Source: Dryococelus australis (Eukaryota; Arthropoda; Insecta; Phasmatodea; Phasmatidae). Taken from it: 64,000 nucleotides of DNA. The translations under genes and the position numbers were made by a program. Shown one piece after another: positions 1-64,000 of the stretch (position 1 is the stretch's first letter; the number at the start of each line of letters is the position of its first letter). The stretch lies in the NCBI GenBank assembly GCA_029891345.1, contig CM057000.1:127199338-127263337 (forward strand), written 5' to 3'. The notes below the pieces were generated by a model. It was not told the DNA's origin. It made no database searches and was given only the letters and a program-made list of their open reading frames with translations.

Positions 1-639
1 AAGTGTTCAGTAGAGTTATAACCGAATGTAAATTGATATGATGAACTGGCTAATATTGCATGATTTTGATAGGAGTTGAATTCTTTGTTCACTGATTCCC
101 CAAACATGATAGGAAATGTTGGATTCATAATTTCTTAATTAGGAATGTTACTTAGCTAATGCACAGTATTAGGAGTGATGTAATGTATGATTGCAAAATT
201 AGTTTCCTGTACAATACTAACATCTTGAAATGACTAAAAGGTTAATGTGATATGTTTTTATGTCATTCTGTTTACACATAACCTGAAAAAATATAATTAA
301 GTATACCTATCATGTATTATATATTTAAACCTGTAACTTAGATACATCCCTCTATCTTAACATTCATTTGAAGGTGTGATAACATTTAAACCATATACCA
401 TACAGAAGTATTTCTGGTCTACTATTACTTAAACCTAACAGTTACAAAATTATTTACAAACTTTAAAGAGTTATTTTTCATATAAAATTTTGTCTCATTG
501 TATGATAGTTGCTTCATGAGCAAGTATAAAGGTATGTTGTGTTTAGAGTAATATTATAGGATCACGGAGATATGTTTACATTTCGGTGACTGAAGCTCGA
601 ATGAGCTCCGAACAATAGTGGCATTGTGATTGATAAACT
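1..639. other. AT-rich sequence, nothing recognised
   Basis: No open frame, repeat or RNA signature that I can support. It may be the 5' flank of the zinc-finger relic that follows. Confidence 0.5.
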
Positions 640-1872
640 TTGTTGGTCATTGTTTCATTCAATGGATCACTGGTAGATTGGATATCTAACAATGGTTTGC
701 TTTTACCCCTCGTATATTACTTTATTTACGAAAGGTATAGAAACTCGCTGTCTTTAGGTATTTCGTTCCGTCTGTTTAGGATGATAGAGGTGAAAATATT
801 GGCTCTGAATTCTTCAGAAGAAACCTCGCATCAAGCACTAGATATACGGCTTAAGTGTTGCTATTGTACTAAGGAGTATATGCATGAGGGGAAGTTATAT
901 TCTCATGAATGCTACTGCCATAGTAAACCTACTCTCCATCTACACAGATGTTTGAAATGTCAATCTTTGTTTGGTACTAATGATAAACTAGATCTACATG
1001 TTATAAGCTGCTGTGGTTTTACTCCTGCAATGGGTGAATCATCCCTTGGATTACACTGCCAGCATTGCAATAAAAAGTTTAATCATATTCGCGGTATACA
1101 GTGCCATGAAAGAAAATTAATTTTGTAATGAATCCTGAGTATGATAGGTATTGCTGTACAATCTGTTGATTTATATTTACGAGACAATATGCATTAACAA
1201 GGGACATAGCGGTATGTAAAGGTAATACACCAACGATAATACACCAAGTATGTCTTTTTTTTTTAACAAACATTTACCGCATATAATTATGTTTATCGTC
1301 GTGAAAAGAGAGTATGTTCCAAGAAATCTACTTTGAAAGTATACCGATGTGGAATATGTCTAAGTTTGTTTAAGAAAGAGAGTGCATTAAAATAGCATGA
1401 GGAAGAATGTAAAATTTCCTTGCAATCAGGCACATTGTAACATTATTGGCAACTACTTAGGAAGAGCATACAAGCTTGTTTCCAGTGTAAAACTTGTGAG
1501 GAGTAATTTACTTCACAACGCAATTTGAGAAGCCATCGAAAAAAAAATTGTTTAGGAAACATACTAGAAAATAAATATTTATGTAGTAAAAGTCATTTGG
1601 TGTTTAGTGATCTCACCCAACTTGAAAAACATTTTTTTACTTGCTATGGAAGTGATGGGGTGCATAACTGAAAAGTTTCTGGAAATTAGTGCCGCTTTTG
1701 TTTGAAGTTATTTACATCCTGTAATAATATGTATTGTCACATGACGGGAAATTATTTAAATATCCTGAATGTATAGTACATCGGCATATGATGTGTGAAC
1801 GAATATTTACCAGAAAGTCTATATTAGACAAACATATAGTTAAATGTAAACACAATGAAATGCAGTAATGTA
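640..1872 (+). pseudogene. Degenerate C2HC/C2H2 zinc-finger array
   Basis: The frame is open from about 640 to a stop at 1126-1128, and the first in-frame ATG is at 781, giving about 115 residues. This part holds three Cys/His modules, for example CLKCQSLF followed by LDLH and a terminal C, and CQHCNKKF followed by CHERK. The same reading frame then continues to about 1774 with further finger-like modules (CGICLSLF, CKTCEE, CRFCLKLF), broken by stops at 1264, 1393, 1438, 1504, 1669, 1687 and 1774. A last module (MMCERIFTRKS then DKHIVKC) lies one frame over, to a stop near 1867. The module pattern C-x2-C-x9-12-L-x2-H-x3-5-C suggests a DNA-binding protein. The in-frame stops inside finger cores argue for a pseudogene rather than exons. 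An AATAAA lies near 2030. The exact family is not known. Confidence 0.6.
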
Positions 1873-2212
1873 TGTTTTTTATGGAAACAGTATGTATGTG
1901 TAGGTATTGTAAATCTTATGAAATGGTTTTAGGGTTGTAATATTTATGTTTGGATTGTTAACACATTTATTTTGTTGAAAGGAGAATATGATTGAGTGTA
2001 TTTTAGTATGAAATTTTGACTATTGTATGAAATAAAATTAGAAGTGTATGGAATACTGTTGTTTTTATTAATTCCCTACTTTTATTAACTGATTGGGAGA
2101 AAAGGTTTTTAGTCGAAACTGAGTTAAATTTGAATTGAATGTTATCATCAAATAAAATGTTTTCTGATCATTGTATAGTGTGTTATGATACATATAAATT
2201 AATTGTAAGCTC

Positions 2213-2213
<1 letters not shown>

Positions 2214-2275
<62 letters not shown>
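2214..2275. repeat. (TA)n microsatellite
   Basis: About 31 uninterrupted AT dinucleotides. The open frame across it that reads Tyr-Ile repeats is an artefact. Confidence 0.95.
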
Positions 2276-2277
<2 letters not shown>

Positions 2278-2954
2278 TATTGAGATGGAGTTCCTTAGCA
2301 ATTTAAATGGTATTGAGAAGAGATATACACAATTTTATGATAAAAGTATTTTTTCCAGGAAATAAAGAAAATAAAGAAAATCTTGTGTTAATTAATTATT
2401 TACGGTGAGAAGTTTTTCCTTCCTACTTATTATTGAATGTTTTGAATATAGCAATAATTGCATGACTTAAGTAAATTCTTAAATGTTATCCACCTTCCAG
2501 TAGAAATCGCTTTGACACTAGATAGGGTTTGGGAGGTCGTATCTTTTTGAAAATTAATTATGTCTCTCTGGTGTTGTGAAATTGAGTACCTAGCTTATGT
2601 TTATATGCGAAAATTATTCGAATATTCTAACATTAGATGGAAAGTATATGGGTGTTATTATTGTAAATATTTTAATAATATCTGATGTTGAGTACAAGGC
2701 GAATGAAATGACTTCCACGATGTGATGATGAAGGTATGGGACTTTAAGGTAACATTAGCTTAGCTCGTTGGAATGTTTTAGAAACTAAGTCTGTTGGTCT
2801 GATGTTAGTTATATAAGCTGAAATGGTACCATAATATGATTGTGTTTGTTTTGGATCATTTGAGATGTATGGCAAGTTGATATATTTGTAACGTTATTTT
2901 TTTTTCATTTGGCTTGTAAGTGTAGTTGAGTTGTGTGATTGTATGTGTGTGTTT

Positions 2955-3245
2955 ATGTGTGTGTGTTTGCGGTGCTGGCTTCGGATGTTGTGCTGTTTGT
3001 GGTGCTGTCTTAGGATGTGGAGCATGTGGAGTCTGTGGAGTCTGTGGAGCCTGTGGAGGATGAGGAGAAGATTGTGAAATGTGTGTAGAAGATTGTGTAG
3101 CATGTGGAGCAGATTGTGGAGCATGTGGAGCTGATTGTGGAGCATGTGGAGCATGTGGAGCAGTTTGTGGAGCATGTGAAGCAGATTGTGGAGCATGTGG
3201 AGCAGATTGTTGAACAATTGGAGCTTGTGGATTCTGTGGAGCCTT
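2955..3245. repeat. GTGGAGCA-type minisatellite
   Basis: Imperfect 9-12 bp units built on TGTGGAGCA, with variants such as TGTGGAGTC and GATTGTGGAGCA. The unit is mostly a multiple of three and lacks stops, so short open frames appear on both strands (Leu-His-Met and Cys-Ser-Thr repeats). I treat these as non-genes. Confidence 0.8.
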
Positions 3246-3539
3246 TGCATAAGTGTAAACTCACCTCACAAGCGAAGGTGTTCCCTGAGCACTGTTCGTG
3301 AGGTATGATTACTTGTTACACATTTTGTAACCGAATGTATGAGTCTCGAACCAGTATGTAAATTCTCTATTGTGTTTTATCAATTGATTACTACACCAAT
3401 CTATTTACCTTGATGTGTTTCGCTCGCCATTGACTGTTTAAAGTACAAACTAATAAAACTGAATAAAATGTAAGTATCCTGAATTAAAATTGAGTTCAGT
3501 AGCGATTGGCTCACCAGTCATTAGAGCCAGAGTTAAATG

Positions 3540-4920
3540 AATATAGCTTCATTAGTTGGGAATTATAGGTTACTATGCTTATAAAAGGGCTTTAGGTGTG
3601 TTTGCCCTTGTAGTCTTGTTTACCATTGTAATGAATTTGAAGTTTGTAGATTTGGTAGAAGGGAAATTATTAGTTAGTATGCCTATACAAGGGTTTTAGT
3701 TGTGTTTGACCTTGTAGTCATATTTATTGTTGGGGTTGATGTGTACATTATGAATTTGATGACTGTAGCTTTGGTAGATGGTAAATTATGAGTTAGTATG
3801 CTCATAAAAGGAATTGAGGTGTGCTTGACCTGTAGTCTTGTTTGTTGGTGGGGTTGATGTGTGTGTTATAAAATTGATGCTTGTAGCTTTGGTAGATGGG
3901 AAATTATGAGTTAGTTTGCTTATTAAAGGGCTTTTGGATTGTTTCACCACATAGTCTTGTTTGTTGTTGGGGTTGGTGAGTATGTTATGAAGTTTATGAT
4001 TGTAGCTTTGCTAGATAGGAAATTATAAGGTACTATGCTTATAAAAGGGCATTAGGTGTGTTTGACCTTGTAGTCTTGTTTGCTGTTGGCCTTCATGTGA
4101 ATGTTATGAATTTGATGATTGTAGCTTTGGTATATGGGAAATGATGAGGTAGTATACTTATAAAATGGATTTAAGGCATAATTGACCTTGTCGGAAATGC
4201 CTTAGGGCTTAAATGACTTTACCACCACGATATTAATTGTATACAATGCCGATTTTCTGAATTTCATCTCTTTATCTTCAAGGTTCGGAAATTATGACTA
4301 CATTTATAAAAAGGGCTTAACTCAAATTAAACTTTTGTCAGAAAGTACTGAGGGCCTAAATGACATTATCATCATGTTGTTTATAGGGTATTATACTTAT
4401 GTTATGAATTTGATCCATATACCTTCGATCGTTTGGAAATGACTATATTTACAAGAGGGCTTAACTCAAATTAAACTATTGTCAGAAAGGGTTTGTGGTC
4501 TAAATGACCTTACCATTATGTTGTATGTCGGGTACAGTGTCTACGTTATAAATTTGATGAGCATAGCATCAACAGTTCTGAAATTATGGGTACATTTATA
4601 AAAAGCGCTTAAATCAAATTAATCCTTTGTCAGAGAGTCCTTGGGGCTTAAATGACCTAACCATCGTGTTGGATGTCGGGTATGATACCTATGCTATGAG
4701 TTTGATCACTATATATTCAACGATTCGGATTTTGTGACCACATTTACAAAAGTTCTTAACTTAAATTAAACTTTTGCCAGAAAGAGTTTAGGACTTAAAT
4801 GCCTTTACCATCGAGTTGGATATCGGATACGATGCCTATCTCATGAATTAGATAAGTATAGTTTCAATGGTTCGGAAATTATGAGTATGTTCATAAAATA
4901 TCTTAAAGCATAATTGATGG
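3540..4920. repeat. Diverged satellite array with two period lengths
   Basis: About ten head-to-tail units, each opening with a GGAAATTATGAGTTAGTATG-like block followed by TTATAAAAGGGCTTA. The first five (3555-4135) recur about every 119 bp and share CTTGTAGTCTTGTTTG and ATGAATTTGATG. From 4136 the units lengthen to about 145-150 bp and share AAATTAAACTTTTGTCAGAAAG and TTAAATGACCTTACCAT. The start and end motifs are common to both halves, so one type derives from the other by an internal insertion or replacement. Divergence between units is high, which suggests an old array. Confidence 0.75.
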
Positions 4921-5024
4921 CCTTCCACAACCAACAACCAATCACAGCCCAGCGACTAGGGATAGCGCCAGCTGGTATCCCTCCACTCCAGTACCAGGGA
5001 AAGCGCCAGCTATTTTCCCTCATT

Positions 5025-5586
5025 CGTAATATGGGCAGCACCAGTTTAGTATCGTCCTGTTTGAGACCCTTCCCAGGTTAATCTTATGGCACTACACCTG
5101 CCGGTGACCAAAGTGGCCTCCGACCCGTACGCTCCTACTACTACTTGTAGCCTATGATATTTATTTACTCTGTGTACAGTCTTTCTTTTAGAATAGTATT
5201 TTTTCTTCATTCCTAATATGGGCAACACCAGTTTAGTATCCTCCTGTTTGAGACCCTTCCCAGGTTAATCTTATGGCACTACACCTGCTGGTGACCAAAG
5301 TGGCCTAGGACCCGTACGCTCCTACTACTACTTGTAGCCTATGCTATTTATTTACTCTGTGTACAGTCTTTCTTTTAGAATAGTATTTTTTCTTCATTCC
5401 TAATATGGGCAACACCAGTTTAGTATCCTCCTGTTTGAGACCCTTCCCAGGTTAATCTTATGGCACTACACGTGCCGGTGACCAAAGTGGCCTAGGACCC
5501 GTACGCTCCTACTACTACTTGTAGCCTATGCTATTTATTTACTCTGTGTACAGTCTTTCTTTTAGAATAGTATTTTTTTCTTCATT
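5025..5586. repeat. Three tandem copies of a 187 bp unit
   Basis: CTAATATGGGCAACACCAG recurs at 5025, 5212 and 5399, each followed by the same sequence through CTCTGTGTACAGTCTTTC and TAGAATAGTATTTTTTCTTC. The copies differ at only a few positions, so this is a recent triplication. It abuts the older satellite on its left. No coding content is recognised. Confidence 0.9.
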
Positions 5587-7338
5587 ATCTCTTGATTGCG
5601 TAACAGTTTATGTGTTTCTTCTATTCTATTCATAACTCGCAAATTTTTCACAACTCTAATCACTAACCAGTGTGACGTGTCCTTTCTTTGTAGACATGAA
5701 TGACTTCGTGTTCAATTTCATGAACGATTTCAGCCAAGCTGTATGTTTGACTTCCAATATAAACTGAATGTTAACGTTTAGTGTCATTGACGTTTAGCTA
5801 ATTGACAACGAAATTATTAAATTTCACCTATCACGCAGCCCTCAAATTCAAATAGCAATTGTTAACTACGAACAATAGCAAGTATTCGGGGTTCCTCGTG
5901 AAGGTAATCTTAGAATTTTATAATTTGGTATTCACACGAGATACTGCAAATTTTGACGTGAAAATTATAGAAATTGCGCATAAATTGTAGTAGGCTCCTG
6001 ACAGATCAATTTTTGGAAAAGAATCGGCGCGACACGTGGGTGGTTCTCAAGCACAGGATATCGCTTACAAAATTCTTTTTGTAGCGAAATGCGTCCCAAG
6101 CACATTCTCACGCCAGTATGTGCTTGCTGTGATTCGCCAGTAGTTACATCATTAAGTCCCGTAGACGCAAAATAGCGTCGAGATTGAAACACGGCACGCT
6201 GAGCGCAGTGGAATTTGATAAGTTCCAAACTTGGACCTATAATAATAAAAACATATTCAATAGAATACAATTGACATTTACCGGTGGCACTCAGTGTACT
6301 GGCAACGCATTTATAATCCATTTTATCCCCGCACAAGCTCTCCAAGCATTCGCTACATCACGACCTATCGACTAATTGCACCTCTCTCCTGGGAAGCAGA
6401 ATATCTCCCAGTCATTTACACATGTGCATATAGTTCCAAGGAACATTTTTTTTTGTTATAAACAGTCAATTGCTACACATACATTTTTGTCTTTGTTGCG
6501 GGAATGCACGTTAGAGAGACCGCTGACCATTAGTGTGAATAATTCCACGAATCCACGAGCAGAACATATGATCATGCTCAAAGCTGATGCGAAGTCTTTA
6601 CAACTTCTACAGAATTTCGCGCACCGTACGTGCCGTTCAAGTTGTTATCTACTTGCTGTGGAAAAATCTAAACGTGTTTTTTGGCTTTCACCGGGCCAGT
6701 TTTTAAGTTTACATCCCGTATGCATAATGACATTTGTTGTCTGGTAGTATTTTAAGGGTACTTGAATAATTCCTTCGGGATATTAAACTATGTATGAGGT
6801 AACTATCGGTCGACTTTACCAGCTTAGAACATATTTACTACATACCTCATGTTTTTCTACTTGTGTATTAGAAACTGGTTGTCGCGGTTGTTGGTTAAGT
6901 TACTATGTTTTAATTGCGTTTTTACAAAACAGGTATTTCTAAAAATAAAAAAAGTTTTCATTTCTATGTGTAATGGCGATTGTAGAAATTAACGCAATTT
7001 AACATGAAATGACATAAATTTTATGGGAAATGGAAGTTTACACGTGAATGTGAAAAAATATTCTACAGCGTTATAAACAACTTTAAAATATTGCTCTTAG
7101 AATATATTCAGCAGGATAAGGTGTTACAAAGAGATCACAGAGTAAAGGATATTTAAAAAATAAATTTCATTTTTACTTTAAAATAGGCTGAGAAAAATTT
7201 TTAACTATAATTTTAATTATTCGCGCTACTATAAAACTGCGTTATGATAATAGATAAACTCGTTAACTTGCTCGTAATATAGTAGTTATAAAAGTGCGAC
7301 TGACACAAATATGTATCGTAATGATGTAGCTTATTGAG
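5587..7338. other. No recognised gene or repeat
   Basis: Mostly AT-rich. It contains a 126-codon open frame on the minus strand (5965-6345) and a 123-codon frame on the plus strand (6376-6747). Neither has a motif I recognise, and neither has clear splice or start context. They may be chance or relic frames. Confidence 0.4.
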
Positions 7339-7769
7339 TTTTCACGGTAAGCTGGGCTGGACACTTTCGAATGCCCTGCTTAAAATCTGAGGGGCATGTG
7401 TGCATACTGTGTATTATTCCACTGTACGTAAACCTAACTTTGCTATGGGCCTGATCACATGTGTTATGCGTCGGTCAAGCGGAACTGTGAAATTATTATA
7501 AAATAAATATCTTACACTATTTCTGATTCTTACACTTACATGCATTGAAGGAAAAAAAAACACGAGGCTAAGTAAATCGATTCAGTATCCACAAATGTTT
7601 ACCAAACATTTTTCATTCAAGGTTGAAACATGGAGCAACGTTCATTCTGTCGTTACCAACCTTACCAGGCACATGTCACTTAGGGTGCCTATTAAAATAC
7701 ATGCTGGCAGGGGCGGTGGCAACTTCCAAAGGTTGATTTCAAAAGTTCTGTATTAACCGTAAACAGCCA
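7339..7769 (-). mobile_element. MITE-1 copy (about 425 bp TIR element)
   Basis: First of nine copies in this window of a non-coding element. Its ends are inverted repeats built on AAGGCTGTTCACGATAAAGT followed by GAGCACTTTTGAAA. The body carries landmarks in fixed order: CTGCATATATTTTA, TAAAGTTGGTAACG, TAACTTAAATTATTTCTTTC, CACTTGACCGACGCG, ATAAGGCGGA and CTTAAGCAGGGC. This copy reads in the reverse orientation. Flanks look like TA, suggesting a TA or TTAA target, but I could not fix the target-site duplication. No transposase is encoded. Confidence 0.75.
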
Positions 7770-7800
7770 ATAATAAATAAATTAGGGTTTTGTTTCTATA

Positions 7801-8218
7801 GTCTATTCGCAATTTCTTCACACTTTTATAATCAAACCTTTGAAAATCACCCCATGTATGATGTGTTCGGTTGTTTCATAAATACGCCGTGTATTAGAAG
7901 CGTTCTATAATTGTGGTAACATAAATATAAAATATTTTTGAATGTATTAAAATTTTATTTGTGTTTAATTTATGAATCACAGTATTTAATTTATAACTAA
8001 TATGAATAAAAACAGTGAGGAAATAGGTGTGCTGGTAATGCTTAGTAATAAATAGTTCTTATGCAAAATATTATTACACTGAGTGCGCACGAATGTGGTG
8101 CGTTGTTTCTTTGGTGTAATTATATATACTCGGTTAAGCTTTGTTTGCACGAGGCGGAGGAATATCCTAGAAGCACAACTCGATCAGGACTTCAGAAAAT
8201 TTTGAAACAACCGTACAC
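7801..8218 (+). mobile_element. MITE-X copy (about 420 bp TIR element)
   Basis: Uninterrupted copy of a second short TIR family. It begins GTCTATTCGCAATTTCTTCA and ends with the inverted counterpart near AACAACCGTACAC. Internal landmarks shared with other copies are CCTTTGAAAA, CCCCATGTATGA, ATATGAATAAAAACAG, TTCTTATGCAAAATA and TTAAGCTTTGTTTGCAC. It lies between two MITE-1 copies with about 10-30 bp between each. This copy provides the empty-site reference for the MITE-1 insertion at 47990. Confidence 0.7.
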
Positions 8219-8230
8219 ACACATATATAT

Positions 8231-8651
8231 TCTATTCACAATCATGTGAGCACTTTTGAAAGCCCTGCTTAAGATCTACTTGTATACACGTTGTGTAGTA
8301 TACCGCTTTGTATGCAATTAATATTTCCATGAGCCTCATCACTTTATTCATGCGTTGGTCATATGAAATTGTGGAATTATTAAGAAAGTAAATAGGTTAC
8401 AAAACTGCTCATTTTTAAACTTCGCTGCATTAAAGATTGAAAGCGAAAGAAATAAATTAAAGTTATCACAAATGGCAACCTAATCATTATTATTCGACGT
8501 TTAAGATGCGGAACTACTCTTCCATCTATCGTTACCAACTTGACTGGGCGAATGTCACTCAGTGCGCCTGTTAAAATACATGCATGCAGGGCCAGCGATT
8601 TTTTTTTCTGAGGTTAATTTCTAACGTGCTCACTTTATAGTGAGCAGCCTT
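8231..8651 (-). mobile_element. MITE-1 copy
   Basis: Reverse orientation. The left end is CTATTCACAATCATGTGAGC and the right end is GTGCTCACTTTATAGTGAGC then AGCCTT. It contains AAGATCTACTTGTA and TGCGTTGGTCATATG. It sits 12 bp from MITE-X. Confidence 0.8.
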
Positions 8652-8679
8652 TTACTAGATAAATGTGGAAACAGCTGGA

Positions 8680-9130
8680 CGCGGTTTCCTGTATGACCGG
8701 AGCTTGCGGCGGCAGTGCAGTTCCAAGGGCGAAGTTAGAGCGAGCGCAAGACGTGGCGCCTGACAGGCCATTAGGAGGCAGCTGAGGAAGTCACATGGCG
8801 ACCGCGCACTGCTCTAGTACGGCGACCACGGCGACGACGAAGATGATGATGGCCGTCTAATGCGGTGTGAAACGAGTCCACGGTATTACTGCTGGATCGT
8901 AAAAACACGGCCCCGAGTGGCGAAGAAAGCATGGCGGAGTTGGGAAGGGGGTGAACCCCCCCCCCCCCTCGCCACTTCGCTGAGGTTTGCCGCTGACGCA
9001 GCCATTTGCCATTTAGATGGACGAAAGGAGGAGCCACAGGGAAGAAGGGTGGTTTTCTTCTGGGATGCTTATCGTTTTTCATTACCCGTGGAGGTGGGAG
9101 TCTGGCGAGGCTGTAAAAAAACTGGATCAC
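8680..9130. promoter_or_regulatory. GC/CpG-rich block, possible promoter or first exon
   Basis: The block is much richer in GC and CpG than the surrounding AT-rich DNA, with clusters such as GCGGCGGCAG, GGCGACCGCG and GGCGACGACG, plus a poly-C run near 8957. Open frames of 119 codons (minus) and 143 codons (plus) overlap it, but neither shows a recognisable domain. It could be an unmethylated regulatory island, a 5' exon, or part of an unknown mobile element. No TATA/Inr arrangement is convincing. Confidence 0.3.
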
Positions 9131-9783
9131 TAAAACGATGCCTGCTTCTTACGACGTATGCATTTGCATTAGAATTGAATACGAATTTTAAAAATTCTGC
9201 TTGTGTAAACAGACATATTTATGAGAATTATTTTACGTCTCATTGCCTCTACCGTGAGGCAGGGACTGAGGTGGAAGGGAGAGATGGTTGAGGGGTAAAT
9301 TATACCCCCCACCATAAATTTTGCTGTTGGAATAAATCATAGCATTTGTACCCCCAAAATTTTATTATTGTCATGCCATTTAGCAACATAATAAACTGTA
9401 CAGTTTCAACAATCTCAATTCCTGCACACGATTACGGTTTTGCAGCACTGAATTTGCTTCTTTTTACTTTCTTTGTCGTCGATCAATAAATTCAATTCCA
9501 TTTTTACCTTGAGCGTAAATAACTACTGTTGTTTTCTGCTTGAAAAAAAAATCAAAGAATTCCTTTACACTACAGTTAAACGAGTTACACGAAATAAACC
9601 AAAACTGTTTTCGATATAGAGTATATAAGAGTTTTTAATGCATTTTTGTTTTCATCCCACCAAATAACGAACTTAAAATTCGCAGATTGACATCAGATTT
9701 CTTGTGACAATATTCACTGACTGTGAGGGATGTATATCTACGAGAAAAATATTTTGTTTCCAAATTTACCATATAGCTCTAGG

Positions 9784-9827
<44 letters not shown>

Positions 9828-11609
9828 ATGGAGTGTTTGCCCATCCTTAATAAAATACAGCTCAATACCCTTCGCTTTTCCCGTTTAGATTCCAACATTA
9901 TTTTAACATTGTGTTCTGTAATCGTTCCCAACCAGTAACACCCTCCTCTTACCGCCCTTTTCCCCCCTCACAAATCTGTATCCGTTCTTGCACCATTGAC
10001 ATGTACCCAAATAGGAGTTTATTTTTCTTACTGACCTAAAGCCTATGAACATTGTCCTACAGTGTTCGAATTCCCGAAACATGAAATCTAGACCAAAATT
10101 TGAACAGCATAATAAAATTTGGTATAATTAGATATATTGGAAAGACATTTGACTGCTATGTCTCACATACACAGCAATACTTCATACATTCTATAGTTTA
10201 CTGTTTAAAAATTACAAACATTTCGCAAAAAATACTAACAAAAAATATCAGTAAATGCATGCGTAGAAATAATTTTCTTTAAATTAATACAATTATATTA
10301 TCTGCACTTTTCCTACATTGACATTCTAACTAATTTTGCTGTTTTTATAAGTTATTATCAGACACGTGAAAAATTCGGGAGTTCAATGACCTGTAGGATA
10401 GACTCTACGGTCTTATGTACAAATATGTCGATATCGTCTGCACATTGGCTGTCTTCTGTCACAGCATAATGCCTACGATTGGGTCAACGCTCTCCAGAAG
10501 GTGCCAAAACAATGTGTGGACCAATGGCTTAAGTTATATAAAAGCACTGGTTTTGAATTCTAGCTGGTCCCGGAATGAATCTGCGAATTCCTCAGGTTTC
10601 TAGTCATTATTCAAAAAATAGCCAACAGTTATTCACTCATAAACCGTACATTTTGTTATCTGTTGCTGTGTGTGATGATTTATAGTTTACAATATATAGT
10701 CAATAAAACTAAGCCATTTGAAATTTTTTAAGTATTTCTAATTCAGTTTTCGATTTTTATACTTAGAAAATTTGTACGCAGTGAGACATTTTCACAGGAC
10801 TTCAGGGTTGGTAAAAAAAAATTGTAGTAGCGATCTCCTCCACATAACCATAAAATCATGTGTAAGGACGTGTTAATTTGCACACTTATTAAAGTGAGAA
10901 AGCACTTTTCCTCAAAATTAATTTTTATAATTTCAAAAGTTTATTCCTAACCTGGGTTCAGACAACGACTAGAATAGTATGTATGTCTGTTTGTATAACG
11001 TTTTAATGCCTGTGCCTTTAAATAACAAAAATTTGTAATCATATCATAATGCAGATACGAAGTAATTTTTCTATTTGCCCAAGGTTGTAAAGCACCTTCC
11101 CCTCCACCCCCCCCCCCCCCTTGTCGAATCAACCCCACTACGTAAAAATCGGAATGGAAATCATGGCGTCGCTTGGCAGCGAGACCATTCGGCTGTAGTG
11201 GTCTTTGTTTCCGAGATGACGTAGTTCCCATCCGTTGTGATGGACTTTGTGCTTCGTCCGTAACCTATTCCACCAACAGGCGTCGCCACTTCACCCTTTC
11301 AACTTTGCACTTCTCGTTTCTATTTGTGTTCCGCCGACGTTCGAACTTGCAAGGCCGAATTTCAAAATCTCAGGGCCGAAAGTGCGAACACGTTGCATTC
11401 TCTGGCACATTTTTGTTCCGCCATTATCTCACTTTGTCAAACAAATGAATTTATCGGAGTTTGCGAAGTTTCATAAAAAGTGCAATAGGTACATTGGCTT
11501 TGCAGCATCATTATTATCCATCGTGTAGTGTAAGTAGTACTTCAATTGTGATTTTGAAATGTTACTCAATGGAAACTGACATTCAAGTAATTCATCTACT
11601 GTGAAGGAT
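9131..11609. other. Mostly AT-rich DNA, nothing assigned
   Basis: Contains a (TA)n microsatellite at 9785-9823 and a poly-C run near 11107. A moderately GC-richer stretch at 11160-11420 has overlapping 90-codon frames without recognisable motifs. Confidence 0.5.
9785..9823. repeat. (TA)n microsatellite
   Basis: About 19 uninterrupted TA dinucleotides. Confidence 0.95.
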
Positions 11610-12165
11610 AAATGGAAATATAGTGACAAATACACATCTCTACGTAGTATAAAACACAGTCGCCCGGCGCGTGTGTCTGTGTATTCGGTTAAGGATTCTA
11701 AACTACTCGATGAATTATGATGCGGTTTTTACTGTAATTTAGACAATTTTTCGAGAAAGGTTTTAATATATAAAACATTAATATTTAACGTGAGGATAGT
11801 ATAGAAATGTCGACTTTTTTTTTAGTAAAGTCGGAAAAAGCCGCTTTTTGGGAGCTTACATTGCTTACGCTGACTAAACCACATGATACACACCAAATTG
11901 ATGTACTACAGAAATGTAGACCTCAAAAAGGTCTACAAAAATGTCCGTGACAACATTTGTTTATTTTTAAGGATGACCCACAGTAACAATTTTTGTATTT
12001 TAGGAGTTAAAGGCTATTTGAAGACTGTGAAGGGGTGCATAAATAGACCATTGCTGATGCAATTGGGCTTATTATGGGAATTTTTATGGCTCGTACTTTT
12101 CGCAGATAGCTTCTTCAAACTACACACACGTATATGTATATATTTGCGTTTCTAACATAACTATA
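11610..12165 (+). repeat. Interspersed repeat Y, copy 1
   Basis: Aligns by eye, with small indels, to the reverse complement of 59395-59820. Shared landmarks in order are GTCGCC(C/T)GG, GTGTGTCTGTG, ATTCGG(T/C)TAAGG, AGAAATGTCGAC, AAGTCGGAAAAAGC, ACACCAAATT(G/A)ATGTACTAC and CCCACAGTAAC. Both copies can be read as SEKAAF and then, one frame over here, TKLMYYR-x-VDLKKV. That suggests decayed coding sequence of an unknown element protein. The ends are not defined and no terminal repeats were found. Confidence 0.55.
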
Positions 12166-12339
12166 GTTTATTTGTAAGTGTATAGTGATATAATGCAAAA
12201 TGCAGTAAATACAATGACTGGTATTGAATAATTTTACTTATGTTATATTTTTCATTTACAACTGCATATAACTAAAATGAGAAGTTAAGAAAAAACTACC
12301 GGTAGAAAGCTAACTTTGATTGGTTTTTGTTGTTTTACA

Positions 12340-14010
12340 TAAGTAGTAGGAAATAGAGCATTGACGCGCAAGGGCGTGGGGGCGCAGAAGTAATTTTTTT
12401 ACGTCACCTGACCGCCATTTTCCCTTTCACCCACAACATTTTCCTTTTTCACCTCAAAATCAAATAAATATCATAAATTTCCCCTTTTTCCTTATAAATT
12501 TCCCTTTTTTCCTTAAAAATTCTATTTTTTTCCCCACAAAAAAGTTAGAAACCCCCAAAAATGGTAGAAGCCCCACTCGTGCAAAAACAATCCCCTGAAA
12601 TCCAATTTTCGCCTATTTAATTAATTCGGAGGCCTTCCTTCGGACCTACAGAGCAGTGGCGGACATATTGGTTTTATAGGCATACCCTAAGTAAAATCAA
12701 TACAAGGTATAGAGGATAGGACTCAGACCTAAACATCCGGTATCTTGCATCCATATTATATGCAAATTACCTTTGACCCCGACCATGACCTTTGACCTGT
12801 GACCTTGACATTTGACATTTAACCATTAAAATGCAAATATTCAAAAATTCAAAAAATCCAAAAATTACGCAAGAAATTCTAAAAAAAAAAAAAAAAACCA
12901 AGATATTGCCAAAATCACACAGCGATTATTAATTAAATGATTAAAAATTATCAAAAATTATCAGAAATCTATTTCAAATACACATAAATTATTTTTTATA
13001 ATTACATTTATCCACACCACCATTAATTACATTCGTTCCATCCCCAGCAGAAGACTGACTCCCTCGCACCCACTCCCCTCGCCTATACTCATTCTGCCAG
13101 CTTGATTTTATTCGTTCGTCATTTGTTTATACATTACTGAAGACCATCATCTTGGTATTTGACCACGATCTTGGTATACATCACTTGTTTGCCATCTTGG
13201 AAGCCAATGACCATTAGTACTTGAACTTTAACCTGTGACCCATGACCCCTGACCCCTAAACTTGACCTTAACACATGACATTAAAAACAAAAACTTGAGA
13301 ATACATAAGTCAGCAAGTATATTACATTACAGACTACCAACACCATATTAGATACAGACCACCTCAACCTTGACTCCATGACCTTGAAAACAAAAAACTC
13401 GAGAAAATACACAAAAGTCAGCAAGCATAATACATTACAGACTCCTACCACCATATTATACGCTGACTACCTTGACCTTGATCCCATGATCTTGAAAACA
13501 AAAACTCGAGAAAAAAATATATGCAAAGACACGGAAGCTAGCTGAGATGATGAGTATTTACAACATCCATTGACACACTAAGCTTCACTGCCTACCTCCC
13601 TACTGCTTATAATATACACATATGCAAACCCTTTGATGTAATATTGACTTTGAACGAACCATATCGCACCATTAATATTTTGTGCAGACACTGACCAACC
13701 AATCACCAAGCTACCACCTGATTGCCTTGACCAATCACATGCAGGCAATGAGACCTCACACATGCAGAGATAGGTAGGCAGGCTTTAGATGCTAGTTCCT
13801 TGATCACATTAGCGTGCAGTTATATCTTCATTGGTTTCTTCCAGACTTCTTTGCTCACCTATAACTCATGGTCACATTTAAAGTAGACAACTGACTCTTG
13901 TTGTGGCACCGCCCCTTACAAGACTGACCAATTGAGTCATTGACCCATTAACCCCGGTCCCATGACCAATTGACCCTATTGACTCATTTACCCATAATGA
14001 CCCCTGATTG
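12340..14010 (+). mobile_element. Partial copy of the long inverted-repeat family (see 32904-37618)
   Basis: The left part (12400-12800) matches in order the reverse strand of the short element at 31352-31730: CCATTTTCCC, AAATTTCCCTTTTT, CCTTAAAAATT, TATTGGTTTTATA. It is followed by TGACCTTGAC-type steps as in the arms of the element at 32904. 13030-13080 matches CAGCAGACGACT from the same arms. 13590-13800 matches 35520-35720 from that element's central part (GACTTTGAAC, CCAATCACC, GACCAATC, AGGCAGGCTT). No second arm was found here, so it is a deleted or truncated member. No gene is recognisable. Confidence 0.5.
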
Positions 14011-14014
14011 CGGT

Positions 14015-14385
14015 TCTGCGGTACTAATTGCAGTAATTGTGGTGCTGTTTTGCTAATTGTTGTGCTGCAGTGATAATTGAAGTGCTACAGTGCTAATTTC
14101 AGTTTTGCAGTGCTAATTGTGATGCTGCAGTGCTAATTGCGGTGCTACTGTGCTGATTGTGATGCTCCAGTGCTAATTGCAGTGTTGCGGTGCTAATTGC
14201 GGTGCTGATTGAGGTGCTGATTGTGATTGGGGTGCTAATTGTGTTTTTGGTGCTGTTTGGGATTGTGGTGTTGATTGGGATTGCGGTACTGATTGGGATT
14301 GTGGTGCTGAATGCGGTACTCATTGTGATTGCAGTGCTGATTGAGATGGTAGCTGTGGTGTGTGTGTGTGTGGATTGCAAGTAAA
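14015..14385. repeat. GTGCTGATTG-type minisatellite
   Basis: Imperfect units of 12-18 bp on the theme GTGCTAATTGCG or GTGCTGATTGTGATTG. It ends in a short GT run. The open frames through it (Ile-Val-rich on plus, Ser-Thr-Ile-rich on minus) are by-products. It directly follows the long inverted-repeat family fragment and may be part of it. Confidence 0.75.
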
Positions 14386-14526
14386 AAAAATCCATGTATT
14401 TTAAAATAAAGTTATATAATTCTACCTACAAAAGCTGAAATGAGAACATTTTATTTAATTATTATATATATATTAATTAAATCAAATAATCAACAGTAAT
14501 TTTTATCTACCAAAGAGGATAGAGTA

Positions 14527-14529
<3 letters not shown>

Positions 14530-14583
<54 letters not shown>
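14530..14583. repeat. (TA)n microsatellite
   Basis: About 27 AT dinucleotides. Confidence 0.95.
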
Positions 14584-14585
<2 letters not shown>

Positions 14586-14918
14586 TTATTTTGTGGCACA
14601 TTAACACCTATAAAAAGATAAATATTCTATCAAAGGACCCTCTTCGTACTTTACTATAATTTGAGAAACTAGCGTATTATATATACCTCATCGAATCTCT
14701 TAACCACTTTGCTGAATCAATTTGTAATCTGTTTATAGTTTCAACAATATGTACAAACACGTGTGTGTACGCTATCATTTTTCAGAGAACGAATCTTACT
14801 TCACCTTCAGCGCAGATAATGTCACGAGAAAGACGTGAAATGTTTACCAGATATAGCTGATGTGTACAGATACCTAGAAATAAGACATTATTACTGTTTT
14901 AAAATTTTCCTGAAGCCA

Positions 14919-15151
14919 CTACAGACATGTACAGGAAAATAAAAATGAATCACGCCAAGTCAGCGGGCCAAGAGTATATTTTCTATGTAAAAGGGTCGCA
15001 GAGGGATTGCGTGCATCGCGATGTTCAAAGACCTGAAACTCCACAAAAGGTTCAGCGAGATTAATGCGTTCCCTCTCCAGCCTCTGAGTGATGATTGCCG
15101 TGTCAAGACCCGCTTTCCCTGGGACAGTATGGATAAAATAATTGGGTGTAG
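14919..15151 (-). CDS. Possible internal exon, unknown protein
   Basis: On the minus strand a strong splice-acceptor-like sequence (TTGGTTCTTTTCTGCACAG) ends just before 15151. It leads into an open frame of about 75 codons with unbiased, protein-like composition, including VPGKAGLDTAIITQR and INLAEPFVEF. A candidate donor (TTTCAG then GTCTTT) lies at 15031-15035, but it is a weak match, and the frame stays open to 14919. I do not recognise the family. It could be a host exon or relic coding DNA of a mobile element. No partner exon was identified. Confidence 0.2.
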
Positions 15152-15596
15152 CTGTGCAGAAAAGAACCAACCCACAAAATTATTACTTTATTGTACGTAA
15201 ATTGTAAAAGAGTATGTTACGCAACCTAGCAACATTCGAATTTGTTTCAAGGTGAAATACCGCATGTTAATCTAATCTTAGTTCTAATTATTTTGGTTAG
15301 CAATCTCATTAACAAGTTCACTGTGTTATGATTTATAGTTTGCAAAACAAATTAAGGAATGATTAAAATTTAATTTATAAAATAAAGTCAAGAAATCATA
15401 ACCGTAATACTGTAGTTAGAGAAAACTGGAACGTAGCTTAATATTTTACATAAAAAAACCTGTATTGTGTGACGCGTGTGTTGGATCATATTTGAAAGAT
15501 ACACGAGGTATTATTAGTAACGCCTATTTTTTTATTAACTTTATCTTCTGACGAATAATAACCAAAACCTTAACTTTAAAATCTTCGATACTTGCT

Positions 15597-15665
15597 GGTG
15601 GACGGGCACGAACCACGAGCCTCTATCAGGATAGACCGATGCGCTATCCATTATACCACGAAGAC
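15597..15665 (-). pseudogene. tRNA-like sequence, degenerate
   Basis: The minus strand shows an A-box-like block (TGGTATAATGGATAGCGC) and a B-box-like block (TGGTTCGTGCCC) at tRNA spacing. The acceptor stem pairs at only a few positions and the anticodon stem does not form a clean 5 bp helix, so I cannot name an isotype. It is likely a tRNA pseudogene or the head of a tRNA-derived SINE. Confidence 0.45.
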
Positions 15666-16292
15666 AACATATTAGGAGTTAATATTAGTGTCGTACACGT
15701 ATTGCTTCTTCCGCCCGTCCTCTCACATAGCTGTTGAGAAAATGCTGAAAGATGCATGCGTCGTAAGGTAATTTTTCCATCCATATATGGGTTTTTACAC
15801 AGCTATGCACGTGAATTTTACTTCAGATTGCGGTAATTATACCTTACATATAAAGAGACATGCCGGACAGCTTGTACGGCTAGAAAACAATAAATTAATT
15901 TTAAGGTAGAAAATATATATTATCTAATTATTAAATAATTACATATCGACTAGGAGATCCATACATCGTATGGTAATTTTCTCATCCATGTTGGAATTTT
16001 TCACTACCATGTACGTGAATTTTACTCCACAGTGCGGTAACTTTGCCTTTCACGTAATGAAAACTATGTTTCTCCCACAAGTTTGCGAATATTACCTTAC
16101 ACTTGTCAGATAATTTTACTATTGTTTTTCACAGTGTGCAATATCCTTCTGCGATACCCCGTCGTTGTGGGGGAGGGGGGGACGTGAAGTCCACGAAGAG
16201 CTGCAATGCAACGTCATGACTAGCACACTCTCACTCACGCGATGTCAAAGAACAACTTGTACAGGTCTGGGCGCTTCCAAAACGTAACGGCA

Positions 16293-17358
16293 CGGTGGTG
16301 CCACCCATAGACTAAAGATGAGGTTGGCCGCTTATTCGTCTTCTGCGCATGTAACCAACATTGACCTACCCCAGTCATACATAAGTGTCAAAGTCACGTG
16401 GTCAACAGTGATGAACGTTGTAGGAGCAGTCTTTATCCTCCACTCTAATTAAGCTCTTCACCGCTAATCCTAGGCCTTGGCTGCTGCTAGTCAGCTTAAT
16501 CTCAACTCGGTCGCATAGGGGCCTAGGGGGTGGTGTAGCTTACTGCAGATGGCTATAAAATAATAGCGGGGTTTCTACAAAATACATTTATTACATAAAC
16601 TCAACTCTGAACAGAATAGTACATCAATTACAACAAGGAATACAGATACATTATGCTACTTGGGGATGACAAGTTAATTACAAGAATATTAAGAATATAA
16701 CCACACAGCTACCCCTATCCTTGCCACGCTTTTATTAAGACTCTATAACAGGACCTCGAGATCGCGGATGACACCCTACTGCCTAGCCGGAGTTATGCTC
16801 ACCAATATTAGAAGTGCAGATTGCTGTTCGGGCTAGAGATCCTCTAGACCCTTAACTCTTGTAGCCTTCTGCTTCATGCCGCTCTGGCACTGACGTCACA
16901 GTACACGCTCTCGCTGTCTCCTGGAAAGGGGGGTGGGGGGTAGGGGCACTCGCTCAGATCATTTATAGCCTGGCGACAGTGGGTCAGACAGGCTTGTTGA
17001 ATAAACAGGAGGTTCGCAAATGAATCTATACCCTGCAGTACCTTAACTTGTGTGCGAACTCCTGGAGCCCGCTACAACGTGTTTGTTTACGTCTTAATTT
17101 CCAAATGACAAGCACTACTAATTTAATAAAATACCCTTACCATTTATAATTTAATCAATAAGCATTACAAACTGGTTAGAGGAAGTATAAAAACATTTCT
17201 AAGAACTTGTTTACAATCCGTTTTATAACCTAAAATCCAAACAATGCCGTTTTCGCTAGATGTGTTGGTAGAAAAACAATCCAGTGTTAGGACACCGAGA
17301 TTGGTTATGCGCAGCCAACAAGATCGGTCTACCTCATCTTTAGTCTATGGTGCCACCG
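16293..17358. mobile_element. 1.07 kb TIR element E
   Basis: The left end (CGGTGGTGCCACCCATAGAC then TAAAGATGAGGT) and the right end (ATCTTTAGTCTATGGTGCCA then CCG) are inverted repeats. Similarity extends inward about 65 bp, with GCGCATGTAACCAACATTG facing GGTTATGCGCAGCCAACA. The interior is moderately GC-rich and without a recognisable ORF, so this is a non-autonomous DNA element. A second, one-armed copy lies at 21286-21410. I could not identify a target duplication. Confidence 0.65.
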
Positions 17359-17400
17359 ACTATTATAGTGAATTTCCAATTAGAAATTGCACTCTAAATT

Positions 17401-17426
17401 CGAATCAGTGGGAAATCACTGATTCG
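17401..17426. repeat. Perfect 10 bp hairpin
   Basis: CGAATCAGTG and its exact complement CACTGATTCG are separated by 6 bases. The motif AATCAGTG or CACTGATT recurs several more times up to 17520, just outside element E. Confidence 0.7.
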
Positions 17427-17855
17427 CAGTGGAATGCAACTACTCGAATCAGTGAAAATGACCCCACTTGGAATTGGTAGGAAACCACTGATTGTTTCAG
17501 GGAAGAAAATCTCACTGATTGAATTAATGATGTGAAACAATTTCAATGCTTGAATACGTGTCGGCCAACTGCAGTGGCGAATTAAATTTTGTTTTTATTG
17601 AATTTAGCCAAATAATTACTAGAAGTGAACATATTTACGATATCTTTCTATTTATATTCCGCAATTTATTTTAAATTAAAAAGTAAAAAAAAAAGTAATT
17701 TGGATGTGGCTGTAATTGAGTTCACACACCCTTTCAACTTGGCTTTAAGATGGTGACCTTAACATCAGCGCTACCAAGTGAAGTTGACTAATAAGACAAA
17801 AATAAATGTTTTATAATACTTTTTCGAAAGCGTGTTGTTGAAATTGTAAACCCTT

Positions 17856-18955
17856 CCCAGCAAACACTACCTGTCGGCAAGGTGTCGGCAAATTGTCGGC
17901 CCGATACCTGTACTGTCGGCAAATTGTCGGCCCGATACCTGTACTGTCGGCAAATTGTCGGCCCGATACCTGTAATGTCGGCAAATGTCGTTTCAAAGCC
18001 AGAAGATAGCCATCTGACAATGGCGTGATGTCTTTTTGAGAGATTGCATGCCGTTAGAAAAAAGACAATGGCACGCTCTGGTTTTTTAGGATAACAGATG
18101 GATATCACCGAAAAGATGTCGGCATGAAATTGCAGCGGAAACAGGAAACATGTTGCAGCATATTAAAAATGTTTCTGGGCCGACTCCCACGTGGCATCTT
18201 TGTCTTTTCGGTAAGCTGGCCATTATCTTATTTATTCCGACCCGGTAACGCTTTCAATACAAGGCTCTTTATCCCAATAAAGATATAAATATAATGTATT
18301 TTTGCCGACATACTTTCGAAAGTATTTGAATAGGCAAGATGTTAGCTAGCTCACAATGGCATGATGTATTATTTGAGACCATGTGTTAACCATTAGCATG
18401 ATTCTTTGTGATTATAAATGTGTTATGTAGTAGCCTATGGCATTTGTTTGCTTTAATTTTTTTTTTCATTTGTACAACCATCCCATAGATATACTAAAAA
18501 GTTATAAAAACTATTTCGTTTGCAAACCTCTGAAGAAATATTTTCTAAATAATCAGTGTTTAAAAATGATTAGTTATATTGCAATGGAATGTATGTGTTT
18601 CTTTATAATAATTTTTGTAATGATATATGTAATGGTATATGGGGTTTATCAGCAACTTACCCCGTGGTGTATAGGTTAGTATGCTGGACAATCAATTCAA
18701 GAGTCGTAGGTTCCAATCCCGCACTCGGCAAACAAATGATTTTCGTATCATACATTGTGTTGAGAATGCCATGAACGTATGTAAAGAGGAAATGACAATT
18801 ACTAAAACATTTAATAGAAAAGTTAAGGTTTTTTAATGGGTATACTGCTTCTTTCTAGACATGATGCCGCTGCAGGCCCAGCATCGTAGCGACATCCAGC
18901 CGTCGCAGGCCCGGCATCGTAACATCCAGCCATCGCAGGCCCGGCATATGTGGCG
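17856..18955 (+). mobile_element. Element Z, copy 1 (right end missing)
   Basis: Begins CCCAGCAAACACTACCTGTC, followed by three to four 31 bp subrepeats (CTGTCGGCAAATTGTCGGCC, then CGATACCTGTA). Unique stretches are shared with the copy at 52111: CAGAAGATAGCCATCTGA, AGGCAAGATGTTAGCTAG, and ACAACCAT(C)CC after a T-run. Then come a tRNA-like block at 18660-18733 and three degenerate 33 bp units at 18861-18950 (GACATCCAGCCGTCGCAGGC). The right terminus seen in copy 2 is absent. The homologous terminus occurs inverted at 19029. Confidence 0.65.
18660..18733 (+). other. tRNA-like module inside element Z
   Basis: CCCCGTGGTGTATAGGTTAG resembles an A-box region and TAGGTTCCAATCCCGCA a B-box region, about 50 bases apart. 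The same block occurs at the same place in copy 2 (52926-53000), so it is part of the element rather than an independent tRNA gene. Confidence 0.5.
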
Positions 18956-19028
18956 AAGAGAGTGCACTCACATGTACTATTTGTTTAACAATCCTAACGT
19001 ACCGATTAAACCAAAAACGAAAAGTAAC

Positions 19029-19170
19029 CCAGCAAACACGGAAAATACGGGCTGGAATCGGACCAGTAAAAGCTAGCTGACAAACTCCGGCCAGCCGATA
19101 CCGGCCCACTGTCTTATGCCGGAGGCGGCCCGATGTAAATATGGAAGACAGCTGACTGTTGGCCGGAATC
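19029..19170 (-). mobile_element. Element Z terminus, inverted fragment
   Basis: CCCAGCAAACACGGAAAATA then CGGGCTGGAATCGG is the reverse complement of the right end of element Z at about 54745-54801. It continues with GTAAAAGCTAGCTGACAA. It is isolated from the rest of the element. Confidence 0.6.
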
Positions 19171-21285
19171 AAAGGCTCGTGTTACCTTCCAAACACTTGC
19201 CGCTGGAGGGGGAGGGAAACCACGCAACACCGGTGGTGTTATACACGCCAAACTGATAACCGTGCTGTAAAATACCGTGCTGGGTGACTTACATCCCCCC
19301 CACAGGTATATTCGCACGCGGGGAAACTCTCGCCCAATCGGTCTCGGCTGCTGTCGCTAATGAACAGAACCACCCCACCCCTTCGTGCGGCGATAATGGA
19401 TTCTTCCCGACTCGCCCGACGCGTTCTGGACTTCTGCGCACTATTTTCTCGCTTGTGTTTCACCATACGTGATGCTACTCCGCCACTTTGACGTGGCGGT
19501 GTTATCTCTCAAGCCGAACCATTCTTGCTGGTTAATGGTGCTGGGAACCATAACGTTAATTATTTCATAATTGCATGAAATGCTGTTCAAATTGTAGACA
19601 TCGCATACATGTACTATTTCGCCACAAAAAAAAAATTCTGTAGAAAGTATACTCTCTGTGTCGTGTCCTACGAAATTTGACAAATGGTTACTGAAATGTC
19701 CTGTCTTAATTCATACTAACATACGCCAGGCAAAATTTATTTCTCAAAATATTAAAGCCGCCTACAAATAAAACATAAGCCAACATTTACATATGCGAAG
19801 AAAATTTTATAAGTTAAAAAAAAATTATAACTTGGTTTTAATTTTTTGTAAATAACCGATTATGTCTTATTTGAATACAAATTGTCTCATTTCGGAAAGA
19901 GAGCTAGTTTTTATTATCTGTACGTACTGAAAACACTTTAGCTGAGGTTTAAATTATTGTAATGCATAAAAGTATTCACTGTCTAAATATCATATTTGCT
20001 AATAAATAATGTCTGTAGTAACGTTAACAGGTTGGCGAGTAATTATCACTTTAATATACAATTATATAATTTTCTGTTGACCAGCACTATCCTATTCGGA
20101 GGTATTTTGCGTGCCCAAGTCCTAGAAGCACGTGAGTGATAAGGGTGACTTGGATACGTGCACAACATGCCTCATCGCCTCTATGCGCAAGTCCACTGAA
20201 CTGGCGTGCAGTCTTTCGCTCGTGGACTCGTCTATTAAGATTCTCAGCTGCGAATCTATCGTTTCATAATGTATAGATAGAGACAATTGTGTGCTGCGTA
20301 TCCCTATGGAATGTTATGTGGTGTGTACCGGAAATGTCATACCTAAAAATAATTATGAAACACCTTTTTTATTCATAAACTCAAGATGACGTGGACCATT
20401 CTCACTGGCTGCGCACAAGCAGTTTCCATGTCCCAAAGTTGAATTGCTGTTCTACCAACACGACTAGCAAAATCGCCATTGATTGGATTTTAAGCTGGAA
20501 GACTGATTAATACACAAGTACTTTTGAATGTGGGTATAGTTCCTCTCACAAATTTGTAATGTCATTGGATTAAATTCAATATAATAAATTAACTGTAAAG
20601 AAACCTTTAAAAACCAACCTTTTGTTTATAAATGCAATAAAAAGAGAAAAATAATTATAGTAGTTACACAATTTGTAGAACTTGTAAATTTACCTCATTT
20701 GCGTAGTCGTAGTAAGCAGATATCTTGCATAAGGCTCTTAACTATTCGCGCCAAGCTTTTATATACTAAATATAAATGGATACAAAAATATCAATTTGTA
20801 ATAAAGTTCATTGCTGCTGTTCGACCACATTTTACAAGTTCTATAAATTGTGTAACTACTGTAATTATTTTTCTCTTATTAGTGCATTTATGAGTAAAAG
20901 ACTGGTTTTAAAAGTTTCTTTACTGTTAATTTATTTTTCACTTTTTAGCCTGAAATTTTTTTTTCTGTTATTATTATATTCGTAGATAAATTTGTTATTT
21001 TAAAGACTCGTCAAAGTATAAATGGTTTACCTATATATTAATAACAAAAACAAACAGGTGAGACTAATAAGACTAAAAAAAGTGAAGTTAAACACTTGTG
21101 GCTTCTTCCACACCTCGGGATACAACCGGACGATCGTTGATGCGCTGCAGGCAGACTGCACGCCAGTTCAGAGGTCGGGCAGACACCTACCGTACATACA
21201 AACAAGGTAAGTTAAATAAAAGTTTATAATAAATGCATTTTATTCATATCAAAGTGTTTGCCACTTAAATATTTAGCTATATAGA
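19171..21285. other. No recognised feature
   Basis: A GC-richer section at 19180-19470 has short overlapping frames, and the rest is AT-rich. Nothing matches a family I know. A block at 20090-20240 is richer in GC but not repeated within this window. Confidence 0.45.
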
Positions 21286-21410
21286 ATGACGTTAATCACT
21301 TTTGACCATGTGACTTTGATAGTTGTGTTCCTTTGGGGTAGATCGATGTTGGATATATGAGCAGAAGACGAATAATCTGTCTACCTCATCTTTAATCTAT
21401 GGTTTTATAA
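21286..21410 (-). mobile_element. Element E, single end
   Basis: Reverse complement of the left end of element E: GACCATGTGACTTTGA, GATGTTGG, GCAGAAGACGAATAA, TACCTCATCTTTAATCTATG. The other end was not found, so it is a truncated copy. MITE-X begins immediately to its right. Confidence 0.65.
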
Positions 21411-21806
21411 TCCATGTGCGGTTACTTTCAACTTTTATGAAGGCCTTCTAACGTTCTACTTTCAGGATATTCCTCCACGCCATGCAAACAAAGCTTGACC
21501 AAGTCTAGGTAATTACACCAGAGAGGCAGCGCACCGCATACATCTGAACTTTATTTAATATTAATTTACATGAGATGCATTTCCTACTAATCATTACCAA
21601 TATCCCTATTTTTGTTTTTGTTAATATTAACATCATAGATTATATATAATATTCCCATTTAACTAAGTGTTAGATACAGTTATGTTGACAGAAGCATAAA
21701 ACGATTGTAATATGTGAAAACCTTAACGAAACAACCAAACACGCACACACTGTGTGATTTGTCAAAGGTTTGATTACAAAAGTGTAAAGTAGTCGTAAAA
21801 TAACAC
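21411..21806 (-). mobile_element. MITE-X copy
   Basis: The reverse-oriented copy opens with GCGGTTACTTTCAAC and contains TTCTACTTTCAGGATATTCC, GCAAACAAAGCTTGACCAAG and AATTACACCAGA. It ends with GTCAAAGGTTTGATTACAAA then AGTGTAAAG. Confidence 0.65.
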
Positions 21807-22344
21807 ATGTTAGACACGGAAAAAGAAAGCAGAAACTAGAATTCGCAGGCGAACAATTCCCTAAATGCTATTCGTGAAAATACATCGCTCAAAAATATTG
21901 AACCGTTTTTAAATTGTACCCATGCGCCTGTAAGGGGGTTAGGGAGATAACCCCAGTTATTTTCGGCGTTTGAGGTTGAGAAGTGCGAGAGCGATAAGTG
22001 CTACAACATTATTTGCATCGAGTGCGACATCGCCACTAAGCGCACGGCTCGGAACTGTCGTGCAGTATTTTCGCCGAGATGCGCGTTCATAAGGGACTGT
22101 AGACGGTTCCGCTATCATTTTATTAATGGATATTCTGTGGCAAGGTTCAGTGGAGCGGCCCTGAGTTTTTTGTATGTATCAGAAGCATTTTTTTTTTTTT
22201 TTTAAGATACGATGCTTCGGAAAAGGCCTTTTTAGCAACGTTTGACTGCCTTGAAATTGTGTTTTAGTCGTGCGTGACACCTTTAAAGCACCTAAAGCGC
22301 CTCGTCTGAAGCGGGTTTTCTTTTCGTGGATCATCACGTTGGAA

Positions 22345-22484
22345 ATGCGTTTGATAGTTTTGTGGGGGGCCGCCTCCCACCTAGACCAGCCGGGTTCGAT
22401 TCCCGGCGGGGTTGCTCCCGAATTTTCTCATGTGTTTGAATCGTGCTGGTTTACTCGGGTACCTCCCGTTTACCCCGCTAGTGG
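22345..22484 (+). mobile_element. tRNA-derived SINE, 5' part (interrupted)
   Basis: GGGGGCCGCCTCCCACCTAG then GCCGGGTTCGATTCCCGGCG is a tRNA-like head with a near-perfect B box. GAATCGTGCTGG and CTCCCGTTTACCCCGC match the body of the SINE copies at 30881, 37705 and 43746. The copy stops where the transposon begins and resumes at 28441. Confidence 0.7.
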
Positions 22485-22780
22485 GTTTGCAAATGTACCA
22501 AATCAACGCCCTGTGGGAAGTTTTATGATTCAAGCATGGGAGTGGTGTCAATAACTTCATTATTTAATGCAAAATTAATATTACGGTGGTAGGAGTTTAC
22601 CATTGGTGGCCACTTCAAGTTATCCGCAAAAATCAAAATTGCCGCCAATCTGCTGTACACAATAGTGGTTCTCCTGTTTATCTCGGAAAATACAAAGTCT
22701 ATGGTAAAGTTACCCAATACAAAAAATATTCCTTATAAAATTCTACACAAAAATTGTATTTGGGGTTTCTTTGTACAGGA
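22484..22780 (+). repeat. Left terminal inverted repeat of the transposon
   Basis: Pairs with 28156-28441. Matching blocks, left versus reverse complement of right, include CAAATGTAC, ATGATTCAAGCATGG, CTTCATTATTT, GGTGG, TTACCAT, AGTTAT, TAGTGGTT, GGAAAATACAAAG and the inner ACAAAAAATATT and GTAC. A gap of about 8 bases separates the outermost block from the rest. Confidence 0.8.
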
Positions 22781-22984
22781 GATCATTAAGGAACTATATG
22801 CCAAAGCATATATCAATTTATTTCTCGATGTTATTAAAATACATTTTTGTGGTAAACTAAATTGTAGGTAAGTTTCAAAAGATGTTAGTTGTAACGTGAG
22901 TACCATATGTACATATTCAATTAGTAATATATATTTGTTTTTGTTTCAGATAACCTGTACAAAGAACCTTAATGAGCTTGAATA

Positions 22985-25900
22985 ATGGATGCTGTTTATC
23001 AGTGTAACTTGGCGAAGAAAAGGAAGACAAGCTATGAATCTTGTTGCTTTCTGTGCAACTCGTCATCGTCTGAGAAACTAGTATCCAAACCAACTAATGA
23101 TAGTTACAAGAAACTTGTTGACTGTATAACTGATCGAAAACATTACAGCGACAAGCAATGTGAAAATATCGTAAAACTGTTTGAAAAATGATTTCAGTGT
23201 AAGTTCTATGCAAAAACAAAATATCGCATGTCATAGATCGTGTTATCAACACATGACACATAAAAAGGATATTCAAACATAAAAAAGTACAATGAAATAT
23301 TAAATGAGTCATTGGAAGAGGCACATGCGATTACGTCTGAAAATAGTTCCATTAAATTTACGCGATCTAAAACGAGAAATCATGAAAAAGAAAACTGCTT
23401 TTTTTTTGTGACAGAGCAGGCTCTAAAAGAATAGAATTAAGGAAGGTGTCGACTATTACTGCTGGAAAAAAATTTGTGTCAGGCAATTGAACTAAGTAAT
23501 GTTGACATTTTCCGAGTATGGCTAAGCGAAGCAGTAGATACAAATGACGCTTCATGTAATTGATGTAATGTACCACACCAAATGTTGGACAAAACACGTA
23601 GCTAATGTCCTTCGATCAAAAGATACTGACATAGGACTAAAAAAACCCGAGACATAACAATGAGGTTGCTTCAATGGCAGCATCTGTAGAATATATAAAC
23701 ATACTGGAGCAGGGGCTGCCTTTAAGCAAATATTTAGCATGGATGTCTTGGAAGAGACATATTTAAATATTTGTTCTTGAAACAACGTACGAAATGAGGT
23801 TATGGCACGCACGCAACTGAAAGCTTCATTGAGAACATAACTATCCGGCAAAGATATTGAATTCTCTCATCCAAACCAGGTTAACAAATCGCAGAGAGTT
23901 TCAATAAAATGCACTAGAGACAAACTGGTAGCTGGAGCGGAAAGTAATGGGGATGAAATGATGAGAGAATTAAATGCATTGTTTGAATCTGCAAGTATTA
24001 TAAGAAGTCACATTTTGAAAGCAAAGTCATGGAAATGCGATGGCACTATTCAGAAAACGTCACAGAAATTATTCCACAAGTAATTCAAATGTTCTTCAAA
24101 TGGTGTATTGCAGGAAAAAGTAATGTATTTGAAGAAAGAAGGGCAAAGGACAAAGACGTAAAGAGACGAGCAAGCAATATGTCACAGATATTAATGTCAA
24201 ACAGTCTTTCTCGAAGGCAGGTAGAAAACAAACCAGCTTTAAATTGGAAACGCAACCGAGACTTACCACTCCAGATTGCTTGTGGTTTGACTATTCATAA
24301 AACAACATGTAGTAAATCTTTGATAAAACTCAGGTATTACTTAGGTTGCAGTATTAATTACTCACAAGTCCTAAGATTAGAAACAGATATTGCAAAAAGT
24401 GTTGTAAATATAATGAATGGAAATAATAGCATCTACATACCACCAGATTTGATACCTAATAGGTTTATACATTGTGCTATGGATAATGTTGACTTCTGTG
24501 AAGACACAATTGATGGGAGAAGGATATTTCGTGTAACAGCCATTACTGTGTACCAAGATATAAGAGAATCTGATCGAAATGCTCCAATATCCTTGGCCTC
24601 GTCAAAAAACATGTCATTAACATCTCTACGGGATGCCTTAACAAATATTATTTCATGTACAAAACCTCCGAACTGGAATACATGTTGTCCAGAACCTGTA
24701 GTTTCTGATATTATCCCTCAGTATGGTGTAACATTTAATAATGCAATATGTTGTGACAAAGTTTGCCTTCTTTTGAATGATGCCTTGAATGATGATAATA
24801 CAGCTATCTCCTCCCCTACACGGATTGGTTATAATAGCCTTTTAGGAGAGGTGTAATGTGTTCCTAGGGTATACTTGCGACCTGTTATTCCAGAGCCTCC
24901 AATCAGTAGTTCTGTACAACGAACTGTAATGAGGCTACTAGAAAAACTGAACTACTCCATTACTAAAACAACAAACAAAGTCATCGTTACAGCTGGCATG
25001 GCAATTGATAAATCTTTGAAACAGCTGGAAAGGGCAAAGGAAGATTGCAAAGGCAAATGGATATTAAAGACCGGAGAACTTCACATTATAATAGCTCAAC
25101 TCCGAACGATAGGTGAATTCATATGTGAAAGTGGAATACCTGAACTGTGGGTGGAATGCGATCTATACTCCTCAGTGAATACGAAACAAATTCTCGAAGC
25201 AATACAAGTAAGGACAGCAATTGAAGCCCATTTAACAACATCATCTGCATTACAGATTTTGCGTCTAGAAGAATTTGAAAAGGAAAAACCCAGGAAGGAT
25301 TTTCTTGTTACAGCCTCTACTACATGACTTGGCTGAGAGTTTGCAAGCTAACGATGAAACAAATATCAAGCAAACACATATTGGATAAGTCTCTTTCATT
25401 AAATTAAGTATGATAATTGAAGATATAAATAGATTTGTGAATTACAGAAAAGCAGTAGAGCCAGTCTTCAAGCTGGCATGTTCATATATGGATATGGTGA
25501 AATCTATGTTATGCTTCATCAGAGCAGTTAGAACATCAGATTGGAATCTCAGCCTGGTTTCTCTTAATGACTTCCTTAAATATTTATTTGCTCTTAATAG
25601 GCTCAAATATTCACGGATGATCTCCCCTTATCTTACTGAGATGGATGTATTAGAATCCACAGATCCAGCCATCTGGAAAAACTTCATGGAGGGCAAATGG
25701 GTTGTGAATCGTAATGTAGTGGCATTCTGCGCTCTAGGTGCTGATGAAGCCGAGCACCAGAACCGTAGGTTAAAAGTGCAAGGAGGACTGGTAGGTATAA
25801 CACTGAATGATAATGCAAGAAATCGTTTCTTCCTTGTAAATCCATAACTGAACAGAATATCAAACGAGACAGGAGCTTTGCTAGGGACGAAAACTGTTGG

Positions 25901-27776
25901 ACGGACAAAACAACATGGGCTTCTAGTTACAGCTTAAACACGCCAGGCTCGCAATGTGTCAAAACTAAAAGAAGTGTTTGAAAACTCCACCAACCCTTTC
26001 CAGTGTAAAAACAAGGAACTGACTCACATTCTTACTTAGCGAGTTTTCCCCACAGGATGTGCAAGATTTTGTAGGTAACATTTTAGAAATTAGTAAAAAA
26101 TTACAGGAGTCATTTCTCTCAGAGCGAGTAAATAGCAAAACTAGACAATTTTGGGGTCCAATGTAGAAATACCCCACAAAAACTTGTAGACAGTCAGCAA
26201 AAAAAGGTTAAAGTTGCCCTTAGAGATAAAATAGTATCTACGGAAACGGATGTCTCACTTCTGTCTAGGCTGTTGATCACATCACGAAGCAGAAATGGCA
26301 TAGATATCAATTTCAATCTAAGCAACTATGAATTTTCTGCATTTCCAAAATCATTGTTTGCTAATGATGAAAAAATGCATCACTTTTCAAATAAATCAAA
26401 ACTTGCAGGAATTTTGGAGTCGTCGCAATCAAAATTAGGACAGATTGATGATTATTCACCATCATTACATCCTAGAGAAATATCACAAGGATCAGGAGAA
26501 ATTGCAGCTATAATTGATGGCATTTATTTTATACATGCATACAATAAGCCTAACACCATCAAAACATGTGGCGATCTCGGCATACACTTTAGTAAGCGGA
26601 TTAATGCAAGATTCAGTCAGTAAAATGAAGTACATGTGGTGTTTGATACATACAAAGATGGATCTTTAAAAATGAAGCGAGAGTTTTTCGGCAACATGGC
26701 ACAGAACCTATCCGCTACCAAATCAAATCAGAAATGAAAGGTGACAAAATTTCAATGGAGAATTTGCTTACTCATAACAAAACTTAAAACGAACTTTCTG
26801 AGTTCCTATCTAATCACATAATTCAATATGGTGTGAGTAATATGAAAAACTGTATAGTTAGCTGGAGGGACAAAGTCTCATCAACAGATGGAACAGACGT
26901 TTCAATCCTTCAGACCACACAGGAAGAAGCAGATACAAAAATCATACTACACGGAGTGTACATGTCACATCACGGATTTAAAACAACTCACGTTTTTTCA
27001 CCTGACACAGATGTTCTGGTTTGGCATTAATGCGATTTTCCCAAATTACACCACAGTTTGGAATTTTCCTTGGCCAGGGAATGAAATATATTTGTTGACC
27101 TAGCTCCTATCCACAAGTCACTGGAATTACTTAAAGCTGCTGCTCTCCCAGGACTCCATGCGCTACCGGATTTTAATGGGACTGGATCATTTACCAACAA
27201 GGGGAAGCTTAAGTGGTGGAAAACATTCAATTCTGTTAATGATGACACCTTCTCTGCCAAACAATATCAGGAAAGCTTTGGAGTCATTTTTGTCAGTTGT
27301 ATATTCCAAAATTACAATGACAGATATTGAAGATGTACGATGGTGGCTTTTCACAAAAAAAATCGTGTCAAGATGAAAATATTCCACGCACAAAAGCAGC
27401 TCTAAATCCAGCGCTTTTAATAGCTCGCCTTCAGGCACTTGAGTGGAATCAAGATATAACTCCCCACTCAAATATACCGTCACCATCAAATTTTGGATGG
27501 AAGAATGTTTAAGGCACCTTCGAAACAATTGCATGTACGATAGCATGTGCTCCAGACCTTATAGCAGAACTTTGTAGCTGTACATGCTCCCAACATCATC
27601 GTTGTACACCATGTACCTATCTCACGTGTGGACTAAAGTGTACAGAAAAGTTTAGATGTGAAGGTGATCTGGAAATGTGTTACAATTCCAAGGAGATCGA
27701 CGATGACAATGTAGATGAATTGACTGGATCTTCTATAGAGAGTGAAGAAGAGTTTGGTGATAAAGATTATCATTAA
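22985..27776 (+). pseudogene. Broken EEADT/SPDTDV-family protein of the transposon
   Basis: Relic of a long protein resembling a family I know as multi-copy and uncharacterised in many metazoans. Order of recognisable parts: an N-terminal Cys module (CCFLC at 23039, ATG at 22985) then ACHRSCYQ one frame over (23226-23250). A middle segment at 24060-24856 has PLQIACGL, IHK and the acidic motif DNVDFCEDT. After an in-frame stop at 24854 the same frame continues to 25327 (KTGELH, IGEFICESGI). Next comes WVVNRN and AFCALGADEAEHQNRR, then GGLVGITLN (25410-25847), a segment at 26200-26620, then EEADTK (about 26923) and SPDTDVLVW (26998-27024). LPGLHALPDFNGTGSF follows at about 27150. A Cys-rich tail (CSCTCSQHHRC, CGLKCTEKFRC, MCYN) ends in an acidic stretch before a stop near 27776. 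At least six frame changes and several stops mean it cannot make the full protein. No introns are needed to order the parts. Confidence 0.75.
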
Positions 27777-28155
27777 TAGAAAGTAGACTATTTCTTAATA
27801 GATTTTCGGTTCAGTATTTGTAATTAATTTGGAGCTTTTACTATTCCTTACACTATGTAATTTAACACAAGAGTAATATTCTTTCTTAAATTTTTCTATA
27901 CTTGTATAACACTACAAACTGTTTCTCTTGTAAAACTTTTTCCTCTTGTTTCTTAGATTACTTTTTTATACAATACATATTCCTATCTATCAAACTGATT
28001 GAAAAGTTACATATAAAGTGACTTTAATATAAAGAAGAATACCTTACAATAAAATAAAAAAAGTCTGTAACATTACCGTAGCTTCCAAATGGAGAACAAA
28101 CACAACCAAAAAAAAAAATCGTTCCAAAAAACGGGATGTACTGTATTAAAGGTCA

Positions 28156-28441
28156 CTCGTACAAAAAAAAACCTAAAAACATGTTTTGTGTAAAATTTTA
28201 CACAAAATATTTTTTGCTCTCGGTACCTTTGTCATACCCTTTGTATTTTCCTAGAAAAACAGGAAAAACCACTATTGGGTATGGCAGAGTGGCGGCCATT
28301 TTGTTTTTATGTATAACTTTAATGGGCCACCTATGGTAATCTCCCACCATTGCATTATTGATTCTCCATAAAATAATGAAGAGAATGGCACCACTGCCAT
28401 GCTTGAATCATTAAATTTCCCACGTATGTACATTTGAAACG
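28156..28441 (-). repeat. Right terminal inverted repeat of the transposon
   Basis: Inverted partner of 22484-22780. It reads outward from CGTACAAAAAAAAACC to CATGCTTGAATCATTAAATT, TCCCACGTATGTACATTTG and GAAAC. The polyadenylation-like AATAAA at 28048 lies just inside it. Confidence 0.8.
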
Positions 28442-28493
28442 CAACTATTCCCTTGCATTCCTGCGCTGCTCCATACTCACTTCACTCTCGTTA
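28441..28493 (+). mobile_element. tRNA-derived SINE, 3' part (interrupted)
   Basis: ATTCCCTTGCATTCCTGCGC then TGCTCCATACTCACTTCACT matches the body of the SINE at 31055-31105 (CGGCGCTGCTCCATACTAAC). It completes the copy broken at 22484. Confidence 0.6.
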
Positions 28494-28920
28494 TAGGCTA
28501 TTCACGGAAAAATTTGCACTTTTGAAAGCCCTGTATAAGATCTACTTGTATTCACATTGTGTGTTCTCCCGCCTTATGTGAAATTAACATTACAATGGGC
28601 CTCGTCACTTAATTCATTTGTCGGTCAGGTGAGATTGTAAAATTATTAGGAAAGTAAATATTTTAAAAATATTCTCATTTTTACACTTCAGCACATTAAA
28701 AAGAAACAGAAAGCGATAGAAATAACTTAAGTTATCAGAAATGGTTACCTGGCACTTTTTATTCGACGTTAAGATATGGAACTAGTTTCCCCTACACCGT
28801 TGCCAACTTTACTGGACGTGTGTCACTCAGTGCGCCGGTTAAAATGTATGCAAGTATAGGAGCAGTGACTTTTCTCTTATGTTGATTTCAAAAGTGCTCA
28901 CTTTATTGTGAACAGCCTTT
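28494..28920 (-). mobile_element. MITE-1 copy
   Basis: Left end TAGGCTATTCACGG, right end AAAGTGCTCACTTTATTGTG then AACAGCCTT. Reverse orientation. It directly follows the SINE tail. Confidence 0.8.
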
Positions 28921-28929
28921 AGCTTTCAA

Positions 28930-29819
28930 CACTGTACATTTTTTTGTACTTTTACGAGGAAAATAGTTGGAAACCCAGTTTCCAAGGAAATCCTTTGTAA
29001 AACTACGAAGAGTTTTCTTGTAAAATTTGCAAAACATATGTTTTTAATATTACAAAGGATAGCCTTGTATTGCAACTTACATTATTGAGAAGTTTACATA
29101 AAAATTGTATATTTTTTTCTTCCAGAAACAAATGTGATGAATTTATAACATATAATAACTGAAAAAAATATTAAAAAATATAACTTACGAAAAAAAAAGT
29201 TGTCATGCCAGCACGAGTTTTAGAATCCGCGCACTTTGTATCACAAGCACGCGGCGTTAACCACAAGAACAGCTTGACGATAAACATACTGTTTATAGTT
29301 ATGGTAAATAGAATATTCAGGAACACACAAAATATTTTGAAAGTTATTGACTTAAGAAGAATGCGTTTATTTCATTTTAATAGTTCTGTTATTGCGTCGA
29401 GACATTTGGACGGCTCTTAACAATGAGAACTTGAGATCCGATTTAAGTTTCCCGTGTAGCTAGATTGAGTAATACCGACACGTTTTATTTAAATTGTTGT
29501 TTTATTGTTATTATTTGAGTTGTTTTAAGTGTCTTACGTCATTAAAACTTGCAGTACATCAATTTTTGCATGCAACTGCACTTCACACATCACCCATAGT
29601 TTTTGGCGCAAACAGCTGTATACGGTTTTGTGTTGTCGAGTGTCCGCCATTTTGAGAAGCTCAAGGATATGGATCAGTATAGTGCAAAGATTCCTCGAGG
29701 TATACTACAAACACGACCCTTGTAGTTTTACAAGAGAAATCTTTTGTATTGTTACCAGCGTTTGTAAAATTACAAAAATCTTTTTCAGTAAAAATTACAC
29801 TTTTTTTTTTTTTACAGTG
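28930..29819. mobile_element. 890 bp element with CACTG ends
   Basis: Left end CACTGTACATTTTTTTGTAC and right end, read inverted, CACTGTAAAAAAAAAAAAAG. Both arms contain repeated TTGTAAAACTACAA / CTTGTAAAA steps in mirrored order. No transposase frame is present. CACTR ends are known for the CACTA/Chapaev group, but I cannot assign it from so little. It starts 10 bp after MITE-1. Confidence 0.5.
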
Positions 29820-30880
29820 AAGAACTCGATGTCGAGAGTCAATCGAATCTCTCCACTCCCCTTAAATAGTTTCGTGGTGAAACGTGTATTTAAATCACTC
29901 TGCAGCGTGGTTCTCGCGCGTGGTGTGATGAGCCGGCGAGTACATTTTCCGCGCGTTTAGCATCGGCTTCTCGTCGCACCGAGTAGAGAACCTCCTAACC
30001 TCACCTTAATCTCATTAACCCGCCGTGGGATTAGCACCTCATTTTCCCCGCGGTTTTGTCATTACGCCCAGCAATTTTCATCGCAATAACGAGCGCCATC
30101 TAATCATGGCGTCATACCTTATTCTTCCGCGCCGTATCGCTCTAACAAAATTATGTAGGCTACCTGCCACACCTTTAACTCCGAGTACTTCACAAATCCT
30201 GATTCAGCGTTTATAGTTTTCGTAGGAACTAACCTCATAGAACATGGTCTAATAGGTAAAGATACACCACGCACCAGCTTGCTCGCATATTATAATAAGA
30301 AATATTTTAAGCCATTTCTACCTAAATCATTCCGATTTATACTATATAGCTTCATCAGTTTAAAAAATTGTAAACTCGAACTCAGTTAGGTTTTTGCATA
30401 ATACACAATAGAAACTCGCATTAATAAACAGGTATACAAACATCATTTTTCGAAACTCGTTGTGTCAAAGTATACAACCACAGTTTGCATAATCAAAACA
30501 TTTTCAGATTTTGAAGGAAAAAAAAAACCATATTTTATTGACTTTTTAGATTCTCAGCCAGAGAAAATTTAATCGCCATTACTTGAATATATATTCCATG
30601 CATTAACAATATTTTCCCCCAAACAGAATAGTTAATTATGCACTGTTTGTCAAAATGGTCTCACATCTACTGAGATTGAGAATTGATCAAACATAAAGTC
30701 GTCATATATCTGTCAACAATTTATAACGCTTTCGATTCCCCCCTGTATACACGCGGCTCTGAAGAATTCCTGAAAGACACTTTATGCTCAATCTCCATCT
30801 ATTTTTTTAATCTAATTTTTATTCACAAAGTGACTTAAAAGAATAAACACGTATTCTGATGGCGTGAATCCTGGACATCT
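29820..30880. other. No recognised feature
   Basis: A mildly GC-rich part at 29870-30070 is followed by AT-rich DNA. Nothing is supported. Confidence 0.45.
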
Positions 30881-31131
30881 GCGGCCGGCGGTGGTGTAAT
30901 GTCTAGTCTACTCGCCTTCCACGTAGGCATAATACTTCCACGTAGGCATAATCGGGCTCAATTCCTAGCAGGGAAGTTCCCGGATTTCCGTATGTGGGAA
31001 TCGTGCCAGACGATGACGCTGGTCGGCGGGTTTTCTCGAGGATCTCCCTTTCCCCGGCCCTTTCATCCCGGCGCTGCTCCATACTAACATCGCTTCACCC
31101 TCAACGGCTCCCAAGACTTCGATGTTAACCC
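30881..31131 (+). mobile_element. tRNA-derived SINE
   Basis: Head GGCCGGCGGTGGTGTAATGT (A-box region) with a worn B box (CGGGCTCAATTCC). The body has TATGTGGGAATCGTGCCAGA, GTCGGCGGGTTTTCTCGAGG, CCCGGCCCTTTCATCCCGGC and GCTGCTCCATACTAACATCG. There is a small internal duplication (CTTCCACGTAGGCATAAT) at 30918-30954. No poly-A tail is obvious. Confidence 0.7.
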
Positions 31132-31351
31132 CTTAACATATTATCCCGAGCTTATTAGTTCGCGTCTAACGTGTTGCAGAATGTGTGGAATCATGTTCGG
31201 TGCTGTGCAAGACCAGACACGAGCTACAATACGGTCATAGACTTCCTCTGGGTAGCTCTGTTGGTTGTTGCTGACACCACCGGATGGGTATTTTTGTAAT
31301 TGGTTGCCTCTTGTGCCATTGATATACTAAAACCCTTTCCATAGGTCCCAG

Positions 31352-31730
31352 AGTCAATAGCATAATAACATAGCCGACTTTGGGTTATCGGGATCCAGCT
31401 CTAATCCTGGACCATGTGTATCGATTTGGCATACCGTTTGCTTATAAAACCAATATAGCCGCCAAAAATCTATCCTCGAGAAGCGAGCCTCCCAAATCAC
31501 ACCTAATTGGCTGAAAATTGCCTTCCGGCGGCTCGTTTTTGCATGTGGGAGGATCGGTGCTTTTTGAGGGGAAACGGGAATTTTTGGGGAAAAGGGAATT
31601 TTTAAGGAAAAAGGGAAATTTTGAGAGGAAAAATGGCCACCGGGGGATCGGAATGACAGAGCGTGAGCAGCTCCGAGCTCCAATACCAGATCACGATAGT
31701 CCAAAGTCGGCTATATTATTCTACTGTCAA
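31352..31730. mobile_element. Short TIR element related to the long inverted-repeat family
   Basis: The ends AATAACATAGCCGACTTTGG and CCAAAGTCGGCTATATTATT are inverted repeats extending about 50 bp. The interior contains a ladder of GGAATTTTTGGGGAAAAGGG-type steps and CGGAATGACAGAGCGTGAGC. It matches the outer arms of the element at 32904-37618 and the fragment at 12400. Confidence 0.6.
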
Positions 31731-32089
31731 TTATTTCAGAGAATTCCGTAAGTTCGTTTCACGTCATGAAATTCCTCTTTTGCAACCCTTTGAATGGAAA
31801 TCGAATGTGTACGTTAAGGGATTAAGAGCCACCCAAATATCTTCGCGTACTCCGGTGTCTGGAGGGTAGATAGTTATTTCATATCAGGTCACTCACCTAT
31901 TGTTTCGTAATTTTTGACGCATGAATCTCGGCGTTGTCTGCCAAGAACGAATGAGTATATCCATTGACCAATGACAGCTGCTTTTACACAACTTTTTGTG
32001 CCAGTGTCCACACGCGTGGATGGAAACAACAGTCATGGCATCACAAAAAGGAACGAATATGGAAAGCGCCTAGTGCTGGTCACGATGAA

Positions 32090-32445
32090 TTGAACACTTT
32101 TAAAATAAACACTTGAAAAATGTCACTACCCCGATCTACATATATATTTAACGGAGGGAATGTAGTTCAGTGTATTAACGTTAAATAAAAAGTACGATAA
32201 ATGCATTTGTGAATACCGAAATTATATATTCTGCTTTCGGTTTTTTTTCAATGCACATAGGTGTATGTATTCATAAATGAGTAAAATATGTACTTTTCAC
32301 ATAACATCACATTTTCACTTGACCGACGCGTGAATAAAGTAGTCAGGTCCGTCACAATGTTAAATTTACAAGTCGTGCAAGCATATTCAATGCATCTGCA
32401 AGTAGATCGTAAGCAGGGCTTACAACAGCGCTCTAGTAGTGCAAC
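32090..32445 (+). mobile_element. MITE-1 copy, degraded
   Basis: Forward orientation. Both ends are worn (GAACACTTTTAAAATAA at left, CGTAAGCAGGGCTTACAACA at right), but the core CACTTGACCGACGCGTGAAT is intact. Confidence 0.6.
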
Positions 32446-34515
32446 TGCGTAGTTGATTATCGAAATATTGTCCATTACATTCTTTACATATTAGTGCTGT
32501 TATACGTCGAGCATCTGTCTTTATAGCATGAGGTTCGTCTGGAGGCATATACAGAAAGGGTGCGAACACAAGAACATAAATTTTCCTTTGAACATGTGTC
32601 CCCCCTGTCACGAGCATTCTTTGTATTGAACACGCCAAAAATTCAGACCATCCACTGCTGAAAAGAAGAAGAACATATATACCCCGTCGCTGTAGTGCGT
32701 GATACCAGCATGCTTGCAATAAGAAGTCGGAATATTGGAACTACACGGGTACACATATTAGTTTGGCATGGCTTGATGTTTTGTCCGTAGAAACGCACAT
32801 TAATTTCTCCATGTGCCCACTATTTTATAAGATCAAACAAAAGTCGCTTAGTCCGTTCATGGGATTTGAGTTTATTGAAAATGAAAAAGGGGTGAAAAAA
32901 GTGTTAGTAAATTGATTATCTTCGTTTGGGCACAACGGAACACGGGATCTGAGTTCGCAGACGTTCGTGCTCTGTCATTACGGTCCCCCCAGTAGCCATA
33001 TTGTCCGCCATGTTGGATGTATGTGACCTTGATTCCAGTGACCTTTAACCTTGAAAACCTTAAAAAATGTTTTAAAAATGTATATAATAAAGTTCAAATA
33101 ATTTATTAAAATTATTAAAACTTATAAAGAAGATTATTATTAAAAATTACTAAAATATTATTAACATATTTATAGTTAAAACATTTTTCATTAAATACTT
33201 ATTTTAAAAAATTACAATTCTCAAGGTACCCCAGCCTCAAGCCCAACAGACGACTGAACCCCACCACAAATTGCTACTGGCTGTTTAGTCGATAGGTGTT
33301 GTTAATGGCAAAATACATAAAAATTATATTGAATTATATTAATAATACATAGTGTCATCAACTTGTGGCACTTTTGCATCCAGATATTACGTGATACTGC
33401 ACCCTTGAAAATGCCTGATAAAATATATAGCTCTTCAGAGAGCTTCCTTAGAAAAACGTCCAAAATTGAATACTGATATTATTTGTATTGAAATTTTAAT
33501 TAATATTAATTAATTGTTATTTTACATTAAATACATGTAAAAGTTAGGAACACAGACGTCATCACCTCCCTCTCCCTGTGATCAATTTAACACATCCAAA
33601 AGGAAAATTATATTGGCTATGGTGGTGGATCATGGTTTATGTTGGCTAACATTTCTATAGTTGCGTATTAAAGCATTTTGCTGCTGGTACGGTTGCAAAT
33701 AGCTTGGCCGGATGTTGTTATCAGCCGAAGTTGATATGCGCCTCGCTGGGTCTCGGCGCTCTGCTGTGGCCGTATGTAGCTTGGTGATAAGGGTCACATA
33801 TATGCGTTCTATCATATGCAGCCATCTTGGTGATTTTTTGTAATTTGTTTATACATAGATTCAGGACGCCATATTGGATTTCATGTGTTTACTTTCACAT
33901 CACCAAGCTCGAGCTAGTTAATTTACCCACCAGAGAGCTGCCGATTTAACCACCAGGTGGTAGACATATTTCTTTACGTTTTCAAAGTATAGTGGGTGCA
34001 GTTGGCGCCTACCATACTGGATTCTGTTTTCGATATTCAGATAGTGCTAGTTTCTCGATTATGCAGCATGCTATCGGTGGAATTGCCCATTCCTGCAAAG
34101 TACATAAAGAGTCATATCATATTTTTTTTGTTTTATTCTTCAATGTAAGTATTTTTATTTATGATTATATTATATTAAATGGAGGGGTTTTTAAGATAAA
34201 TAGAACACAGCATTTTTTAAAGCAGTTTTAGTCAATAACGTAAGCCATACGAAAATACATACGGATTGAGAATTTAAGTTTAACACTTCGTTTTGTGCTG
34301 CATTGGAAGGCACTGTTCCCCAGTAAGTCCTGATTTCCATGGGTAATCGGTATAATGCTTAAGAACAATGTTTGAAGAAATGAACTTTGTACCCATGCGA
34401 ATTAATCTGTGATTGCTCTAATCTTGAAAATTTTTTACGTAGTAACAATGTGAAATATCGCTAGTTTCGTCCTTCACCATCAGAAGATCGATATGTTCAG
34501 GGTTCTCGTTATTAG

Positions 34516-34716
34516 TCACTTGTGTTGGCACCACTTTCCGCTAGCATTCAGCGAGTACACATTTACAGACACGCCAGGGTTATTGTTCTCAGAGAACCTT
34601 ATTTGCTGTAGAGGAGTCGGAAAATCCAGTCCGTTAAAATCAAACTTTTCTTCCACCTCAGCATTCCTCTTGTCCACACGCTGCGGATTTGATAACTTAA
34701 CAAATCCAACCAACAC
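34516..34716 (-). pseudogene. DNA polymerase B-associated N-terminal fragment, left arm
   Basis: About 66 codons open on the minus strand, reading NPQRVDKR, FDFNGLDFPTPLQQI and then NNPGVSVNVYSLN. The pattern F-x-G-I-x-FP followed by N-x-x-I-S-V-N-V-F/Y resembles the conserved block upstream of the polymerase in ORFs of Polinton-like elements and bidnaviruses in arthropod genomes. That is from memory and unverified. It is only a fragment. No exonuclease or polymerase motif is present, so it has no replication function. It faces outward from the element's centre. Confidence 0.4.
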
Positions 34717-35039
34717 TTACCACTTGAAACTTTGTTTTGTCTTAGTTGTGGGGATTAATTACGGTACATTTGTGTTTGATATATTCCGGGAGGTCACCAT
34801 ATCTCTATAGCTGCGAAGGTCTATCTTCTATGTTACTTGGAGGAATCCCCTTGCACATATTCATATGCACCCTTAGACCATCCATCCGTGAAATCGACAT
34901 ACCACTCTTCGATCACGTGTACCTTATTTGGGCGGGGCTCTTTGTACAACCATATCTACAATGTCCTCGGGCACTGCTGCTGCAAGTAAAGGTCTTTTCA
35001 CAGAAGCGACACTTGTAATATCGGAATGGCTCAGCAGAT

Positions 35040-35460
35040 GTGGTTGACCATACAGTTGTCGCTGTAAAAGAGATCGATGGTCCAGTTGTCGATGCAGTTG
35101 TCGTAGCTGAAGAAATGGATTACATTTCTGCAGGCACTGTGATATTCCCGAAGATTCTGGAAATTCCGGTAGACATTTAGGTGCCTCAGCTGAAGCGGTA
35201 GATGATATGACTGAAGAGGAAGACGATAAGACCCACGAAGTCAGTGATATGGGCCAAGAAGTCTATGAAGGCTTTATTCCCATGCCTATAGAAGCCTATA
35301 GATGGCATGCCTATAGATGACAGCGGTACTATTGTGGGTAGCCCATTCGAAGAGGTCGATGGTATTGCTATTGTTGGTACGACTCCCGAAGAAGTCGATG
35401 ATACTGTCGTAGATACAATTAACCCTGGAGTGTCCGAAGCAATCGCAGGTGCATAATAAG
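35040..35460 (+). pseudogene. Acidic coding relic in the fold-back centre
   Basis: Reading frames rich in Asp/Glu/Val persist in short runs across all three plus-strand frames: VKEIDGPVVDAVVVAEEMDY; AEAVDDMTEEEDDKTHEV; PFEEVDGIAIVGTTPEEVDD. Frame changes and stops separate them. The composition is unlike chance AT-rich sequence and suggests a disordered acidic protein of the element. I do not recognise a family. Confidence 0.35.
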
Positions 35461-35749
35461 ACTTAGATGCGAAGCTGCAGAAGCTAGCCGAGTCGATCCA
35501 CCCTTCACGTTAGCCATTGTCAAACTAAGCCTTCAGCTGACCCGTCCATTGCTTATGATATACATGCATGCAAGCCCTGAAATGTCATATTGACTTTGAA
35601 CCAATTGTATTGCATAATTAGTACATTATTCGGACAATGACTAGCCAATCACCGAGTTGCCACTTGACTGCAGCTGACCAATCCCAGGAAGGCTTTTAGA
35701 CACCACATACAGGCAGGCTTGATATGCTTTATCATTATCTATATACACG

Positions 35750-35911
35750 AAACCACACAGAAAGGTCAGTCCATCGGACCATGAAAAACCTGCGAAGACG
35801 TACCCATCTAAGACATTTACACGCAAGCACGATCCAGCGACGAGGAAGCCAACCCGGTGTAATGACCTCTATGAAGATTCGGATAAATTTGTCAAAAGTT
35901 TTAAAAAATAG
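35750..35911 (+). pseudogene. Basic C-terminal coding relic in the fold-back centre
   Basis: Fifty-three codons from KPHRK to KSFKK and a TAG, Lys/Arg/Pro-rich, without an obvious start. It follows the acidic relic by about 290 bp and may be the tail of the same ancestral ORF. This is inferred from position and composition only. Confidence 0.25.
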
Positions 35912-36024
35912 TAATAATTCTTCGTGTGCACATGAACTTAGTTTTTATAACAAAAATGTTATGAAATATATTGTAATATTCACGTATTAAATTTGCAAAA
36001 CTATTTCACCAATAAGCCGGATTG

Positions 36025-36290
36025 GTTAAGTCATCGAATCCACAGCGTGTGGACAAGAGGTATGCTGCGGTGGAAGAACAGTTTGTTTTTAGCAGACTGG
36101 ATTTTCCGACTCCTCTACAGTAAACAAGTGCCTTTGAGAACAACAACCATGGCGTGTCTGTAAATGTGTACTCGCTGAATATTAGGGGACATGTGGTGCT
36201 AACACGTGTGACGAAGAACGGAAATCCTGAACACACCGATCTTCCGATGGTGAAGGACGAAACTAATAATATTTCACATTGTTTTTACAT
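36025..36290 (+). pseudogene. DNA polymerase B-associated N-terminal fragment, right arm
   Basis: Inverted counterpart of 34516-34716: NPQRVDKR, RLDFPTPLQ, a TAA at 36121-36123, then NNHGVSVNVYSLN. It extends further than the left copy, into VVLTRVTKNGN and SHCFYITN, the block that normally precedes a Cys-rich segment in that family. The in-frame stop and the tandem repeat that follows show that it is non-functional. Confidence 0.4.
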
Positions 36291-36605
36291 AACAAATTGT
36301 CAAGGCCAATGCAATCCACAGAATACTTCGCATGGGTACGAAGTTCATATCTGTCAACATTGTTGTTACATAACAAATTGTCAAGGCTAATGCAATCCAC
36401 AGAATACTTCGCATGGGTACGAAGTTCATATCTGTCAACATTGTTGTTACATTACAAATTGTCAAGGCTAATGCAATCCACAGAATACTTCGCATGGGTA
36501 CGAAGTTAATATCTGTCAACATTGTTGTTACATAACAAATTGTCAAGGCTAATGCAATCCACAGAGTACTTCGCATGGGTACGAAGTTCATATCTGTCAA
36601 CTTTG
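36285..36605. repeat. Four tandem copies of an 81 bp unit
   Basis: TTGTCAAGGCTAATGCAATC, CACAGAATACTTCGCATGGG and TACGAAGTTCATATCTGTCA recur every 81 bp with few differences. The left arm has a single degenerate copy at about 34365-34465. The first unit continues the polymerase-associated reading frame, so the unit derives from that coding sequence. Confidence 0.9.
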
Positions 36606-37704
36606 TTTTTAAGCATTATACCGATTACCCACGGAAATCAGGACTTACTGGGGAACAGTGCCTTGCTATACACAAAGCAAAGTGTTGAAGATAAATTTTC
36701 AATATGTATATGTGTTTTCTTATGTCGTACTTTAGTGATTAAAATTAGTTTCTAAAAAAAATTATGTGTTTTATTTATTTAAAAAAAACTTTCCGTTTTA
36801 TATATCAATTATATTTAATAACAATACTTATGTTGAAAAATAAAACAAAAAAATTTAAATATGACAATTTATGTACTTTGCAGGATTAGTCAATGTCACC
36901 CACCATTCAGTACAGGCCGATAGCAGGCTGCAAAATCGAGTAATTAGCACAACTAAACATAAAAATAGAATCGATTATGGAGGGCGTCAACAGCACCACT
37001 TATACTTTAAAAACATTAACAAGTATGGCTGTCGTCTGGTGGTTAAATCGGCAGCTTGCCTGGTGCGCAAATTAGTGCCACCTAGGTGCTGTAAAAGGGC
37101 GCCATATTAAATTTAATATGGTACCCTAAAGCTATTTTTAAACAAATGACAAACGAAATACCACCAATATGACTGGATACGATAGAGTGCATATAGTTGA
37201 GCTGTGGTTGGGGTGGAGACCTGCGGACTAAACAGACAGTAGCAATTGGTGATGGTCGTAAGTCGTCTGCTGGGCGTGGAGCTGGGGGACCTTTGGAAAT
37301 ATAAGTTTTTTAAATAATTTTTTTTTCTCATAATTTTGTTAACAGTACAGTTTCAAATAATTTTTCAGTGATTTTTATAATACATTTTAAAATAATTTTA
37401 TAGATTTTTCTAAATTTTATTTTAGGTATTAAAGTCAAAGGTCACCGGTGTCAAGGTTAAAGGTCAATGCCAAGGTCACCTATATCTAAGCTTAGCATAT
37501 GTCTGGGATAAGCCCGGAAGCATGTGTCCGGGATTTTCGGATATCTGAGTGAAAGACCGGAATGACATAGCATGAACAGTTCCGAGCTCCGCCCAAACAA
37601 AGGTAATCATTCTACTAGAACAATCCAATCTTACAGCAATCCAGGCCACATGCATACTAACCAGTTGTTGCTTACCGTAGCAGAAAACACACCGTGTCCT
37701 CTTC

Positions 37705-37912
37705 CCGATGTTGGTGATTATGGTGAGAACGAAGCGGCACCGGAATGAAAGGGCGGGGGAAACGGGAGATCCCCGAGAAAGCCCGCCGACCAACGTCGTC
37801 ATCCGGCCCGATTCCCACATACGAAAATCAGGAGTGACCCGGCTGGGGATTGAACCCGGATCGCCTTGGTGGGAGGCGAGCAGGCTAACCTCTCATACAC
37901 CGTGGCCCCTTT
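37705..37912 (-). mobile_element. tRNA-derived SINE
   Basis: Read on the minus strand: GGGGCCACGGTGTATGAGAG (A-box region), CTCGCCTCCCACCAAGGCGA, then CCGGGTTCAATCCCC (B box), then CATATGTGGGAATCG-like and CCCCCGCCCTTTCATTCCGG body blocks. This is the best-preserved tRNA head of the family in this window. It overlaps the right end of nothing else and begins about 85 bp after the fold-back element. Confidence 0.75.
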
Positions 37913-40525
37913 TATGAAAGTGAATGGAAACACAATTGTTAAAAGCATTTTGATATGTAGTAGTCAAGTTTTATAGTTGGCAAACTTTAATTGCCATTTT
38001 TTGAATGTATTGTTTCGCGAATAAATAATGTTTTTACTAAGTATTTGCCTCTATATGTATTGAGAAATTTTTAACGTCATGTTTGTCTATTCCTGTGTCC
38101 GCTCCAATTTCCTGGCCACTTTATGCGTTTAATTGTTTTGAGAGATTGACAGCATCGTTGCTTGATTTCCATATGCCTATGTTGAGAAATGACCAAGTGC
38201 AAAGCCACGCGTTGATTGACAAATGCCCATTGTGGGAGGGTATTTGGGAATCAAATTTGTCGACTACTACCTGAAAAAAGACAACTTTATTCCTGATACC
38301 TTAAATCACATTGGCTGATGCAGTAGCTGCCGACATACGAAAATATGACTTCTTTGTATGATGTTACACCGCAATCATGAACAGATGATCTATCAAGGTT
38401 CGTTGTTGATTCATGATTATACTAAGGGACCAATGCGTTTTTACCTTGCCTGTAACTGCACTGTTGAATATATTGGCAATCATTGTGGTATACATTGTTA
38501 CATTAAGTTTATGTGATATTTTTGCTGCATGAGTCATTAGTTTCACTGCATTGATCCTCAATCTGGCCCGTGTATATGTGTGTTTCATATCCGTCAGGGT
38601 ATTGTTTACGGCATCAATTTATCATCGTCTTGGACAGGTGAACTACAGATTAACTGACATTATCATGTCTGTCGTTTAAAAAATGAGAGGAATGGGTGCC
38701 AGTTTACTCAAAAAACTAGCAACAGATAAATCCCCTGGAGAATACATCGCAAGCAAATGTCGTAGGTTTGTTACTGAAGAACTTAGACACGCAAATATTG
38801 TAATACCAACCATTTGCCGCAAATAAGGCACTGAATACACCATTCACTCTGACGGTAACGTTATCTCCCGAGGTAGCGCCATCTGGTTGGCTCTCCAAAA
38901 GATAAGACTGTGTCAATTTTGTCTTCTAAGTTTTGTCACTGTATTTACAAGCAAAGGACTCTCTATCGCCCTAGTTTTCGGTGATGAATGAGTCTAGTAC
39001 TATCGCAAATGAGTCAAGTACTATCGCATTTATTTTCAGATCTTAGTACAATAGTGGATAGTACTAAGTTAATAGTTAATTTGAATATTTATCTGGTTCT
39101 CTTTTCTTTTGAAATTAATATGAAAATAACAGTTTCATTCATCGAGAGGAAAAGTTCATGCGTCAGTTAAAATTCTGCTGTGGCAGATATAACAACATAA
39201 ATGATATTATGTCATATGCTCTTCAAAATTATATACAAAAATAAATTCTCTTTATCTTTACTGACAACGGGACTGCAAAGCATTTAACACCATTGTTCGT
39301 TTGGAATGAATTTTCACGAGAGTAATAAATGAGCATTTGTTCTTTCGCTAATGAAGTGCGAATTGTATGGTTCGCATCCAATTAGCTTTTCGTTCAATAA
39401 TGTAAACGATATGACGCCTGACGTAGGAAGGAAAATTAGTCAATACTGCGTCGTGCCAAAGGTAGCCCAAGCGAGCGGGAAATAAATAGGTCTTGTGACA
39501 TCCGCTTTAAATCCTCATCGATCGCATCGCAGGGTAAATTACCAAATTAAATTTGTACAGTTGATGATATGCTAGGGGGGGGGGGGCGACAAACGAGAGA
39601 GAAATGACAGCTAAACGAGTTCTTCAGAATCAGACTTTCGGAAACAAACTACCATTTTCGTTAAACGAGAGCTTCCATTTTTTTTTCTATCCATTAACAT
39701 GTTTCGGTGAGGAATGATTGTGCTGAAACGTACCAAGTTATTTCTCTTTATAATATTGTTTTAAATGTTCTCAGTAACTAGGGGTTCATCTTTACCATTA
39801 AATAAGTTTAAAAACTCTCAGAAATAAATATAAAGAATTCGCCATATTAATTTTTGTCCGTAATGCTTATGTGACAGAGGGTTGACAGTTTATAATAGTG
39901 CAGATTTTATACAAACAAACAATTTAAAGGCAGCATTAAAATAGCATGGAATACTATGCATAACGTGGCCAAACTAGTTGTAATTGGACTTGCAGTATTA
40001 GCTGATTCCTTTTAAACGAAACCCTCTACATGAGTTTAAACTTGCGGTTTAACGTACGTGTGATTCCGGACTTCATATATTTTCTTTCGACCGACATTCC
40101 TTACATGCAGATGCGTGAGAAGTTGGTCAAGATGCCTTCGGCTCAGGTGCTATGATTAATTGTGCGGAGAAAACGCTGCAGAAGTTAAAACGTTAAGTCC
40201 TGAAGCACTGCTCTTCAAAGCTAAATATAATCGTTTCTACGTAAACAATCAGTAAGAATTGTCAGAATACCGCAGTTCGGTGCGTTTAAAACTGAGATTT
40301 GCTTTATTTCATTTCGGTTACTGCTTACTTAACCACCGATAAAATAGTTGGAGTAAGGACTGCCTGCAACTTAAAAGGCAAATACGTATTCGTGCCTCGC
40401 CTGAGAATCTACATTGTGGTCGTTTGTACCACGGGCTGGCATTCCAAGAATTTATGTCAAAAAAGTCTCGTCATTATTAACTGGAAATTTATTTCAAATG
40501 TATTTTTTTAATCGTATTATTATTA
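37913..40525. other. No recognised feature
   Basis: Short frames occur at 38083-38274 (plus), 38364-38588 and 38716-38916 (both minus), but no motif is recognised. A G-run of about 11 lies at 39575. The section 38080-38940 is somewhat less AT-rich and might hold unrecognised relic coding DNA. Confidence 0.4.
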
Positions 40526-40834
40526 AAGGCTGTTCGCGATAAAGTGAGCACTTTCGAAATCAACGTCGGATAGAAAGTGTTGAGTAACCATTTGTAATAA
40601 CTTAAATTATTTCTCGCACTTTCTGTATTTTTTAATGCATCAAAGTGTAAAAATGAGCAGATTTGTACAATATATGCTTTATAATGTTTTCACAGTTTCA
40701 CTTGACCGACGCGTGAATAAAGTGATGTGGTCCATGACGATGTTTATTTTACATAAGGCGGAAGAACACACAACGTGTATAGAAGTAGATCTTAATCAGG
40801 GCTTTCGAAAGTGCTCATTTTACTGTGGACAGCC
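40526..40834 (+). mobile_element. MITE-1 copy with internal deletion
   Basis: Both TIRs are present (AAGGCTGTTCGCGATAAAGT; TTTCGAAAGTGCTCATTTTA then CTGTGGACAGCC). The segment between the CAACGTCGGA-like block and GAAAGTGTTGAGTAACC is shortened by about 110 bp relative to full copies. Confidence 0.8.
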
Positions 40835-41056
40835 CATGCCAACCTTCAGAAAGGCTGAAATATCAAGTATGGTAACAATGAGAAACTTTCTATCACTAAA
40901 ACATTAGTAATTTTGTATTACGTTAACGTTATGGTTCATAAATTTCTAAAAATCCAATATAATTTGTTATTCGTGAAGCACGATCCTTTTTTTTTTTTTT
41001 TTATTTGACTGTAAAGAATATCCAAACAATAACATATTGTTTCGTTCGCGAAATAC

Positions 41057-41057
<1 letters not shown>

Positions 41058-41105
<48 letters not shown>

Positions 41106-41121
41106 TGTGTGTGTGTGTGTA
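41058..41121. repeat. (GA)n(GT)n compound microsatellite
   Basis: About 22 GA repeats followed by about 9 GT repeats. Confidence 0.95.
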
Positions 41122-43038
41122 GGTGCAGGCAGAGCAAGACAGAAACGCTACAAAATTTTGCGACTTTGTAAACTTCCGCATTTGAACAGAAGAGTGTTCT
41201 CGTAACGGCGGCTACTCTCTTGAAGTCACGCGCGAGCCTGTTACGTACTTTATTTCCGGCCCCCCCATCCACGCGAAATTTCTTTTATTCTTCTTTCTAC
41301 GCCATCGGAACCTAGCCACCCTCCCCTCCTCCTTCCCCTCCCCCCAACAACCATTACGCCTGTAGGGAGAAGACTGCGCGAGAAATAAAGATTGCATTTG
41401 TTCGCCGAGACATTCGGCCGAGCCTATCTCTGCCTCTCCGTGCGCCCCCCCCCCCCCCAGCCGTTCCTGTTTCACATGTTGGCAACTGGCAAAACTTTGC
41501 CAACTACACCAAACACGAGTCACAAATTACACCTACACCCCCGCAGTAAAATTTACATTGCCGTCATTCATACTAACCTCCCAGGTGGATGCTTGTTTTT
41601 TTTCTTCTAGGGATGGGAGCAGAATTTTAACATTTCGAGTAGTGCGGAACAAGTACCTTATTTTTTTTTGTTACGAGATTTTTTATTATTTTCAAATAAT
41701 AATTTATTTGTGTTCTCGGAAGGTTGGAATATTTTTCGACAAAAAGAGCAAAATTTACTTTTTTTTTATTTATTTTTTTATGTTCTCCTGCTTTTCCAGT
41801 CTCGCATAAGGTCGATAGAATATTTGGTGGAGTGCTCTGTTTTATACTGTAATAACATCTTGCACAATGGAAAATTCTTTAAAAGTCCTAGTTCAGAAAA
41901 AAGTCCAGCGTATTCAATTATCATATACACTTTCTGTTTACAAAACTTATAAATTCAGCAGGAAGACGTGTGTATCTTATAAAAAGGTCTTTAACAACAC
42001 GAAAGGGTAAAATGCTGAAGTTTTATATAAATTAATGAGTTTCCTTTATAGCTGAAAGTGAAAAGTACGTACCGTTTTCGTGAAAATGGAATGAGGTGAA
42101 TAACTGGAAAATTATAATACATATCAAACTGTGTGTTAACACTCATATGACAACCAGCATGTACCGAACAATAGGCACGTTATTACTGAACTCTCAGTTA
42201 CAAATTAACTATAATATTAACATGAATAAAAAAATATACATATAATTGTGTGTTTTACGCCTTAATAACCATCGTCTTAAATGAAAATATTTATACATAA
42301 ATTGTAAATGTTTTATTTCCAAATACTTCTATGAAGCCAGAGGTATAAATGTATTCCATTCAGGAAAAAATATTCTGTAAATTTTGAGACGTCATACTGC
42401 CCGTTGTACAATCATTATCAAATATTGCATAAGACATAATTACGATTCATTTCTGCGCAATTGTAAACTAAAAAAAAAAAAATCCTCGTAGTTTACTAGT
42501 AATAGTTCAATTAAAATATACAGCAAATATAATATAGTTCATACGTTTAACCTTCAAGGAGGTCAACAGGTTTTACTAAAGGGTAGGAATTGTTATCCAA
42601 CTGTCCTACGAAATATGATTATCCAAATTCTTATCAGCTGGTTAGTTTCCAAGAAGTGTAGGAAAACTATAACATGTTTTTAATAAAAATGTAACCCATC
42701 GAGGTCCTTGTTTTCTGCGGTATTAAATCATAGTAGTAAGTCAGTTTTCCTTCTCTTCCATTATGTAGTTATAATTTTCATAGTTATTCTCGTGGCGCAA
42801 ATTTTCTAAGATTGTCTTTTAAACACCAGATGTTACAAAACGGTGGAATGCTATTTTTAGCTTATATTACTGTCGTTAAATTATAACTCAAAGGAAAGTA
42901 ATTGAACGGGAAAGCAACGTTTAAAATTAATGTGGACTTTCGCTCGGCCAAAAAAATGTTCTTTTGACTTGCGCTGGGCTACTCTGCTTCGAGGTGTTGC
43001 TCTCGTGTACTGTGCAATATCACACGAAGCCATCTATA
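41122..43038. other. No recognised feature
   Basis: A C-rich section (41250-41460, with a C-run at about 41446) lies next to the microsatellite. The rest is strongly AT-rich. Confidence 0.45.
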
Positions 43039-43440
43039 ATCCGTTCACGGTTGCTTCACACCCTGCTACAGTTCTACTTCCAGGATATCCCTCCGCCTCG
43101 TAACGATGTGTATAAATTTGGACCAAACGACATCGCACGGAATTCGTTCGCACCTAGTTGTCATAGTATTTAGAATGAGAACTATATCTTACTAGGTGCT
43201 TCTAACACACATGTTTCCTAACTTTTTTTTATTCATATTTACTATAAACTATGTATTATAACTTATAAATGAAATGTAGGTAATACTTCAAATTAACGAA
43301 AAATAAGAAGTTTTATCTTAACAGAGGTATAAAAATGCTCTGATACAAGGCGTATTTAGGAAATAACAAAACACTCCATACATGTAGAAATTTTCCAAAG
43401 GTTGGATTGAAAAAGTGTGAAGAAACCTCGTATAGACTAT
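43039..43440 (-). mobile_element. MITE-X copy
   Basis: Ends ATCCGTTCACGGTTGCTTCA / TGAAGAAACCTCGTATAGAC form the inverted pair that defines the TIR of this family. TTCTACTTCCAGGATATCCC and ACTCCATACATGTAG are internal landmarks. Confidence 0.7.
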
Positions 43441-43444
43441 AGTG

Positions 43445-43745
43445 AATTTTTACTGTTGGTAAATGTAGAGACGCCTGATACGGCGTTTTTATGCTTGAAG
43501 GAACAGGCCTAAGTGGCGTGGATGTCATAACTGCTGCAGATACGATAATATTATGGTCACAGTGGAGATGAAAGAAAACTTCGCTTACAGTCGACATTTC
43601 TCGGTCCAGAAACCCGACGCTATGGGAAACACCGAGACTTTCTGTATTTAATATTTACGGGGCTCATCTCCGTTTTTCGTCGTTACGGATTGCATTTCCG
43701 TATATTCACTGTACCACATTTCAGTTAAAAATTCCGTAAATATAC
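43445..43745 (-). mobile_element. CACTG/TACGGA element, truncated copy
   Basis: The reverse complement matches 61640-61905: TACGGAAATGCAATCCGTAA, CAGAAAGTCTC, AATATTATCGT(A/T)TCTGC and TCAGGCG(T/C)CT. The outer terminus is missing exactly where the SINE starts at 43746, and MITE-X lies on the other side. Confidence 0.6.
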
Positions 43746-43985
43746 GCGGTGGTGTGCTGGCCGCACCACTCGCCTCTTACCTAGGCGAACCACTTCGATT
43801 CCGGACGGGGGGGTCTCCCAGATCTTCGCACGTGGGATTCGTGCTGTTGATGCCGCTAGTAGGCAGGGGTTTCCTCGGGGGTGTCCCGTTTCCCCCGCCC
43901 TTTCATTCCGGCGCCGCTTCATACACACCATGCCTTCATCCTCATCGGCTCTCAAGACATCGCTGTTAAGAGCCGTCCAAACCTC
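43746..43985 (+). mobile_element. tRNA-derived SINE
   Basis: Head GCGGTGGTGTGCTGGCCGCA, B-box-like CCACTTCGATTCCGG. Body CACGTGGGATTCGTGCTG, CCCGTTTCCCCCGCCCTTTC, ATTCCGGCGCCGCTTC. Tail GGCTCTCAAGACATCGCTGT. Confidence 0.75.
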
Positions 43986-44006
43986 TTCGCTGCAATACAT
44001 TTGTGC

Positions 44007-44427
44007 AAAGGCTGTTTACGATAATGTGAGCACTTCAGAAATGAACCTTAGAAAAAAGCCACTTCCCCTACCTGCATATATTTTAACCGGCGCACTGAGT
44101 GACAGTCGTCCAGTAAAGTTGGTAACGCTGTATAGAAAGTAGTTCCATATCTTAACGTTCAATAAAATGTGTTAGGTAACCATTTATGATAACTTAAATT
44201 ATTAATTTCGCTTTCGGTTTTTTTTAATGCATCGAAGTGTAAAAATGAGCATATTTTGAATGTATTTACTTTTGAAATAATTTTACAGTTTCATTTGACC
44301 GACGTCTGAATAAAATGATGAGGCACATAACAATGTTCATTTTATATAAGGCGGAGGAATACGCAACGTGTGTACAAGTACATCTTAAGCAGGACTTTCA
44401 AAAGTGTTCATTTTACCATGTACAGCA
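44007..44427 (+). mobile_element. MITE-1 copy
   Basis: Left end AAGGCTGTTTACGATAATGT, right end AAAGTGTTCATTTTACCATG then TACAGC. Full length. It starts about 20 bp after the SINE. Confidence 0.8.
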
Positions 44428-45201
44428 TATGACCAGAAGCGATGAAAGCACTGCACTGCCTATCGCATATGATGAAAACGAAACATTTTTTTTTTTTCGC
44501 AGTCTCGCTTCATAAACTACAGGTATAGAGGAGAGTAAATCGCAGGCAGATTCATGGGATGTTCCACGATTGCACAGTTTCATGAAACATACGAACATTT
44601 CGTTATTTATACATTTGAGTGTCTGTGATTTTGCGAATAGGCGTGAAAAAAAAAATTTACACTACTTCTCAGTAATTTAATGGTAGTATTTTTTTTTTTA
44701 TTACAGTGTTTGCAGTCTGCCTATGAAAGGCGAAGTAATCACAGTCTTTATGAAAGTAAACTCGTGGAATGGCATAACATTCTGCTGTACAATATGAAAC
44801 AATAAATAAATGTAGCTTAAGGTTCGTTACTTATTTTATAACACCCGGTTGCAAAAATGGAATAGGCGTCTCACATTCGTGTATCGTTGGATACATTTGT
44901 ATGTGAGTAGCCCTAAATGTACGTACAGATGAATACAACGCATGCAAGGCTACGTTCACAGTTTTGAAGTAAAGAATTGAGCATGCTTGATAAGTTACCT
45001 GGCCAATGTGAAACACCACATCGAGTTATAGGACGTGCCAAAAGTCGTTCAGGTCCCTTTCAAGAGGACACAACAGAACGGCAAAAGTTCCCTTAGCATG
45101 TCATTGTGTTTTCGTGTTCTCTTGGTTTGTTTACTATTTTTTCGACTGGATTATTTTTCTCGCTCAAGACTTCACAGTTTCTTGAATTTTTTCTTTGAAG
45201 T

Positions 45202-45292
<91 letters not shown>

Positions 45293-46232
45293 GGACTTTT
45301 ATATTTTAGTTCGTAAATTGGAGACCGAAAATATTCCCATCCAGATAAAAATTTGTGCATTTTTTCTCTCTAATTTTTCGATATTTTTGTCGTATTTTTA
45401 TTGTATTGTTTATACCTAATTTTCGTTATTATTTTTGGGGATCATTGGTTTCCATATTTTCCGTAAATATTCCATATAATTTTTGCGATTTTTTTTTTGC
45501 AAAATTATTATTTAGTAAATTCTTTATCTTTCTCTTAAAATGCATATTTAAACCGTTTTCAATTTGTCCTATAGGTGAATTACTTCTTTAGTAGGAATTG
45601 TTATAACTTTGAATATTTTCCCCCGTAATCAGCTTCAGCAATAGGGGAATGACCAACAAAATTTCTGAGTTTAAAACCGAGTCAACTGTCTGACAGTTCA
45701 AAAGAGGGTCCTTCGTCCACAAAGAAATACAGAAAAAGCTACAAAATAATAGAAAACCTGAAACCTGGGCAGTTTTATTTCGCTGTCTCAATTTCCTTTC
45801 TGTGTATCGTATCTTTCGGGAAGGCTTGAGGATAACAAATAGATTTCCAATTTGTTGTTACCCGTACATTTTCATTGAATTCGTCCTTTTTTACTGACAA
45901 CTCTCGATAATAAACCAGCGATTGTATTTTGCTGGTGACCAAATAGAAGAAAATATTGACAGTAGTAAAAAAAATCGTGTTAAAAAAATCTAATAAGTAA
46001 CACTAAATACCTGTTTCGGACTCAAGAAAGCTGTCAGCATTCTTTGCTGCCAAGCTGCGACGAGAAATATTTAACGTAAAGAATGTGGGGTTTGATATAA
46101 ATTAATTTTGTTTAAAATTATTATTGTATGCAAATAAAGCTTCCGCGAAAGGTCACCCACAGATGCGCTTGTTGTTTTTTGTTAGAAGTATTAAAGCAAA
46201 ATGACTGCCGCCGTAGGATTATGAAAGAAGTA
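44428..46232. other. No recognised feature apart from a microsatellite
   Basis: AT-rich. It contains (TA)n at 45204-45289. Confidence 0.5.
45204..45289. repeat. (TA)n microsatellite
   Basis: About 43 TA dinucleotides, the longest in the window. Confidence 0.95.
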
Positions 46233-46654
46233 AAGGCTGTTCACGACGAATTGAGCAATTTTTAAATGAACCTTATAAAAAAAGTCGCTGCTCCTACCTG
46301 CATATATTTTTATGGGCGCACCATGTGCCATTCGCCCAGTAAAGTTGGTGATGATGAATGGAAAGTAGTTCCATACATTAACGTTGATTAAAAAGGTGTT
46401 AGGTAACCATTTGTGACAACTTAAATATTTTTCTTTGACTTTCTGTTTTTTTTTTTTATGCGACGAAGTGTAAAAATGAAAATGTTGTATTTACTTTTCT
46501 AATCATTTCACTGTATCACTTGACCGAAGTATGAATAAAGTTATGAAGCCCATTGGAATGTTAATTTTACATAAGGCGGAAGATCACACAACTTGTATAA
46601 AAGTAGGTCGTAAGCAGGGCTTTCAAAAATGCTCACGTCACCATGAACAGCCTT
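46233..46654 (+). mobile_element. MITE-1 copy
   Basis: Left end AAGGCTGTTCACGACGAATT, right end ATGCTCACGTCACCATGAAC then AGCCTT. The flanks (TA before, TAA after) are the clearest hint of a TA-type target. Confidence 0.8.
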
Positions 46655-47751
46655 TAAATATGTATGTAACGGGATTGCCACGCAGTAGGTATGTAGGCCT
46701 GCCACTTTGTTGCGCTGTACGCTTGGGATTTATCATTTATTCGTGTGTGTGTGTTTCCTTCCTGGAAGCAATTTCCCTTTCTGACTGAATGATACCAGGG
46801 TTTTACTGTTGCATAAGTACTCCAAGGCATGCCAAAGGGACACTCAGTTTCTCACAAACTGTATATATATATATATATAGTTACATCGCGGCCATACACG
46901 GGCAATGGAGAGGTCTCGCAGAGCGGAATTACAGATCAATAAACATCAATGCAGAATTTTGAACTACCGAATACATATTTTGATGTGTAACTTTTGTTGA
47001 ATGCATATTTCAATATTAACACAATCACCACATGCGGCAATATTTCATAAAAATACAGCTACGGTTTTCGAGTAAAATATTGTTGAATATTTTTGAATAA
47101 CAACATATAGCAACCACGAAATCAGTATTATAATAAAAATTTATTTAAACATTTGCTGTAAAAAAGCCGTAATTTAAAAAATAAATAATTATTTTCCTTG
47201 TAGATTTCTCTTAAAAAGTTTTGTTTAAAAATTACTCTTATTCCAATATTAAGTCGAAAAAAATTAGTTTTCATAATTTTTGGGCTAATATTATGGCATA
47301 TTTAGAGATGTTGGATTTTTATCACTACAGTAGTTTTACGTAAACATTTAGTTCGCCATTTTTAACATTGAAAACCATTAAATATTACAAACTGTTGCTC
47401 CTAATGACAGTATTCAAATAACTAGTCAATAAATTAAACTACATAGAAATACATTAAGTAGTTAAAATTGTGTACCTGATGTTATGTTTCGTGAATTCGC
47501 ACACTATGAGCACTTTCCTAAGTTATTATCCGTTTTATACCTTTAGAAGATCCTTAGATCTGTATATAAATTGTTAAAATATTAAATATTTTGCATACTC
47601 TTTATAGCTTTTCTGAGAGACGTTAAATGATAGAAAAATTCGCCTGCTGTGTCCGTCTTTGAGATTGGGCCAGAGTGTATGAACTGGGAGAAGACTGGCG
47701 CCTAGTTTGGCTAGATATCCGACCGGAGAGACACACTTGTCGGCCGTTAGA
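46655..47751. other. No recognised feature
   Basis: AT-rich, with a short (TA)n at 46861-46880. Confidence 0.5.
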
Positions 47752-48604
47752 GTCTATTCTCGGATTCTTCACACATTGAGAATCTTACCTTTGAAAAACA
47801 ACCCCATGTATGACGGTGTTTAATTATTTCCTAAATAATATGTGTTATCACAAGCGTTTTATACTTCTGTTAAGGTAAAAGTGCCATATTTTTTTTTTGA
47901 TTAATAGAAATTTTAAATCGTAGCATTTCGTTTATAATTAATATGAATAAAAACAGCGAGAAAGCAGGTGTGTTGGTAACGCCTGGCAGAGGCTGTTCAC
48001 GGCAAAACGAGCCCTTTTCAAAATCCTGCTTAAGAACTACTTGTATGTACGTTGTGTATTCTTCCGCCTTATGTAAAATTTACATTGCCACGGGCCTCGC
48101 CACTTTATTCATGCGTCGGTCAAGTTAAACTGTGAAATTATTAGAAAAGAAAATATTTTTTTCAGAAATATGCTCATTTTTACACTTCGGTGCATTACGG
48201 AAACATAAAGCGAAAGAAATAATATAAGTTATCACAAATTATTACCTAGCACTTGTTATTGAACGTTAAGATGTGGAACTGCGTCCCATCCTACGTTACC
48301 AACTTTACTGGGTGCATGTCACTCAGTGCGCCCGTTAAAATTATGCGCACAGGAGCAGTGACTTTTTTTTTTTAAGGTTGATTTAAAAAGGGCTTACTTT
48401 ATCGTTATCAGTCTTTAAGAAGTAGTTCTTATGCAAAATAATATTACACTTGACGCGCACCAATGCGGTACGCAATCCTTTCGGTGTATTTTTCTATAGT
48501 TGGTTAAGCTTTGTTTGCACTCTGCGAAGGGAATATCTTGAAAGTAGAACTCCAGCAGAGCTTCATATAAGTTGGAAGTGACCGTGAATGGACTACATTG
48601 AGAA
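47752..48604 (+). mobile_element. MITE-X copy split by MITE-1
   Basis: Left half 47752-47989 (GTCTATTCTCGGATTCTTCA through ATATGAATAAAAACAGCGAG and GGTAACGCCTGG) and right half 48417-48604 (GTTCTTATGCAAAATAATAT through AGTGACCGTGAATGG). They are contiguous in the copy at 7801-8218. Confidence 0.75.
47990..48416 (-). mobile_element. MITE-1 copy nested in MITE-X
   Basis: Left end AGGCTGTTCACGGCAAAACG, right end GCTTACTTTATCGTTATCAG then TCTTT. The junctions fall inside MITE-X, between CGCCTGGC and AAGTAGTTCTTATGC. Confidence 0.8.
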
Positions 48605-48720
48605 TCAGGGGCGTATCCGGGAGTGGTAGGAAGGAAATGTTCAAGGTTGTAACCTTTCCGCACTGCTGATCCTAACGTTTCAACAAGTGTTGTTATTATT
48701 AATAAACCTTAAAACGTATT

Positions 48721-48846
48721 ATCCATTCACGGTTACCTTCAAATTACCTGAAAACCTTCTTAAGTTCTAGTTTCAGGATGTTCCTCCGACTCATGGAAGC
48801 AAAACATAACAAAGTCTAATAAATTACACCAGAAGGACAACGTACC
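48721..48846 (-). mobile_element. MITE-X fragment
   Basis: ATCCATTCACGGTTACCTTC, TTCTAGTTTCAGGATGTTCC and AATTACACCAGAAGGACAAC match MITE-X. It breaks off where the GTTGGC-rich repeat starts. The remainder was not found on the far side. Confidence 0.6.
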
Positions 48847-50702
48847 TTCCCAAGTAGCAACATACGTTGGCCCAACTGTTGGCATTTGGTTGGAAAGGTT
48901 GGCAATTTGTTGGGTTAGAAAACTTACATGACTACAACGTTGGCCCAATGTAACATGCCAACCAAACATTTTTACTCGAAAATTCTAATGAGATATCTTA
49001 GAAAAACATACTTCAACAACTCACTATAAAAAAAAAGGTCACAATATGTCGCAAAAGCATTTTTTGAAAACTTTAATAAAATAGGTGGCTAAATGTTGGC
49101 AACAAGTTGGTAGACATACTGTTGGTAATGTGTATGTATTCCTCTATTGCGCCAAAATTGTAAAACATTTTATGGCAAAGTTAGGGAAAAGATAATATGT
49201 TTTTCACGATACTGCCAATTTTTCTTTGAAATATGCGTAGTTAGTTTTATGTTGAGACAGTGTTCTAAACGAAACAGTTGGCGACTGGTATTTTTATTTT
49301 TATTAGTTTGGCCAACTTTCTGAAACTAACATACTTCTAACAATGCTCAATAATATGTTTGGAATGAAAAAAAAAAAAACAATAGCTTTTAATGTTTGCT
49401 TAAACTTTAGGTTTTTTAATGTATGATTGTTTTGATTTCACATTTAATTTCAAGGTCGAGGTTGGCTGAATGTTGGCAACAAGTAGATATACAGTTGGTA
49501 ATTGGTATTAATTTTTATGTTGGGCCAACTTTGTACAACCAACACTTTAATGTCGAAGTTAAGGAATAGTTATTCTTAATTAAATCAATGCCTATTTCCT
49601 GTATTGTATGAGATGTAAATTTTGTTCATGACACTAACCATTATTCTATTAGATATGATCAGTTGGTTTTATGTTGGAGGAATGTTGGAACCAAACGGTT
49701 GGTGTTTGGTCATTTTTCGTTACTTGGGACAATTTGATTAAACCAACATAATTTTAACAATGCTCCATATAAATATTGGGATGAGAAAAAAAAAATTTTT
49801 TTTCCATGTTTGCTTAAACATTTGGTATTTTAATACCTAAATTAATTGTATTAAAAATATATTTAGAAGGTTAACTGATTGTTGGCAATTAGTTGGTAAA
49901 CATACAGAAATTTTTGTTGGCCCAAAGTTGGCTTAACATCTGACTCTGGCATTGGTCCAACGTTGGAAAAAGTAAGATGTCCTAACATCAAAATGTCACT
50001 CAGGGCAATGTTGGCCCAACATGTATTTCTGCATTGGCTGCCAACTGAAATATGTCGCTCAACCTACTTTACTGGGCCAATGAAAATGTATGGTTTTCTA
50101 CAAACTTCCCTCAATTATCTTTCTTTCAAACATATGACATAGCAATCAAAAACCAAAATGCTCTTTGTTAGCTTTATGTTGGTTTATAGTGTGTATATTG
50201 TAGATCATCAATCTTATATGAAATAAACCCAACTACTTACTAACATTGTTATTACGTTGGTTATTCGCGGTGTTTTGATCTATTGCTAGATAATATTATT
50301 TTCACTTTAAGAAAGGCATTCACACAGTCATCTATCCACAGTTAGCAATGTTTTGCGAATATGTGTTATTGCATACATAATGTCAACTAATAAACATTGT
50401 TCTGCCAACGTACTGTATAACCATCATTTAAAGTCAACATTAGGGAAAGGGCATTCTTAATGAAAACAATACCCTTTTCCTGTATCTTATGAAGTGCAAA
50501 TGTTTTTCACATAACTGACCATTTTTCTTTTAAATATGGTTTATTGCTCTTATGTTGGGATAATGTTTGAGACCAAACGTATGATAATTAGTACTTTTTA
50601 TTGAGTTTATTGGCCGGTTTGGCCAATATTATGTAACTAACATATTTCCAACAATACTCAATATTATGTATGCAATCAAATAGTTATCACAATTGTTCAT
50701 GG
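48847..50702. repeat. GTTGGC-rich interspersed repeat
   Basis: Starts TTCCCAAGTAGCAACATACG then TTGGCCCAAC. It contains dozens of GTTGG and CCAAC words, often in facing pairs. Three diverged internal repeats of about 350-400 bp (about 49150, 49510 and 50395) share AAAGTTAGGGAA or AAGTTAAGGAA, CAACAATGCTC and TGTTTGCTTAAAC followed by TTTTAATA. GTTGGCCCAACATG at about 50010 may be an end. The sequence continues after 51635 (CCAGTTAGGATTTTAATACA). Non-coding; probably a non-autonomous DNA element with internal repeats. Confidence 0.55.
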
Positions 50703-50710
50703 TTGCTTAC
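50703..50710 (+). repeat. Target-site duplication, left (TTGCTTAC)
   Basis: Identical octamer at 51636-51643. In undisturbed internal repeats the corresponding sequence is TTGCTTAAAC. Confidence 0.65.
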
Positions 50711-51635
50711 TGGCGGGAGGTTTCACGCACCCCTTAGCAGTCCACTGGGAGTCGGAAACGGTCAATCGATGCAGTGGGACCAGTCTTAATAGGTGTAAGG
50801 TTTTGCCTGGTGGAGTTAGTGTTGACTACTGGTGATCGGTGGCGCTGGAGAACAGCTGATCTGAGAAGTGTCGGATCTATTGCCAGCTCTAGCAACGGAG
50901 AAAAAGCTGGAGTGTGAACCAGAAAGGATATGTGAAGCTTCTCTTATAGCCTCTCCTAGCCCAAGGGAACCCACTACCACCTTGTGGTATCGCTGGGTAA
51001 CCTCCGTATAGAGGTTAGCAAAAGTGGGAAACTCCTGGGCGTTCCTTATGCCACGTTTACTAAAAGGGTAGTCATGATGGTGGTTCATGGTGGTGGGCTG
51101 GTCGACTCCTTTGGTCAGAGGGCCCCAAAAGCTGAGTCTCAATGTGGAGAAATTCATGTGATCATCTTCGGGTAGGGGTAGTAGCCCGCCGAGGTGTAGA
51201 ACCCTTGAGAAAAGGAAGGAGGAGCATGGGCTGACCTCACTTTCCCCGTAGAGTTTTCCTTAGCTAGAGGGGGTGGGAGGAACAGTCCTGAAGAAAGGGG
51301 CTGTTTCCCTGAACAGAGCTCACTCCCTCTGGCGCCCGGAGGTCAGATTGAGGAAGGACTCGTGCTGACAGAAGGGGGGGGGGGGTGACTGGGCTTTATT
51401 CCCAGGTATCCGCGATGGTAGTGGATGGATCTCCCGAACACAGGAGAAATGCAGGCCAGGTGACAGGTGGCCACCACTGTGTATGATCTGAGGGGTTGAA
51501 AGGGGGCGTGGGACGCCGAGAACCTAGGTCCGAGGGGAACACGTTCCTGGAAGCCCCGAGATGAGAATCCAAAAACACCGGGATGGCCCAAGACTAAGAG
51601 GGGTCCAGTGTTATAAAATAGTATTATTATTATGT
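50711..51635 (+). mobile_element. GC-rich insertion, likely a 5'-truncated retroelement
   Basis: A 925 bp segment distinctly richer in GC and G-runs than its host repeat. It is flanked by the octamer TTGCTTAC on both sides and ends in an AT-rich tail of TATTATTATTATG. The target duplication plus the simple-repeat tail fit a non-LTR retrotransposon end (tail of ATT repeats). No reverse transcriptase is seen, and the overlapping frames (113 codons minus, 82 codons minus) are unrecognised. Confidence 0.55.
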
Positions 51636-51643
51636 TTGCTTAC
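51636..51643 (+). repeat. Target-site duplication, right (TTGCTTAC)
   Basis: Partner of 50703-50710. The host repeat resumes immediately after it. Confidence 0.65.
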
Positions 51644-52110
51644 CAGTTAGGATTTTAATACATGTTATTTTTGTTCCAAATTTATCTGACCAAACTTGAT
51701 TGGAAGCAGTTTCTCAGAAAAATTTTACATTGTGACAGGGGCTTAAGGAACTATATTAAAGAGGCAAGTGAAAGATTTTTAAAAAACCCTAGTGTTATTA
51801 AAGCATCGTTGCCCATACGGTGTACGGGCATCATGGTGAAAGTGTTAGAATTGGTCACTATTAACACGTATGTCATCGTCGCTAATGCCGATGAAACTTA
51901 CCATCACCTCACTTCAGTCAGCATTACACCCCCGCCCCTTGAGAAATTTCTAGTTATTCCACTGCGGAGATTGGGTGAAGCGAGTAGTGGGTGCTGTAAA
52001 GGAGAAGAGAGGAACTGTTGGGGTAGCTGGGGCCTTCTTTTATTTATAAGTATTTATTGTATTTATATAAAGACTGTTAACGCGTAACGATCTTAACGAA
52101 GCGAAATGGT
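51644..52110. other. Unassigned, with a 141-codon open frame
   Basis: After the resumed GTTGGC repeat a plus-strand frame spans 51662-52087. Its start lies in the repeat, and no motif is recognised. I do not call it a gene. Confidence 0.35.
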
Positions 52111-52925
52111 CCCAGCAAACAGAACCTGTCGGCAAAGTGTCGGCAATTGTCGGCCCGATACCTGTACTGTCGGCAATTGTCGGCCCGATACCTGTACTGT
52201 CGGCAAAGTGTCGGCCGGATACCTGTACTGTCAGCAACTTTCGTTTCAATACCAGAAGATAGCCATCTGATAACGGCGTGACGTCTTTTTTGAGACAGTT
52301 TGTTTGCCGTTAGAAAAAGGACAACGGCCCACTGTATTTTTTTTTTTTGGATAACCGATGGATATCACCTAAATTATGTCGTCGTGATATCTCACAGCCA
52401 ACATGTCGCCAATAGCAAAAATAATATTCTGGCCCGATCCCGATAGAGCATCTTTGTTTTTTTCGGTAGGCTGTATGTTATCTTATTTATTCCGGCCCGC
52501 TAATGTTTTCGAGACATGGTTCTTTGTCACAATAAAGATACAAATATGTCTTTTTGGCGACAAACTTTTGGAAAGTGTTCTTTGAATAGGCAAGATGTTA
52601 GCTAGCTGTTAATGGAATGATGTCTTTTATCATCTGTTAACCGTTAGCATGTTTTTTTCATGATTTGCATGATTTCATGATGTGTCACGTGGTAGCCCAT
52701 GGAATTTTATACTTTCAATTTTTTTTTTCGTTTGCACAACTATCCGACATATAAATTTAAAAAATAGCAAATACTGTTTTGTTTGCAAGCCTTTGAAGAA
52801 AATTAAGAAACAGTTTTTAAATAATCGGTTTTTTTTAATGATTTGTTACATTGTCATGGGATTTATACATTCATTTATAATAATTTGTGTCGTGATAAAT
52901 TTGAAATTACTGCAGAGTATCAGCA

Positions 52926-53000
52926 GCTTACCCCGTGGTGTATATGTTAGCATGCTGAACTGTCAACTAAAGGGTCTTTGGTTCGTATCCTGCAATTGGT
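52926..53000 (+). other. tRNA-like module inside element Z, copy 2
   Basis: ACCCCGTGGTGTATATGTTA and TTTGGTTCGTATCCTGCA correspond to the A- and B-box regions at 18660-18733. They are diverged from that copy but at the same relative position. Confidence 0.45.
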
Positions 53001-53140
53001 AAGCAAAAGATTTCATATCATAAAATGTGTTGAGAAGTAAATGAAATGAATGTATGTAATGAGGAAATAACAATTACTAAAAATTTAAATCGAAAAGTTA
53101 CTGGTTTTTCATGGTTATACTGCATATTTCTGGACATCAT

Positions 53141-54710
53141 GCCGCTGCAGGACCAGCATAGTGACGACATCCAGCCGCTGCAGGCCCAGCATAGTGACGA
53201 CATCCAGCCGCTGCAGGCCCAGCATAGTGACGACATCCAGCCGCTGCAGGCCCAGCATAGTGACGACATCCAGCCGCTGCAGGCCCAGCATAGTGACGAC
53301 ATCCAGCCGCTGCAGGCCCAGCATAGTGACGACATCCAGCCGCTGCAGGCCCAGCATAGTGACGACATCCAGCCGCTGCAGGCCCAGTATAGTGACGACA
53401 TCCAGCCGCTGCAGGCCCAGCATAGTGACGACATCCAGCCGCTGCAGGCCCAGCATAGTGACGACATCCAGCCGCTGCAGGCCTAGCATAGTGACGACAT
53501 CCAGCCGCTGTAGGCCCAGCATAGTGACGACATCCAGCCGCTGTAGGCCCAGCATAGTGACGACATCCAGCCGCTGCAGGCCCAGCATAGTGACGACATC
53601 CAGCCGCTGCAGGCCCAGCATAGTGACGACATCCAGCCGCTGCAGGCCCAGCATAGTGACGACATCCAGCCGCTGCAGGCCCAGCATAGTGACGACATCC
53701 AGCCGCTGCAGGCCCAGCATAGTGACGACATCCAGCCGCTGCAGGCCCAGCATAGTGACGACATCCAGCCGCTGCAGGCCCAGCATAGTGACGACATCCA
53801 GCCGCTGCAGGCCCAGCATAGTGACGACATCCAGCCGCTGCAGGCCCAGCATAGTGACGACATCCAGCCGCTGCAGGCCCAGCATAGTGACGACATCCAG
53901 CCGCTGCAGGCCCAGCATAGTGACGACATCCAGCCGCTGCAGGCCCAGCATAGTGACGACATCCAGCCGCTGCAGGCCCAGCATAGTGACGACATCCAGC
54001 CGCTGCAGGCCCAGCATAGTGACGACATCCAGCCGCTGTAGGCCCAGCATAGTGACGACATCCAGCCGCTGCAGGCCTAGCATAGTGACGACATCCAGCC
54101 GCTGTAGGCCCAGCATAGTGACGACATCCAGCCGCTGCAGTCCCAGCATTGTGACGACATCCAGCCGCTGCAGGCCCAGCATAGTGACGACATCCAGCCG
54201 CTGCAGGCCCAGCATAGTGACGACATCCAGCCGCTGCAGGCCCAGCATAGTGACGACATCCAGCCGCTGCAGGCCCAGCATAGTGACGACATCCAGCCGC
54301 TGCAGGCCCAGCATAGTGACGACATCCAGCCGCTGCAGGCCCAGCATAGTGACGACATCCAGCCGCTGCAGGCCTAGCATAGTGACGACATCCAGCCGCT
54401 GTAGGCCCAGCATAGTGACGACATCCAGCCGCTGTAGGCCCAGCATAGTGACGACATCCAGCCGCTGCAGGCCCAGCATAGTGACGACATCCAGCCGCTG
54501 CAGGCCCAGCATAGTGACGACATCCAGCCGCTGCAGGCCCAGCATAGTGACGACATCCAGCCGCTGCAGGCCCAGCATAGTGACGACATCCAGCCGCTGC
54601 AGGCCCAGCATAGTGACGACATCCAGCCGCTGCAGGCCCAGCATAGTGACGACATCCAGCCGCTGCAGGCCCAGCATCGTAACGACATCCAGCCATCACA
54701 GGTCCGGCAT
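53141..54710. repeat. 33 bp minisatellite, about 47 units
   Basis: The unit GACGACATCCAGCCGCTGCA then GGCCCAGCATAGT repeats with almost no variation. Rare variants are CCTAGCATA (53481, 54072, 54372), CTGTAGGCC (several), one GCAGTCCCAGCATTGTG (about 54139) and one GCCCAGTATAG. Edge units degenerate toward AGCCATCACAGGTCCGGCAT. Because 33 is divisible by three and the unit lacks stops in most frames, it produces open frames of 500-580 codons on both strands. These are not genes. Confidence 0.97.
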
Positions 54711-54801
54711 CTTGCCGCGAACCAGCTGCTGCAGATTCGGAAACTTGTCGGCTATCTTTTACCTGCCCGATTCCGGCCCGTATTTTTCGTGTTTGTTGGG
54801 G

Positions 54802-55696
54802 TATTCCGGAGCTCAAAATGTCACCACCACGGAGATGCTAAATATTAATGATTGCCTTCATATAAATACAGGCCACCAGTGTGTCTTTATGAACGACTGT
54901 GAAAAGTAGATGAAGGGCATGTTTAGGTAAATTCAAGCAAGCACACGCCACGGATGAAAAGTTTGTGATAAAATGGCCCGAAGAGGAGATATACTTGATT
55001 CTGTAATAATTTCGCACATGTATACTGTGTCTTGAATACAATTAGAAATTATATTTAATTTTACGCTAGTGATATCCTCAACGCATCTCCCTAACGTAGC
55101 CCAGATACATCGGTGCAGAGAACAGGTTCGGTCACCATTTTAGTCCTGCTACCACATGATGCTCAGTATTAAGCAGGATGACTTGAAAACTTGTATCGTA
55201 GAGGGGACGAAATCTATTTTGGAAGTGTTTTTTTCGGAAATGTTTTAAGAATTAAATGTAATTTAAATTTTAAACTCTACTATAATGACGTAATATGTGG
55301 AAAATGCCCTCTTTTACAATCGAAATAAAATATAATTTAGTGGAAGTTTGTTAATTCGAGAACAAAATACTCATCGTTGCCAAACTTATGTGACATCAAA
55401 AAGATAGTCATAAAGAGGCTACTTACAGAATACCACAAAAAATAAATGTCGTTATTACAAAGTTACAGAGAAGCAGCTGTATTATAATCGTGAGGGAAAA
55501 TGGGTCATCCATTACCAAGTTCCGCAAAATGTGAAAAACTGTATTCAGATTCACCAGTCACGGAACACGGATCTTCGTAGTAGATGGCCGACGTGCTAAT
55601 ATAAGAAACAAATATTATTTACTTTTCAGACTTTAGGTGAAAATTCTCTTTTCAGTGACATTTATCAAGGACTGTGACTCTGACAGAACTATAACC
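54802..55696. other. No recognised feature
   Basis: AT-rich. Nothing is supported. Confidence 0.5.
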
Positions 55697-55771
55697 TTGT
55701 CTTACGTGGGGCTTGAACCCGGGACTCTACCCGCCGCAAGCCGGCATCCAGTCGACTGCACCGCGGAGGTA
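55697..55771 (-). pseudogene. tRNA-like sequence / SINE head
   Basis: Minus strand: CTCCGCGGTGCAGTCGACTG then GATGCCGG (A-box region) and CCCGGGTTCAAGCCCCA (strong B box). The stems are not those of a standard tRNA, and it differs from the SINE at 30881. It is probably the head of a second tRNA-derived family or a tRNA pseudogene. Confidence 0.5.
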
Positions 55772-56525
55772 AACTCTGCACCCTGATCTCTTGTGCGGTA
55801 AACCCAATTGCGTTGTGGTATCCGTGATTTAGTTCAATACTTGAATTTCAGAGAGAGAGATGAGCGACAATGATAGTCCCATGTATGTCTGCAAAATATG
55901 TATTATAAGTTAATTTGTTTACTGATCGTTCTTGGAAAAATATTATTCCTAGTGTAAATATCACAAAACTACTTTTCGTATACTTGGGAAAAGTTACAGA
56001 GGACATATAATGTACCCACTAGGCATACGTAGCGACGACACAAATATAAAAGAAATATTTTCTAGTACTATGTTCTTTATTTTCCATAAACATTCTCCTC
56101 CAACCTTAACTCTGTGCATGGACGAAAAGTGAGTGTACACATCATAATTTATCTTTGCAATGATATTGTCAGTTCCAATCAGGTTATAAAAGGTGAATTT
56201 ATCAAAGTTAGAGTGTTTATAGTAGTAATAGTAGTAATAATAATAAATAATGACAAAAGCTATACTTAAGCGTTTTCATATTATCTAAAGTATGCGTGCC
56301 CTGATGTTACATTAATAAATTATTATTGTCTATTTTAAAAATATCCATTTTCACAGTTTTAAAAGCTGCTCATATTTAAATTCACAATTTTAACAGCCGA
56401 ATTCAAGGGAAATTATTAATGGTGGGTGTATAATGCATGGTTAACTATGTAATATTTTGTATTTTTAATAGACAGACGCACGTCCAATGCGGAGTTAACT
56501 TGGCATCCTATTATGTAAGGAATTA
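55772..56525. other. No recognised feature
   Basis: AT-rich. Nothing is supported. Confidence 0.5.
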
Positions 56526-56800
56526 CTTTGAAATGACAGCCGCGAGAGCTTGATGCAGAGTGAGCTGTGATGAAACAAGAGAGACTGTTGTCGCCAATTG
56601 AAATCCATTGCCAGGCGGGACAGATCCACTGTCCTTCACAAACCAAAAGACTTTGTGAAGTGTCATTTGAGCACGCGTGGAATTTCGCTGAAAGGGAGAG
56701 GACGTAGTCGGCCACCAGGATGAAACCTTCTCACATGTCCACTCTATTCTCCCGAAAATACACGTCTGAAAATGTTGCTGTCGACCTGGCTCTAAGCAAA
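56526..56800 (-). CDS. Possible exon, unknown protein
   Basis: A locally GC-richer block in AT-rich DNA. On the minus strand there are acceptor-like sequences (TTCCCGCTGCAG; CTCTTTGCTTAG) near 56790-56815 and a donor-like AAA-GTAATT near 56525. Two frames stay open across it: one reads ADYVLSLSAKFHAC and CPAWQWISIGDNSLSC, the other WWPTTSSPFQRNS. I recognise no domain. It could be a host exon, a UTR, or relic coding DNA. Confidence 0.2.
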
Positions 56801-56879
56801 GAGCTCTGCAGCGGGAACTTCGCGAGTAAATATAATACCCATATATAAATAACATTATTTTAATAGGCAATTATATATC

Positions 56880-58471
56880 ACTGGTTTAAAGGTTTTGAAA
56901 TGTCGGGAAACATACCAAATTTTTAAATATAACCTTTTTTTTCTAAGCTTTTAAGATACGCATTTTGATATCAACAATTTTTACAGAAATACATACGTGT
57001 TTGTAGAGCGAAAACACAAAAATAATCTAACTGTTCTACTCAGCCTGGCAAGCCGCGTTTTACTATGCATCACCTCCTTACAATAAATGACAATTTTATA
57101 TACATAAGACAAACGATTTTGTTTTTTTTTTTTTTTTTTTCGTTTTAAATAATGTATGTAAATTTCGATAAAAGAACAAATATTCAGATTAACAATAATT
57201 GCATAGATTCAATTGGCTGTCGCATTGACGCTGTATGTTGTTTCTGTTAACTGTGCACTTTTGGTAGACATGTTTTAGATTTATTTCCTTCGTTAATTTA
57301 TATCCTTCCAGCATATACAGGTCGTATCTATATTCCACCGACAAATTTCGTCTGTAGGTTAAACACGAAAAAATAAATTGAAAAAATATATACGACCATT
57401 GGTTTAAAGTGAACACTAAGGACGGTACATATCTATCCATGCTTCGCCATAACTTACATTTCAGAATGTTTAATGAATTTTAGCATAAATAATAGCTTCT
57501 CGAGCTTTGTCAAGTTGGTAGTATTTCTCTGCCTTTATTAAATTTCAACTAGTAACAGCTGGGAAGAAGAAAGGGTGGGTTTACGATTGACTCAACAGAA
57601 TAAGTGTGCCGTTTGCTTAGGAGAAGAATCAATGTGTTGAAGGGTATTGGTTTATGACGGTCGTGTGCAGGTCGTGACGGCTCGTTTGCGTTATTGGCTT
57701 GACTTAAAATGACGTGATCTTTTATGTCTTAAGTACAAGTCAAGACGAAGTAGCCAATCAGAGCCCAGTGACATTTGTTGTTGGCGGGAGGATCTAGGTT
57801 ATGTTGTATCGTGAAATCGTATGCAATGAATTATATACCTCTTTATTCAAATAAGCGTTTCAGATCATATTTTATTTTTTGGAAGATGTTACTGAATTCA
57901 CTTTATTTGTCCTTCTTAAAATTTATTGACTTAAATGCCCAATGTTCTATAAGATATCAGAAGTTTTTAAACATGATTTTACAAGCAATAACCACAAATA
58001 ATTAAATATATGTAAATAATCTTCCCTCTTGCCCAATTTTACAGGCTACGTTGGCTGCTTTGGTATCCGGTAATTCTGATTGGCTAGATTTATCAGTTGC
58101 TAGATCAATAATTATAAACTGCAAAACTTATTTTCCGTGTAGTCATAGGTACAATTGTTAATTTTTCAGTATTTAATCGTAAACCCACCACAAGTGATTT
58201 TTTTTTTTTTTGCGGGTGACTGCAGCATTCACACTAACCACAGTAGTAAAGCAATGCCAACTTTAGAAAATAATACAAAGGCATGTCGTGTGTCGCGTGG
58301 TTCCGCAGAATTTAACTCAGGATCTATAACGCAGGTGTTTGCGAAGATTTTAAAAATTCCTCGATGATGTGGATCGATTCCCATTAGGTTTTAGCCTCAC
58401 ACGCAATGTTGAATTACTAGTTTCTGGCTCATTTGAGTTGTCCAGGGGCTCATTGTGAAACTACAACCATA
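56880..58471. other. No recognised gene; possible CCAAT/E2F-like pair
   Basis: AT-rich with a T-run at about 57122-57140. At 57751-57789 AGCCAATCAGAG is followed about 15 bases later by TTGGCGGGAGG, resembling a CCAAT box and an E2F/Sp1-like site. An inverted TCTGATTGGCTAGA occurs at about 58074. No transcript is evident. Confidence 0.3.
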
Positions 58472-58891
58472 AAGGCTGTTCACTGTAAAGTGAGCACTTT
58501 TGAAATCAACCTCCGAAAAAAGGCACTACCCCTGCCAGCATATATATTTAAGCTGAGGGACTTGCGCCCAGTGAAGTTGGTAACGATGGATGGTAAGTAG
58601 TCCCACATCTGAACGTCAAATAAAAAGTGTTAGGTAACAATTTGCCATAACTTAAATTATTTCTTTCGCTTTCTGCTTTTTTTTTTTTTTTACATCAAAG
58701 TGTTTAAATTAGCATATATGTAAAACATATACTTTTCTAATAATTTCACAGTTTCACTTGACCGACGCTAGGATATAGTGAAGACCCCCATAGCATTGTT
58801 AATTTTACATAGGGTGGAATTATACACAAGAAACATACAAGTAGATTTTAAGCAGGGCTTTCAAAAGTGCTCATTTTACCGTGGACAGCCT
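58472..58891 (+). mobile_element. MITE-1 copy
   Basis: Left end AAGGCTGTTCACTGTAAAGT, right end AAAGTGCTCATTTTACCGTG then GACAGCCT. Among the best-preserved TIR pairs in the window. Confidence 0.85.
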
Positions 58892-59394
58892 ATGCCTATT
58901 CGGAAATATACTCTGCGTTACAGAACAAACACACAAATTCTGAACTTTCGTCGAGTACTCAGGACGTTATTAGTGCAACATATTTTTTTCAAATTATTAA
59001 TAAATTCTAGTTACACAATTACCTGATAACGTGCGTATATAATTTGACGACTGTATTTGAATGCATTTATAAAATTTAAACGTGAACAAAAATTTATGTT
59101 TAAATATTTCATTGAAGAAGGAATTTATAGCGCACACAAATTGGAAATTCAGCATGGCGGAATGAGACCGAGTCTTAACCGTAAACTAATCGGAGATTTC
59201 TTGGGTACACAGAGAAGTGTAGACGGTTTGTAATGCCTGTAGAAGAGTTCGCTTATATTCCCATCTCCTTTCTTATATACTAGCGACGCGCCCGGGGCTC
59301 ACTTGTGCACGATTTACAAATACGGTATTGTTTTGGTTTAGAGCAAGTATATACACTAAATGCTGAAGGTAACTTACATAGGATTGATACTGTG

Positions 59395-59820
59395 TTGTTC
59401 ACAAAGTCTTCGTAAGTGAACCCCAGTTTCTTATCGAATTTTAAAAGACAAATATGGTTACTGTGGCCACTCCTTAAAATATGAACATACGCTGTAGCTG
59501 ACTTTTTTAAGATCTACAAGTCTGTAGTACATTAATTTGGTGTATCGCTTACGGTAATAGTCAGCGTTAAGACACGTAAGTGCCCGAAAAGCAGCTTTTT
59601 CCGACTTGGTTAAAAAACCGTCGACATTTCTCTACTATCATTACATTAATTACACATGTATTATAGGCCCAAACCTTTCCCAAGAAATTCTCTAAATGAT
59701 GGTGAAAACGGCATCAAAATCAATATAGTAGTTTGGAAGCCTTAGCCGAATGCACAGACACACGTGGCCAGGCGACTTTTTTTTAATGCTATGTATAGAA
59801 ACATTGTACATGTGACCCTC
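59395..59820 (-). repeat. Interspersed repeat Y, copy 2
   Basis: Reverse-oriented relative of 11610-12165. On the minus strand the frame reads KSEKAAFRALTCLNADYYRK, then RYTKLMYYR and VDLKKV, without interruption. It is therefore better preserved than copy 1 in this part. A neighbouring minus-strand frame (59742-60029) runs into it from upstream. Protein family unknown. Confidence 0.55.
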
Positions 59821-60272
59821 TTGCTCGTACGTCTGAGCATCCACTTGCGAAGCAAACAAGCCCGTTCCAGGCAAAATTCGAACGTGGAAATGTCAGCGCT
59901 ACCACACTCGCCGGTAAAGAATTCTGGCAACGTTGCAGAAAGGAACCAGCGAGCCGTGAGCTGTTGTTTTTTAAACACCTGCACGCTCTTGTGAAACGCG
60001 GTTATGACCCATTCATTTTGTACGTCCATAGGAAAAGAACACGGCTTGGTCTTGACTCCTGGCGTTCATAAAATATTCGTTTAAGCTTCCACCGCTCTCA
60101 GAGTTTTTTTTTTAACAGCTGCTCGCGAAAAAAAAAAAAGGCTTTATCGAAAACTTTTGAATCACATGTATGTCGATAAACCGAGGTATAATTTTTTATT
60201 TATAAAATACAATTTTTAATCAAATGTTAATTGTTTCCAACCATGAGCAATAACCGGTTTGAGAAAGAGGCG

Positions 60273-60365
60273 ATTTTCCTGGATAACGATCGCCACTACA
60301 GACATTTTCCTGGATAACGATCGCCACTACAGACATTTTCCTGGATAACGATCACCACTACAGAC
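60273..60365. repeat. Three tandem 31 bp units
   Basis: ATTTTCCTGGATAACGATCG then CCACTACAGAC, three times with one substitution in the third copy. Confidence 0.95.
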
Positions 60366-60810
60366 ATTTAAAAGAGTAATGGGCTTTCAAGAAGGTTTAA
60401 ATTTGAATTAATCTGAAAATATTTTCCTGAATGATAAATAATAGTAAGATTTTTTATTTCATGCTATGTAACATGTTTGTTGCATATTATGTGACGTATA
60501 CACAGAGTGTGTGAGGCGACCATGTTGTGCGCCAGATTAATTATGTAGCGGCTAATTTATACGTGTCCGGAATAAATATGTAACAGGTACATCATATTTT
60601 GTAGTGAGTGTAAGTACGTGTAGCCCAGGTGAAATGGTAGGCTCGTAGACAATAATATAGTGAATGTGTAGCGAAAACAGACTACCCCAAATGGCGTAGA
60701 AGGTGTGAAACTATCACACCTTTCAATTTGATTTGAGTACCAATACTTACGAATCCTTGGTAGGCTTACCATTAACCAGGAACTCTGTGACCATGGAAGA
60801 ATTTCTCCAT

Positions 60811-60849
<39 letters not shown>

Positions 60850-61612
60850 TTATCTTACCTTGAGAGAGATCAGAATAATACCAGATACTAAATAACCAAA
60901 TGTCACACTAGGCATAATTAGCAAGAAATAGTCAAAACCAAGTGAAATTTTCTACATAAAAGTATCACTAGTTCATATTTATTTGAATACTGAAAAACTT
61001 CCGTCAACATCTTCATCTTTCACTGAAGACACAATTACTAGAGATGATGGAAAATCGCGAAAAAATTCTTGAGCCAACGTATCTTCTATAACACTCTTTT
61101 TTGTGCTTTGATGATTGGATGAACACGGTATTGACTTGGCTAAGGTGTTAGCAGGCGAATCGCGGGCGTCCTTCCTTACGGTATCAGAATCCGTATTGGC
61201 CCAGTGAAATGGGATAGTAGCTTCATATATGCATGACAGCCAATATGGGAAGGAAACTGTCGGACATGTTTACAGTACGTTGAATCCTAGAAAACAGTCC
61301 ACTTTTCCGGCGATAAACCGTCATATCTGGTAATTTATTCATAAGTTCACAGACTCGTGATATCTGATACAAATTAACAACGTAAGTTGGTGAGCGTAAA
61401 TATTTCAGTAGTTTGACATTTTGAATAAAATGCATACATTTTATATTAAAGACATAAATAATTTTGTTTTAAGTGGCCGTATTTAAGATAAGCAAACCAG
61501 CGACAGACGCCCTGATTAAAACAATAATTTTTAAACTAATATACTTCCTATTCAACGCAGTTAGAAAGAACAACCCAATCTGACTGGAGAGCAAGAGTTA
61601 ATTTTAAAACGG
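60366..61612. other. No recognised feature apart from a microsatellite
   Basis: Contains (CT)n at 60813-60844. The rest is AT-rich without supported genes. Confidence 0.5.
60813..60844. repeat. (CT)n microsatellite
   Basis: About 16 CT dinucleotides. Confidence 0.95.
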
Positions 61613-61974
61613 CACTGTTAAAAATCTCCGTATATTTACGGAATGTTTTGAGGAAATGTACAGTGTATATACGGAAAGGCAATCCGTAATGACAAAAAAC
61701 AGAGTTAAGTTGGTAAATACAAAATACGGAAAGTCTCCGTGTTCCCTTTGGCTTCGAGTTACGGGGACGAACAATGCCGATTCTACACGAACCCTTCTTC
61801 GCCACTGTAACAAGAAAATTATCGTTTCTGCGGCAGTTCAGGTTATCCATGCGACTATGGCCTATTCTTTCAAACATTAAAAAATTGCATCAGGCGCCTG
61901 TATCATTACACTATATTTAATAGAAATTGGATTTTTGCTATTGTTCTTCAAATATTAATATAAAAGTTATACGA

Positions 61975-62727
61975 GGGTTTTTTGAGGGAGAGTTGTAGGT
62001 GAATTGCTGTGTGGCAACACCGACACGGCCCTTCATAGGGTAATTTCCTGTGTTTATGCAGCTCGCATCTGGCAGTGGTGTCGCTTGCGAGTACGAAAAA
62101 TAATTCGCGATGAACGTGGAGATGTCACCGACACACACATGCTTCATTGCTATTTCTTCACCTTCCCCTCAGTTCGACGAAGAGCTGCGGCCTGGTTTGC
62201 ACTTCATGCGATCGGTTTTTCGGTGGACCATTCGACACCGGTGACAGTTCAAGACTTTGTCCAGCTTCTTCGTCAAGATTGGTGGAACATGGCGCGGCGT
62301 GGCATATTGCGTCAGTGGTACGGCAATTTTTTTATTTTCATTCTGACGTTTACGCCTACTGGAAGGGCGTGTATATTACCGAGGTTGGGTGTACGCCATG
62401 CGCTGCCAACCCCTCGGTCCTTACAAGTGTACGATTTAATGTTCCAGTAGTAATCGTCGATAGGTGGTAGTGTTATAAGTCAGTGTCACGTGTCGGGGTG
62501 TACGTCGTGCGCTGCCCCTCACGTTAAATAATTTTTTATGTGTTCATCTTCTTTGTCAGTAAAACCAGTTCACAAAATGTTTATATCGTTTTGTGCCCCT
62601 ATGTAAGAATTGTGTAGATATTTTATTGAGTATTTTGTTATTGTTTATATTGTGGGTTGAATGTGTACTGTATTATAGGTTAAGGGCCGCTGTATATCGT
62701 TTGTCATAATAAATATATTAAAAAAAG
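61975..62727 (+). mobile_element. 5'-truncated LINE
   Basis: Contains the C-terminal end of a reverse-transcriptase ORF (62004-62450), then a non-coding 3' part. It finishes with AATAAATATATTAAAAAAAG, a polyadenylation-like signal and A-rich tail. The 5' limit is approximate. Confidence 0.6.
61984..62450 (+). pseudogene. LINE ORF2 C-terminal fragment
   Basis: About 150 codons open, with no ATG at a sensible start; an in-frame stop lies at 61983-61985. It begins with a Cys/His segment reading LLCGNTDTALHRVISC, followed by ARIWQWCRLRVRKIIR, then RRRAAAWFALHAIGF and VQDFVQLLRQDWWNMARRG. I know this order (C-x-x-C-G-x-x-D-T-x-x-H-R, then I-W-x-W, then a Trp/Ala-rich stretch and LRRxxW) from the end of ORF2 in insect non-LTR retrotransposons, after the polymerase domain. 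One Cys of the usual knuckle is missing. The fragment cannot be an active enzyme because the polymerase and endonuclease parts are absent. The clade is not assigned. Confidence 0.6.
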
Positions 62728-62780
62728 AATGGTTAGAGTCGTGGACTGGTAGTTTTTTGACTCGGGTTCAAATCTTGCTT
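62725..62780 (+). pseudogene. tRNA-like fragment
   Basis: GGTTAGAGTCGTGGACTGG (A-box-like) and CTCGGGTTCAAATC (B-box-like) follow the LINE A-rich tail directly. The stems are incomplete, and it may be a SINE head or a tRNA-like target. Confidence 0.35.
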
Positions 62781-63059
62781 AAGTACAAAATATTTTAACT
62801 TTTTTAATGTAATTTTTATGCATGTTAGAACTCCCAAAAAAAAAAAAACGAAAATTAAAGACATTTTCATTACCGCTTTTTATTCTAACCGGAAAGTACA
62901 GAAAACTAACTTGGAAATTAAGGGAGAGGTTCCGTGAAATTTACGGAAAGTCCGTTTCTGAAAATCAATGTGTCCGTAATTTTACGGAGATATTACGGAC
63001 ACTTCTGGATGCATTTTAACAGCACTTTTCCGTAAATTGAAGGGATTTTTTTTACAGTG

Positions 63060-64000
63060 TGCAGGGTTAACTTGGGCGTAAAGAGAAAACTGAGCTTGGG
63101 CGACTCTATCAAAATGACGTACTGGTCAGCATCATTTTTATCAAACCTAATCTTCGGCCATCGTAAAAAATACTGCCGTCTGTTATAAATTGTAGTGTTT
63201 GACTCACAGACCCTATTTCGTAGAAGATGTCTAGAATTCTGCGCTGCGTCGAGTCCCGGGTTTGGTTCCGCGTCTTCCTTCATTTTGGCTTACGAGCCCT
63301 GGCACATTGATATACAGTTCTGTAATGTACAACGAGCTATACTTGAGGTTGTCGAACTAATTAATAATTCCCGCGTAGGAAGCGCGAGCAGACCTCTTCT
63401 GTATTTCTTAATAAAACCGTCTTCGCCCTCAGGCAGTCTGCTCTAATAACGACCCGATCTCGTACTCTTTCGTTAGTAAAACTGCAAAACCCTACCAGGC
63501 TTGCGACATTCGCCGCAGCCCGCCTGAAGGTACGAATGAAGATGGCTAAGCCGTAAACCAAAGCTTTAGGCGAAGCTTAAAAAGGTCCTCGTTACTATGG
63601 TAACTATCAACAAATGCTCAGGTGTGTGGCCACGTGACACTAAACGAACATTTCAAAACTGGAGACACATATAAAACTGCAAATATATAGAAAATTATAA
63701 TGTACAATAAATAACGTGTTTAAAAAATCATGTTAAGAGCAAATGCAACGAGAATAAATCTTAGCATGTACCACGGAATTGTATTCAAACTAGAAAATTA
63801 ATATCAGTTTCTTAACTCTGCATAATAGACTGTACGTGTTGTTGAGCATAAATAATGTCTAAAAAAGACAAATGCCATAATATGTGTGGCAAAACCTTTT
63901 CATAGAACCACAAAGCAGGTTGTCCATGCCTGGCATTTGAAATACTATTTGGAGTGCCAGCGGTTAAAAATATCACAAAACTCTACCTCCTCAATTAAAA
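63060..64000. other. No recognised feature
   Basis: Short frames only. Nothing is supported. Confidence 0.5.

Follow-up and report, generated by a model that had tools for sequence, protein, structure and literature searches.

A decayed DNA transposon of probable AcademX type inserted in a tRNA-like SINE of Dryococelus australis

In a stretch of 64,000 nucleotides of Dryococelus australis DNA (hereafter the window), two long inverted repeats enclose a coding relic. This raises the question whether the encoded protein is the enzyme that mobilised the sequence between the repeats and, if so, to which class of DNA transposons the element belongs. Below, the ends of the element, its gene and the family of related proteins are described, followed by its classification and a proposed mechanism.

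Terminal inverted repeats and insertion site

Inverted repeats of about 290 bp had been placed at 22484-22780 and 28156-28441 in the sequence-only reading. These repeats are real, and their boundaries shifted by a few bases only. Gapped alignment confirmed the pair at 22479-22789 versus 28447-28146, approximately 300 bp each, with a score of 254. As a control for this score 200 random pairs of window pieces were aligned, the highest of which reached 203, followed by 108 and 100; because the window is repeat-rich, such random pairs can match other repeats. An ungapped search resulted in three arm pairs of 125, 104 and 42 nt (22513-22772 versus 28164-28423) with 78-86% complementarity and in a terminal 20-nt pair (22479-22498/28428-28447) with 80% complementarity, and by BLASTN the arms are 78.5% identical over 279 bp. 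No further copy of the terminal inverted repeat (TIR) was found by BLASTN in the 64-kb window at an E-value of 0.01.

The element is inserted within a tRNA-like SINE, and its right flank continues the SINE of the left flank. The joined flanks align across the junction, on both sides, to three other SINE copies in the window, located at 31026-31094 (+), 37878-37723 (-) and 43868-43928 (+). This junction fixes both ends of the element to approximately five bases, independently of the TIRs. The SINE copy in the left flank is devoid of about 20 internal bases that are present in other copies. Scans of the window with Rfam and for tRNAs (ARAGORN) returned no calls, the SINE copies included, despite the tRNA-like nature of this SINE. 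The features at both ends are as follows:

22360..22477, forward strand: left part of the SINE, with the B-box-like GGTTCGATTCCC; three SINE copies match up to CCCCG
22478..22480, forward strand: candidate left target-site duplication CTA, same triplet at the other end
22481..22789, forward strand: left TIR (ungapped and gapped alignment, BLASTN)
22868..22949, forward strand: candidate 5' UTR intron from GTAAGT (22868-22873) to TTTGTTTCAG ending at 22949, judged by sequence only
28146..28444, reverse strand: right TIR (ungapped and gapped alignment, BLASTN)
28445..28447, forward strand: candidate right target-site duplication CTA, same triplet at the other end
28450..28490, forward strand: right part of the SINE, CCCTTGCATTCCTGCGCTGCTCCATACTCAC (junction alignment to three SINE copies)

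The triplet CTA likely represents a 3-bp target-site duplication, and if so, the element extends from 22481 to 28444 and has a length of 5964 bp. With one CTA retained the SINE is still five bases (CTATT) longer than the three other copies, meaning that either this SINE copy differed from them or the duplication is misread. The flanks 22461-22492 and 28437-28470 have no 8-mer in common. The leader contains, at 22868-22949, good donor and acceptor sequences for splicing, which makes an intron in the 5' untranslated region of the element possible.

The surroundings of the element contain further repeats. Directly to its right, a dispersed, MITE-like repeat of approximately 430 bp whose ends form an imperfect inverted pair (28492-28921) was apparently inserted into the same tRNA-like SINE. 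The window has copies of this repeat in at least seven other places, mostly with 65-80% identity (44437-44007, 47990-48417, 46657-46231, 8226-8652, 58893-58470, 40837-40524 and 7362-7768). Another repeat of 1.1 kb occurs in two copies with 77% identity (17855-18956 and 52110-53233), each with a tandem array of roughly 30-bp units near one end, and the copy at 52110-53233 runs into an array of 47 copies of a 33-bp unit (53133-54694).

The coding relic and its relatives in animals

A single gene was recognised between the TIRs, with the following features:

22985..27773, forward strand: decayed single gene (tblastn blocks, collinear with P0001 and other relatives, fall in three frames and contain stops)
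23042..23588, forward strand: N-terminal Cys/His (zinc-finger-like) modules, CxxC with HxxC pairs, twice
24482..25754, forward strand: predicted DDE transposase core (column conservation, relic residues, RNase H-like model)
26420..27480, forward strand: predicted FEN1/EXO1/XPG-type nuclease domain with IIDG, VVFDTY, EEADTK and SPDTDV; limits estimated
27573..27680, forward strand: putative CXC (tesmin/TSO1-like) Cys-rich tail (Pfam TCR, LIN54 profile, relic sequence)

The best relative, P0001 (1623 aa), is 47% identical to the relic and, starting at residue 1, collinear with 22985-27737 over almost its entire length, using all three forward frames, and eight of the nine matching blocks contain in-frame stops. 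As the blocks span P0001 nearly end to end, the relic constitutes one full-length unit that decayed by frame changes and stops; long relatives have a size of about 1600 aa. All signatures that had been named for this single relic beforehand were found, i.e., DNVDFCEDT at 24482, GGLVGITLN at 25782, EEADTK at 26923, SPDTDV at 26998 and the Cys-rich tail, which starts at 27573. A Pfam scan of seven relic pieces gave matches at chance level only. Judging from its sequence, this copy of the element is dead and incapable of activity, because the frames are shifted, stops are numerous and one metal-binding position is altered in each nuclease: the second Asp position of the DDE core is Gly, and the last metal-site Asp of the nuclease domain (D233-like) is Asn.

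Three protein searches, two of which were restricted to scoring the 7990 candidates with the most shared words, yielded 115 relatives. They originate from cnidarians (Hydra, Clytia, Paramuricea, Dendronephthya, Actinostola), echinoderms (Patiria, Strongylocentrotus, Apostichopus, Anneissia), the sponge Sycon, the tunicate Styela, fishes and molluscs, among other sources. Relatives located on long contigs include Hydra vulgaris LOC124811086, Sycon ciliatum LOC135829379, Patiria miniata LOC119734467 and Styela clava LOC120332986. Names given by the source exist for 28 of the 115, and nearly all of these read 'uncharacterized', 'hypothetical' or consist of a gene number; P0110 is labelled 'G polyprotein', and domain names (CXC, DUF6589) are additionally given for P0069 and P0109. 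The sequence-only reading was thus right in regarding the family as abundant in animals and mostly unnamed. One relative, P0016, is encoded on a 3.3-kb contig labelled as part of a bacterial bin (Sedimenticola sp.), which is probably animal (host) contamination of that bin, and relatives were confirmed neither in three scans of viral contigs nor in one of prokaryote genome contigs. Within the same protein family P0030, P0031 and P0032 form a shorter and more distant group. In P0031 the N-terminal modules are joined to the nuclease and the DDE core is absent from its matches; this protein may have arisen by deletion or reflect an erroneous gene model.

Predicted domains of the protein

The CxxC/HxxC pairs of the N-terminal modules are common to the relic and P0001-P0003 and would be expected to bind zinc. 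In the DDE core the first Asp lies in DNVDF, the position of the second Asp is near 25000, and the last Glu follows LGADEA; the D, D and E residues are conserved across the relatives in the alignment columns. A model of the core, built from stretches of nine out of ten relatives, is RNase H-like, and its best structural matches are to Hermes transposase. Foldseek alone returned nothing credible with this model, and the Hermes matches appear only on re-alignment of its highest-ranked chains.

The nuclease domain shares with FEN1/EXO1/XPG nucleases the fold and seven acidic positions, at 12% identity to EXO1, and is distinguished from them by its fusion behind a DDE core. A sequence search of the PDB with this region of the relic found nothing below an E-value of 0.5. 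Ten acidic columns across both nucleases were counted in 66 relatives, after exclusion of the 49 of 115 that miss at least one column and with Glu or Asp allowed at the FEN1 E158-like position; three of the 66, P0025, P0082 and P0097, are exceptions to the conservation of these columns.

The Cys-rich tail weakly matches the LIN54 CXC profile (E 0.005). By pattern, CXC was seen in 49 of the 115 relatives, a set with many fragments; among the 66 that cover both nucleases it was seen in 36. Tesmin/TSO1/LIN54 proteins likewise possess a C-terminal CXC motif, whereas the protein of the element has a single short tail. A Pfam scan of 30 of the 115 relatives identified TCR in seven as well as DUF6589; S_100 and MSL2-CXC were each listed for a single relative, and the former was disregarded. 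DUF6589 is listed as a 'family of unknown function', and the present results suggest that it contains part of a transposase core. No paper combining DUF6589 with transposition was found in the library searched, and within this literature such an assignment may be unpublished.

A single TIR-flanked copy is in view and its nuclease belongs to a type common in repair, as would be expected if a host or viral nuclease gene had been caught by chance between unrelated inverted repeats without any mobilising role. This is very improbable, as the same protein contains the conserved D, D and E residues and yields the Hermes-like model, it is encoded by the sole recognised gene between TIRs that interrupt a SINE, and its relatives recur in unrelated animals and on many contigs. 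The proposal made beforehand, that the protein is the mobilising enzyme of a long-TIR transposon, is probably correct, given that no other gene was recognised between the TIRs and that it has the expected enzyme parts.

Classification and proposed mechanism

AcademX elements have a single gene, and their nuclease is of the XPG-type. In the part of PMC10045372 that was available, AcademX is described as encoding a DDE transposase and a nuclease; target-site duplications are 3 or 4 bp for AcademX and 9 or 10 bp for AcademH, and this difference within the Academ superfamily is tied to the nuclease and the helicase encoded. Excerpts of PMC10294476 give a mean Academ length of 5565 bp and a curated library with 100 Academ elements, which are almost confined to bivalves among the taxa of that study; the protein family of the relic spans more taxa than this bivalve-centred set. 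According to an excerpt of PMC9143410, Academ was also reported from a whitefly.

Because of its DDE core and FEN1/XPG-type nuclease, the likely 3-bp duplication and its length, we consider it probable that the element is a decayed cut-and-paste DNA transposon of the AcademX type, approximately 5.96 kb long and inserted in a tRNA-like SINE, with its single protein as transposase. With AcademX it shares TIRs, a nuclease of XPG type in a single-gene layout and a size near 5.6 kb, together with a predicted DDE transposase and, if CTA is read correctly, a duplication of 3-4 bp; the present copy is inactive. It probably belongs to AcademX on grounds of architecture, Academ having been compared by description. 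The earlier statement that this family has no established transposase class is therefore probably wrong, since a DDE core and a nuclease with duplications of 3-4 bp define AcademX. No paper combining Academ, XPG and transposon was found in the library searched.

AcademH would be of the same superfamily if the element is an Academ. It encodes a superfamily II helicase, whereas no helicase family was detected at an E-value of 0.01 in the 30 of 115 relatives scanned, and its duplications of 9-10 bp, as given in the available part of PMC10045372, differ from flanks without a shared 8-mer. AcademH was rejected, as none of the 30 long relatives scanned has a helicase. The hAT transposase Hermes resembles the core in the predicted RNase H-like fold and in the large, entirely helical insertion that precedes the last Glu in the model. 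However, hAT elements generate an 8-bp target duplication, possess a C/DxxH motif between the second D and the E, for which the family of the element has GxxH with G and H invariant in 20 relatives, and do not have the added FEN1-type nuclease. Membership in hAT was rejected due to the lack of a common 8-mer in the flanks and to GxxH in place of C/DxxH. The latter motif is assigned to hAT, MuDR, P, Kolobok and Dada in the available parts of PMC10045372 and PMC9587614.

GxxH thus also sets the core apart from these five superfamilies, as far as the excerpts describe them, and would fit a superfamily with DDE core and flap nuclease that is separate from Academ and so far unclassified. Pfam still lists DUF6589, which lies in the core, as of unknown function, and the literature searched paired neither DUF6589 with transposition nor Academ with XPG and transposon. 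We regard a separate superfamily as unlikely, because the published AcademX description in the available part of PMC10045372 already comprises a DDE transposase, a nuclease and duplications of 3-4 bp, and the size of the element fits Academ as given in the excerpt of PMC10294476.

For the protein of this probable AcademX element the following mechanism is proposed. Binding to the long TIRs would be the task of the N-terminal Cys/His modules together with the CXC tail. The DDE core, with its RNase H-like fold, would free the 3'-OH ends and join them to the target with a 3-bp stagger, while the flap nuclease would act on the 5' (non-transferred) strand, either by cutting at the transposon ends or by trimming flaps at the insertion joints. 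For this processing of the 5' strand, by end cutting or by trimming of 5' flaps, the chances appear about balanced. It is rather unlikely that the flap nuclease mainly resects the donor break in an EXO1-like manner, with repair restoring the donor copy: nothing distinguishes this from 5'-strand trimming, and as all FEN1/EXO1/XPG nucleases share one fold, the substrate is not readable from it. The remaining probability falls to other roles of the nuclease.

In Tn7, the second strand is cut by TnsA. It is unlikely that the element represents a superfamily of its own, outside Academ, whose single polypeptide combines a Hermes-like DDE core containing DUF6589 with a flap nuclease cutting the second strand as TnsA does.

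For the family as a whole, these results provide a likely identity for a large set of animal proteins that are annotated only as 'uncharacterized', and they single out ten residues by whose mutation the contributions of the two nucleases could be told apart. Should second-strand cleavage be the work of the flap nuclease, this would constitute a eukaryotic parallel to TnsA, and if the distinct superfamily holds true, a single animal protein would make both strand cleavages.
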